This document shows, piece after piece, positions 1 to 64,000 of a stretch of 64,000 nt of DNA. Location of the stretch: NCBI GenBank assembly GCA_026874595.1, contig CM049322.1:47279840-47343839 (forward strand), written 5' to 3'. This stretch comes from Sipunculus nudus. Lineage: Eukaryota > Annelida > Sipuncula > Golfingiida > Sipunculidae. Positions within the stretch are counted from its first letter, which is position 1. Each line of letters begins with the position of its first letter. The position numbers and the translations under genes were made by a program. The notes under the pieces were generated by a model. That model worked only from the letters and a program-made list of their open reading frames with translations. It had not been told where the DNA came from and did no database searches.

Positions 1-650
1 ATCAACAGTATGATTACCACTAGAAAACAAAATATATCAGGCTAAATAAAGACAAACAAAAATGGTTTTACGAACTATGGGAACACAACAATCGGTATGA
101 GCCGGCTATTTGTTTTCCAATCCAGAAACGTTGAATTTTGCCAGCATTTCTATAGAACAGATGTGCGTTTTAATTCTTAAAAAGAATCTATATGCTCAAT
201 ACTTAATTAGGCAAATTCTAAAAGCTTTGGAATCCGTTTAGGAAATTTGTGAAATAGACTAAATTAGCAACAATACCGAGGAACTGGTCATTTACAAGAA
301 AATATGATCCTTACGAAATAGGTGTGCAAAATCCATCGAAAATATTTTTGCGCATGGCCTAAAATTTGGGATCTATAATAAGACACATTTTTTTAGAAAA
401 TATTATGGAGCGGATTTTATTTTTAACCATTTTATTAAAATTGTTCAATAATAAAAGTCTTATAATCAGGGCACAAAATAGCATTGCCTCACTAAAAATT
501 TAAAAGCACAACACAACAAATTAAAATTTTATCAAAGTGTTATTTTTGTTATTTTCATGTAAGAAATGTCCGAACGACTGGGGAGCAAAATCGAAAATTT
601 TGACTGAACATCAAACCAGTTTTCTCCTATCTCATAACACTGTTTCGGGG
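1..650. other. AT-rich sequence downstream of the GST gene; no gene seen
   Basis: No exon-like open frame, RNA gene or clear repeat is visible here. The stretch lies 3' of the minus-strand GST stop codon, so it probably contains that transcript's 3' UTR and intergenic DNA. Confidence 0.5.
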
Positions 651-652
651 AT

Positions 653-3600
653 TTAGTACTGAGTCTGTGGTCTTTTCTTGATCCACTCGGCGATCTTCGG
701 TATGGCTTCCACCCTATCTTTAAGAGCCTTAAGATTGGGAGCTTTTTCCCAAGGTACATCAATCTCAAACATACCCGGCCAGGTGATGAGGTTTATGAAA
801 CACAGATCCGCCCAGGTCAGCTGAAAGAGTGAAACATACTATGACTCAGTCTCATCATACCCCTAAACTCTTCAGATTACAGATCAGTTGCCAAACTATG
901 ATTTCTTATGTCCAGTTTTCTTCTTTCAGATGATTATTTGTACGCAAATAGAAACAGAAATCTGAATTTACGTTACTTTTAAAATTTCAGATCTTTAGAT
1001 CATGTATATGTAAACTGTCCAAAATATACATACCCCGTCCCCAACAAAGAATCCTGAGCCATTGTTGTTACAAAAGACCTTCTCCAAATTTGCCAACATT
1101 GTGGGGAGTTTTTCTTTCGTGTATTTCTCCCTAATTTCTGCCTGGGGGGCAAAAGAAAGTTTTATTATTTACCTGTTTATTAGCCTACAACCCCGTAGTT
1201 TAGTTATGTCACTTTGTTCGTTCGTCTTTGTATCGTAAACAATTATGCATCACTGATTCATGGTTTGCTTGTGTTTTAACACTTATTTTCGGCCTGTAAA
1301 CCCCTACTTATCCTATTCATTATTGTTTGTCTGCATACAAAATATCTAAAACCCTCCATTTGAATTACAATAAGGTTATTGCGCACAGCGTCAGGAGAGA
1401 GTTTATAAAGTTTGCATGCCCAATCGTTTTTCGTTTATTCTTACTCTACCGCTCCGGATAGCAGCTTCGGAAACCCAGGTATGGATGGAACACATGCCTA
1501 ATGACAGAGTGATCCGGGTAAATGTGGTAATTACTATTTAAGAATACCTACTTTTTTCCCTTCGTCCGGGCACACGTATAAATCGTCCAGAAGTTTCACA
1601 AGATCTTCCATGGTATCCGCAATCATATCAGCACGGGCCTCCTCTAGAGCGGTTTTACCCGCAAAGCCTGCAGGCAATATGGAATGTGAAATGCCAATCG
1701 ACACAGGTATTCCTTTCACTATACATCTGCGAAGCTACCCCAGGTTGTCATGATCTGTCATATAACCCCTTAAGTCTCGATCGCCACATAAGAGGAGATG
1801 GAATAATAGTCATGACTTTTAGCTTGGGGTGTTTTCTAATGGAGTGGCGTCAAAGGTTGAAAATGTTATTTCCAAGGCTTGATGCAGGTTGGTCTATGAG
1901 CTATGGATCCATCAGCTATAAAGCTTGCTGTTTTTAAAATGGCTTCCGCAAGGAATAACATGTGACACTTGCAGAGGTAATTCCTGCTTGCAAATTTAAA
2001 GACTGGGTGATTCAGAAGAACTATGGAGATTTTGTTGCCGTGAAAATGCATTTCTTTAATAAAAAAATACCGAAAATTATTGTAAAATTTTAATCAAAGG
2101 AAGTTAAATAAAAACTTGTATAAAAACTCTATTATATTTTATTTCTGAGGTAAAGAGAAGGGTCAATATAAGCAAACAAAATTTTCAGAGGATAAGCTCA
2201 GGCATCAGTGGCTACTATTGACCATAAGTAGGGGGACACAGAAGGCAAAAGGGTGGTATAATTTCATCAGTCTCGAGTGATATGAAAGATCATTATTTTT
2301 GACAGTCAGTTTTTCACGTGCCTCACTATTTAAGAACGTATTTAGTCCTCAACGTATTTGACTGCCTTTAGTATGTAGCTCTTTTTTGTTACGCCATAAC
2401 CATTACACCTATGACAGTAATATATATAGAGCCGAGCAAATACCGATTGATGAATCTTTAGATCAATCCTACGCATTTCTTACCGAATTTTTTGGCAAGG
2501 AATCTTGACAAAGCGCGCCTTTGAGCAATCACAACGCCATCTACCTCGAGCAGGGGTACCTGTCCAAATGGAGTTTCTGAAATTAAGGTTCAATATACGA
2601 TATAAACACTGAAAATAATTAAATCTGTGCCAGTTTTTACCAAAAATCCAATTATTTAAATCTAGGTACCTATTGGTCTCGACGCTCAGCTGAATTTATC
2701 TATAAAAATTTTGTTATGATCTTGTTTTCATAATTTGGGTCCTGTAACCTATACCTTTCGACTTAAAACCTGAGAACTTACTATCCTTGAACTTAAACAA
2801 TTTTAATTTTGTAACATCATTTTGCAGAAAATAGTGAGCTTCACCTTTAACCAGGTAACCTCAAAATCCACAGATTTCCTTAACTTTCGGCAGGTAAGCC
2901 ATATATGAAAGATGGAAGGTTTGTTATGAAAAAAATTGATTTACACTGCATCCACAATCTTTAATGTGGGTCATGTGACCTTCACCTTTGTATCCTAAAC
3001 CCAGATATCAAAATGACTTTTACACTAGTAACTGGTCATTAATAAATCAAGTTTTAAGCAGTTCTTTTAATCCAAACCAGAGTTATCGTCCACAAATTGA
3101 TTGTCAATGGATATATCCTGTGACTTTGAACTATGACCCTGGCACCCGAAAGCATAAAAAAAATCTTCAACTATCGGCCGGTGAACAATATCTGAAATAT
3201 GGAAGGTTTGTGATGTTGGCTTACAATGCATCCACAATTTTTTTAAAGAAACTGGTCCTGTGGCTTTGATATTTGTGCCCATGGCCCCTTAAATAGATAA
3301 GGTTCATACGTTGTTGTTGGGTCATACATTGTTTAGGTTTCAAACCAATTTTTCTGTCTCCCAACCTGAGTAATCGTCAATAAACTTATTTGTCAATAGA
3401 AAAGCCATGTGACCTATGACCTTGTAACCAAAAAATCATATAGAATCTTCCCATATTGGCAGGTGAACAATTTCTTTTAGATGGAAGGACTGTGATGAAA
3501 CGTTTGGCTAAATTAAATCTTTCATATTTTTATAAAGAATGAGTCATGTGACCGTGACTTTGATCATATGACCCAAAGATTTCTTAGTGGTGGGCCTTAT

Positions 3601-4426
3601 ATAATTTAAGTTTGAAACCTATGTGTAAAACCAAACAAGAGTTATCCTCTGGAAACTTATTTGTGAACAGATAGCCCTTGTGACGTTGACTTTTGACCCT
3701 GTGGTCCCAACTTCAATCAAGTTCTTCCCCTAGTGTCAGGTCAGCTACATGCACAAGATGGAAGGTTTGGGATGAAAAGTTTGGTTTAAAATGCTTCCAA
3801 AATCATTTTAAATGACGGGGATCTATGACCCTAACCTTTGATTTCATGACGGCAAAGTCATTAGGGTCCTTGCATTAGTGGTGGGCCATACATATATCAA
3901 GTTTGAAATCCATATGCCAATCCAAACTGGAGTTATCATCTTGAAACAAATTTGATGACGGACGGACGAACAGACAGGATAATTACTATAAGGCGCCCAG
4001 TTATGATCAACAAACAAACCTGGTTTAGGGACAATAGATGACGTAACAGCTGTGCTGTCATTTAATGTTTTAAATTTTTTTTAGAAATCGTAAAATTTGA
4101 AAATTAAATACAGGCGGTGACATCAGCTTGCAGGAACTGACAATACTAGTAATGGTCATTATTCAAGGCAAGATTCATAACAATCCATTAATTATATATA
4201 TATTCGAGATTTTGTCACAAAATTTTAGCTAATACTGTTGTAAATTGATGACACTGTGTGACGCAGGGACATGTGAACAAGCACTTACTTGGTTTATATT
4301 CTGTCCATTCATTATCCTCAAATTCAAGACGGACATCCTCGTAAGACTGACTAGCAAGCTCGAATAGCATCCGGGCAGTCTCCCCCGACCTTTTGCGTGG
4401 AAGTAAATGAGCTTGTAAGATGGCAT
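653..4426 (-). CDS. Sigma-class glutathione S-transferase, five coding exons, frameshifted in exon 1
   Basis: Cytosolic GST joining glutathione to electrophiles; the sigma class also includes hematopoietic prostaglandin D synthase and cephalopod S-crystallins. Coding exons, 5' to 3' on the minus strand: 4426-4289, 2576-2484, 1667-1552, 1141-1034 and 820-653, all with GT-AG borders and compatible phases (1, 1, 0, 0). Exon 1 gives MPSYKLIYFHAKGRG with the catalytic Tyr near residue 8. Exon 2 gives TPFGQVPLLEVDG, the cis-Pro loop of the thioredoxin fold. Exon 3 has GFAGKTALEEARADMI, exon 4 GSGFFVGDG, and exon 5 LTWADL then VEAIPKIAEWIKKRPQTQY and a stop. The total of about 209 residues is normal for the class. 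Oddities: after GRG the frame is lost in a run of five G (six are needed for the expected GETARML continuation), so exon 1 carries a one-base deletion or an assembly error. The glutathione-binding QS pair reads QR in exon 2. A dispersed repeat (2665-3990) fills much of intron 1. Confidence 0.85.
2665..3990 (+). mobile_element. Dispersed repeat R1 (GACGCTCAGCTG end, GACGGACG end)
   Basis: A non-coding repeat inside GST intron 1. It starts with CCTATTGGTCTCGACGCTCA and ends in a GACGGACGGACGAACAGACA tract. Between them are phrases such as GTGACCTTGACCTTTGA-like runs and GATGGAAGGTTTGTGATGAA repeated with drift every 200-300 bp. The same end motif and internal phrases recur inverted at 17890-18914 and in longer forms at 31012 and 62379. 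No coding capacity is seen, so it is probably a non-autonomous transposon; the class is undetermined. Confidence 0.6.
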
Positions 4427-4552
4427 GGTGTTGTCACTGATAAACAAAACAAAAACCAACATACACAAGTTGTCCTTTTACCCAATCTCAGCCGCTGTCA
4501 GCGGATAGACACTTCGTGGCCTGATGGACCGATAACTGTTTCGTCGCCGGCC

Positions 4553-4560
4553 CATATATA
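4553..4560 (-). promoter_or_regulatory. Possible TATA element of the GST gene (proximal copy)
   Basis: Minus-strand TATATATG lies 127 bp upstream of the exon 1 ATG, with GC-rich sequence just after it. An identical element is present in the duplicated copy at 5918-5925. Position and motif suit a core promoter, but an upstream 5' UTR exon is also possible because a TTTATCAG acceptor-like motif sits 10 bases before the ATG. Confidence 0.25.
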
Positions 4561-5653
4561 GATGTAATTGGTAGTACAGCGATAAACGATCGTAAACTCT
4601 TTAAGAGGGAAATTTGTTATTATTGTTATGGGCATTGTGCCAATATAACATTTGCGACACTATGTATGTATGTTATTTACATTTTTTTCTTTAGTTATCG
4701 CGTATTTTGACCCAAAGGACACGGGCTGTGCCATTCACAGCGACCATGGCAATAGCAGTCGGCTATTAATCAGAACGACTATCTGGGTTAAAATATATTT
4801 ATCGGTGCTGACCATGGGAACAACAATTACTCATAATACAAGACAAGCATTATTTCATGTATTTTTTATTTGATCATTTTTAACGTAAGGCGAAACTACC
4901 TCGAATACACAAAATTAAAAGACAACAGACCAGGACATCATGATATGTCAGACGAAAATGAAGACAGTGTAAACGGATTATTCGTGACTCTTATAATAAA
5001 AAATCTATATATGTATAGAAAATATACAACTTTAAAGCATATATATATAAATCTAAAGTGAGAGAGAGAGACATCTCATAAATGTAATTTGATATTCGGG
5101 ATCACCTGGTAAAAAAAAATTGTTATCTTGTTTATTATTTTCAAATTATTATTGACAACAACTCATAACCCTGATGAATTGAAACTACTCAGACTGATGT
5201 TGCTCTAAATGTGTAGTTTACCATGGAAAACTCGTCCATTACTTATCAATGTGAGCAGTTTGCAACATGTAAGCTACAATCGAGAATTTAATGAGTTGTT
5301 TAACATGAAATCCATCTGAGACTCAGTACTTTCAGTACAGTAATATCCAAAAACACAATATCCATTGAAAAAAAAAACCCTGCAAGTCAGTTAGCGATAT
5401 ATAAAACATATGTCATAGATATCCTTGACAAAAGTTAAATTTTTTTTAGAAATCGTAAAATTTGAAAATTAAATACAGGCGGTGACATCAGCTTGCAGGA
5501 ACTGACAATACTAGTAATGGTCATTATTCAAGGCAAGATTCATAACAATCCATTAATTATATATATATTCGAGATTTTGTCACAAAATTTTAGCTAATAC
5601 TGATGTAAATTGATGACACTGTGTGACGCAGGGACATGTGAACAAGCACTTTC

Positions 5654-5791
5654 TTGGTTTATATTCTGTCCATTCATTATCCTCAAATTCAAGACGGACA
5701 TCCTCGTAAGACTGACTAGCAAGCTCGAATAGCATCCGGGCAGTCTCCCCCGACCTTTTGCGTGGAAGTAAATGAGCTTGTAAGATGGCAT
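5654..5791 (-). pseudogene. Duplicated GST first exon with a broken splice donor
   Basis: Second copy of the exon at 4289-4426, from the tandem duplication. It starts with the same MPSYKLIYFHAKGRG codons and has the same frameshift in the G run. Here the 5' splice site has changed: where the proximal copy reads CCAA followed by GTAAGT, this one reads CCAA followed by GAAAGT (base 5652). It therefore cannot be spliced to exon 2 in the normal way and is probably a dead or dying exon. Confidence 0.85.
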
Positions 5792-7491
5792 GGTGTTGTC
5801 ACTGATAAACAAAACAAAAACCAACATACACAAGTTGTCCTTTTACCCAATCTCAGCCGCTGTCAGCGGATAGACACTTCGTGGCCTGATGGACCGATAA
5901 CTGTTTCGTCGCCGGCCCATATATAGATGTAATTGGTAGTACAGCGATAAACGATCGTAAACTCTTTAAGAGGGAAATTTGTTATTATTGTTATGGGCAT
6001 TGTGCCAATATAACATTTGCGACACTATGTATGTATGTTATTTACATTTTTTTCTTTAGTTATCGCGTATTTTGACCCAAAGGACACGGGCTGTGCCATT
6101 CACAGCGACCATGGCAATAGCAGTCGGCTATTAATCAGAACGACTATCTGGGTTAAAATATATTTATCGGTGCTGACCATGGGAACAACAATTACTCATA
6201 ATACAAGACAAGCATTATTTCATGTATTTTTTATTTGATCATTTTTAACGTAAGGCGAAACTACCTCGAATACACAAAATTAAAAGACAACAGACCAGGA
6301 CATCATGATATGTCAGACGAAAATGAAGACAGTGTAAACGGATTATTCGTGACTCTTATAATAAAAAATCTATATATGTATAGAAAATATACAACTTTAA
6401 AGCATATATATATAAATCTAAAGTGAGAGAGAGAGACATCTCATAAATGTAATTTGATATTCGGGATCACCTGGTAAAAAAAATTGTTATCTTGTTTATT
6501 ATTTTCAAATTATTATTGACAACAACTCATAACCCTGATGAATTGAAACTACTCAGACTGATGTTGCTCTAAATGTGTAGTTTACCATGGAAAACTCGTC
6601 CATTACTTATCAATGTGAGCAGTTTGCAACATGTAAGCTACAATCGAGAATTTAATGAGTTGTTTAACATGAAATCCATCTGAGACTCAGTACTTTCAGT
6701 ACAGTAATATCCAAAAACACAATATCCATTGAAAAAAAACCCTGCAAGTCAGTTAGCGATATATAAAACATATGTCATAGATATCCTTGACAAAAGGAGA
6801 AACCCATTGGTATTGGGTTCAAACGGGAGAGGGGGGGGGGAATCAGGAGTCCAGAAACGCGGCCGTCTAGCTCAGAGAAAAACACAGACTGCCGATGTAA
6901 CAAAAGTCCCGGCCGGTTAGCACACATTCCGACACCCAACCGTCGGCAGATCTGCGAGGGAAACAAACTGGGGCAAAAATAGCCCACGTTGTAAGCCTGC
7001 CTGTGAGGCTTACATGCACTCTGTATAAAATATTGGTGTACGAGCGAGAAAACAGATTTACCTTGGCATATTATAAGGTTAAAAAAGAAAAAGTGCAGCT
7101 AGCTACAAGCCCCGCTTGGACCCGTTACTTTTCTCTTATTGTCACTATAAAGCACTATTTTAGAGTTCTGGCAGTAAATATTATGCATTGGATTTCCATG
7201 ATGAATGGGGTTGAAATTTAACAGCCAGTCATCAGAAGAAGGATTCTGAAAACAAGCTTGCTAACATCGCTTCCTGACATTTCTCCTATATAATGCGTTT
7301 CAGTTTCTTCTTTGAACAAGAAAACAAGTAAGGTGTCGTACATACGGCTTTGTTAGTTAGATTATGTTTGTCCAAGGTATGGAGATACTGCGTCTTGCTC
7401 ATAATGTGCGTACAGTTAAAATGGCACCCGTACTTGTAAACTGGACGTTTCGCGGCACGTTCTCAGCAGGAACGTGCTTGAAACGTGAAAG

Positions 7492-7629
7492 TTAATTAAT
7501 TTTCCGGATGAAGGCAAAGAAGGCAACAACACAGGCTGTCCCGAAAGCAATATTAAATGGTCGCGTTAAGTCCAAATACTTTTTTTTTAAGATCGCCGGA
7601 TTGTTTTGGAAGCGCACGGTGTATTCGAA
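7492..7629 (-). CDS. Unidentified small open frame with one membrane segment
   Basis: An open minus-strand frame ending in TAA at 7492-7494 encodes a basic stretch (NPAILKKKYLDLTRP) and then a hydrophobic helix (FNIAFGTACVVAFFAFIRK) three residues from the stop. The layout resembles the short single-helix accessory subunits of mitochondrial inner-membrane complexes, but I do not recognise the family. It has no obvious ATG, so it would have to be a last exon (an AAG/CATAAT acceptor is weak) or a retroposed fragment. Confidence 0.22.
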   Translation of the reverse strand, partial: FEYTVRFQNNPAILKKKYLDLTRPFNIAFGTACVVAFFAFIRKIN

Positions 7630-8299
7630 TTATGCTTTTCATTAGCATATACAGAAACCTGTTGTTGTCAAGAGGGTTTGGCAGTACAGCTTCCACTTAC
7701 AATAAACACAACATTTAAGTACTGCTTTAAATTGCTTGGCCGAAGCGTTCTCGCCTGAAAGGTGTACGCATGGTGCATGGTATCGGTCGAAATCCAAAAT
7801 AAAGGCAAAACCGTAGGAAAGCCTTTGTCTGTGAGTTATATGTTTCCTGTGTAGTGTCAACGTAGACCGCTTGAACATTACTGATTGTTTCTTTATATGT
7901 CTCCCGTAGCTGTTGTCAAATAATGAAATGTACGACATATGTGGAACAAAGTTAACAAGTGCAGTTTAGTTTTGCCAGAGGAACCGTAGAACGTTAGTCA
8001 GATTATCTGTTTGTCTGTCCGGATTCATTCGCACGCTAGGGATCGCACGGTCGTCAAACTTCGTGAGAGGGTGCATTTTGGTCCGGGGAAGAACGAGTTT
8101 ATATTGTTAAGGCGTTTGGTAAAGAAATGGCCTCAAAATCGATAAAAAATATTATGGGTTTAATACCTGCGGCCTGCCATGGCCATTCTCACATAGTGCG
8201 CCCACGTCGTCCTGAATCTTCTCTCGCTAACCAAATCAAACCTGACATAGTCTGCCAAACATTCACTACGCGTCGGCCTTTTGTAAGCAGTCCGCTCAA

Positions 8300-8560
8300 G
8301 TCAACACAAATGAATGTTGTTCTGCTTGACCGCTGGGACGAATTTAGACCGGGAACATCTCACCACTGCCCATATCGGCAATATGTCCCCCAATTTTTGC
8401 ACAAGTGAATCATGCCCCGGGTTAATCGCTGGGACGATTTTGAACGCGGAACACCTCAACCCCCGCCAAATCGGCAACATGTCCCGCAATTTGTGTCAGT
8501 GCATTTCAAATGCGCACGCCATGTCAGTGCTTTTCAAACGCGCACGCCAGTCAGGCAATT
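8300..8560. repeat. Imperfect two-unit tandem repeat of about 75-80 bp
   Basis: The phrases GACCGCTGGGACGAATTTAG... and AATCGCTGGGACGATTTTGA... begin at about 8329 and 8424. Each is followed by CATATCGGCAATATGTCCCC or AAATCGGCAACATGTCCCGC. A shorter echo (CGCACGCCATGTCAGTGC) follows. The repeat is open in several frames on both strands, which explains the short overlapping open frames here. Its origin is unknown; it lies beside DIRS-like remains and may belong to that element. Confidence 0.6.
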
Positions 8561-8697
8561 TACGTCTGTTCATGATGAATTCTATTGTTCACTCTACGAT
8601 GTTGTGGTTGGTATTCACAAGGGTTTGTTCCAGTTTGGATTTGGACGGACGAAAACTAGCAGTTAGCTAAACTTAAGAAGTGATTTCCGCTCAATTA

Positions 8698-9690
8698 TTA
8701 ATACCTTCTTTCAATTACGTTACAATCACATCTCGCATGCATCCAAACACAACACGGGTTTTCTCTAGTAATGTAAACGTGACAAGCAGTGATATACCAT
8801 ACCGTGGCATGTATGTCATAGTGGATTGACCACAAAAATTTTTCCCGAAGGGCCTTCATAGCGAGGACGTTTACGGCGGGCCCTTTATTAATAGCGAACG
8901 TGGTCACCTGATTGTCAATGAACACAACCAGTCTCTTGTTAACGAACTGATAATGCCATCGCCGAATGGACAATAAATTAACAAACAACTTTGTTATTAT
9001 GTGCTCACATACCGTTACAAGGAAAGTCACATTTCCAGTTAGTGCAATACCAGTCTCAAATACAATACAGGTGCTGCATGCGTCCGTACTGAAAATATGC
9101 AAAGGAGGCGATTTTCCTAGGAAGAAAGAGGTTCCTTTAAAATCTTCCTAAAACTGAATGTCAAGTCTCGCCTCTTCATTCGAGCGCAGTTGTGTGTGAG
9201 GCTTCTTAAGCTTGGCCACGGGGACGATTAACCTAGGGACATGTCCCACCCCTCCTCGAACTACGAATAAACCGACAAGCCTTGTCATTTGTCCGTTAAC
9301 GTTATTGCCACACACACAAGGTAGATTTTAGTCGCTGAAATTTGATTACAATAAAGACAATTTCACTCGCACGTTGTCTATTTCAGTCTCTAGAAATGTT
9401 AGGCACAGTTATGATAAATCGGCATCAAAGAGAATGAAATCGTCCAAATACGCGTATGCACGATTAAATCCTCACTTATTCATCATGCGGCTTATGCAGT
9501 TATTAATTTTTGGAGGATTTTAAAAGATTTAGCCGCACCGAATGGAAACCTGGTTTCCTCCATATACATCAACTGGCCACTGCCAGAATATCGCTACTTA
9601 AACCCAGTACCGCGATGTGAATACACACAAATAGGAATTCTGCGATATGCACTTTGAATGTCCACTTTGGCAAGTCGGTAACACATTTAC
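8698..9690 (-). mobile_element. Degraded DIRS/Ngaro-like retroelement: reverse transcriptase and RNase H
   Basis: On the minus strand the RT part (about 9690-9400) gives LAKVDIQSAYRRIPI, then an FPFG motif, then AYAYLDDFILFDADLS with the catalytic DD pair, interrupted by frameshifts and stops. It is followed at 9102-8698 by RNase H-like sequence with VVFIDNQVTTFAINKG and WYITACHVYIT. The order and the IDN...INKG signature fit the DIRS/Ngaro tyrosine-recombinase retroelements better than gypsy. No recombinase domain was found downstream, and the copy is clearly dead. Confidence 0.6.
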
Positions 9691-9699
9691 TACCTGATC

Positions 9700-10430
9700 A
9701 TTTGTAATATATTTGGCTTAATGTGGAAATGCATAGCCATTGGGTGCCAATCATGACGACAAACAGGAAAGTTCATGATCACTCGATTCCTATTAACATG
9801 GCTATCGCGCACATACATAACACTGTGCTATTACACTTTCCTGTATTCAAAGATTTTTGATAATCCTCAATATCTTGCTGTGTATACACGTTTCTCGGTC
9901 TATGTACCGCGTACAGACTATTCTCTCAAGGCGACGACCCAAAGTCTTTCACAGCTGATGTCTCCTTGCAACACCCAGACCTGGTACCAGAATATGCTTC
10001 CAAACAGCAATATCCAGTGCCGATACGGTAAAGCCTTCTGTCTGTTCCTGGAAGCGCACACAAGTATCAATCCCCCAGATTACCAGCCCGTCGGTAAAAT
10101 GCGTTATTTGCTCAGAAGTTCTTTACAGAGTAATCCTTTGTGGCTTCCTCAGACAGCGACTATCTAGACTTGCAGACACCAGACCTCAGCTGTTTCCACT
10201 GTGACATATGCAGACCGGCCGTAGGACTTATAAAGGTATCGTCAGTCTATACCTCACCGGTCCGCTAAAACGGCCCTTCTCCCGAAAAAAAAATCCCACT
10301 CCACTCCGCCTAAATGCTTGCTGACGTCACAACTCCTGATTGTCCTCCGGTCAACCATTACTCCAAATTACGCAGACCGTCAATCACTGCGCGAATACAT
10401 GTATTAATAAGAAACGCCTACAGTAACAGT
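9700..10430. other. No supported gene; possibly 5' remains of the DIRS-like element
   Basis: The longest open frame here (9775-10167, plus) has no recognisable motif and runs antisense to the retroelement. The minus strand has long but unrecognised open stretches upstream of the RT motifs and may be degraded gag-like sequence. Confidence 0.3.
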
Positions 10431-10436
10431 GTGTGA

Positions 10437-10836
10437 GAAAATCTAACTTACACAGGTACACTTCCTTTGAAATCTACAACAAACACTAGTGATTGCCATA
10501 ACAGAAGCGGCTCCGTCTTAATTATAACGTAATGAAATTAACATCAGACGAGACACGAGTGCTCTCTAACCATTAAACTGCCCTGAGATTACATCTAACG
10601 AAACACGTGTCCTTTATGTAACATTATCACGCTATCAACTGAAAATCTAACTTACACAGGTACACTTCCTTTGAAATCTACAACAAACACTAGTGATTGC
10701 CATAACAGAAGCGGCTCCGTCTTAATTATAACGTAATGAAATTAACATCAGACGAGACACGAGTGCTCTCTAACCATTAAACTGCCCTGAGATTACATCT
10801 AACGAGACACGTGTCCTTTTTTGTAACATTATCACG
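10437..10836. repeat. 204-bp tandem duplication
   Basis: Two copies starting at 10437 and 10641 both read GAAAATCTAACTTACACAGG, then the same 190 bp through ACACGTGTCC to ACATTATCACG. They differ at a few bases (AACGAAACACG versus AACGAGACACG, and a T-run). No coding function is seen. Confidence 0.95.
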
Positions 10837-10839
10837 AAC

Positions 10840-13500
10840 ATGAACATGATACACCATACTAATGCACAATAAAATATCAAAACAATCATCTGCCCATTAG
10901 GTCCACACATGCTACACCACATAAAAATTACTAGATATTTTTAATTTATAAAAATAATGTGTGCCAAATTGATACCATTTATACCCTTATATAGTCTTCT
11001 TATAATATTAATAAAGCTTCAGATCCGATACTGGATTTTTAATTTTACTCAAAACCATGAGCATACAAGATATGAAGCATAAAACAAATATAGGCCGACT
11101 GAGAGGCAAAGCATATACCATTTTAAAACTTACATGAAGTTTAGGTTGTAATTAAAAAATAAATTTTACAATGAACAATAATTTGCAGAAAACTGATCTG
11201 ATTTTAGTCATATAAAATTATACATTGAGCAATACAAAAAACTTGTTATATACCAAAGCAGCCCTCTCGATTATGTTATCAGTTTAAATATTAAACATAC
11301 AGGTATATATTTCCAACCATTCTTACTGAAACGAATTGCATTATATATAAATTCCCTTAAATCTAAAAATTACACAATACTGACTTATGCTACTAAATAC
11401 AATCAATTAAGAATTTAATTCCTAGTTATTTTCACATGAGGTATGTAGACTGAGAAGAAATATAATAGATATTCCAAGGCCTATGCATAATATGATATCA
11501 ATGGTACAACAGACAGATATAATTAACCCTTACCTTACACTTGGCTGTCTGTTTTTAACCACATGAAGCTGTCAAGCTGAATAGCAGCCTTGAAACAAAC
11601 GATGTCCTTACTTTTTCGGTTATTGTATCACGTTACAAATCGCTAGTGGCGTCCCCTCGCGGTAGAGTAAATAGTATGAAGAGTCTGCTTAGTAGTAAGA
11701 AGGACCAGGTAAAACTATTTACGTTAAAGAGTTAAACTTCCCAAGTGTTTTCATTGTTTTGTTTTTTTTAAGTTTACGGCATAATTTTAATATTATAAGC
11801 TATATAATCATGTTTAAATTGTCTTTCAATAATATTTTACTCATTTTTTAATGTTTTAGGCATTAATATTGTTACAGACTTTTTTATTAGCCCGATATTC
11901 CTAAAATATATAATATTTGTCGTTATATGATTTCTTTTCCAAAATGCTTTTTTGGCTTTATTTTCATATTTTTTTCATTAATTTTAGTTTTAATATCCAA
12001 AATCTATTCTAATACTAAAGATGCCTATTGATTTTCAAGGTTTTTAATAGCTACAAGGGTTGATTAATTACCACATTCTAGACTCTGCATAGTAAGAAGC
12101 TTAAACCAGTTCGAAATAAGAAAATTGAATATCAGCTCTATAAACTAATAATGTGAAAGACGTACACAGCAATCATGCGCAACGCTTCAGAAGAGGATAA
12201 CTGATGGATCAAAAGATAAATAATCCCAACATATTGTAAGAAATTGTTTTATGATAATTTTGTGTACCATAGCATCCACTCAACATTATTTCAAAAGATC
12301 ACCAACATTAGATCTTGTTATAATCTTAATTGGCGTCAAAGATGGCCGCCAAGACCATAAATGGATATATATCATTTAACATTCATCACAGAGTTATAAA
12401 TTTGATATCTACTACTGCCATCCCCCCCCCCCCCCCCCCACAAAGGAATGGACTTCCTTGTGTCTTGAACGAGAAACTGAGATGGCTGAAGCTCACACAT
12501 GCACTCAAGAAATGAGATAGGCACGTGTAATGTAAACAATAAAATATTTTTTTTAATATTACAACTTACAATTCACAGGAGACGATATTCCATACAATCT
12601 TCGCAATATCAACTGAGTTCTATTTATACACACTACAAAGATTCCTGTGTAATTCTAATTCGGTATCACACCAAATAATGTTTTTCTTCACCTATCCATT
12701 GTCCACAGGACCGTTACGCACGTGACTGGCAGGAATGTAGCAATGTGTTCCTGTATAAAAACACTGAACACTGATGCTTCTCCCCGTCTCTTTCCTTCAC
12801 CACGGCTGAGAAATCCTTCTGCAAACATAACTCACAGGTCAGTTTGCGATTTATACTGACCGCCCTCAGACTATAATTCTGGATACTCCGAGAAACTGTC
12901 CCTCAGCTGATTGATGCTCTGATAAACTCTGACTATCCGCCATTCATGAGCGTGCTGACCTGGAATTTTTTTTATGTTTTTTTTCTATGGTGTGCAGAGC
13001 ATATATTTCCATGCTAACGTCGTACATCCTGACAAAGCATCTGGTCTTTGGGATTACAATATATTGGAGACCTGCCGCTCAATGCATGAATATTAATATA
13101 GAAACCATGCTTGCACGTGCTTTGTCTCTGAAATCTACATCAAAGAGTGTTATTTCAAGACACTGTCAAGACCAACTCTGACGAGTCTGAAAAAAAAACA
13201 ATTCTTACAGAGTCAGGACTGAATTGAGACAGCCATCAAATAAATCACCTGGATTCCTAAAACCTACGTTTTCTCGCATACATGAAACATGATACGGGGT
13301 ATTAATATACATCAATTTAGAGGGGGAAATTGTTATACTGGTGCAACACTACAATAAATGATAAAATCATCACAGATCTCTAGTGACAACTACTATTTTT
13401 CTTGGAAACAAAATATTATAACATATTTATGTTACTAGTAAATAAAAGGTTGCGTTCAGATTGGTTCCACTTCCTTATAAATGGCCATGAATCATTTATT
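10840..13500. other. AT-rich spacer without a supported gene
   Basis: Low-GC sequence with short open frames only. It contains a C run of about 18 bases at 12422-12439 and a TATAAAA word at 12754 with no recognisable exon attached. Confidence 0.5.
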
Positions 13501-13539
13501 TTTCACCATACAGTTTGAGTTTTGGCAGTAATGATGTCG

Positions 13540-14512
13540 AGTCCATACCATCCGAGTCCGAGTGCAAGTCCGAATCGAAGCTACTCGAGCCCAAGTCCGA
13601 ACCTTGAGGTTCGAGTCCAAATCCACCTTCTTCGAGTCCGAGTCAATGAGAACCCGATTCCAGTTACCAGTCTAAAACAAATGTCTTTAAAAATCATTTT
13701 AAAATAGAAATTTCAGATCATCATGTACACTATAAAATTCGTTCCCACATGCTTTTACGAAAATGGATAATATCATTTATCGCTACCGATGCTGAGCAAA
13801 GCTATTACTAATTAGTGTGCTTATTGAGTAATTTTCGGATAGTAGTTCGCACATATGTCTGTAAGATGTGTGGCAGCTTTCTTTTTATTGGACTCGAGAT
13901 AAGTTCGACCTGATTCCTCGAGTCTTTGCCTACGAGTTCGAGTACAAGTCTGAGTTCAGCATTTTCGAGTCCGAGTCCCTAAAAACTCGAACGTGAGTCC
14001 GGACTCGAGTAAAAAATCACGAAATATGGGTATCTTCTATTACACTGTTTGGTTTGTGAATCTATTTGTACTACATAAAGCATCGCTGTGTGACCAGGTG
14101 ACTTGCACATTCAAGATTGCGTCAAATCAAGTGTCGATAACGGCAATTAGAATAAATGTTCATAGTCACTCTTTATATTACTGTCGTAGTTTTGGTGTCA
14201 TTACCTATTCCTTTAAGGGTTAAATATTTGCCAACAGGTACAAATGTTCACGAAAAAAAGTTTGATAAGTTACTTCTTTATTATAGACAAGGGTTTGATG
14301 TTTGGCGCCCGTTTAAAGTTTAAATAATACATTGAGATAAGTAAAAGTATCATTTGTTAATCAATTAAACCAAAATGACTGAGGGCAGTTCTAAAACAGT
14401 GAAATATGGTGGAGGATTGAACAAAAATCATTTTGCCCACTGATGGTAGGGACGGACTTGAACTCGAAGATCCTGAACTCGGACCTATATCCGGAGCTCA
14501 GGACTCGAAATT
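13540..14512. repeat. Scattered GAGTCC/GAACTC hexamer-rich patches
   Basis: Three patches (13540-13665, 13895-14012, 14448-14512) are dense in GAGTCCGAG, CGAGTCCAAAT and GGACTCGAG-like words on both strands. They look like an eroded hexanucleotide satellite broken by unique sequence. Confidence 0.55.
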
Positions 14513-15555
14513 TAGGCAAAATTTAGTCCAGTGTTAGTACCAATGTTGTCCAGTAAACAAAAACTTCGTCGTATATACTGGAAAACTGTTAACATCTATA
14601 TATATAAATAATTTGTAGAGGATAACTGTTAGATAATGATAAATGATCAGATACTCTGTTTTTGTACCTATATTTTCTTTACCATTATACTCCTTGTTTC
14701 CATTGTGTTTATTTGTGTGAACTCGGATCCCACATTGCTGACTTCTTTGCAGTCTGTCAAGCTCAAGGATGACCGATGACGTCTATGTACGCAATGTGTT
14801 AGTTGGGTTCGCATCCAACATGGTTGACCATATTGGGGAGTGATCCTAGCGATTCCATAAATACCACTGTTTCTGTATTCTTCCACTCTTAGATTTATAA
14901 CATGCGTTATCACTCAGGCACTTTATAAAATGAATGAAATGTTCAGGCATTTTATTAATTGACTGGAAAAATCAGTCAGTTTATTTGACACATTGACTGA
15001 AATGTAAAAAGAATAAAATACTATTGTTAGAGCCGCGTCACATAGTGCCCCAACCTAACTACTTAAGATAATGTATATGGTGAACCTGTTAGCATCATAC
15101 GGCGCGTTACTTTCTTACCATGAAATGTTATATCATATATGTTGGAAACTATACACACATCCAACCTTGCATGCATGCTACTTTATTATGTGACAGCCAG
15201 AAAACAGTTTTTGACCATTTTAAATGACCGTATGGATATCCATTTTTTCATTTTCTTAATAATCTGACGATATTCAACTTAGTTGTACAACTTATCTTAG
15301 GAAACAAATAGATTGTTGACCTGGTCATGATGTTCGTCATTTACACATATGCTTTGTTTGGCCCAGGTATAAAATATGTTCTTAACCTTCTACTAGCAAA
15401 ATCGTATACCCATATTTGACCAACCTTTTATCAGTATTATGTAATTATAAGGATACTGGGATATTTTGTATAGCTGTTCACATCAGACTTACATAAAACA
15501 GATCATATGACGTCCACTCATACATAAAATGTATAAGTTTGATGAATAGTCGTCC

Positions 15556-15786
15556 TAATGATAATAAAAAAAATAATAATGATAATAAAAATGATACCAG
15601 TAATCATTATTATTATTATTATTATTATTAGCCTATTGTTGTTATTATTATTTTACCATTATTATTAGTTAACTCAATAATAATAATAATGACGTATAAT
15701 ACATACAACATAACTAATTATAACATAATAATAATAATAATAATTTGCTATTCATGTTATGATCGTGATGGTTGTATTTTTTGTTA

Positions 15787-15824
<38 letters not shown>

Positions 15825-15830
15825 GTCAGT
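15556..15830. repeat. ATT/AAT trinucleotide microsatellite cluster
   Basis: Runs of (ATT)n at 15605-15631 and 15787-15824, and (AAT)n or (ATA)n at 15679-15692 and 15726-15742. The cluster lies just 3' of the stop codon of the type I membrane protein gene, so it may be in its 3' UTR. Confidence 0.9.
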
Positions 15831-15842
15831 GATATTTAACAA

Positions 15843-18800
15843 TTAAGCTTTGGACGAGGCGGGCTCCAGTCCCATGTTCTCCTCTTGTAATTTCCGCTTC
15901 TTCTTTTCTCTAAAATTGATAAACGATTCTATTTTAATAAATTATTAGGAAATAGTGCAAAAGTCATGGTAACAAGGAATCAAGGAAAATTAATCATTCA
16001 AATATTTATATTTCATTAATAGCATCAATTTGTTGCTTCCATTACAAGAAAAGAAAATATCCTTATTCGCTATTCGAGTAACTACAATGGCTAAGATGTT
16101 ATATTAAGGCCTATATTGTTCGTGATATGTTATTTAAACGTCAAATAAAATCTGTTAAAAAATACGCAGCTTTTTTTTCGGTAAGTCATGAATTATTTAT
16201 TGTAATATTTGTAGGCGTCAAACATGAGTTGTAACTTTGAAATTTTACAACTTGCCTGTTAATCTGTATCTTGCCATAGACGTAGTGAGCGATAATACCA
16301 GCAGTACATCCCAGGACTAACAGAATGGTCAATATGGCGCCAGCACCCAAACCTCCGGCTCCGGCTTAAATGTTATAATAATACTGATAAAAAAATAACT
16401 ATATGATAACATAAAAATAAAAATATAAATACAAACATACAAAATATAATAATATTAATTAAAAACTATAAACACATAATGATATAAATATTAAATATAA
16501 GAACATAAAAAAGATAATAAAATATATTAATATAAATATAAAAATATAAAAGTATAATTATATAAAAATAAAAGTACTACAAATAACATAAAAATGCACT
16601 GGGCTATGCTCACGACATGTTGATACTATGTAGCTTCCCCATTCAAGTAGATAAAATGAATAGATACAGTTTATTTGGGACACGATGTATTGTAAGATAC
16701 CCCATGCTTGGTGGACTGACCCACTTACATCCCTGTAACAAATGGACTGCCCCTGTGGCCGTATAATCAGCTTCTGCATAAAATAAATCCATTCCAATTT
16801 ATAACACACCTTTCGGCTGTTTTGTTGATTAAACACTAAATTCCCGTGTGATTTTATTTTACGTATTGGAGAAATGCCATAATGTCCTATATATAAGTCA
16901 TTCTTTGTGTTCATATGACTCCATATAGCTAGAGTGAAATACATACACTAGGGTTTAACATTTATTAAACAAGATGCAGCTAGTTGGGTAAAGATTTACT
17001 GAAGTAAAACACATGAGATCTATGAAATTATCCCTTGGCCAAACCTCTGTGGGTCCCATGTGCTCAAATGGATAAATAATGCATGGGTGTGGTGTGTCTG
17101 TGCGTCGGACGCAAATAACCTGTTGGTTATAAACACAGCAGCTCCTCGGGATCAGCTACGTCATGGCTCTTATACACACACTTGAAAACGATGAAATAGC
17201 CGTGGAAAATGAAGACGTATTATACTGAAGCCACTTATCCTGTTGCCACACAAGGATATGAAATTAGCGTTCAGGTTGAACTGTCATGACTAATATTTCA
17301 GATAAAACTTTTACTAGAGGATATGAATTAAATAAGATGAAAAAACACGCACGTGATGGGTACAGCTGATTTTGAAGTAACTAGTGATTGCCTCTTTAAT
17401 TAATTTATGCAAACTGGGAGTAAAACAGTACATGCTAGAAAAACAAACTTACCTTCTGTGTTACCAGATGTGTTTTCCTCAGTCACTTCACCTGAAGTAC
17501 CTGTCAATCAAAGACAATCAGATGAACCATGATAACAAACTGCAGACACGTGATTTGTACCGAAAGCCGTGTTTCAAATTATTTTGGTCATATCTAAATC
17601 TAAAGTTTTCTGTAAATCGATGATTTGAAGAATTTTTGTTCAGATAATTCACTAATCTGAGGTACCATCAAATCAATGAACAAGACATAATTATAAAGAG
17701 AAAACTGTACACGCAGTTTTTATCACAAATTAATTAATCATGCTTCCTTGATTAGATTGGTCTTTATCCAACTATTAGAACAAGTTTTTCACTTTTTTTT
17801 ACTATAAAGTGACGGAATTATGTCAGTTTCTAACCTGTGGTTTCATTTAGTGTCCCGAAATCTGGTATGTTTATTGATTACAAGTTGATGCCCTATATGA
17901 TTCACCCTCTCCGTCCGTCAGTCTGTCCGTCTGTCTGTCCATCCGTCCGTCCACAAATTTGTTTCGAGATGATAACTCCATTTTGGACTGACAAATGGAT
18001 TTCAAACTTGACTTATGTATGGCCCACTACGAAAACAAGAATCCTAATGACTTTAGAGAATCAGGTCAAAGGACAAAGTCACATGACCCAATTATTTAAA
18101 AGATTATGGATGCATTTTAAGCCAAAATTTTCATCTCAAGCCTTCCAGCTTGTGCATAAAGCTGTTAGTAGTTGAAGAGCCTAATTGAATTTGAATTCGT
18201 CTACAAATTAGTTTACAGACGGCAACTCTAGTTCGATTGGAAATGCTATTCAAACATGACTTATATATGGCCCACAACTAAAGTTAGAACCCTTTTGACT
18301 TTAGGGCCGGGTCAAGGTTACAGAATCCATTTTTAAAACGATTGTGGATGTATTTAAAGAAATGACAAACCTTCCATCTTCCGGGTATTGCTCATCTGCC
18401 AATAGGGAAGGATTCTTTTTCTATTTTAGGGTCACAAGATCAAAGGTCAAGTTCACAGGGCCCATCCACAAGTTCGTTTATGGATGATTACTCTGGTTTG
18501 GATAGACAGAATGGCTTCCAACTTGATTTATTAATGACCGACCAAAAGAAAGAATCATTTTGATTTCGGGGTCCTAATGTCAGAGATGGAGGTCACAGCA
18601 CTCATATCATTAAAAAGATTGTGGATGTAATTAACTTTTCATCCCACACCTCACAATCTTTCACATATGGCTTACCTGCCAATGTGGAAGAAATCTGTAG
18701 ATTTTTGGGTACCTTGATCATAGTCCAAGATCACTGGACCCACCTTTTTTTAACGATTGTTATGAAAATCAAAATGCTGCCAGTACAAGGAAAGTAAGTT

Positions 18801-20461
18801 CTCATATTATTTGTTCACAGGGTCAAGGGTCATGGTCACAGGAGCCACATTTTCATAAAGCTCATAAAAATATCATTATGGACAAACTCAGCTGAGCGTC
18901 GAGACCAATGGGTCCTTAGTTTATATAAATTCTGAGGTATATAAATATTTCGAGAATGGTCATGAACTGCGCCAACTGTGTCAATCCCGCCGGTGAACCT
19001 TTGCCATGTGAGATCCTGATCCCAGGCTTGATTCTAAGTATGCAAGGGTAATATGCTAGTGTAATTAATAACGGTAATTAAAGAAGTTTCTAACCAAGTT
19101 TAATTGACTCCTCCCCTGACGTTCGCATTTGAGCGATAACAAGGAGAGGCTTTGTATTGTGCGCCCTTGAACAAAATTAGGCCAAGTTCAGAACTAAATA
19201 TCATATGCCAAAGTGTCACCAATGAGTATAACTGTGAACAAAGGTAAGTTTTAAAAAAACAGCTTTATTGGGGATTTAGCAAAAATACGGACAGAGTAAA
19301 GAAACAAAAATAAGAGTAACGAACCTACAGGAGTCGTTTTAATTTGTTATGTAAATGAAAGACTTACTTTGAGAACAGACTACAACCCATGTGATCTGTA
19401 GAATGACGGCAGCTCGTGTCAGTGCAGCGTTAAAACATTGACCAGGTAGCTAAGAAAAAAGAAAACATAGAAATCACGATGACACTATAGATATCTTTGA
19501 AACAAGTAAATCGGTGATACTAGAGATCTGGGATTGTTAAAATAACCCTCTGAATGATAACGTTGACACTAGAGATGTGGATATAATTTAAATAACACTG
19601 TCAGGGAAAAGAGTGACACTAAACATTATTAAAATAAGACACTGAGTGACGACGGTGACGCTCTAGGGGCTATTATTATATCATTCTGAGCGATAACATG
19701 ATAACCGTGACGCTAAGATCTGGAGATCATTAAAATAACGGCCTGAATGTTGAAAGTGACCATGAGCGGATCCAGGATTTAGGGAAAGGGGAGTTTCAAC
19801 CGAGGAAGACTTATAATAGGTCCGGTTAGGGAGCTAACGGCCGCAAAAATTAGTTTAAAACCCTTAAAAACGTAGCGACGACTGAAAAAGGGAGGGTCCG
19901 GGCCCTATAGACCCCCCCCCCCCCCCCCACCTCTAGATCCACTTCTGGTGACGCGAAAGATCTGGAGATTATATAGAGTAACAAGCGAAATCTGTCTCCC
20001 TCCCACAAATAGATATTTCTGTATTTGTCCCGGTCCTGTACCGTGCGTATGCATACATTATATATTTTCTGAGTCTGATCTCATGATTGGTTAAAAACTG
20101 AGAGATATTCTAAACTTTTTAATAGCATGATATTATGTATAATTCACCATAATATTATAAATATACTATATTATAATAAATATAAGCTGTGTATTTAACC
20201 TATATATATATATATATATTCTTGGACGCGCCCCAATTTTGTTACGAATACAAATTGCTCAGGGGAATTCGAACCAATGTCGGTGGCGTACATGTCCGGC
20301 GTACCAGTTCGAGACAGTTCGGTCCGCTTTTATGTCACCCCGTAACACACCCCCTCTTAAGAGCGTTCTGCTATCAGAACAAGACTAATTATCCCAGGAG
20401 TCACACTTTGGTGAGCTTATTCCATGGCGAGACAGTTCGGTCCGTTTTTATGTCACCCCGT

Positions 20462-20531
<70 letters not shown>

Positions 20532-20984
20532 TGAAGAGGAGTAATTGACAGACTGAGAGTGTCATTGAACAAAGATGTTTTGTATATTTAAATAACATTT
20601 AATCTAAAAAAAACGGATGTGATATAAATAAATACAATCACCAGATGACTGAGTATGCCTTTCGTCCCATTAACATTTTATTCTAAATTCACCGGCCATT
20701 GTACTGTTGTCATTTCAATGAGGTTCCACTATCGAAGACGTACTGAAATTTAGTTAAATTTCAGCCCTTGTCGAAATGACGCCAGGCTACCTACACGCTA
20801 TACATTAACATGCATTATTTGAAAGTTTGATAATAACTCATAAAGATACTAATCCGTTATCTCTTTGCTATATTCATGTATTACAAACATATTAATAAAA
20901 AGGGACAAGATATATATACGAAACTGACAAATTATTAATACATCCCGAACAAAAAGTAAATCTTCTACCTACCTTCCACATCAT
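15843..20984 (-). CDS. Small type I membrane protein with short glycosylated stalk (six-exon model)
   Basis: I do not recognise the family. The model was built from splice sites: 20984-20973 (MMWK), 19449-19368, 17861-17835, 17500-17453, 16364-16256 and 15909-15843, about 114 residues. Exon 2 supplies a signal peptide core (AAVILQITWVVVCSQ). Exons 3 and 4 are tiny, 27 and 48 nt, both phase 1 to 1. They encode a Ser/Thr/Glu/Gly stalk with two N-glycosylation sequons (NET, NTS). Exon 5 holds a Gly-rich lead (AGAGGLGAG) and one membrane helix (ILTILLVLGCTAGIIAHYVY). Exon 6 is a basic tail (EKKKRKLQEEN) ending SSKA and a stop. All phases agree. The exon 5 donor is the GC type (AG/GCAAGT); a weaker GT six bases on would give another tail. 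A TATA-like TATATAA lies at 21011-21017. The first exon is the least certain. There is no Ig domain, unlike the receptor gene at 36-38 kb. Confidence 0.5.
17890..18914 (-). mobile_element. Dispersed repeat R2, inverted copy of R1
   Basis: It begins with a GTCCGTCAGTCTGTCCGTCT tract (complement of the R1 end) and finishes with CAGCTGAGCGTCGAGACCAA, the complement of the R1 start. Internal phrases such as ACTTATGTATGGCCCACTAC and TGACTTTAGGG match R1 in the opposite orientation. It lies in intron 2 of the small membrane protein gene and starts about 30 bp from exon 3. Confidence 0.6.
19475..19992. repeat. Degenerate minisatellite (about 50-65 bp period) next to the signal-peptide exon
   Basis: Words GTGACACTAGAGATCTGG, ATTAAAATAACACTCTGA and AATGATAACG recur with drift at about 19480, 19528, 19562, 19610, 19655, 19705 and again at 19947. 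The array is interrupted by a poly-C element at about 19764-19946 and resumes after it with GTGACGCGAAAGATCTGGAG. Confidence 0.6.
19764..19946. mobile_element. Short insertion with GGATC(C/T)AG ends and a poly-C tract
   Basis: The left edge reads GAGCGGATCCAGGATTTAGG and the right edge CTCTAGATCCACTTCTG, giving imperfect inverted ends (GNGGATCYAG). A run of about 17 C precedes the right end. It splits the surrounding minisatellite, which supports an insertion. Its size and lack of coding potential suggest a MITE. Other poly-C/G tracts in the window sit in similar settings. Confidence 0.4.
20219..20465 (-). mobile_element. LTR-retrotransposon debris: two LTR starts, polypurine tract and PBS-like sequence
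   Basis: Read on the minus strand: TGTTACGGGGTGACATAAAA starts at 20465. After about 85 bp an AAGAGGGGGTG polypurine tract (near 20350) is followed at once by a second TGTTACGGGGTGACATAAAA. That stretch ends in ATTCGTAACA, then a TTGGGGCGCGTCCAAG sequence resembling a proline-type primer binding site. This is a composite of LTR and internal edges from a gypsy-like element with nearly all internal sequence lost. Confidence 0.5.
20466..20529. repeat. Perfect (AT)n microsatellite
   Basis: About 32 uninterrupted dinucleotide repeats directly abutting the LTR fragment. Confidence 0.98.
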
Positions 20985-22375
20985 TATGTTTTAATTTGGT
21001 TCAGATCTTCTTATATACGAAAAATACAAAAAAAACACAGCGATACTTTTATATAGCACAGTAAAGACGTTGTGTGTGTTGTGAACTGCGATCATTGCTC
21101 TGATCCCATCCCTCTTAATTTAGGCCGATATTCGTGACCTTATTCTAATAATTACGAGGCGATAAAAAACTTTTAGAAAAACTTATACCAGCATGGTGAA
21201 TCCAAATATAGCAACACCTGACGTCCACAGTGTTTAACAAAGTATGTACTGACCCGACCCTCGTTAGCTATAATTAGCAGCAGATAATGCATATATATAT
21301 CATTTTGAAGACCTGTTAAGTGACGCAAATTTATTCAAGTATCATCAGCGTAGATTGAAATAGATGGCATCGATAGGGTGCAGTGCCAAGAGTGCACTTT
21401 TGTTATCTAGGTCAGTGTACGCGCGATGAACCCACTCACACTCGCACACACGTACATTTTCCACTTCCAGCGTACTCATGTTAACGTGACGTACCTAATT
21501 ATCCCTAATTACGGAACACCAAATGTTGGATAGTCTATGTTATTATTTATCCCTTGACTGGAACAGAATAATGGTAATGACTATCGGGTAAATAGGCCTA
21601 CATAGATCACTAAAAATGGCACTCGCCTTTCCTCTGTATAAACGTCAAGCGGAGCGCTTAATAACACCAGTTTAGCGTTTGCGTTTGCTCACGAGTACGC
21701 GTTTAAAAATGTTGCCTTAATATTTTGCACGACAATGTTTACGCCACAAAAAAAGGAAATGCGATATTTGGGACTTTCATGCGCTGGTGGTTAATGTTTA
21801 TCCTACCCCGTCATGGCGTTTACCATAAATAACAGGATATACGCCACAACAGGTGAAAAGCACGTCATGTCAAACATTTTGATCGCCGAATGAGGAATCG
21901 CTGACGCTCTCCCTCGCGCGCACACACACATACACACACGCATCCAGGTATGCTTCCACGCGGTTTACCCATGATACCACCAGTTCCTTATTTCAAGTAC
22001 CAATACGTTCATTATGTTCCAGTTAGACCAAATAGTATGGCCGAATCGTTTTCTGAGTTTAAACAGAATTTTACTGGTTATGTGTATTGGGAGGCCTTAT
22101 TGTGCCTTACCTTCAGGTACGCCACAACAGCAAGAATGTCAATACTTGTAGGTAAACCCGCCAAGGATTAGTTGTAGCCACCTTTTCTTCCTGTGTGTAG
22201 GCCATTTCAGGAGGTAGGCCGGAACAGGTGTGATATAAGTCAAATAAGGATTTTTTAATAAGCCGCATAAGGACTTACGAACACACACAATTCGGTACAC
22301 ATGCCCGGTATGAAGGAGCAGGAAAGTAGGAAAAGAATAAAAAAGCTTCGACGAAAAAAAATGACAAGTTTGTCC

Positions 22376-22393
22376 GTATTCTCTCTCTTCCTC

Positions 22394-22448
<55 letters not shown>

Positions 22449-22542
22449 CTATATATAAATATATATATATATATAAATATATTTATATATATATTATATA
22501 CAGTGGCGTAATAGGACATTGAAATACTTTTGACCGTTCCGT

Positions 22543-22615
<73 letters not shown>

Positions 22616-22630
22616 TATATATGTGTATAA
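22376..22630. repeat. (CT)n followed by long (TA)n tracts
   Basis: CT repeats run to about 22435, then imperfect TA arrays to 22630, ending directly at the TA that flanks the Tigger inverted repeat. Confidence 0.95.
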
Positions 22631-22635
22631 GTATA

Positions 22636-23680
22636 CAGTAGAACGCCTGCTAACGGCCACGCCTCAATAGCGGTCAATACGTCTATAACGGTCAGTTTTC
22701 CCGGTCCCGGATTTTCGACAATTATATTTCATAATCATTTTGTTGGCAATTACGGTCACTCCTCTGTTCCGTATTACTCGGTTCAACAGGCTTAGAAACG
22801 CGTCAGTTACGATAAGGGCAGTGGCCTCGTGACATGGGCTCAACAAATCGAGCGGCCACTTCTGACCAAATGGGTGGATGCCAGCATTTATCGTGGGTGG
22901 CTCACAGCATTCGACCGGCGGATGGAACGACGGAAGAGAGAGGTGATGCTCTTCATTGACAACGCACAGGGACACCCAAAGGACACCAAAACAAAGAATG
23001 TCAAGGTTGTTTATCTTCCTGCCAACACTACATCTCAACTCCAGCCTTTAGACCAAGGAATTATTATGACTTTTAAGCGGCACTACAGGAAATTCCTCCT
23101 ACGATCTGTGATCGCCAAGGCTTATAAAGGGGCCGCGGACGTTGCATCTGGAAAGGCCATCAACGTTCTAGATGCTGTCCAGTGGATAGGAGCTGCCGTT
23201 AAAGATATCAAGGAGAGCAAAGTGACAGCATGCTTCAAGAAATCATGCTTCCCTGTTGAAAATGACAATGAAGATAATGAAGATGACATCCCATTGAGCC
23301 AACACATTGCTAGAGCAACCCATCAGCTGAACATCAAGGACCCCATATTCGATGAAGAATTCGTCAACTCAGACCAGCATGCCCCGTCTGTGGAGGAACT
23401 GAATGATAACTGGAAAAGAGACTTGGTGAGTGAAGCCATGGAACCGGCCGCCAGCGACAAGGATTCTGACAGTGAAACAGAACAGCCTGAGTCAGAGGAA
23501 TGCACCATTAAAGCCATATCAGAGGCATTGAAATGGGCACGGCAACTCAAACTGTTTTCAGTGAAGAAAGGACCGCGAAAGCCGTGAATTTGGAACTTAC
23601 CTATCAAGATGAAATTGTCAACTTGAAAGTGTGTAACAAACAGTCTTCCATGACTGTTTTCTTCAACCAGAATTAAAGAG
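22636..23680 (+). mobile_element. Internally deleted Tigger/pogo DNA transposon
   Basis: The left end CAGTAGAACGCCTGCTAACG follows a TA, matching Tigger terminal repeats. The plus-strand frame 22829-23587 encodes the second half of a pogo/Tigger DDE transposase: GWLTAFDRRM, MLFIDNAQGHP with the second catalytic Asp, LPANTTSQLQPLDQGII with the third acidic region, then an acidic C-terminus. The DNA-binding helix-turn-helix region and the first catalytic Asp are gone, since only about 190 bp separate the terminal repeat from this half. I could not find the right inverted repeat downstream, so the 3' limit is approximate. It could only be mobilised in trans, if at all. Confidence 0.8.
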
Positions 23681-23699
23681 TGTATTCTGTGAATGTTCA

Positions 23700-25280
23700 C
23701 ATATTTCTGCTGATACGTCCGTGCTATTAGTATCTTCTCAACAATTGTACAAATATTATTGATATATAATCTGTTTGTAATTTAATAACAAACACTGTAT
23801 TTGTATATATTGTTGGTAATTGTAATAAATAGGGTTGACGTGATTGTAAATATTTATTTTTTTATTGATAACAGTAAATATACATATTCTCTGCAAATAC
23901 GTTTATTTTGTTGATTGTAATAAATATTTGAACTTGGTTTAGTGTTTCATTTTAACCCAACTATCCTGGTCAAGTCCTGTATAAAGGACCCCCCCCCCCC
24001 CCCCCCCAACCACATAAAGCAAACCAAGGGATGAGCATCCTAACCTTAATTTTCTCCATGGCCAATATAACGTAGGGCAACGTAATGCTTTCATTTCTCC
24101 CCGCCAAGCTTAAAAGTTACCGCCAGTTTTTTTTTTTTTACCTCCGTCAGGCTTTATCATCTAATATAATAATGATATTGGTTGCACTCAACAGAATCAG
24201 TGGCCAAGTGTGTCATAGATTATATTGACTGACTGTGTCCGTGAAGGCCGTCCTGCAGGTGACCATGCTGATCGGGTGACCTGAATGCAGGTACGTATGT
24301 GGATGGATCATGCAATGAAACATATTTACTTGGTGTTCGTTATATCCAATAATTCATATATTTTCTTTGAAATAATATTAATAAAACAAAAAAATGGGTT
24401 TTGTTATTTCTCATAATAATGATGTAAATATATTCTCTCTCAAATAATGATGATAAAACAATGAAGATATCTTTCAAACTCTATGCCGCGTTTGTCAATC
24501 TACGTGCCGTGAAACTAATTACGGCTGAAATAATGCCCAATTGACCATTTGTAAATCATGGGTAATTCTAATTCCAAAACACGACACGGTCAAGGATCAG
24601 GGGTTAATCGAGCCACTCAAAGCAACATGCACGGCAATGGATTTCGATATGACTCTTGTCTATTCAATTTCAACTGAAACCTGAATTTGAAATGAAAAAC
24701 CAACATAGAGCGAAGGATCCGGACACGAAATTTTTTTATCTACAAGTATACACAAACGGTAAATCAAATGGTTGGCGCCAGTTTCTCGATAAATTACTTC
24801 CGTGTACTCGTGATAGAATAGCGACGGACATCAGTGTGTGAATGTCGGCAGTAATGTTAATTGTTATTAAATGAATGTCCATGCTGGTTCTGAAGATAAC
24901 ATAATACGCTGGTTTCTGAGGGCCAGTATTTAAGTTGTTTTTTTTTAACTTGTGCATGTAATATCATGCAGAGTGAAGGACAAAAAGAACAATTATTGGA
25001 CATGCCATTATACATGGTACATCGGCTCAGCTGTCAAAGGTATTTTGAGAGCACCCAGGCGTTTATTAAGTCAAATACGGTATATATATATATATACACA
25101 CACACAAAGTGAATTTTAGTTTCACTTTTTGCAAGATAAAAACGGATGTCTGAGCTCGGCTCTTGCGATGGCTTGCTCAGAGCGTATCTAGGATTTGCAG
25201 ATTATGAAGATATGTGGATTATGTTCCTAGTAATCCCAGATAATGTATAATGTTTTAGTTATATATATAATGGTATGTTA
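23700..25280. other. No supported gene
   Basis: AT-rich sequence with a C run of about 17 bases at 23991-24007 and a T run at 24128-24139. Short open frames only. Confidence 0.45.
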
Positions 25281-25293
25281 TCTTTGTATGTAT

Positions 25294-26137
25294 TGTTACG
25301 GAACCTAATACCAACAGATCACGTAGTCATGGCGAGCATAAATTTAGTTACGGAGATAAATAAAAATCAGATTCTGTAACACTAGGCAGCAGGAAATGTC
25401 TAGAGGAATGAATAAAGAAGTTAGTGGTTTTTTGTTCACAAATAATTATTATTTATTCTTAAAACAACCCAACATTACAGTACACTAAATCAATACAATT
25501 ACACAGCATAACAACAGTATAACAGTAAATCAATACAATTACACAGTATAAGAAAAAAAAGTGTACAGTACCATAGTGTCCGGATCCTAGGCTTTTCTGG
25601 ATACCATCACTGTCACAGCTCAACAAGTCCTTTAAAACATATATTCCAGATGAAAAGTTCACGTAAATCTTCTCAGAGAATAATAGTCCAATTCAGTTCC
25701 GAAATCAATCTGTAGTAATCCAAAAGTGAAGTACTGGCAATAGTCCCAAAGGCAAACTGAAGGCAAATAAAATCAAATTTCGAAGAATATCTATAAATTC
25801 TGCAATTTTCGGAAAGGTCCACAAACTGACTCACACTCTTCCGTGTCCACTGGAATTTTTCTCTCTCTTTCCTCGGCTCTAAACACAGCACCTATTTATA
25901 ACTTTTCACCTCAAGCCCAGAATTTTCCATTTCACGAACAATCCAAAGAACACAACAAGACACACGCGCTCACAGAGCGCAAACAGCCCAGAAAATTCCA
26001 GATTAGCACGAACGCTGTGTCTCTACACGCCAGGTCAACCAGTACGGATTACACGGAGCGCTGTGTCTCTACATGCCATAGCAACGCCCAGGGCTTGGGC
26101 CTAACACGAATCAGAATGTCAACAGACACCTGTTACA
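25294..26137 (-). mobile_element. Solo LTR of a gypsy-like element with GTAT target duplication
   Basis: An 844-bp block begins TGTTACGG and ends CTGTTACA on the plus strand, flanked on both sides by GTAT (25290-25293 and 26138-26141). On the minus strand it reads TGTAACAGG...CCGTAACA. It has a TATAAATA box at 25893-25900 and an AATAAA signal at 25452-25457, in the order expected for a minus-strand LTR. No internal retroelement sequence adjoins it. An internal near-duplicate (GCTGTGTCTCTACA) occurs at about 26012 and 26061. Confidence 0.7.
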
Positions 26138-27212
26138 GTATATGACCAATCACAGGTATTACGTGGACAGGTGTCGATAGTTTGGCCTTAAACATTGGCA
26201 ACAAAATATAATAGACTGCACAAGAGGCCTTATCAACTTTCCTTATTTAAATGGGCGGATAACAAATTTACCGGTTGGATGAATGATAATAAGCTCAGTA
26301 TCTCTCATGTCGAAATAACCTTTTTGTATGCACATATGAACTTTGTATGGAACACATGGTTTATTACAAGTATTTGGGACCCATTCTCCACACGCGAGAT
26401 CTCGTCCATGAAGAGGCTAGATTGGCTCAAAAGAACTTTGACCTGCACGGAGGTTGTTTGGGGCCTCTAGCAGCTTTAAACAATCAAGGTTACCTCCACG
26501 CAGTGTCAAGATTCCTCCAGCATGTGAATAGGCCCTACTGACCGTGACCAATTTAAGGGTGCTTGAATTTCCTTTGTGTCCAGTTTCTAACCAACATACC
26601 AGGCCGGTATTTGTTAGTCTGCAGGGGGAGGGGCCCCTCTTTTCGACATTTAAATTGAAGAACAATACAATTACAATTACAAAAAAAACAGCGCCGTAAT
26701 TTTGTATTTTAAAGTAACCCGGATAGCAATTTTGTAGCTTTTATTTAAACCAAAGTATCCGCAATATTCTCTTCCGTACTCCCCCCCCCCCCCCCCCCCC
26801 CGATTCTTAAATACTCTATTCGCCCCTGCTTATGCTGTCAATGCTACGAATAACGTGTATCCCTCGACCTCTTGACCATCACGTGATATATTGAAATGCT
26901 CTTATGGTCATGCCCCCGATCCATGTAGTCCGGTAGAATAATATTGCAATAACCAAAGCAAGTATTACTGCATTTTCACATTGCATTTATATTTTCAACA
27001 ATTCTGAAACGGTAATACCACGTCAAATCAATAATGCCAATGAGCACGTGCTTCAATTTATTTTTTGTATTTTCAATACCGCGTGATCGATATAAAGTGG
27101 ACAAGAGGTTTTACAACAAACTGAACTGAACGGAAGAAGGTAATGAGGGGTACATGTTGCACCGGGCCCTACCAGCTCCCTTGCCAACGTAGAAAGTTCA
27201 AAAAGAAAGCCA

Positions 27213-27612
27213 GGGCTCTATGGCTCAGCGATAGAGCATAGGGTTCAAAGCCGGAAGATCATGAATTCGAATCTCAGCCGAGGCGGTGAGATGCTTCACG
27301 GTCGGCCCCCATCCAGGGTGAGCGCTCTGCAGGCTAAATGCGGAGACTGTGCCCAATAGTCGTGTTTCACTCACAAACGAGTGCGCCTTTCGAGGGGTTC
27401 TTCGTCGTTATGACCCAGCTATGTGGATTACTCACGTCCAGGACCCGCAGTAGGGATACCCCGGCCGAGCCTAGTTGACGCCAGAATTATCGCTTGTAAG
27501 CCACTGTCAAGTAGTCCGAAACCAAAATGGAATTCCGCAGATGTACATAATACTTAGTTAAGCAAGCATTACAAAATGGAGGCGGTTACCTCCACCAAAA
27601 AAAATGAAAAGT
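27213..27612 (+). mobile_element. tRNA-derived SINE
   Basis: The 5' part has an RNA polymerase III box A (TGGCTCAGCGATAGAGC, 27221-27237) and a box B-like GAATTCGAATC (27263-27273) about 25 bp downstream, set in a tRNA-like head (AGGGCTCTATGGCTCAGC). A tRNA-unrelated body of about 300 bp follows and ends near an A-rich tail at about 27595-27612. No cloverleaf good enough for a real tRNA gene is visible, so a SINE is the better call. Target duplications were not identified. Confidence 0.6.
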
Positions 27613-28019
27613 AAAGATGAAAGAAGCTAATATCATGTGTCTGATGTTTGGTCCATGTGCCGGTGATCGATTGATGAATATGCCCCTGGTGGTCTTTTTT
27701 TTCTTGGATATAATAGATTCACAAGATATATTGTAATTTATGGTAAGCGTTTAAATAGTTTTGATTATATTTGGAACTGATGTCGATGCATGCCATAAAT
27801 CTGCCAAATTTCTAAGGGTGTGTAATTTATAATTCCTACGAGAAAACGGTTCACCAAAATAGTACCTTCATTGTCTTGAAAACTCTGTGTTTTGAGTCAA
27901 ATGGAAAGCTGATCGGCCGGTAGATGGCGCCGTCCATTAAGTCGCTCCGCTCATCGAAAGATCAGCAATCTTATTTAGATCCGTTGGAAAACCTTTCCTT
28001 TATAAACTTCACCATATTC

Positions 28020-29190
28020 AAATTTTGTCCAAAAATAAGGTCCTGGTCCCGGAGATCCTGGATGCGGTCTCGGTCTGGGAGGTCCTATTCAGAGTCTTGG
28101 TCCAAGAGGGCCCGGTCTCGGACCTGGCCCTCCTGGTCACAACATTATAGGCTCTAATCTCAGTCTTACTCTGGGAGGTCCTGTTCACTTTCGTTGCCAT
28201 GGATATCCTGGTCTCAACATTCTTTTACGAGGTCTTGCTCCCGGTCTTGGGCCCGTTGGTCCTGGATGCGGTCTTAACCCCCGAAGTTCTGCTCCCAGTT
28301 TTGATCCCAAAGATTCTAATCTCGGTTTGGTCTAGATCTCGGTTTGGTCTAGGCCTCGGTTGGGTCTAGGGCTCGGTTTGGTCTAGGCCTCGGTCTTGGT
28401 CCCGGCCTGAGGTCCTGCTCCCGGTCTTGGTTGTGAGATCCTGGTCTCGGTTTGGTCTAGATCTTGGTTTGGTCTAGGACTCGGTTTGGTCCAGGACTCG
28501 GTCATGGTCCTGACCTGAGGTCCTGCTCCCGGGCTTGGTTGTGAGATTCTAGTCTTGGTTGGGTCTAGGTCTCGGTTTGGTCTAGGTCTCGGTTTGGTCT
28601 AGGACTCGGTATGATCTAGGACTCGGTCATGGTCCCGACCTGAGGTCCTCCTCCAGGTCTTGGTTGTATAGATTCTGGTCTATGTTTGGTCTAGGTCTCG
28701 GTTTGGCTAGGACTCGGTTTGGTCAAGGACTCTGTCTCTTTCCCGGCCTGAGGTACTGCTCCCGGTTTTGGTCGCAGAGATTCTAGTCTCGTTTGGTCTA
28801 GGTCTCGGTTTGGTCTAGGACTCGGTTTGGTCTAGGTTTCGGTTTAGTCTAGGACTAGGTTTGGTCTAGGACTCGGTCTTCGTCCCGGCTTGAGGTCCTG
28901 CTCCCGATCTTTGTTGTAGAGATCCTGGTCTCGGTTTGGTCCAAGCCTCGGTTTGGTCTTAGACTCGATTTAGTCTAGGACTCGGACTTGGGATGGCCAG
29001 AGGTCCTGCTCCCGATCTAAGTCACAGGGATCTTTGGTAGGGTTTGGCCTAAGAGGTCTTGGTCTCATGTCTCAACAAATAATTCATCAAACGTTTTATG
29101 AAGACTCATCGAAATTTTGTGAGAATATTGACCATGCTATAAGTGAAGAGATGACACTTGTTATGGTCTTGAGGTCTCGGCGATGCTTTC
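28020..29190. repeat. Nested minisatellite built on GGTCTCGGTTTGGTCTAG
   Basis: An 18-bp word (CTCGGTTTGGTCTAGGA and variants) repeats in short runs. The runs are separated about every 100-130 bp by a second module, CCTGAGGTCCTGCTCCCGGT then CTTGGTTGTGAGATCCTGG, seen near 28405, 28515, 28640, 28750, 28885 and 29000. This is a higher-order repeat structure. The short open frames of Arg/Ser/Gly composition in it are by-products of the repeat. Confidence 0.85.
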
Positions 29191-29289
29191 GAGTCTCTAG
29201 CGGATTCGGGGGTGGGGGGGGGGGGGAGCAGGGGTATTCTCAGCCGCCTCAACCTTTTCTTATCGGCTTCAAACCAATTGTTCAGGTCT

Positions 29290-31010
29290 GAATACGCCAG
29301 GACCTTTTATTAAGTTTTCTCTTCATTCTTCCTGGCTTGGACCCCTTCCTTTCTAAAATACTGCGAGTCCCTTGATTAGGTAGCCACTACGCACTACAGG
29401 ATACTGGACATGCGCACAGGCCAAAATTCAGAGTGAATTTCCATCATGTATGTCCTTTATAAAGAAATTTTTATTGCAATATGATAGATTACATAACAAA
29501 TATTACATGCATTACAAATATTACGGAGAAGAAGGCTGTAACCGTTACAAAATAACAGCTTGTCAAAATAATTAAAATATATGGACAATATATCCACCCT
29601 TAAATTGAGATATTTACATTGATTTCATAAAATCAAATAAATAAAATTAATCTATTAAATGTTAACGTCGAATCGATCAAATAAATAAGAAGCGTTTATC
29701 TTGTTACCAAAAACAGCTTTTGAAAATTCAAATAAATTATAACACAGAATCATGTTACCATAGTGATATGCATCGTAGAAAATGTACTCAACATTAAGGC
29801 ATCAAAGTCAGCTCACACAGCAGCAAACCGCAATTATGGAAATATGAATTTACGGACGGACTTTTGCATCAGTTTTAAAAATTGGTGCATGAAAAATAGC
29901 TTTAAAGGATTGTAGAGGTGGAGTATCTCGATTCAGTCCCCGTTTTTTACTACAATTTAAGGTATAGAGAAATTTAGATGGATTTTCAGATGCATGTATA
30001 TGACCATATGTCTCAATGACAGTTTGTGACTTCTTAATTAGAATTTTCTCCCCCGAGTCCTGTTAAGAGAAACTAATAATTCTTTTTTTTATAAGAAATT
30101 ACATTATTATATGTGATCTCGTATACATGTATTATAATTTAACAAACATTGCCACTGAAAGGGCAAGGGCCTACCCTATGAAAAAACATGTTTAAAAATA
30201 TTTTAAATTTACATATAACATGAAAAAATGTTCTATATAAAGTCTTTGTACCTACAAGAAAATAAATCAACACAAAACTGTTGCATTTTACTTATGCTGA
30301 AATATGATTATAGAAAGGTACAAATAAGGTACAAATATGCCCCATGTAAATAGGAACATTTCCTTGTTGACTCGCAACAAGTCACGCAAACAGTCGTACC
30401 ATATTCCTTCATTATCGCCCTGGGTTTCAAAGTTTGTCGGTTGGTCTTTCGTTTTCAACACCCTTCTGGAAAACAGAGGTAAAGTCTTGTGAAAATTTAA
30501 TCTCATACAAGTCTTACCTGCATATAAATATGTACTTGGTGTACAAAGTTCTCGTCCCATTATAACTATTTACAATAATGGACATCTTGACTCCGAGGCC
30601 ATATTTTTAATCACCGTCCTAGGAACGAGGATGGTCATGCATTTGTAAGCACATGCAAGCACGAATCTAGTTAATTTAGATATTAAAACCTGTTTGCCTT
30701 CAATTATAGTTAAAGCAAAAAGGACAGCTTCACATTATCTGTTTGTTGTTATGGAATGAATGTTTAACAGGGTTTAGATATGCATAGGTGTGTGTAATGC
30801 TTTATTTCCTGAGAACAAAAAAGTGAAAGCTAGCGAGCGATATTTTTTTTATTTATTGGCGCGTAGAATAAGCACAAAAATTAGCCCTATACCTTTATGA
30901 ATTCTTTAATTAATCGCAGGAAGAACATAAATAACAGAAGATGTGGTCCTTGTTTGTAATATGAATACAAAGATCTAGGAATCGAGGAGAGGGAAATCCG
31001 TTAAAAACAA
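29290..31010. other. AT-rich sequence, no firm gene
   Basis: Only a tentative terminal exon (30427-30465, listed separately) was found. The longest open frame here (30288-30560, minus) overlaps it and shows no domain. Confidence 0.4.
30427..30465 (-). CDS. Tentative last exon (cytoplasmic tail) of the Ig receptor gene
   Basis: A good acceptor (CCTCTGTTTTCCAG) is followed by a 12-codon phase-0 frame, KGVENERPTDKL and a stop. The transmembrane exon at 36103-36003 ends in phase 0, so the two could join. The implied intron is 5.5 kb and the coding stretch is very short, so chance is a real alternative. An AATAAA-type signal lies about 1 kb downstream. Confidence 0.22.
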   Translation of the reverse strand, partial: KGVENERPTDKL

Positions 31011-31011
31011 G

Positions 31012-32453
31012 GGACCCATGGGTCACGGCGCTCAGCTTATCATGATTGGACTATAAATGTATCACCATTGTGATACTATATTGAGAATATAAATCTTAGA
31101 ATATCATGGTCATGTTGGGCTTTTATAAAGGAATATAATGTAATATGTTAGTGAATGATATATGAAATAACCTGACTGATGGATTAATATGGAGTAAAAT
31201 ATAGAGGTTTATTTTTTTATTTATTTGGGAGGGGTCGAAAAAAGAACTTTATTGAGCAAATATGAATGCAATGACAGTATGCTAAGCAGTGGTATAATGA
31301 TGATAAGGCTATTTGTTGAAGGATCTATAGTGTATGGAAAACTACAAGAGTTCAATTTGACAGATACAAGGTTATGATTAACTATGCTGATGAGGGGATT
31401 TATGAATTTGTGACTGTTTGACATAATATCTTGACAAGATCGGTCTTGACAAGGTGCATTATTTTGATGCCCCTCACGTCTACATATTACACAATATTGA
31501 CATAATTTCTGGCATGTACATAGGTACCTATGGACAAATGGTCAACAGTACTGAATCACCTGGAAGGTTAAAATCTTAAAAATATGATGAAATGTAGATA
31601 ATGTTTGAGAGGAAGAGGTAATCTGGGCCATGGTTGGTTTATATGATTGAATAATGTTGCAAATAATATTTGAGACCTGACCATGCCATTCCACTGGTTA
31701 CCTTTTTGATAAGCTGTTGACAGTTCAACAGTTTACACATTTGTTTGATGAGATCCAATTAATTTGGTAAACCTTTTTTATCAATTTTATGATATGTATA
31801 CAGTTGCCATAACGTCCCCATTCCACAGGTGCAATGACTTGATGGGGGGGGGGGTGTTGTGTTATGATCAGAGTTACAACGCCTCTGTCTCTCTGTAGTT
31901 ATTTTCTTTATTTATTAAATTTTATGCTATAGCCATAGAACTATTGTTCACAGTGCCAAGGAGCAAAGCCTCAGTGGGATGAAGAAGTGGATGGTGAGAG
32001 TTATAACACCCTTGCATATACATACAGGAAATGAATATAATTCAACAGTGCTTATAAAAAAAAGTTTATTCATGAACATTAAATATTTAAAACAGACAGA
32101 AAGATGGAGAAACAAAGCAAATAATTTTTTTCCCCATTCTACTGAGCCAAGAAAAAATTAACAATATTTGCATTTATTCCTTTTTTTTTCATTACATAAT
32201 TTTAATCCAAGTTTCCGAATGTTACTATAAATTTACAGTATAACATACATGTGATTGTGAATATTTCAGTTGATTCACATTTCTAAATTGCATCGACATT
32301 TATAGCTAATGTATCTAGTTTATAGTACCTGTCAACAGAATGGGATGGAGGGAGGAAGGGAGGCAATTAGGGAGAGAGAGAGAGGGGGAGAGAGGGAGAG
32401 AGAGAGAGAGAAAGAGAGAAAGAAAGATGGAGAAAGAAAGAGAAAAAGCAGAG

Positions 32454-32494
<41 letters not shown>

Positions 32495-34879
32495 AGAGAG
32501 ACCTAGACTGCCAGAGAGAGAGAGAGAGAAAGAGAAAAAGAGAGGCTATCTGGTAAGAGAAATGACCCTGGTAAGATTACAGGCTATCTGGTAAGAGCCT
32601 GACCCGGCCTGACCCAGACACTCACAGTGGCAGTAGGTCAGACCTGAAGGTGTTATGTAACTGCCCAGTACCCTGCATTTATACTGATCTGATGTAAACA
32701 ATGAAGACATGGTACCTGGAAACTTGAATGAAATCTACAGTTTTTGATCAACTGGTTTCAAATTTCAGATTTTAACAGATGAAATGTTAATGTGTAAATG
32801 CTGTGAAAATTAAATCCACAGCCCTTACAGGAAAAATTTGAATATTTATATTTTTTTAAATGGTATCAGGAAAAAAAAAGTATTCTCAGCTATAAAACTA
32901 ATACGTGTTAAAATTAATCCGAGGATAAAAAAAAACAATATATTATACCAGGAGCAAACTGGAGTTGGGAATGTTTAATTTTATGAACTGAAATAAAGGT
33001 TCAGCAAGATAAATTTTGATTATTTAGCCAGTATCATGTAACAACTGATACAACCATGAGTTATAAGTCAAACAAATTAAAATCTTTAATGAGCACTTGT
33101 CTGAGTAATATTTTGAATTTTTGACATATTTATTTATTATTTTAATTTTGTAATAAATATAAACCAACAAGTTAAACACCTGGAAAAGACCGGGAAATTT
33201 AGATTAATTTAATATAATCAACTGCATCCTTGTCTATCATTATCTTGCTTCATATAATCCCTAATAGTAAACAACAATTTATTTTAATTATTTATTTTTC
33301 ATTTTTATGGTGAAATGAAAAATACTAAATGGTGACTGCATGGTATCATTTGAAATACAATTTAGGCCATCCATGGAAGATCCATAAATGATCAGTAATT
33401 GCAAGTTAATCCCCTGTAACTCATTAACTATAAATTCCTTTTCCATTTTTTTTAAGTTCTTACCATAAACCAAGAATTAAAAAAAAAAGTTTATGGCCTA
33501 AACAAATACTAGCGGAGGGGGTTGGATAGTTAGATCCAGTTGAAGCCACCCAAGAGCTGGCTTGCTGCAGAGTGCCTCGCTTCAAGCATGCATAATTGGC
33601 CTGAAAGGTCAATGTGGGGACATAAAAGAGGGGCTTCAGTACAGCCAAGGTGTGATATGGTCTCATAAAAACTTTCATAAAAGCTAGTTTTTGACCAATT
33701 CCTTTTATAACTTCAGAATTTAGAAGCTAAAATCCTTACATGTGCAAGATGTGAAAATAAATCAACAGTGCTTACAGGGAAAAAACATGCCATGGCCAAA
33801 GTTGGGCAAAATTTAAGGTACTGATTTTATATTTATGCTAATAACTTATAAAATTTGAAAAATTCAGAACTAATTTTGGGAATACAATTGAATCTTGATT
33901 AAATAATGTTATATCCCTGGCAAAAAATCTCTACCTTCAGCAATTTTCATGTTAAGAGAGTAAATATATTTCTTGATTTTTTACAAAGTGCATTATGTTT
34001 GGGCCTAGAACTTAAAACAATTACACAATACTGACATCATTTCTGGCATATGCATAGCGAATGTGTAGAAAAATATGTATATTATATATGATCAAAGTCA
34101 GATCAGTGGTTTTGATATTAGGCAATTTTAAAGTGTAACAATGGGGTTTTAATGGAAAATGAAGTTTTTTCTTAATATCTCGAAGGAATTCAGTCCTAGT
34201 GACCAAACTTTTAGTATGGTAGAGGATTTGGGGGACATCTAACTGTATGCAAAATTTAAGTAACTTAGAGCTGAAGCTGGGGAGCTGAGCTCTAGTAAAC
34301 TGCATAACACTAGCTTGATGTAAACAATATGTGACATGGTGCTTGAAAACTTAAATAAAATCTACAGTTTTTGATCAACTGGTTTCAAATTTTTTATTTT
34401 AACTATTGAAATGGTAACAAAAACATGCTTTGAAAATTAAATCCACAGCAGTTACAGGAAAAAAACGTGCCATGGTCAAACTTGGGCAAAATTTAAGGTA
34501 CCAATTTTATATTTTTGCCAATATTTAAAAAAATTTAACAGATTTTGATCTAATTTTTGGTATACAATTAAATTTTGATCATTTAAAGTAGTATTACTGA
34601 AAAAAAGTTCCTACCTTTAACACTTTTGGTCTTAAGTGACCAAATATCTTTCCTCATTTTCTTACAAAGTCCATTATGTTTGGGCCCATAACTTTTTTAA
34701 ATTAAATAATACTGTATGCCGAATTTCAGATTTGTAGGTCCAATGGTGTCGAAACGTGCCAGTCTTACGGACAAACATCCAGACGGACAGACGGACGGAC
34801 GGACGGACAGACAGACGGACGGACGACGGACAATGGACCACGACTAAAGCTCAGATGACTTATAGTCAGCTGAGCTAAA
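31012..34879 (+). mobile_element. Long composite dispersed repeat R3
   Basis: It starts GGGACCCATGGGTC then GGCGCTCAGC, the motif shared with the R1 and R4 starts. It ends in a CAGACGGACAGACGGACGGA tract (about 34770-34830) and GTCAGCTGAGCTAAA. Internal modules recur. The phrase AATCTACAGTTTTTGATCAA is near 32737 and 34362. The phrase GGGCAAAATTTAAGGTA is near 33804 and 34482. ACATAATTTCTGGCATGTAC near 31500 matches ACATCATTTCTGGCATATGC near 34033. No transposase frame was found. Parts may be independent insertions, so the span is an estimate. Confidence 0.45.
32330..32552. repeat. Purine-only (GA)n-rich tract
   Basis: About 220 bases almost free of pyrimidines on the plus strand, including (GA)15 near 32459-32490. 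It can form triplex or H-DNA in principle. Confidence 0.95.
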
Positions 34880-34885
34880 AAAAAC

Positions 34886-35479
34886 TATTCTTTTTGTGTG
34901 TGGCCTAAACAGTACTTGTTGTTAGGCCCAAAAGAAGTAGGATTCTCAGGCACGCTTTTTCAGAATCAGTCAGGCGCAGGCGATTTTTTTCTTTTTTTTT
35001 TTTTTACCTTTTTTATTTTAAATTTCAATAAAAATTTCACACGAACTGGAGACAACATAATAATACACATACGGTTGTTACTAAAGGCGCACACGCATGG
35101 CTGGTTATTTTTGAGCGTAAACAGCGGAAACATGCGTGTATGCGTTCATGCACTCATTTTAGTAAAAACCGCCCGAAATCGAAAAGCGTCCGAGAAACTG
35201 GAGCCCAAATCTTCTTTTGAAAATCAAAATAAAAATTTTTGGTGCGAGGGATAAAATTTACCCGGGCGGTGCCTGAGACCCAAACTTTTTTTACTTTTGG
35301 GTTCAAACATATTTAAGGAATACGTGCCTGAGCATTTAACGTTGTCCTGGAAATAAAGCAGAAATCTGTTCAGTCTTGTTAACACAAGGGCGTAGGATTT
35401 ACGGAAGGGGAGTTCGGATTTGTGTTGCAGCTGTATGATGCAGCTGTATGATGCTAACGCATATACGTATGTATGTATG

Positions 35480-35480
<1 letters not shown>
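34886..35480. other. No supported gene; fragment of an interspersed repeat near 35225-35340
   Basis: The stretch AATCAAAATAAAAATTTTTG to GTGCCTGAGACCCAAAC resembles sequence at about 48430-48510 (AATCAAAATCAAACTTTTGG to CGTGCCTGAGAACCATACC), so it belongs to a dispersed family. No exon is recognised. Confidence 0.4.

Positions 35481-35528
<48 letters not shown>
35481..35528. repeat. (TA)n microsatellite
   Basis: About 22 perfect TA repeats after a short (GTAT)n run. Confidence 0.97.
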
Positions 35529-35531
<3 letters not shown>

Positions 35532-36002
35532 CGTATTTGTGTGAGCAGTCGAGTTTTGATTTTACCGCGATTAGGCTAGAACTTAAATATTCTTTTGACA
35601 TTTTTAACAGTTGCAAACACATATGAAAACATAAATAAACATTAAGAATTGGTGAAAAGTCCCAAATATTAAAATCAATTTAACATAATTATGATTTGTT
35701 TGGGGTATATGGTTCATAATCTCAAGTGTCCCATGACAAAATCATATTATATAAAAATATTTGCAGAAGTTGAAAGGGCAAAGTAAAAACACCTGAGGTA
35801 AACATGACGGATACTTTCATGTTTTGAAAATAACTTCCATACACTAATTTTTCCCAGCAGATATTTTGTGGCTAGAAATTGTAACATCAATATAATATTA
35901 AAAGTCGAATCGGAAGGGGGGGGGGGTCTGGCCCCCAGCGGTACCCCCTGGCTGCGCCCGAAAAACACTTTGATATAACTGATAATCCAGTTCTAAGCTT
36001 AC

Positions 36003-36445
36003 CTCACGGGTCTTCCATTTGTAAATGACCAGGATCGCAAACAGGATAACAGCCAGGTAGCCGATCAGTACACCAACCCCAGCCGCAGTTATACCACGTG
36101 GATCTAACGGGGCAAAGGTCATTTCATTATACAAATATAGTTCAAAGGTCATATACTATGCTCTGGGTCAAAATGTATAGTTAAAATGTGGAACAAAGGT
36201 TTCGACAGATTCAAATGAGAAGAAATTTACTTTCTTGCATTTGACAAATATTTCTAGCTCAAAGTTATTTTATTCCTTATCCCAAGTGCGGCATATTTTT
36301 CTTTGTTCTAAATATACATTCAAATCTTCTTGCATTACAGCGCGATGTGATCGAAGTCAACTTACATGACAGTTTTCAAATAAGTAATAGGCCTACAAGC
36401 GGTTTGTTCGGATAATCTCTACTGGGATGGTTTAAAATATTTTAA

Positions 36446-36484
<39 letters not shown>

Positions 36485-38101
36485 CATATATTTTTAAAAT
36501 AATAGTTCGTCTGTTAATGTTATTATGAACACTTGGAGAATATTAAACAAAATATCAAGTGGCTCATAGTTGTTCAGCAGGGTTCATTATCATGCCATCT
36601 AAGACCTCAATAAATATCAAACCATGTTACACAATATATTATATGAATGATAGAGGAGTAAAATTCTGTATTGGGATGACTGGCCGCCTAAGGTGATCGG
36701 ATCACATTATATTCTCAGGTCTTATTAGAGTCTCTGACCGTATTACATTATAGGATCTGCTTGCGTTAAAGGCTATGACCGCATAACATGACCTGACCGT
36801 ATCAAAGGCTTTGACTGCATTACAGGATTCCTCCGTATATCAGAGGTTATTACCACATTGAAGACTGTATAACATGCGTTGACCGCATTAGAGACTCTGA
36901 CCGCATCACAGACTCGAACGACCTTTTGGGATCCGATCAAAGGCTATACTGCAGTAGTGGTGTTTCCGCAATAATTGAAATATTGCCTGGTCTCGTGACC
37001 TGTAGAACACTTACCAGGTCCTTGAGAACGGCTTTGTTGGATGCTTATATGTGTGTCCTTCGTTCTCACTAAAAAAAAAAAGAAAAGTAGACATTTCTAT
37101 TCAGATGGAATGAGTTTAGCGCTTCTAATCACTGATCAGAGTGGAATTATAGGCAGATATTTAGATGAAACCATCTCTCGCATAAATCGTCAAACACGTA
37201 TTTTAATCCAATTCAAGCACACGGGGCATTTTGTATATTGACTCACTTTTGTCAATGCATAAACATAAGGACAAGGTGTGATCTTCTCACAACATTCTCA
37301 TCGTATTAAATAGTGTTAGCTTCCATAATATTTATCATTTTTGACAATTATATTCTTAATTTTTCGAATAATTTCGAATATTTAAAATTGAAATGTTTTG
37401 ACGGAACAGGCCATTACCCATGCCTATACCTTATATTCATCGACATAAGTAACTTCCCATAATGCCTAAAAATGTGAAACTATGCACGTCCAAAACCCGA
37501 TGATTTACCGTAAGTATTAAAAGCGATGCTGGTTTGTTGTTGCCAGCCATCACCGGTAAATATACACTGAAAGGCGCCTTCATCTTTTGCTGTCACTTCT
37601 GACAAGGAGAGGCTGAACGCTTGTGGTGCCCTCTTGTATGATATCCTCTTGCTGAAAGATGGATGTAAAACTTCACCGGAACCGGAAGTTGTGCTGTAAT
37701 TAAAAATCTCCACGGTCTTCCCCAGGGATTTAAGGTTAAACCTGACGTCATAGTCTGTGTATGTGATGGAGTGTAAACAGGTCATGGTCGCGGTCCCTCC
37801 AACTTCCGTTTGCACATGCGCCCTGGCGGGCCACACCGACGGAACTGCAAAGATCGAGTAACAATGAAAACAAAAGAAGTTACAATATTGCAAGTGCTTG
37901 GCACGAGTGATTTCTGAAAACTCTTGCAGCAGATAGGAATAAAATTGTGAGAATACCAGTAGAATACCACACTGAAAAAAATAGGGTAACACACCGGAAT
38001 CCATACTCACTAATCTTTCCCATGGAAGAATGCCCGCTCAGCGCGACCGCCGTTATCATGGCAATGAACGTCTTGAACATGCTAGTCGTGGTGTAATCCA
38101 T
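36003..38101 (-). CDS. Single-pass membrane protein with one immunoglobulin V-set domain
   Basis: Exons on the minus strand: 38101-38011, 37844-37509, 37068-37015 and 36103-36003. All internal junctions are phase 1 and have GT-AG borders. Exon 1 encodes a signal peptide (MFKTFIAMITAVALSGHSS). Exon 2 is one Ig V-set domain. Its B-strand Cys (GGTATMTC) and F-strand Cys (DEGAFQC) are 71 residues apart, with an N-glycosylation sequon (NYS) between. The usual core Trp of strand C is replaced (DVRFNL). Exon 3 is an 18-residue stalk with a very strong T-run acceptor. Exon 4 holds the membrane helix (VGVLIGYLAVILFAILVIYK) and the basic stop-transfer KWKTRE. The cytoplasmic tail exon is not certain (see 30427-30465). 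The layout resembles small Ig receptors such as B7-, CTX- or TMIGD-like proteins; ligand and role are unknown. It shares strand and exon style with the gene at 15.8-21 kb. Confidence 0.72.
36450..36481. repeat. (TA)n microsatellite
   Basis: About 16 perfect repeats within the last mapped intron of the Ig receptor gene. Confidence 0.95.
36690..36960. repeat. Degenerate short minisatellite in an Ig receptor intron
   Basis: Variants of GACCGCATTAGAGACTCT, GACCGTATCAAAGGCTTT and GACTGCATTACAGGATTC recur about every 20-30 bp. They lie between the transmembrane and stalk exons, ending about 60 bp from the stalk exon donor. Confidence 0.65.
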
Positions 38102-38274
38102 CCTGGTGTATATTATTCAAATATTTTTGTATTTTTATGTTTTATCATCGAGCGTCAAGGTGATAAAGTGGTCATTGTCTTGTATTATCGCCTAGTGATG
38201 TTTGGACTGCCCTGCTCAGAAAATTAAAAACAAAATTTAAAGATAAGAATATGTATCTTTCTGAAAAAAATATA

Positions 38275-38285
38275 TACATATATAT

Positions 38286-38350
<65 letters not shown>
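38275..38350. repeat. (TA)n microsatellite
   Basis: More than 25 TA repeats upstream of the Ig receptor first exon. Confidence 0.97.
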
Positions 38351-38351
<1 letters not shown>

Positions 38352-38821
38352 GTTATGAATGAATCAGAGTAGTGGATTCTAGGTTAGTGCATGTTACCCT
38401 GTAGAACGAAGCGTGTTTGGATGATTCGTCTCATCATCAACGAAACGTATAGGAGACACGCTTCAGTTCGAATTACTGTATTTTAAAGACAGATTTTTTA
38501 GAGATTTTTAGAGCAGTTCGTATTGATAGCAATTTATAGCCTTCCTAGTATATGTATTTCGCCATGTATCTCGTAAAGGTTGTATTTATGTCACTTTTTT
38601 TATGTGTGACAGAGCATGTCAGGGGCAATACCAGGGTTTTGTGTATATGTGTGTGTTGGGGGAGGGGGTCTATTTATGAAGAGGAACGAATGTCCTTAAA
38701 TAGGTCCATAAGTTCCGAAGACTATGTGTTTGTGTGTGTCGGGGGGGGGGTTATTTAACATGGGGACAAAACAATAAAAAATATGTAATATTTCCCTGCA
38801 AGGGGCTCTTTAAAAAACCCC

Positions 38822-38849
38822 TCTGCCCCCCCCCCCCCCCCCCCCCCCC
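38822..38849. repeat. Poly-C tract
   Basis: A broken run of more than 20 C, with facing G runs at about 38741-38750, inside a short low-complexity block. Confidence 0.95.
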
Positions 38850-38989
38850 ACATACACACCTACCCCATCTATTCCTGCATGGATAGAGCAGAGGAAACAA
38901 AGGGTTGAAGCGGGGCTGCAAAAGGTAAAAAAAATTATACATCAAATGATATGTGAAGGGTTATTAATATATTTCACTTTAACGTGTAA

Positions 38990-39759
38990 GAACACGGTAT
39001 TTATATTTGAAATAAAAAAAATAGATTAACAGGAATGATAAATAACTGCAATAGTTGATGGAGTTTTTTATGAACACTCGAGTTTGAAATCAGAACTCCG
39101 GTACAAGGGCCTGAGTATACTTTTTTTCCGGCCGTACAAGGATCCCTATCAAACTTTGCAGTGCAGCACGTAAGTACCTAATCGCAACTAATATAGGCCT
39201 ATATTAATCCAAGTAGAGAGAAACGTGTTTCACTGGTCACTAACTATTGATCACAAGTCAGCTTTGCAAGCTATACCAAAGGCGGCTCAAGTTTCTAAGC
39301 AGAGACGTATATGCACATTCACCTTCTTCAGGAATTTCCCTAACAATTGTGATTGGCAATTGTATCGATCTCGGAATAGCAAAGAATATATTAAACACAA
39401 ACAATATATGGTGATTCGGATTACCTATAAAATGCAGAGGGTTTTCCTTTTGGTGTTATCGAAATCCGTATTATAGAATGACATCAAAATCTGTTCATAA
39501 TATTTTGAGAAAATTACAGACAGAAAACCAACCAACGGCGACAAAAGCATAAAATACCTCCATGCGGGGTATAAAAAATGGCTGACGCATGCCGTGTTAC
39601 AATATATTTATTGTGTTTTGTCACGAGGTATATGCGTGCGTGTGTGTGGTATATTATACAGTCATTAAGGGCAAACTGATATTTCAGATATTTAAATAAA
39701 ATTCCATGATGTATACAAACCCGTTGAAGCGTCAGCTCTCTGTGACTTAAGCTTAAGCA

Positions 39760-39829
<70 letters not shown>

Positions 39830-40317
39830 AATTTACCTCAGCTGTCCTTCACTACCCGGCGATACGTCACACGCGTAAGGCGATGCGGCGATCCTTATAA
39901 ACTAAATATTGAAGATTTTTCTAGCGGCCTATACACTCCAAGTTTATCGCGGAGACACCTTTTTCATCCCTGTCGTCTGTTAAATTTTCTGTTTTGGTCG
40001 GCTGTTTGTGACAGTGGGCAAGGGACCACCAGTGTACCGACTTGTGACAGTTACCGGGTAGGCGGGGACTGTAGTTTGTCATAATTGGTCATAAACCCGA
40101 TAAGATAAAGGTGGGAGCTCTGTCAGATGATTAATTGGTGGTCCTTGTACCCGATGTCACAGGAACACCGAGGTCACGTGACAGGAGATGCACGAGGCGG
40201 GTTACATATTAACATCGATGGCTGACTGTTTATAGGATAGCGAGGCTAGGGAACTATACATTAAAGAGTATTAAAGTGTTTTATTAATATCAACTACTTA
40301 TAAGTCATGTATATGTC

Positions 40318-40374
<57 letters not shown>

Positions 40375-41090
40375 CTTATAATATATATATAATTTCAAAA
40401 TTATGATGAGTCATATTACCTCGTCATAAGTACATGGTGTTCTCATTTTAACCCTGTAGCAATCTAGCCTTTATGAGAAAGGTCATAGCCCTCAGGGAAA
40501 CACATTTTGCTTTGCAGTACGTTAATTTAATGTGATGCCCGACATACTCTCACGCCTGATCAGAGAGACATAATATCGAGATGTGATATAATATCTCGGC
40601 TTCACAGTACTAAAATATATATATTTCCAAACGCAAACTGAAATAAGTGAAATGGTAATTTAAACTTAACTTAAACTAAACCGATAACATGTGACTATAT
40701 TTAAGAAATATAGCCTCATATTGTTTTAAAATATTGGTAAAAAATGTATCCTGATTTTATGATATAAACATACAACTTCTTGGTTCAGTTTTAGTTATAG
40801 TTCAATTGTTATATGTGGGTATCTCGGAAAAATCCCTGCATGAGTACCGTGGAAAGAACGACAGTTGACACAGTATACTTAAAGGGAATTTTAGAACTGT
40901 TTAAATGTAAACCCAGTTTTGTATTCGTCTAACCTTTTAAAAATATATTCACCCTAGAAATTTCCATTCCAAAAAAGCCAGTATCCACCATGTGAACGGC
41001 CCTATATATATGAATATTACAGTATGCTCCCAAATGCCGCGTTTATATTCACTTATTCGGCCCATATTTCCAGGTTCCTTACAACATAAG
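38990..41090. other. No supported gene; two long (TA)n arrays
   Basis: Contains perfect TA arrays at 39763-39826 and 40318-40371. Open frames are short and without motifs. Confidence 0.5.
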
Positions 41091-41095
41091 TGACT

Positions 41096-41254
41096 ATACA
41101 TTTGTGAATGTTCCTAGATGACATTCCTGAATCCGGATCATGCGCAGATTCCACAACAAAATCTAACCTGTTCTTCATTGGCCCATATCCGAAATGCCCT
41201 GAAAATAGCATGTGATGCCGTTCAGATTACGTGAGTTATGTTGTGAAAAAAACA

Positions 41255-41298
<44 letters not shown>

Positions 41299-41370
41299 AA
41301 CACACACACTAAACACAAACACTAACAAACACACACGAACGCGGATGAATGCATATCCTCCCGGCGTAGG
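41096..41370 (+). repeat. Dispersed repeat copy split by a (CA)n expansion
   Basis: Phrases ACATTTGTGAATGTTCCTAG, GAATCCGGATCATG, CTTCATTGGCCCATATCCGA and AATGCCCTGAAAAT match, with drift, the block at 45110-45300. In this copy a (CA)n tract of about 40 bp plus flanking CA-rich sequence (about 41258-41335) sits between GTTATGTTGTGA and the shared ACACACGA(A/G)C end. Confidence 0.6.
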
Positions 41371-42653
41371 TTTTAACTACTAGTATATAACTGACGTCCG
41401 AGCTCTTGTGAAAGAATATCATGTGGACTGATGTGCTTTTGGTCTTGTTTGCTAGCGACACTTAGTGACGATCTTAAGAACTAAACTAATTTGCTGATGC
41501 AGAATATTCCCCTGGAATTTTTCTTGCGTGTGAAAACCAAACTGTCATTTCAACACAATTGTCGGACAAATATAAAGGTCCGGTGAAAAACAAATGTGGA
41601 CATTTGACCAATGCTTAAAATACCATGCTTGAAAATTAGCATCTGGCGTTACCTTTGGTAAGTTCTTTTGATGATGAGGGTATATAGCCAGTGTAATGCA
41701 ACTGTAATTTCATCAGTCGGGAATTTTATAGCATAACGTGTTGTAATCATTAAAGGGACAGTTTAATTGACGAGTGGATATAGTACGGAGCTACTTTGAA
41801 ACTGAGGGCAAATGAGGCTGGCTACCACCAATGGTAAGATATATATAAGTAAGTATATATAATTATAGATCCAACTTGAGCTAGCTCTATGTTGTAAGCA
41901 GTTTATATATGTGCTCACTAGAAGGCTCAGTTTGGTGCCACCTAGCTGTGAAGTTAAATATCTGTATTAAAAGTATGTTAAATTTGAAAGAAAGTCATTG
42001 TAAACGAGTGTTTTATATATACATACACATGCCACACACACACACACCCTCACACACACCCTCTCTCACACACACACACATATATATAACCAATGTAGTC
42101 GGTTTTTTTTCGTTGTGCTAAGTATATAAAGGCATTTGTGTTTAAATATACAAACAAAAGGAAAGCATTTTACTTATTTTTTTTTATCTATCATTCTAAT
42201 ATAGGATAATCCTGTATCTTCAATATATTTCCATGAATGCCACTGATAGCTGTCAGGATGTTTCTGTTAAACCATCGTGCAACCTGAATACAACAATTTC
42301 AGTTCTGTCTTCGGCGCTACAAAATAATTCTCCATGCTTTTGCTGTAAATCATTATATTATTATCTTTATAAATAAGAATACTTAAAAATATTAATTCAA
42401 TATATAAAGAACGGGGAAAATAATGAATTGGAGATTATAGCCCTCCGTGACCTTCGCAATAAGGATCTCGGTGTATAAGTGTTCACCCGGATTTCATAAA
42501 CGGTGCGCGCGCGTTTTCTTGGTGGTGGGGGGGGGGGGGGGGGGAGGGTAAATTCCAGGACTTACTGGATGCCAACCATTATTGTTTTCCTCAAACGTTC
42601 AATTCATCATAAATTTCTCATAATTTCTGCAATTATTGTTATCATATTTACCT

Positions 42654-42654
<1 letters not shown>

Positions 42655-42708
<54 letters not shown>
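42655..42708. repeat. (TA)n microsatellite
   Basis: About 27 perfect repeats ending 17 bp before the acceptor of a candidate exon at 42726. A G run of about 19 lies at 42526-42544. Confidence 0.97.
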
Positions 42709-42710
<2 letters not shown>

Positions 42711-42725
42711 TTGTATTAATTGTAG

Positions 42726-43363
42726 ATGAGTGAGATTACCTTGACCGTCGTCATAGTGATGGTTGTCGTCACGGCGTTTATCATAAACTCGATATGTGTA
42801 TGTTACTACATGTCTACACGGAGGTGGGTGAACCAAATTTATTTAATAGCTTTCTTTTATTTTTCCGGATATGATCCGTATCCCTGATAAAATAAATAAA
42901 TGAAAAATAATACTAAATCAACATGGTATGTACATTTTCATTTATGTCGTTGACAAGATCGACGTTCCAACAAGATACTGCAGAAGACATTTAATACATT
43001 TATGAAGAGTTTCACCATTTTTTTTTTAATTCTACTTAACTAATAAAATATAAATTGGCTGTTCTCGTGCTAACTTTTAGGATTCGCCTTGTAAAGTTAT
43101 CATTCCAAAATCATTTATCAGAAAATGCATCGATTAAAACCAAGCCGACAGGATCTTGGTATAGGCCTAACATCTCATACCCCTCCAAACCTGGTTAGGC
43201 CTAAAAGATACTTTGAACATGCAAATAAGTGTAATTTTATATTTTTACAGAGCCTCGTGTGTCGGGGGAACAGCAGTTTAAGCAGCTGTATCGTCATAAT
43301 ATTTATCGAAACACCATGACTGTCGGCGCCAGACTGACACTTGTGCAGTTCGACAGCGAATGA
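42726..43363 (+). CDS. Tentative small membrane protein (two exons)
   Basis: A TTAATTGTAG acceptor precedes ATGAGTGAG at 42726. The frame encodes a strongly hydrophobic helix (TLTVVIVMVVVTAFIINSIC) and a basic edge (YYMSTRR), then a donor at 42824 (AG/GTGGGT) or 42828 (GG/GTGAAC). A second exon begins after TTTTTACAG at 43251 or 43253. In one joining it stays open for 36 codons (GEQQFKQLYRHNIYRNTM...) to TGA at 43361-43363; the other joining ends earlier. AATAAA follows at about 43967. The family is not recognised and the donor choice is unresolved. It could also be the 3' end of a longer gene whose upstream exons I could not find. Confidence 0.33.
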
Positions 43364-43999
43364 ACAAAAGAACGTCGTCTTCGATAGGTTGCCTCACTTT
43401 GGTATTGGCCGGAACGACCACCTTGCTCACGTGACTTAGCATGGTTCCCATCTTCCCTTTGGCACCGCTCTATGTCCAAGGCAGGCTGTATTGTACCAGC
43501 TACACATGACGTCGATATGAAACAGGGCAGATCAAATCAAAACGTTAACCACAAGCGATATACTGGGAGGCTCTCTTACATTTATATAATTGACCCGACA
43601 TATATACCTTATATGCAATATGGGCCATCTCTAACATTTCAAATTATTACGTTCAAATTATACAATGTTCATTACTTTTTGTGGTGTATTCGCAATTAGG
43701 ACAGGTAAATCCACATTTATTGCCATATGCGAGGGTGTGACCACCCCGGGTATTCACATGCGTTTCCCCTTGTGTCCAAATATTGAACAGATAACTTGGA
43801 ATTCGTTTATGTTTCTGCTAAGTATGAGAAAGCGATTGACAAACACGCATTCTACGGGAGGTACCTTCCCTCCGTATTGGAACGCCATCTATTGGGCATA
43901 TCATCGACAGTATAGATGTCGCCACTGTGTCTGCTTAGTTACTTGAGCGTGTTCACAATAATTTGGTAATAAACACTTTCTCGGCGTACGAGAACATTT

Positions 44000-45100
44000 C
44001 CTCTGTCACTTTAATTAATTTCTTTCTATTAATTGTGTACCTGCAGATAGCAACTAAATGCAATGAAGGTTTAATGAACAGATTATTTTACTCGGTTCAT
44101 TCTGTACGGCCTGCACATATTTTAATGTGATCATATATATCATACATATAATATTCCTAAAACGTGATTTTTTGAGAACATATTTTCAAGATTTTATATA
44201 CAATTATATATCAGTTTTGTTTTGTGATAGAACACTTTTGCGTCTTATGTTCTGTAATGTTAAAACTCCACATTGGCATTCCTGCATTTATGTATGTAAT
44301 TTGTTGGGAATGTATTATCTTTCAAGAACGGTTCTATAATTTCAAATTTTATTTTTCTTGTGTAAAACTTTTATTTTCTAATTTTGTATTATTGAATATA
44401 TTACATTTACATTTATAAATATGTGATTTGATAAAAATAAAGTATTAAGAATGGTTTTCTATTTTTATAGTTTTTTTAAATGAGCACATTGTCTTCATAA
44501 TTATAATTATTTTGAAATAAGAATTATTTAAGGTTATGTTTATTTAAGGTATATTTAAGTATTGGATTTACAGATACCTCATTATGTTGCAAGCATGCAT
44601 GCATTCACCAAAGTGATTTAATGATAAACTAAATCTTACTTGGCTGTTGCCAAAATAACCACAAATATATATATATAGAGACTCACAAGGCCGCTTCTAA
44701 ACCATTCATATAACTTTTTGAATATATTAAAACTATATTCATATAACTTCTTAAATAATTATTGGAAATACGTTGGAAATAGGGATTCCTCTGATCTTGA
44801 ATGTCACCGAAAACACGTTTTGTATCCTCGAATGTGCGAACTATGTTATGCCTTTTCTGTGAATAGGCACTGTTTTTTTATTTTCTTCTGTTCGAATGTC
44901 ATACCGCATTTTCGTATCAAGATGGGAAGACACCGAGAGCTTATTGGTGCACACACAAAGGTGATCACACGTACAGGACTTAAAATTTATTCCAGGTTTT
45001 TAATTTCAGAATGAATGTCCACGAATTTAGAGGTTCAACAAACTAGATTTGGAATACCAGTTCAAGGTATCTATCAAGAAACGGGTGTACGGCACACGTC
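44000..45100. other. No supported gene
   Basis: AT-rich sequence with short open frames lacking motifs. Confidence 0.5.
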
Positions 45101-45109
45101 ACTTCATTA

Positions 45110-45300
45110 AACACCGACATTTGTGAATATTCCTTGACGTTCCCAAATCCGAATCATGTTCCGGATCCATACAAACATGTATTAGGTTTTTCATTGGTCC
45201 ATTCCCGAAATGCTCTGAAAATTTCATAAATTCCGTTCATGATTGTGCGAGTTGTTTTGTGAACACACGAGCAGTAATAAAGGAATGCCCTCCTTGTGGA
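45110..45300 (+). repeat. Dispersed repeat, second copy of the 41.1-kb block
   Basis: It matches 41096-41370 (ACATTTGTGAATATTCCTTG, CCGAATCATG, TCATTGGTCCATTCCCGAAA, TGCTCTGAAAAT, GAACACACGAGC) without the CA expansion. The flanks diverge. Confidence 0.6.
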
Positions 45301-45827
45301 CGCAATTACATGTATTATGCCGGGGTGGTCTGCAATATCACACACATACTTGTACAGTGGGATGATTAATGGGACAAATGAGACCTGTGATAAATTATTA
45401 TGGCGGAGCGATCTATACGATATCGCAAATACATTTGTATGTTGGGGAACCTGTATGGTGGGCATTTTCCACGGGACAAATAAGAACACACCAGGCCTTT
45501 CCTGCGCACTGCACATTTTATTTAACGTTAACACGTCTCGACCGCGGTGTCAGTTATGATTAGCTGAACACTTTATAGCACATCTTTTCCTCTGACCACG
45601 CAATAAGATAACAATATAGCTTTACTGCAATAATTATCTGGATGAACGTAGCTCAATATTGTTTATCTCGTGTATTATTGATGAAAAAACATGCAGAAAA
45701 TATTATGCGTAAATCATTATGTATATCTGATATGGTCATGAGATCTAATATTACACAAGTGTGAAATAAATCAAGATGCGTGTAACCCTGAACAAATGGT
45801 ACAGTCTGTGCATTACCAACAGTTTGG

Positions 45828-46020
45828 ATAGCAACTATAGGTCAGGATAGCAACCAGGATGTTTATATCACCATAGCAACCAAATTAAACAAACAGAAAT
45901 AAGGTCATCATGGTAACCAACATTTCCACAGTGAACCGGGTTACCATGGTAACAAAGCATCCACAGAAACCACTTTTACTATGGTAACCAGATTTCAAAC
46001 AAACAGCAGTTGCCATGGCC
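45828..46020. promoter_or_regulatory. Cluster of RFX (X-box)-like motifs
   Basis: A perfect palindrome GTTACCATGGTAAC at 45940-45953 matches the RFX X-box consensus. Around it are at least six half-sites or variants: GATAGCAACC near 45847, CCATAGCAACC near 45870, CATGGTAACC near 45909, TATGGTAACC near 45979 and GTTGCCATGG near 46007. Such clusters can be ciliary-gene regulatory elements. No gene start is recognised next to it, and a minisatellite origin is possible. Confidence 0.45.
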
Positions 46021-46069
46021 TCAAAACCCAAACTGAGGCTGGAGCAGTGCTTGATGGGTTGCCTTTTTG

Positions 46070-47950
46070 ACGGTGCTTAAATTGCACATTAGAGATCTTC
46101 GGTCAATAATACCTGCAGAGACTACAGACAGCACCAACTAGGATGTGCTTTTCTGGTCTAATACTGTTGCTTCATACAAATATAATTATTAAATTAACAT
46201 AAATATTGATCCACTTTCATGTACTCTGGTATATGTTATATGGCAACCGATTTTTCTATTAAATCAACATGAAACTGGCGAGCACTTTTCATCATCAACA
46301 AACCTAATCAAAATGTACATGTTATAAATATAAATAATAAGCACTAGTATAACAATTCCCTGTATGACGCATACCAAAGTAAACTCAGGCATATAAATCC
46401 CATTGGTGGTTATCAAATGTTTATCAAACTTTAAAAAATCAACAAACAAATTACTGGTCCTTTTAATTAACTAAGCTAACATTTTTTATTAGCAATCCCA
46501 ATTAAATAATAAAAATAAATTTGTTGCAAATTCAACATCTGAATGGTTCTGTGAGGAAATCTTGTTGAATATTACTAGTTAGTCACATGACCAGTGCCAC
46601 AGCTACCTCCCCATGGTCATAGCAAAACAATATATCAACATCATAAGAGAATAAATACGAGGTAATAATTCCTTATTAAATTAACAGCAGTCTTGAACAC
46701 ATTCAAATATTCAATACATGTAGTTTTCGATAATGGATAAGTTGGAAAAAGAGGTAGAATTTAATAACTGTATACATATGTGTTTAGGACCACCAAGTGG
46801 TGATTTCTGGCACTTGTCAATCACTTTCTATGATGAAATTAAGGATTTTCTGTAGATTTGAGAACTTATATTCTGGTTCCTGTAATTCCTGTATATATTA
46901 CATTATAGAAAACTCCCCTTTTCAGTCCTCCGACAGGTACACTTAGATTTCTGTTAAACATTTGACCTTTGACTTTCTATTGACCTTTGAACGTTGACCT
47001 TCAGCACCATATTTTATAACCATGCATCAAGTCTGGATTCAGCTGGATGTATTTAATAAATATTACATTTCGTTGCAGCAAAGAAGACAAAAATAAATAC
47101 TACAGCATTCTTTGTTATTCTTAAGACAAAACGAGTACATAACAAGTATTTTTCGAAAATAAAAACTTTTAATTATGACTCAAATTCATTTCTGTGCATG
47201 AAAAGCATCTGTGTGTATTCATGTTAAGGTCAAGGGCACTGGGTGTATTCCATCTGAAACAAACGAATAGTAAGGGCACCATTTATACCTTTGATCTATT
47301 TGATCAATTTGGTATTGCACTGCACTAATAGTATCTGTACTTTCCCCTCTAAGCTGAACAAAACTGTTTATGATACTAATACCACAGCTGCTATGGGTAT
47401 CTTTGTTAGAAAACAAAACTTCCAACAATTCCAAAATTATTTGGATGATAATGTAATTGTGAATTGCTTTGGTCCACATATATTTCAACTATAATTAAGC
47501 CATGAACTATTAAAGAAAACAAAATAGTAGTCGACACATTCACCATAGTTAAATGACATGCAGTTATGTATGAAATGCAGTTATTAAATGAAACAAAACT
47601 AATTAGTAACTACCTCGGAACAAATTCATGCAGATGATCTGATTGGTCACTGATTTCATCATGAATATTTAAATTTATGTGATGATGATGTACTCAACTA
47701 CAAAAGCTATTCTGTTGTAAATAACTCATCAAACAACCTGACCATGTAAATACTGCTATGCAGAATAAATATAAGATAAAATAATGAAAATTACTTGGAT
47801 ACTATCTAGGGTAAGTACAAAAAATAAATCACATTAACAGAATACTTCACAATCACAAAAGATGAAAATATGTGTGTAAAATAACAAGAACGACCAATGG
47901 AAACTAGAGATGTCAATCACTGACAAAACTACAATGATGACACTGTAAAA
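46070..47950. other. No supported gene
   Basis: AT-rich sequence. A patch near 46960-47010 repeats TTTGACCTTTGACTTT-like words reminiscent of the R1-R4 repeat family. Confidence 0.45.
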
Positions 47951-47959
47951 TACGAAAAA

Positions 47960-48400
47960 TTGTGCACTGCCAAGATAATTTTCTTGAGAATAAATTATAT
48001 TTCTTATTCAAACAAAATTTTATTGCTGTTGACAAGAGATCCTCAAATACTTTTTTCCCTGATTCATAGGCAGCATTCTGAACATAAAGAAATACATCTA
48101 GAATTTCTTCACACAAGATATATTATCATAGGACAAATTTCCTTCATCATAATATCTCAAGTTAACATTTCTTGCCATAAGATATCTTTTTCTGATAGCA
48201 AGAAAAATGATCTTATCTGAAGAAAAAATTCTTATTATAAGAAAAATTTTCTTTACAATGACAAGAAAAAAGTTTACTGCCCCAATCCCTAGAAAATTTT
48301 GCATTTGTTTCAATAAAAATATCATATGATCAGGGAAAAGCATAATATCGACATAATTTTTTTTCTAATCAGGAAAAAGCACTATATAACAAAGGAAAAC
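47960..48400. repeat. Degenerate TTTCTT/AAGAAA palindromic repeat block
   Basis: TTTCTTGCCATAAGATATCT, AGCAAGAAAAATGATC, CTTATTATAAGAAAAATTTT and TTACAATGACAAGAAAAA recur in both orientations, so the strand can fold on itself repeatedly. It lies just 3' of the Aster-like gene stop codon and could be part of its 3' UTR. Confidence 0.5.
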
Positions 48401-48868
48401 CTATCAAAATAGTATTATTTTATCTACTTGAAAGATGAAAATCAAAATCAAACTTTTGGATGTGGGGGATTAAAACTGACGCAGGTCGTGCCTGAGAACC
48501 ATACCTTTTATTTTTTTGGCCTAATATATTATTTCTTATAGTAAGAAATTATTGGGAGTGGGGCAAGAAAATTTATCTTTTCAAGACAATTATTTTTGCA
48601 GTGGGTTAATAAATTCACCATATTACAAAGAACTGGATGAAAAACATGAGCTTTTACCAACATCACATCATAATAGTAGTTTTTTCTGTGAATATAATAA
48701 TGTCACTTCCCATTTAGGGATAATTTATCTAAAAAAAGTATCAATAAATAAATAATTTCCTAAATATATAGGACACTGGAAGGTATAACCTTTGTTCTTG
48801 TGACCAACACCCATCAAACAGAGTGGTTGGCACTAGTGACAGGCAGCTTGGTTGCCACTGGCGACAGA

Positions 48869-51800
48869 CTAGTGATATGGCTTCTTCTGATTGGCTGATG
48901 AGGGTGGTATGTCTATGCTGTCATGGAGATGACCAAGGGTTTTTCTCATCTGCAAAAAATAATAACTTTATTAATTTTTCCTTTAAAAAATGTTTAACTA
49001 GGACCTTTCAGAGTCTCTATTTTTGGCATTTATAATTATTAATACCACTCTTAAAGGGTCCTATTTTCAAAATGTTACCCTTGGCCAGCCATCCCTGGTT
49101 CAGCACACTGACCTGTGACTGCCTCCACAAAAAGGGATGAAGCTGATTCAGTTATACAATTCTTACACAGAGGTCAGGTAACATATGTTTTAACTTATTT
49201 AACTTATCCACTGCCATTTATATACACAAGGGTACTGGGCCAAGAGTTTACCAAAATTCAGAATCACTACTGCAAAAACCAGCAATATCTCTTTCTCACT
49301 GGATTTGTGTGTAACCATCTGGTCTATGAACTAAAAAAAATATATATATATATATAAATATATATCTATACTTTTATCTAGTATTCCATCACCACTGTGT
49401 GTGGCTAGCTTTTAGTCCTTATGAAGTGATGTGGCTTATGACACATCTTATCTGGCCTACCTCATGACCAGGCCTACCATGCCTGAAAAAGTGGTGGTAA
49501 AAACTACTATTTGGCACATTTTCTTCCACAATATTGCATTTCTTACTGATATGGCTTACATGAAGGTATGCCACATCAGGACATACCCAACATGATATCT
49601 ATAACCAGTGAACTTTGTTTTTAAATTCACACAATAGTCTGTAATCACTCATTGGTTTAACTGAAAAATGAAGAATAAGCTCAAACTCCATACATGGAAC
49701 TGGTGGTAGTCAAAGATAGGAGTAACCCTCATCAGGGCATGCTTGTGCATGTGTTAGTGTGTGTGTGTTTATGTGTGCGTGTGTTAATCCTCTTACTAAC
49801 CTGGTCTACAAGCTGTATGGAGGCGTCCAGCACCTGTTTCCAGCGTTCCATCTCGGCCGTATGAATGTGATGCTGTTGGTCAAGCAGTCTCACCCAGTCT
49901 TCATGGGACTTTGGAACACTTCTACAGCAAAAGTAACCTAAGTCAGTTATCCTGCAATACTGACCCAAGGACTTCCGAGTTGACAATTAAAGTAAAATCT
50001 GAGTTGACTTAAGAGCCTGTGCCATCTCAATTGAATTTGTGCTATAAAAGTCTGAGTTGACTCTTTGTAACTTAAATTCGAGTTAACAAAGAATTACTTA
50101 AATCTGAGCTGATTTTGCATGGCATAAATCCGAGTTAATTTTGTGTAACTAAAACCAGAGCGTACTTTGTGCCAGTCATATTTGCTTAAATTAGAATTTA
50201 CTCAGTGTAATTTAAATCTGGACTGATTCTGTGTAACTTAAAACTGAGTTGTCTGACTCTGTGTAGCTAAATTATAAGTTGACAAAAGTGTGGTTATGCT
50301 TAATGTTAACCTCAATTCCCTTTATACTTCATCAAAGCTCATTCAATATTTCAGATAAACTTATTTTTATTAAATACAACATATACTTGAAACATTATTC
50401 TATCAAAAACCTTAATTAACCCTAAGAAATCAGCTGACTTTTTTTTTTACATTATTTAGTTGATATTTAAGTTCGTGCTCTTGGCCGCCACTTACTTGTA
50501 TGAGAAAACATGGTCCCTGCTTCTGTAGTGAGCTAACTCAGCTTTACGTTCTAGTGACAGCAGTTTGTAAAACAGGAGGGCATTGAACATGACCAGCAGT
50601 ATTAATCTGCAAAATAAAACATTACTGTAAATTGCATACACAACTCAGGGGTTAAAGGTCAAAGGTTAATATGTACAATATAAAACATGAGGGACTTTGA
50701 CATAACCAACAATGAACAGGATTAATCTACAAAAAAAGATAATTACTATATATGACATACTTAACACAGGGGTTAAAGGTCAAGGTTTACATATATAAAT
50801 ATATTAAAAAAGAGGAGATTGAACATAACCAGCAGAATTTAATCTGCAAATAAAACATTACCATATATAACATGTACAATTCAGGGATTATAGGTAAAAG
50901 GTTAACATATTTCCAAAATTTAAGAGTATAATCAACTAATATGATTAGCTGGAAGAGGAAGATGGTGAGAGTAGGCCTACGGTTATGACATACTCATCTG
51001 AGTATAATATGAAAATGTATGATACAGATATGTAAACAGGCTATTCAGAGGCCATCTTAAATCAGAAAACAAGTTTTCAACATGTTCTTTTTATGGATAT
51101 ATTTCAATATAAAAATAAAAGTATAAATATATATGTAGACATATTGGTGTAGACATTTTGTGCAATTTATAAAACATTAGTAAACATATAAAATAATAAT
51201 ATGCACAAGTTTCCACTTTGGCTTAATGACAAAAAATACTCAAATTCAGCCCACAGTATTTGAAGCTTTGCAGATTCAATTTATCAATAAGTGTACATCA
51301 AAGCCTGATTAATTTTTTTTATAAACAATACTAACAATGTTTGCATTTCTTTTTGTTTCTGATATCACACTGACATTTATAATTGCTACAATTTTTTTTT
51401 TTATCCTGAAAGGTAACATAAAGATTTACAATAATTTTGTTACTCACACAATACACATCACACGGACTAGTGTGTCCATGCTAAAGTTCATGTGCCATTC
51501 TTCTGTAGGGGCTGGACCTGAAATCATCAACAACAAAATGACTTTACCTCCTAAAGAAATAAAATTTGAATCAATAAGTTAAGGTGTGTGATATACCTCA
51601 CAACTTGTCAATGCTAAAAGCTAATTTCTAAATCTGACCTTCAAAAAGTAAATCAGCTGTTAATGTCTATATCTAAAGAAAATTTTACAAAAAAAAATTA
51701 AGCAACGGATACCTTAATATACTTCATAATTATTGCTCTTGCAAAAAATATGTTATGTTTATTAATTTACAGAGACTTTGAAATCCCTATATATTTTTTA

Positions 51801-54800
51801 CAATGCAAAACAGTTGTTGCAATTGATAGGAGCAAATTTGTATAATTCAAGGAAAATGACAAGATTTTATTTTAACTATACACCTCATGGTCTGTATCAA
51901 ATGTTTTAAACACGCGCTTAACTGCCTCAGCTCTGTGTGGAGAGTGAGTAGTATATATGTGTGGGAGGCTTTTCATGAATCAGAGACAATGGGTGTCTGA
52001 GATATGCAGTGAATTGAATTTCAATTTAGTGGGGGCTGCACTTGATCTGTGTGGAGAGTGATTATTATCTTACAGGAATGGCATTTGATCTGTGTGGAGA
52101 GTGATGATCACCTTTACTCGAACTGCCCAGGATATTTGTAGAGAATGATTATCACACTTAGTGGCATTGCCCAGGATCTGAGTGGAGAGTAATTATTACC
52201 TTAGTAGGACTACCCTGGATCCGTGTGGAGAGTGATTATTACCTTAGTAGGACTACCCTGGATCTGTGTGGAGAGTGATTATTACTTGTAGTGGGACTAC
52301 CCTGGATCCGTGTGGAGAGTGATTATTACCTTAGTAGGACTACCCTGGATCTGTGTGGAGTGTGATTTTACCTTTGGCAGGACTGCCCTGGATCTGTGTG
52401 GAGTGTGATTTTACCTTTGGCAGGACTGCCCTGGATCTGTGTGGAGTGTGATTTTACCTTTGGCAGGACTGCCCTGGATCTGTATGGAGTGTGATTTTAC
52501 CTTTGGCAGGACTGCCCTGGATCTGTGTGGAGTGTGATTTTACCTTTGGCAGGACTGCCCTGGATCTGTGTGGAGTGTGATTTTACCTTTGGCAGGACTG
52601 CCCTGGATCTGTGTGGAGTGTGATTTTACCTTTGGCAGGACTGCCCTGGATCTGTGTGGAGTGTGATTTTACCTTTGGCAGGACTGCCCTGGATCTGTGT
52701 GGAGTGTGATTTTACCTTTGGCAGGACTGCCCTGGATCTGTGTGGAGTGTGATTTTACCTTTAGCAGGACTGCCCTGGATCTGTGTGGAGTGTGATTTTA
52801 CCTTTGGCAGGACTGCCCTGGATCTGTGTGGAGTGTGATTTTACCTTTGGCAGGACTGCCCTGGATCTGTGTGGAGTGTGATTTTACCTTTGGCAGGACT
52901 GCCCTGGATCTGTGTGGAGTGTGATTTTTACCTTTAGCAGGACTGCCCTGGATCTGTGTGGAGTGTGATTTTTACCTTTGGCAGGACTGCCCTGGATCTG
53001 TGTGGAGTGTTATTTTACCTCTGGCAGGACTGCCATGGATGTGTGGAGTGTGATTTTTACCTTTGGCAGGACTGCCCTGGATCTGTGTGGAGTGTGATTT
53101 TACCTTTAGCAGGACTGCCCTGGATCTGTATGGAGTGTGATTTTACCTTTGGCAGGACTGCCCTGGATCTGTGTGGAGTGTGATTTTACCTTTGGCAGGA
53201 CTGCCCTGGATCTGTGTGGAGTGTGATTTTACCTTTAGCAGGACTGCCCTGGATCTGTGTGGAGTGTGATTTTACCTTTGGCAGGACTGCCCTGGATCTG
53301 TGTGGAGTGTGATTTTACCTTTGGCAGGACTGCCCTGGATCTGTGTGGAGTGTGATTTTTACCTTTGGCAGGACTGCCCTGGATCTGTGTGGAGTGTGAT
53401 TTTTACCTTTAGCAGGACTGCCCTGGATCTGCGTGGAGTGTGATTTTTACCTTTGGCAGGACTGCCCTGGATCTGTGTGGAGTGTTATTTTACCTCTGGC
53501 AGGACTGCCATGGATGTGTGGAGTGTGATTTTTACCTTTGGCAGGACTGCCCTGGATCTGTGTAGAGTGTGATTTTTACCTTTGTAGAGCCCCGTTTTTT
53601 CCGTTTTAACGGAAAAACGGACGGAAAAACGGAATCAGGGTCTCAAAACGGAATCCTATTACGTGAACGGAATATGACGGAAAGTCAGATTTAGAGTAAA
53701 TAAATACTGCAAATAAAGAAAAATCTTTAAAACAGGTCTGTAAAAACAATCTTTCGAACTGCACTAACAACTTTTACAACAGAAAGGCTAACACATTTCG
53801 GCTCTAAATCGTCGTATTGCGCGAAAAATGGTAAACAGGTAAAACATTCATGTCATGAGCGGCAATATTGTCATAGTGCAACAGCACAAGGCTGTTTGGT
53901 GCGATGTTATGCGACTATTACTAGTCCCAAACGGACCAGTATTCCCTTCTCCATAATCGTGTTGGCGTATGAAATACAACTAGTCCGGTAGGATTAGTAG
54001 TCACATTTGAAATTTGCCTGGGTGCGTGAGCGCCAGTCAGGGTCTCGCATATCCATTTCAATATGCAAATAGGTCAAGACTGCGAAGCGGGAACGCTCTG
54101 ATACCGCGTGTACAGTTGGGCAAAATGGCCACCAAACAATTGAAACGATCAACGTTAACTGCGTCCAAGCGAGCAGAACAGTTCAAAGATGATTTGTATG
54201 CGGATGGTGACCAACTATTTTGCCGGTTTTGTCAGCACACGCTGGACTTCCAGCGTGTGGACACTGTGAAGGACCATTTGTCAAGCAAGAAGCACATCAC
54301 GCGCAAAGAAAAACGTCAACCTACAGCTGCCACAGCAAATAGTTCGAAGGGAAAAGAGGCTTGTCAGGTGACATTGCATTCAGAGAAGCTATCGTCTTCT
54401 ATGGCTGTGAGACAAAAATTTATTTGCGACTTTGTAAATATGTGCGTCAGCCTTGATATTCCTTTGCATAAAGGTGAAAAAATGAAAGGTTTCATGGAAA
54501 CCTACTGCAAACAAGGTGGGGCACTGCCGGGGGAAGATACCCTGAGACGACGATATCTGCCAAGAGTGTTTGAGGAACATCGCGCACAACTACGTGCTGG
54601 CCTCAAGGGTAAGAAGATCAGACATAAGAGATGCATCAGTGCTAAATGTAGTGGCACGTAAGTTTTTAAATATTAATTTTTAGAATATTCTTTATTTTTT
54701 TTTATCTGCATATAAATCATTGTGATAAAATGTCTACTCGTAGAAATAGAACTATTGCCAGTTACATGCAATAAATAATGGATAAAAGATCAACAAAAAA

Positions 54801-57800
54801 TAGACACTTTAAATGGTATGTCTTTTAATGCCTCTTCAAACTTTTTCTCCCCCCCCCCCCCTCCATTAGGCCTTTTTTTCATAAAGTTTATCATTTTAAT
54901 ATTTTTATGTGTTTTAATTAGAACAAGTCATATGGTAGAAGTTATACTAAGTAAAAAGCTCTTAGAATTTATTTCCATTATTTTATATTTTCCAGTGATC
55001 AGTTCTGGCCAGTATTTGATAGACTGTCACTTCCTTGATGCATGCAACTATTCCACGGTGTCCCGGGCTGTTGTCAATACCATCCACACATATGAACTGG
55101 AATACAAGGATGTTCTTGCAATCGTCAGCGACAGTGCAGCCTATTGTAAAAAAGCATTCAAAGATGTTCTGCATGGACTTATGCCTGGAGCTGTACATGT
55201 ACCCTGCCTAGCTCATATTGTAAATTTGGTAGGGGATACTTTCACACACCATACAACTTTCTCCACTGCAGAAAAATTTTTCAACATGATGAAATCATGT
55301 TTCTTCAAAAAACCAAGCAGAAAGAGGAGATACTTGCAGTTTTTGAAGGAAAGACATGTTCAGAATCCAACACTTCCACCTGAGCCTGTTCAGACCCGAT
55401 GGGGGACATGGTTTCGAGCAATTTCCTACCACCATGCACATCTACAATACTACTTGGACTTCTTCAGAAATGAAAAATCTCATGCTAATGCCGTGATGGC
55501 AGTGGTATCTCTCTTACAGGATCCAGATACTCTAGAGGAGCTTCAGATATCATTTGCCTTTCTCAGCGATGTTGGTCCAAAGCTATCAACAGCTATCACT
55601 TTACTGGAAGGAACAAACACCCCACAGTCACCACTGGTTTACAACCGCATGGAAGATCTCAAGCTGTTTCTTTCACATGGAGTATCCCCTGACCAAACTA
55701 TGTATGGACCAAACTCACAAGCTGTCCTTGATGACATCCCTTTATCTGAGAGACATACATGGCGATTAAAGTTCACAGAAATATTCCAGAAGGCACTGGA
55801 TAAACTGAAGAAACACTTTGACAATCATCCAAGCCACCATATCTACAAAGCATGTAGGGTTCTTGACCCTAGACAGGTTCCTTCACTCTCACAGAACATT
55901 TGTCACTACAGTGCACTCTCTGGTCTGAGCCAAAATGATCAGGAGGTTGCTGATGAATGGCTGATATATCAACAACTCTGTGTTACAGAACATCTCCCTG
56001 ACCCATTCAATTTCATCACATTTTGGTCAAGTTTGGCAAATCGTCTCCCCAAGTTGTTTGCCATTGCAAATGCCTACCTCTGGTTCCCAGTCTCTAGTGT
56101 TGACACTGAGAGATCCTTTTCTCACTACAAACTAATGCTCTCTGATAGAAGGGTCAGTCTGACAGAAGAAACTACCAAAATGCTTAGTATCATGAACTTT
56201 AACAAAGAACTTTCATTTGACTGAATTTTGTGTTGACAATCATGTAAAACATCTTAGCATTAACAGTGCTGATCCACATAATGTGCAGCACTGTGCACAT
56301 AAATTATAATGATATCTGTTTAACAGTGTTAGTTGTGGCTGTGAAAATGAAGAAATGGCAACATTATTTATCTTGTAATTTGTTTTATACACTTACAGTA
56401 ATAAACAAGTGTGTAATGGTCGTTTTCTTTATTACTCCCTATACAGATTTAATAAATTAACTTTTGCATCAGTCATGATAGCTACATAATTTGATTATTT
56501 ATATTGAAAATAAATCCAACTAATAGAAATTGCACAAATATTTGACTTTTAAGAGCATGTAGATTATTTTATATAAAATATGATGATAAAACGGAAAATT
56601 CCGGAATCTTTATTTTATTAAAACGGAAAATGAGAATTTATAAAACGGAAAAAACGGGGCTCTACCTTTGGCAGAACTGCCCTGGATCTGTGTGGAGTGT
56701 GATTTTTACCTTTGGCAGGACTGCCCTGGATCTGTGTGGAGTGTGATTTTTACCTTTGGCAGGACTGCCCTTGATCTGTGTGGAGTGTTATTTTACCTCT
56801 GGCAGGACTGCCATGGATGTGTGGAGTGTGATTTTTACCTTTGGCAGGACTGCCCTGGATCTGTGTGGAGTGTGATTTTTACCTTTGGCAGGACTGCCCT
56901 GGATCTGTGTGGAGTGTGATTTTTACCTTTGGCAGGACTGCCCTGGATCTGTGTGGAGTGTGATTTTTACCTTTAGCAGGACTGCCCTGGATCTGTGTGG
57001 AGTGTGATTTTTACCTTTGGCAGGACTGCCCTGGATCTGTGTGGAGTGTTATTTTACCTCTGGCAGGACTGCCATGGATGTGTGGAGTGTGATTTTTACC
57101 TTTGGCAGGACTGCCCTGGATCTGTGTAGTGTGATTTTTACCTTTGGCAGAACTGCCCTGGATCTGTGTGGAGTGTGATTTTTACCTTTGGCAGGACTGC
57201 CCTGGATCTGTGTGGAGTGTGATTTTTACCTTTGGCAGGACTGCCCTGGATCTGTGTGGAGTGTTATTTTACCTCTGGCAGGACTGCCATGGATGTGTGG
57301 AGTGTGATTTTTACCTTTGGCAGGACTGCCCTGGATCTGTGTGGAGTGTGATTTTTACCTTTGGCAGGACTGCCCTGGATCTGTGTGGAGTGTGATTTTT
57401 ACCTTTGGCAGGACTGCCCTGGATCTGTGTGGAGTGTTATTTTACCTCTGGCAGGACTGCCATGGATGTGTGGAGTGTGATTTTTACCTTTGGCAGGACT
57501 GCCCTGGATCTGTGTGGAGTGTGATTTTTACCTTTGGCAGGACTGCCCTCGATCTGTGTGGAGTGTGATTTTTACCTTTAGCAGGACTGCCCTGGATCTG
57601 TGCGGAGTGTGATTCTACTGGCCGTTTCACGGATGGAGTGTGTTCTGTTGTGGTGCTGTGCATGCGGCGACGACGTCGTACTTTCTTTCTTGGAGCGGTT
57701 GCTGCAGCTGTTTCTGTGTATTTATCACATTCTTTCTGTAAGTTCTGGGCTACAAGGATGAAGATTTTAATATAATTGACTAAGTGTTTGTTTATTGAAA

Positions 57801-58444
57801 TGCAGTATACCAAGCAAAAGCAGCCTTAAATTTATATTTATCAACTCTTCAAAAAATTGTTTCACACTCAGGCATTTTACTTTCAGCAAGCCATTTCCAA
57901 AACATTTTCATTGAGTTATGTTAGGATAAAAAAACAAATCCTAAAATATAAAACAAACATAATGGTGAATACTAAATAGGATTTCTATAAGCAAAATTAC
58001 AAAAGGTATTGTACAAAACCATGCAATTATACTATCTGTTGTTCTACTATGCAATTATACTATCTGTTGTTCTAGTACTACTGCAACATTGAAAAGTCGC
58101 TAGGAAGATGCAAGACACAGAATCATGTCCATTATGGAGTTACAGCCAAAATTTTCATTTTACTCTTAAGAATCAACAATCAAGTCTCTTTGATCCAAGC
58201 AGGCAAGCATTACATCTTTGTCTCTATTTATTATACAGCCAAAGTTCTTAATAACGGTTCACACTCGGTATAAATATGAATAACGTACATTATACATTCA
58301 ACACTTTTGTGTTCAGCCAAAGGTTGTAATTTATTAAACACATAATGCACGGAGCCTCCATCTGTTCCATGGTATGTATATAATACTTACTTAAATGTTT
58401 GAAATAATCTGTCAGTCCTGTTGTGGCATTCCGTACAATTATAC
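48869..58444 (-). CDS. GRAMD1/Aster-family protein, C-terminal half (six exons)
   Basis: Aster proteins are ER-anchored sterol carriers at ER-plasma membrane contacts (GRAM, VASt, one membrane helix, coiled tail). Exons seen, 5' to 3': 58444-58391, 57749-57576, 51511-51448, 50606-50496, 49921-49801 and 48949-48869. Phases agree at every junction. The first gives the end of the VASt domain (NATTGLTDYFKHL). The second gives NLQKECDKYTE and a basic patch (RKKVRRRRR). Exons 3 and 4 give the membrane helix (LVRVMCIV then LILLVMFNALLFYKLLSLE). Exon 5 gives a helical segment (SHEDWVRLLDQQHHIHTAEM then RWKQVLDASIQLVDQ). The last gives MRKTLGHLHDSIDI and ends KKPYH, close to the family's YH terminus. 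GRAM and most of VASt lie beyond the window or were not found. Intron 57575-51512 holds a donor-derived minisatellite and a hAT insertion. The acceptor of the exon at 50606 is triplicated. I do not assign GRAMD1A, B or C. Confidence 0.82.
49965..50290. repeat. Degenerate intronic minisatellite
   Basis: Variants of AAATCTGAGTTGACTTTGTG with TAACTTA recur about every 30-45 bp (AAGTCTGAGTTGACTC, AAATCTGAGCTGATTTTG, AAATCCGAGTTAATTTTG, AAATCTGGACTGATTCTG). It begins about 45 bp upstream of the 49921 acceptor. Confidence 0.65.
50570..50912. repeat. Triplicated exon start plus splice acceptor (about 118-bp unit)
   Basis: The start of the Aster membrane-helix exon with its acceptor (plus strand TTGAACATGACCAGCAGTAT, TAATCTGCAAAATAAAAC, then CAGGGGTTAAAGGTCAAAGG) is followed by two decayed copies at about 50690-50790 and 50815-50912. 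Both keep a minus-strand AG acceptor (CTAC near 50730, CTGC near 50847) before the ATTAA-like exon start. Confidence 0.75.
51925..53584. repeat. 43/44-bp minisatellite derived from the Aster exon-intron border (left part)
   Basis: Units contain CCTGGATCTG, TGTGGAGTGTGATTTT and ACCTTTGGCAGGACTGC in order. Units between 51925 and about 52340 are diverged (GAGAGTGATTATTACC form); the rest are nearly identical. The unit's reverse complement is the last 33 nt of the Aster exon at 57576 plus its GTAAAAATCAC donor. The array stops at the hAT insertion and resumes at 56665. Confidence 0.97.
53585..56664 (+). mobile_element. hAT-family DNA transposon inserted in the minisatellite
   Basis: Ends are perfect inverted repeats of at least 22 bp: TAGAGCCCCGTTTTTTCCGT on the left and its complement ending CGGGGCTCTA on the right. 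The flanks show an imperfect 8-bp target duplication from the minisatellite (ACCTTTGT left, ACCTTTGG right), the size expected for hAT. Both subterminal regions are crowded with AACGGA motifs, likely transposase-binding sites. It carries the transposase at 54125-56224. Confidence 0.88.
54125..56224 (+). pseudogene. hAT transposase with BED-type zinc finger; likely frameshifted
   Basis: Two exons: 54125-54657 and 54996-56224, joined by a GT-AG intron (CAC/GTAAGT to TTTTCCAG). Start chosen at ATGGCCACC; an upstream in-frame ATG exists at 54014. Exon 1 has a C2H2/BED-type finger (LFCRFCQHTLDF...HLSSKKH) with a basic region. Exon 2 has VSDSAAYCKKAF with a catalytic-type Asp, CLAHIVNL, RWGTWFRA with the conserved Trp, and the C-terminal dimerisation signature FPVSSVDTERSFS with the catalytic Glu. 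Near 54615 the first-exon frame (KGKKIRHK) departs from the expected frame, which resumes as DIRDASVLNVVA. The segment normally holding the first catalytic Asp appears deleted. The protein resembles the CGGBP1/BED-hAT clade. Confidence 0.75.
56665..57615. repeat. 43/44-bp minisatellite (right part), reaching the parent exon
   Basis: About 21 nearly identical units run to 57615. The last unit is the actual end of the Aster exon: its donor lies at 57575-57574 (AAAG/GTAAAAA) and the unit continues into unique coding sequence. Some units are shortened at one border (CTCTGGCAGGACTGCCATGG with TGTGTGGAG), and this variant recurs in a higher-order pattern of about 170-280 bp. Confidence 0.97.
57820..58380. 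other. Intron of the Aster-like gene, no separate feature
   Basis: AT-rich intronic sequence between exons 57749 and 58391. A short direct duplication (ATGCAATTATACTATCTGTT) lies at 58020-58072. Confidence 0.6.
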
Positions 58445-58449
58445 CTGAA

Positions 58450-59355
58450 ATCAGAGGATATACATTAGGACTGCCTAGATTAATTGATATATCAATATAT
58501 CAGTGTTTATCATATCCAAACAATGAGAGCTCCACCGATCTGTCGACAATCACATAATGATGTTCGGAAGCTGCTCGGGCCTCGAGGACCTACACTGAGA
58601 AGAAGACTGCCAAACACTGTCTGCTCAGCCTGAATAAACAGCTAATTATATGTGGCCAGGAACCATAAGGAGGGTTAAGTTTTGTGTCAGACGGAACCAT
58701 TTGGTTCAATTTTTTATGTGAATGCAAGAGATAAGTTTGTGCCAGGCTGTAGGTAGGTTAGAAATGGATAGTTTATACAGCAGGTCACTTGGGGTCCTCC
58801 GTCAGTGGTTTTCTACCTTATGTTGTTTTATTACTATGTGTAGCATAACGCTATATAGGGGCCATTTAGACATGTTTAAATAGTGATTACAAAGGAAGGT
58901 GGTCAAGACAATAATCAATACAAAACATGTTGGCTGGTTTTCTTTCAAACTTTTTCCCTCTTAATAAAGTACTGAATAGAATATGAGGGGAAGAAAAGGA
59001 CAATTATAAAAAAGTACAAACATCAAAGCTGTATTCTGATGCCAGGAGTGTTACATTCATTCTTGTAATTTTTTTGATTTCATGGTTTGATTAGAAAAGG
59101 GGTAGGAATCATTTGTAATTGTAAAATCATATTCAATGACTGAAAGATAAAATACAATCAATGATCAATTATTAACCAATTATTTCATTAACCATCTACA
59201 TGAACGTGAAAATATTGTTTAGAATTATACCTAAAATATGGGCCATGTAAATTCAGTCTAACTTAAATATCAAGCTGAAAGGTTAAAGTAATGGCCCGGT
59301 TGTGGACACTTAATCATTAAACAAGGTTTAGATTTAATGCTATTGGCTAGTTTGT
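58450..59355. other. No further exon recognised
   Basis: This should be intron upstream of the first visible Aster exon. No GRAM or VASt coding sequence is seen on the minus strand. Confidence 0.4.
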
Positions 59356-59358
59356 ACC

Positions 59359-60502
59359 TGTCACCCCTTACTTAACGTGAAAACTTTACAACGGATATAT
59401 CCTATAAAACAATAGGATGGGTTAACGCTCGCCACTTGATTTCATTAATCAAGAAATTAGATCCCGGTCATTACAGGTGACATTTCCAGGTTCTTTTAAG
59501 GACGTGTATAAAAATACCAGACAATCATACACCCAGATCAATAGAAACTATGAGACATCAGGTTAAATTCACAAATATAATTCAAGACAATACTTACAGA
59601 GACACAAATGTGAGTGTGTGCGATGATGTGTCAATACGACAGTTCTTCACATTAAAATTATAGGATATTTACTGAGTCCGTGGTTTGTATAAAACCCAAC
59701 AAAGTCCAGTTCCTTCAGAGATCTCTGGTTACTGTTTTGTGTAGAATCTAGCGTATGGTTAGCACCATATATATCTAGTCTTTCTGAGTTTAGCTATCTT
59801 CAACTGATCTTGCTTGTCAGCGACCCGGGTAGGTTCACGTTCACATGCATGCAATAGCGCCCTTTGTTTACGTTGGGCTTAGAGTCCTTGACCTTGCTCT
59901 TGTAGCAACGGTTCACGGCTTACGGCGGTTATGTATCTAGGTCAAGCTGAACTAGGCCGGCAGGTGACAAACGCGCTCTCTCTATATCGCCAATACGAAG
60001 CTCTTTCGGCAGCACGGCTGAGTTCTTATGAGCTGGGTCCTTGCCTCATGCAGAAGCTTGCTTCTATGCCGTTCCTGGCGTTTCAATATTCGTGCGTGCG
60101 TGCTGCCACCTCAAGCTTCAAGACCCAACTGAAGGCAGCTTCCAGCGTCTCTCCCTGAACTCTGACGTCACAATCGTCGTCACAATACGGCGATCCGGTT
60201 CTCTGATTGGCTTATTTCTCAAGTGTCCCATATAAGGATATATGTGACCTAGTTTGACTGTTAGCGTCACCATGGCGACCCACATACCAAATGTAACAAT
60301 TACACACGATGCGTGACACGGATAAATCAGCTGATAGCCGATGGGATTTCATACAAGAATACACAATATATATATATATATATATACAATTAAGACCTGT
60401 CAACGCTTTAGGATGACGCTTCACGTCAATATCAATAGAGAACAGACTTCGTTAAACTATGATACAAAACACCGTACATATTGTCACCGATTTCTGGTGA
60501 CA
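59359..60502 (-). mobile_element. Probable 3' LTR of the gypsy element
   Basis: On the minus strand it begins TGTCACCAGAAATCGGTGAC immediately after the polypurine tract (60505-60518) and plausibly ends GGGGTGACA at 59359, giving TG...CA termini. The 5' LTR is missing, so the length (1144 bp) cannot be checked against a partner. The two short plus-strand open frames inside (59931-60235) have no motif. Confidence 0.5.
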
Positions 60503-60504
60503 TC

Positions 60505-60518
60505 ACCCCCTCCTTTTA
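60505..60518 (-). other. Polypurine tract of the gypsy element
   Basis: Minus-strand AAAAGGAGGGGGTG directly upstream of the TGTCACC LTR start, the normal plus-strand primer site of an LTR retrotransposon. Confidence 0.65.
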
Positions 60519-60722
60519 AGGAAAATACACAGTATTTTCTCGATACATCGTATCGTTCTATCTTACAGGGTCCAGCTAAACATATTTACATGTAGCAATA
60601 CATAGCAATGCATAAGGGTCATGTAACAAGTTGTCATTAGTACATGCCCACGGTCTATGACACAGGGCAAAATCTTGTACATGTTTAGACTTAACTGGCT
60701 AAACATTATAGCTCATTACATC

Positions 60723-61298
60723 CTAACACTCAGGCAGTCTGCTAAGAAAATCAGGTCCATGGTTTAGTTTACCTGACACTGCTTCAATATCAAATCTAAA
60801 CTCTTGTAGAACCAGTGCCCATCTCATTACTCTCTTATTAGCACATTTTGATTTGCTAATACACTTTAATGGTTTGTGGTCGGTCTGAATGGTGAACGGT
60901 CTACAAGCCAGGTACATCTCAAATTTCTGTACAGACCATACAATTGCTAATGACTCTTTCTCGATGGTGGAGTAATTTCTCTCCCTGGGCAATAGTTTAC
61001 GACTGGCATAAGCTACTGGGTGCAGGATCCCCTCGTGTCTTTGCATCAGGATACAGCCAATACCCACATCAGATGCATCACATTTCAAATAAAATTGTTT
61101 ACTGAAATCAGGTAGCTTCAGTATGGGAGGGTCTGACAGTTTAGCCTTTAGAGAACAGTACACGTTCTCGTGTACGGGTTTCCAGTCTAGTTTGTTAGGT
61201 TGACCTTTACGCGTTAGATCAGTCAAGGGCACCGCTATTTCCGCATAGTTTGGCACGAATTTTCGATAGTACCCTGTAAGACCTAGGAATGCTCGCAA
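60723..61298 (-). pseudogene. Gypsy reverse transcriptase (thumb only) and RNase H
   Basis: It begins at the post-palm connection (AFLGLTGYYRKFVPNYAEIA), followed by the RNase H domain with LKCDASDVGIGC, STIEKESLAIVW and QTDHKPLK, ending DFLSRLPEC and a stop. RNase H residues are intact, but the polymerase palm with the YxDD catalytic motif is absent. The stop directly after RNase H is expected when RNase H is the last pol domain. It lies just downstream of the integrase frame on the same strand, in a different frame. Confidence 0.85.
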
Positions 61299-61320
61299 AG
61301 CCTTCTTTGTCTTAGGTCTA

Positions 61321-62385
61321 TCAGTGCTCTGTTTCCCCGTCTACACCGTAAGGATCATGTATAGAATCAGGTGCGCCCTTGGCTACTGCTGCCAGAATAT
61401 GCTGGGGCTCGTTTCTAGCATGGTACCGTTTCAGCATATTCACGTGGAAGGTTTTAACCTTATCGCCAATCTTAATCCGATAGTCTAAGTCACCAACCCT
61501 GTTTACAATAGTATAGGGGCCTTTCCACTGTACCATTAATTTGTTCCGCTCCGTCGGGAGTAACAACAAAACTTCGTCTCCGGCCTCAAACCTGCGCGTG
61601 CATTTACCTCTATCATATAACAGTCTGTGTCTGTTCGCTGATTTGTTCAACGCCTCTCTAGCTAACGCGCATGTGTCGCTTAGTTTGTCTTGTAGGTCCA
61701 GGACATATTGGTACGTGGTTTTAGTCTCGACGCTAGTATCTCGCTTGGTCCACAGATCCCTTAGAATCCGCATCGGTCCTCTAACGATCCTACCATAGAG
61801 CAACTCAAAGGGTGAGAACCCTGTGCTCTCATGTGGCGCTTCTCGGTACGCAAAAAGCACAGCGCTGAGGTACCGATCCCAATCTCGCGGTCTTTCCTCG
61901 CACATCCGTTTCAACATTAACTTTAACGTTCCATTGAATCTCTCCACCATTCCGTTGCACATAGGATGGTAAGGAGTAGTGGTGAGCTGTCTTACAGACA
62001 AAACACGGCTAACTGGCATGAGGTCTGACGTAAATTGTGTTCCCATGTCAGTAAGCACCTCTGACGGCACTCCTAACCGCGCATAAATATCAACTAGCGC
62101 ATCAGCCAGAGAGACTGTATCTATGTTCTTTAAAGCAACAGCCTCTGGATATCTAGTGGCATAATCCATAACGGTCAGAATATACCTGTGACCTCTCTCA
62201 GACGCTGGATGGATCGGCCCAACCAGATCCATCGAAATTCTACGCCAGGGCTCATCAATTAATGGCATCTGGCCTAACGTAGCTCCAGGCACCTTGCCTT
62301 TCGGTATGGTTTTCTGGCAAATGGGACAGGACTTGCAAAACTCAGCAATGTCATTATACATCCCTTTCCAGAACAAGTGACCCAT
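61321..62385 (-). pseudogene. Gypsy integrase, upstream of RNase H (Gmr1-like order)
   Basis: A DDE integrase inserts retrotransposon cDNA. The frame starts inside the zinc-binding domain (CKSCPICQK retained, the His pair missing). It carries SMDLVGP and LTDMGTQFTS with the two Asp, and NGMVERFNGTLK with the Glu. The C-terminal part has STGFSPFELLYGR, VQWKGPYTIVNRVG and FHVNMLKRYHAR. Its first codons lie in the R4 repeat end at 62379, so the 5' part of the element has been cut off. The FSPFELLYGR type and the position before RT/RNase H match Gmr1-like Ty3/gypsy elements. Confidence 0.85.
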
Positions 62386-64000
62386 GGGTCATGACGCTCA
62401 GCTGCCAAGCATGACCTGTGACATCATGGACTGAGATTCACAACTTCCAGTCAAATTTTGAAGAACCAATTTGCCCATTTGTTGAAAATTTTCTATGACA
62501 ACAGAAATATATATCACCTATATCTGGTTTAAACACAGTGAATTGATGGTCTGAGGAAAATGCATGATTGTTACGCTATCAGGAACTATTCCAACAGCTT
62601 GCTTGAAACCTGTCAGTCTCAAAAGGAACACCACAAAGGGCAAATATAAGATCAAAATATATAGCACAAATCAAGGAAATACATGCAAGAATTATTGAGA
62701 AACAGGTGTTTCTGTATGAATTTTTATTCAATACAAGCCAACTGTACTGCACTTTTATAAATGATGGTAATATTTATTCAGAAATATTTGACCCAATCCT
62801 TTACAAGATTACATAAATATACATCCAACTGCGTTCACTTTAACTGTTCTTGAGATAATATGATCAAAATGAATTAAAAGATGGTTGCCTGGTGGCCATA
62901 TTGGACTTCTGACAAGTCTGAAATCAGACAACAAACATTCTCTAAATCGGACCAAACATTAAAGAAAAATTACTGAAACTGCCCTGAAGAAAGAATTTCT
63001 AAGGTGGCTAACTGGCAGACATAATGGATTTCTGACAAGTATGACATTTGATATCCCACATTCTCCAATAAGAGACCAAACTTGGGGCAAATTATCCAGG
63101 AATAAATGCCCAAAATAATTCACAAGGCATGTCCAGGCCCTCATATAAGATTTATAGATATGCAATTGTAAAAAGTGCAAGTCCAATATTTTTATTATCA
63201 CTCTGCTTTTCAATGGGGTCAGCAGGGTAGGTAAACTGCCAAACCTGAAAGAAAAGAAATGCAGAAAGCATGACTAAGAGTCTTGAAATAAAACAAAAAG
63301 CCATCCTAAATCAAGGTACACATCCACATATTATGAGAACAAACACTTGCTTTTATATGTGGTGATATATATTAAAATATTCAGATATCTAGGAAACTAA
63401 GTTTATTGCTAGGATTCCATAAAATAAACTGCAAAATGTTCCCATCATCTTATAAATCAGTAGCTAAACCTTAGTACTATACTCTCATAGTCTTAATGCC
63501 TGGCTGAAGCATTCTGACAACAGTGTTTTTGTTATGAAGTAACGAGGTATACTTATCACTGAGCCTTATCACTTAATAGGCTGATACAAAAGGGAGTCAT
63601 ATGTCACCAGTGTCACTCACAATTACAGCCACACAGGGAGATGTAACAGCTGGAGTGGGATGGTTATATATACAAGAAAAATAGAGATGGTCTATAAAAT
63701 AAGTAATTGTGAACATCCCTGACCTATGACCTTGGCCTTTTGCCCATATATCAACTGGATTCTTTCTAAATGATGGGTAACTACTGACCACTTAAATCTG
63801 GTGTAATTACTTGGCAACCAATGGGTGAATAACTCTGACCTGCAACCTTTAACCTGCTGACCAGCTGACCCCAAAATCAATAAGTTATTTATTCAAGCAA
63901 AAAGACCCATAAATATGAAGTTTGAGTCAAACTGAGTGATGCATAGATGTGGCATATGTGAAAGACTGAAGGTTTGGGTTGAACAGTTACACTTGAAATA
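62379..64000 (+). mobile_element. Dispersed repeat R4 (incomplete at the window end)
   Basis: It starts GTGACCCATGGGTCATGACG then CTCAGCTG, the end motif of R1-R3, and abuts the broken integrase. Phrases GGCCATATTGGACTTCTGAC (about 62897) and GGCAGACATAATGGATTTCT (about 63014) repeat internally, and TGACCTATGACCTTGGCC-like words near the end match R1. No coding frame is seen. Confidence 0.5.

Follow-up and report, generated by a model that had tools for sequence, protein, structure and literature searches.

The intron that follows one exon of the Aster/GRAMD1 gene of Sipunculus nudus, a gene of the sterol-transport type, begins with a true donor minisatellite, of the kind already known from human ABCA7 and IFI6. 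The array adjoins the exon, the exon's own donor lies inside the first unit, and the later units keep donors. The array probably arose from a duplication across the exon-intron border that was amplified by minisatellite turnover. The first donor would still be used, and the array would represent a tolerated, slightly leaky load of the ABCA7/IFI6 kind rather than an evolved switch.

An Aster/GRAMD1 exon end forms the first unit of a minisatellite

All positions refer to the window, i.e. the whole stretch of 64,000 nucleotides that was analysed. The array-bearing exon (57576..57749, minus strand, 174 nt) is bordered by the acceptor CTTGTAG|CCCAG and the donor CTGCTAAAG|GTAAAAATCAC, the true donor being located at 57576|57575. 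On the same strand it is preceded by an exon at 58391..58444 and followed by a 70-nt exon at 51448..51517 and by an exon at 50496..50606, which encodes the hydrophobic anchor LILLVMFNALLFYKL, as read by eye. A single open frame runs across these exons (58444-58391, 57749-57576, 51517-51448, 50606-50496), and the exon end at 57576 proposed in the initial annotation is thus in frame with the neighbouring exons. A peptide translated from the VASt exon together with these exons, including the one of 70 nt, matched human Aster-C (8axw; E 1.1e-23), and the match ends at the basic run RRRRR, which is encoded in the array-bearing exon. Aster-C was also matched by two upstream exons just beyond the window. 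The succession of VASt domain, basic linker and hydrophobic anchor (the last by eye) identifies the gene as Aster/GRAMD1. In a genome profile search the VASt profile (PF16016) passed its cut-off at one place; a second Aster gene was not found, two further VASt matches being weaker and below the cut-off.

Wrap-around alignment placed 60 full units on the minus strand between 57618 and 51931, exon copy included, which agrees with the earlier estimate of roughly 55-60 copies. TRF recovers the same arrays. The units are 43 nt (n=28), 44 nt (n=23), 42 nt (n=8) or 50 nt (n=1) long. The first corresponds to the last 43 nt of the Aster exon (57618-57576), and the remaining ones are intronic. The initial annotation had claimed that each unit combines the end of the exon with its donor, and this was confirmed: in an alignment of 44 columns, 40 agree between the last 43 nt of the exon and the array unit, and the local score of 39 between exon and array is far above that of 500 dinucleotide shuffles (mean 11.8, maximum 22). 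Without its last 43 nt the exon scores 11 against the array, compared with a maximum of 17 in 200 shuffles. Since the remaining exon scores no better than shuffles, only the exon end is clearly common to the array. All 23 exact unit places in the 1.43-Gb genome fall within this locus, as do all 23 matches of an approximate search, which skips very common words, scores the best candidates only and is not proof of absence elsewhere. The unit is apparently private to this intron, and its occurrence at unrelated loci, named beforehand as an observation that would speak against this reading, was not found in these searches.

The array consists of two blocks, with 22 full units at 57618-56666 and 38 at 53579-51931. 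The near block (56663..57618, minus strand) comprises its 22 full units with the exon copy, plus the GTA of a transposon-cut unit. The far block (minus strand) is made up of a homogeneous part (52372..53584; 28 full units, mostly 43 nt) and of diverged, older units (51931..52371; n=10) with a mean identity of 0.757 to the consensus. The 50 homogeneous units, exon copy counted, reach 0.966. Because ten units are diverged, the array has to be considered old. The initial annotation had described far units as diverged and near ones as uniform. The ten distal units are indeed diverged, but divergence changes sharply at 52371, as a step and not as a gradient. The growth from the exon outward that had been deduced from this pattern is not supported by the 49 homogeneous intronic units, in which divergence shows no relation to distance (rho -0.004, p 0.98). 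Far-block and near-block units have a likeness of 0.961 and 0.941, respectively, the near ones being slightly less alike. A comparison with the exon copy itself likewise gave no support to outward growth, since similarity to this copy at exon-derived positions, if anything, rises slightly with distance (rho -0.31, p 0.028). A pair of 42 and 43 nt occurs six times among the 44-nt units; the mixed unit types and this recurring pair fit normal minisatellite turnover.

The blocks are separated by a DNA transposon of 3,078 bp (53585..56662, plus strand) with transposase frames on the plus strand. Its hAT dimerisation domain (PF05699, E 1.8e-11), its 24-nt terminal inverted repeat, the two outermost bases of which belong on one side to the target duplication, and the 8-bp target duplication CAAAGGTA (53577-53584 and 56663-56670) assign it to the hAT elements. 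The target was the donor region of an array unit. Since the target duplication sits inside the unit's donor, the array predates the insertion and has outlived it. As the element splits the array, far-block decoys would lengthen the exon by 4.0-5.4 kb.

Further arrays at exon borders

The same Aster gene holds two further, newly described arrays. A second donor array (minus strand, unit of ~24 bp) is located ~14.7 kb upstream of the 43/44-nt array. It directly follows an Aster exon whose translation ends in SEEKQ and whose last base is L012:8440, and three of its later units have kept CAG or AAG before GT. In a diverged acceptor array (50568..50910, minus strand; 121 bp x2.9), the repeated stretch runs from the intron tail across the acceptor to ~45 nt into the anchor exon. 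Splicing to either of the two decoy acceptors upstream, 50726 and 50843, would lead to a stop. In total, 3 of the 12 edges of six located Aster exons lie inside arrays, with 0.9 expected from the local coverage of 7.6% (p 0.057). Both arrays had escaped the initial annotation, as had the hAT insertion and the human parallels.

A second clear donor array in a gene unrelated to Aster was found at a kinase locus (L054). There, an array with a 65-bp unit and at least 24 copies follows the exon end SEPYSTK and the donor CCACTAAG|GTAGATACAC. The unit contains the end of the exon, the donor and the beginning of the intron, yielding 25 further donors of identical sequence, and its exon-derived part belongs to the region that matches the kinase domain. 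At another locus (L047) a 40-bp array begins just past the donor, its unit lacking the donor. In the first kinase sample (20 exons with 2-kb flanks, i.e. 40 edges, placed by profile match and hence approximate), 2 of 40 edge zones touched arrays, both on the donor side, versus 379 of 4000 random flank (intron) zones. Random intron zones were thus touched more often, and the sample shows no enrichment of arrays at exon edges. A second kinase batch gave 0 of 20 donor stretches with an array at the edge; small arrays are located further inside three of the stretches (L079, L083, L085). No array crossed a domain edge at the 30 best-matching kinase loci, most of which have the domain undivided within a single exon. 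Small arrays occur 47 and 73 nt outside the kinase domain edge in L023 and L046. Altogether, a donor array was present at 1 of the 40 kinase donors sampled (95% interval 0.06-13%), and its recurrence outside the Aster gene might be explained just by the abundance of minisatellites in this genome.

Octamers were also counted genome-wide. Raw hits cannot separate the donor CAGGTAAG from the dinucleotide-matched CAGTAAGG, because they number 763 and 690, respectively, and are swayed by a few long arrays; the reversals, GAATGGAC for the former, have 179 and 252 hits. The heptamer AAGGTAA has 5530 hits versus 1060 for its reversal. When arrays were grouped by eye, contig C1 held 10 with CAGGTAAG, 3 with CAGTAAGG and 2 with GAATGGAC; on C1-C3, where CAGGTAAG and GAATGGAC but not CAGTAAGG arrays were counted, the former prevailed by 20 to 3 (two-sided p 0.0005). 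Outside arrays (~308 kb) the three octamers occur 12, 9 and 7 times, respectively. In 11 of the 20 arrays T follows CAGGTAAG, with one more mixed (by eye; p 0.028 if the background is taken as 0.32). Donor-motif enrichment in 21 array units was not significant (5 of 21 score at least 7; shuffle mean 3.45, maximum 7), with a donor table used for scoring and two of the five high-scoring rows representing one L054 array. The excess of arrays with the donor octamer, counted irrespective of exons, is a moderate hint. A speculative and rather doubtful extension is that minisatellites repeatedly arise at exon borders of this genome, particularly at donors. In that case exon-seeded donor arrays would form a class of their own across the genome, perhaps present at a few per cent of donors, and would provide standing variation for splicing and for the decay of messages; the Aster gene, with its two donor arrays and one acceptor array, would be the clearest case. 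If donor arrays were common here, differences in minisatellite length would be expected to cause splicing noise on a wide and measurable scale, as they do in one disease-linked human gene. How many exons of this genome carry donor arrays is the more interesting question.

Relation to known splice-site minisatellites

For ABCA7, a human VNTR has been described with a 25-bp unit that starts at the donor GT of exon 18 and ~12 to 427 copies (PMC5954066). Retention of one unit is reported to lead to a frameshift and a stop in human cells, and skipping of exon 19 rises with VNTR length while unit retention is unchanged by length (PMC5954066). Both systems have a minisatellite right at an exon that includes the donor, downstream units that form cryptic donors, and retention that results in a frameshift and premature stop (in Aster by prediction). 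On the other hand, the ABCA7 unit is reported as intronic, whereas the 43/44-nt Aster unit contains at least 33 exon-derived nucleotides. The Aster array is also older and transposon-split, unlike the VNTR in ABCA7 intron 18. Length polymorphism and RNA are known for ABCA7; the Aster array is known from the sequence of a single assembly. In human IFI6 (6-16/G1P3) a minisatellite with multiple splice donor sites was reported in 1995 (Turri, as cited in PMC4526556 and PMC2572611). Downstream repeat units are reported to serve as donors there, but IFI6 variants encode isoforms, whereas the Aster decoys counted below would all give stops.

In recent human duplicates, internal tandem repeats at exon-intron boundaries alter splicing (PMC2812944). 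They are likewise minisatellites across exon borders, but shorter (30 bp x4 on average), and were found via comparison of paralogues (PMC2812944). There is also a likeness to known tandem copies that hold AG|GT and thereby spare splice sites; unlike in those, no new intron is evident at Aster, where the copies sit in an existing intron. For a genome-wide class of donor-seeded minisatellites no paper was found among the open literature, represented mainly by titles and the beginnings of abstracts, which is weak evidence of absence.

Origin of the array and predicted messages

The most plausible scenario is a tandem duplication across the Aster exon-intron border. Ordinary turnover of the minisatellite would then have multiplied the copies, each of which came to carry the exon end and the donor. 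The exon-first order is suggested by analogy with the kinase locus, where the repeated exon end lies within the matched domain. The reverse order, in which the exon grew into a pre-existing minisatellite and one unit became its 3' end, would accommodate the position of the exon end in a fast-evolving linker between VASt domain and anchor; the PDB match extends only to the preceding basic run. This order would require, however, that a unit happened to preserve the frame and to supply a good donor, and the repeated exon parts at L054 and at the anchor-exon acceptor encode conserved-looking domain sequence. We therefore regard an array-first origin as unlikely.

Strict decoy donors were defined by AAGGTAA or AGAGGTAA, leaving out diverged motif-less units and the transposon-cut unit; 52 lie downstream of the true donor. 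According to the reading-frame computation, each of the 52 leads to a premature stop before the membrane-anchor exon, 2 in the next exon via frameshift and 50 inside the extension. These 50 share a TAA ~90 nt past the true donor, which stems from the GTAA of the second decoy donor. The proposal that decoy use would break the message was thus upheld, even though 18 of the 52 extensions are divisible by 3. For the first three decoys the stops were confirmed with the 70-nt exon included, and skipping of the 70-nt exon likewise leads to an immediate stop. As the stop precedes the anchor exon, each such mis-splice would lose the hydrophobic anchor.

Under the duplication scenario, splicing from 57576 would continue since an intact exon and donor come first, as expected from exon definition. 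If one of the next one to three donors were used now and then, or the 70-nt exon were skipped, the resulting messages would contain a premature stop and would be either degraded or translated into an Aster protein that lacks the membrane anchor. We infer that the first donor is dominant and that messages from the remaining donors are decayed. The leak need not grow with copy number, because unit retention in ABCA7 is reported to be unchanged by array length.

It is also conceivable that the decoys form a functional switch that tunes Aster output via poison-exon extension or provides an anchor-less Aster, in line with the uniform outcome of the strict decoys and with the duplication of the next acceptor, the decoys of which also stop. 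Yet decoy donor positions are no more conserved than the remaining unit: there was no sign of constraint in homogeneous units (0.068 at donor positions versus 0.023 in the rest of the unit) or in diverged units (0.256 versus 0.240 elsewhere in the unit). The value of 0.068 is driven by one length change in an A-run. Considering also the tolerated hAT element and the similar array in another gene (L054), a switch appears improbable. An inert array, in which decoys are never used and have no effect, would be compatible with a first donor favoured by exon definition and with the age of the array, but the human ABCA7 and IFI6 arrays are reported to give extra donor use, and we consider complete silence very unlikely.

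The decoys had been described as near-identical to the true donor, and they are indeed equal in local sequence and similar in computed U1 pairing (true donor -6.8 kcal/mol versus decoys -6.8 and -6.9 kcal/mol, computed against the U1 5' end). Three other donors of the Aster gene pair slightly more strongly (-7.1 to -7.5). That the array acts as a U1 sink or in U1 telescripting, i.e. recruits U1 and restrains other splicing or premature polyadenylation, might be suggested by more than 50 sites with moderate pairing, but this pairing is a little weaker than at those three donors and a single transcript is unlikely to titrate the abundant U1, which makes it the least credible reading. Because local sequence and U1 pairing do not set the decoys apart, use of 57576 would have to rest on its adjoining a real exon. 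With 52 decoys equal or nearly equal to the true donor, the locus would offer a clean test of how the first of many 5' splice sites is chosen.

Splice-site arrays in the Aster gene and at kinase exons

The acceptor side of the exon of the minus-strand Aster gene that encodes the hydrophobic anchor (50606-50496) forms a diverged array, in which a 121-bp unit is repeated 2.9 times (50568-50910, minus strand). Two decoy acceptors, i.e. repeat-borne copies of the true splice site, are located in this array, and judging from the reading frames the use of either one would result in stops. The same gene has a second donor array outside the window (L012:8343-8447, corresponding to C17:47352182-47352286; minus strand), the ~24-bp units of which begin where the Aster exon ending in SEEKQ has its donor.

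Minus-strand arrays are also present at kinase exons elsewhere in the genome. In the stretch C4:93859713-93863946 (L054), a 65-bp unit comprises the kinase exon end, the donor and the intron start; its copy number of at least 24 is a lower bound, as the array may extend beyond this stretch. A 40-bp unit repeated 15 times follows another kinase exon (L047, C9:48356459-48360743), starting just within the intron 3′ of the exon, and lacks the donor.

Several distinct minisatellites with AAGGTAA, a donor motif of the decoy units, occur at C1:955906-2827686. Their presence within the first 2.8 Mb of this contig is perhaps a chromosome-end effect.

Other features of the window

Immediately upstream of the Aster exons, and on their strand, lie reading frames of a retroelement that encode RNase H and integrase domains (60726-62388, minus strand). 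The window also contains a DDE_1 transposase fragment (PF03184; 22796-23584, plus strand), a reading frame encoding a V-set immunoglobulin domain (37483-38037, minus strand), a 204-bp tandem duplication with 98% identity (10437-10836) and a GC-richer, complex minisatellite based on 17 bp (28289-29014).
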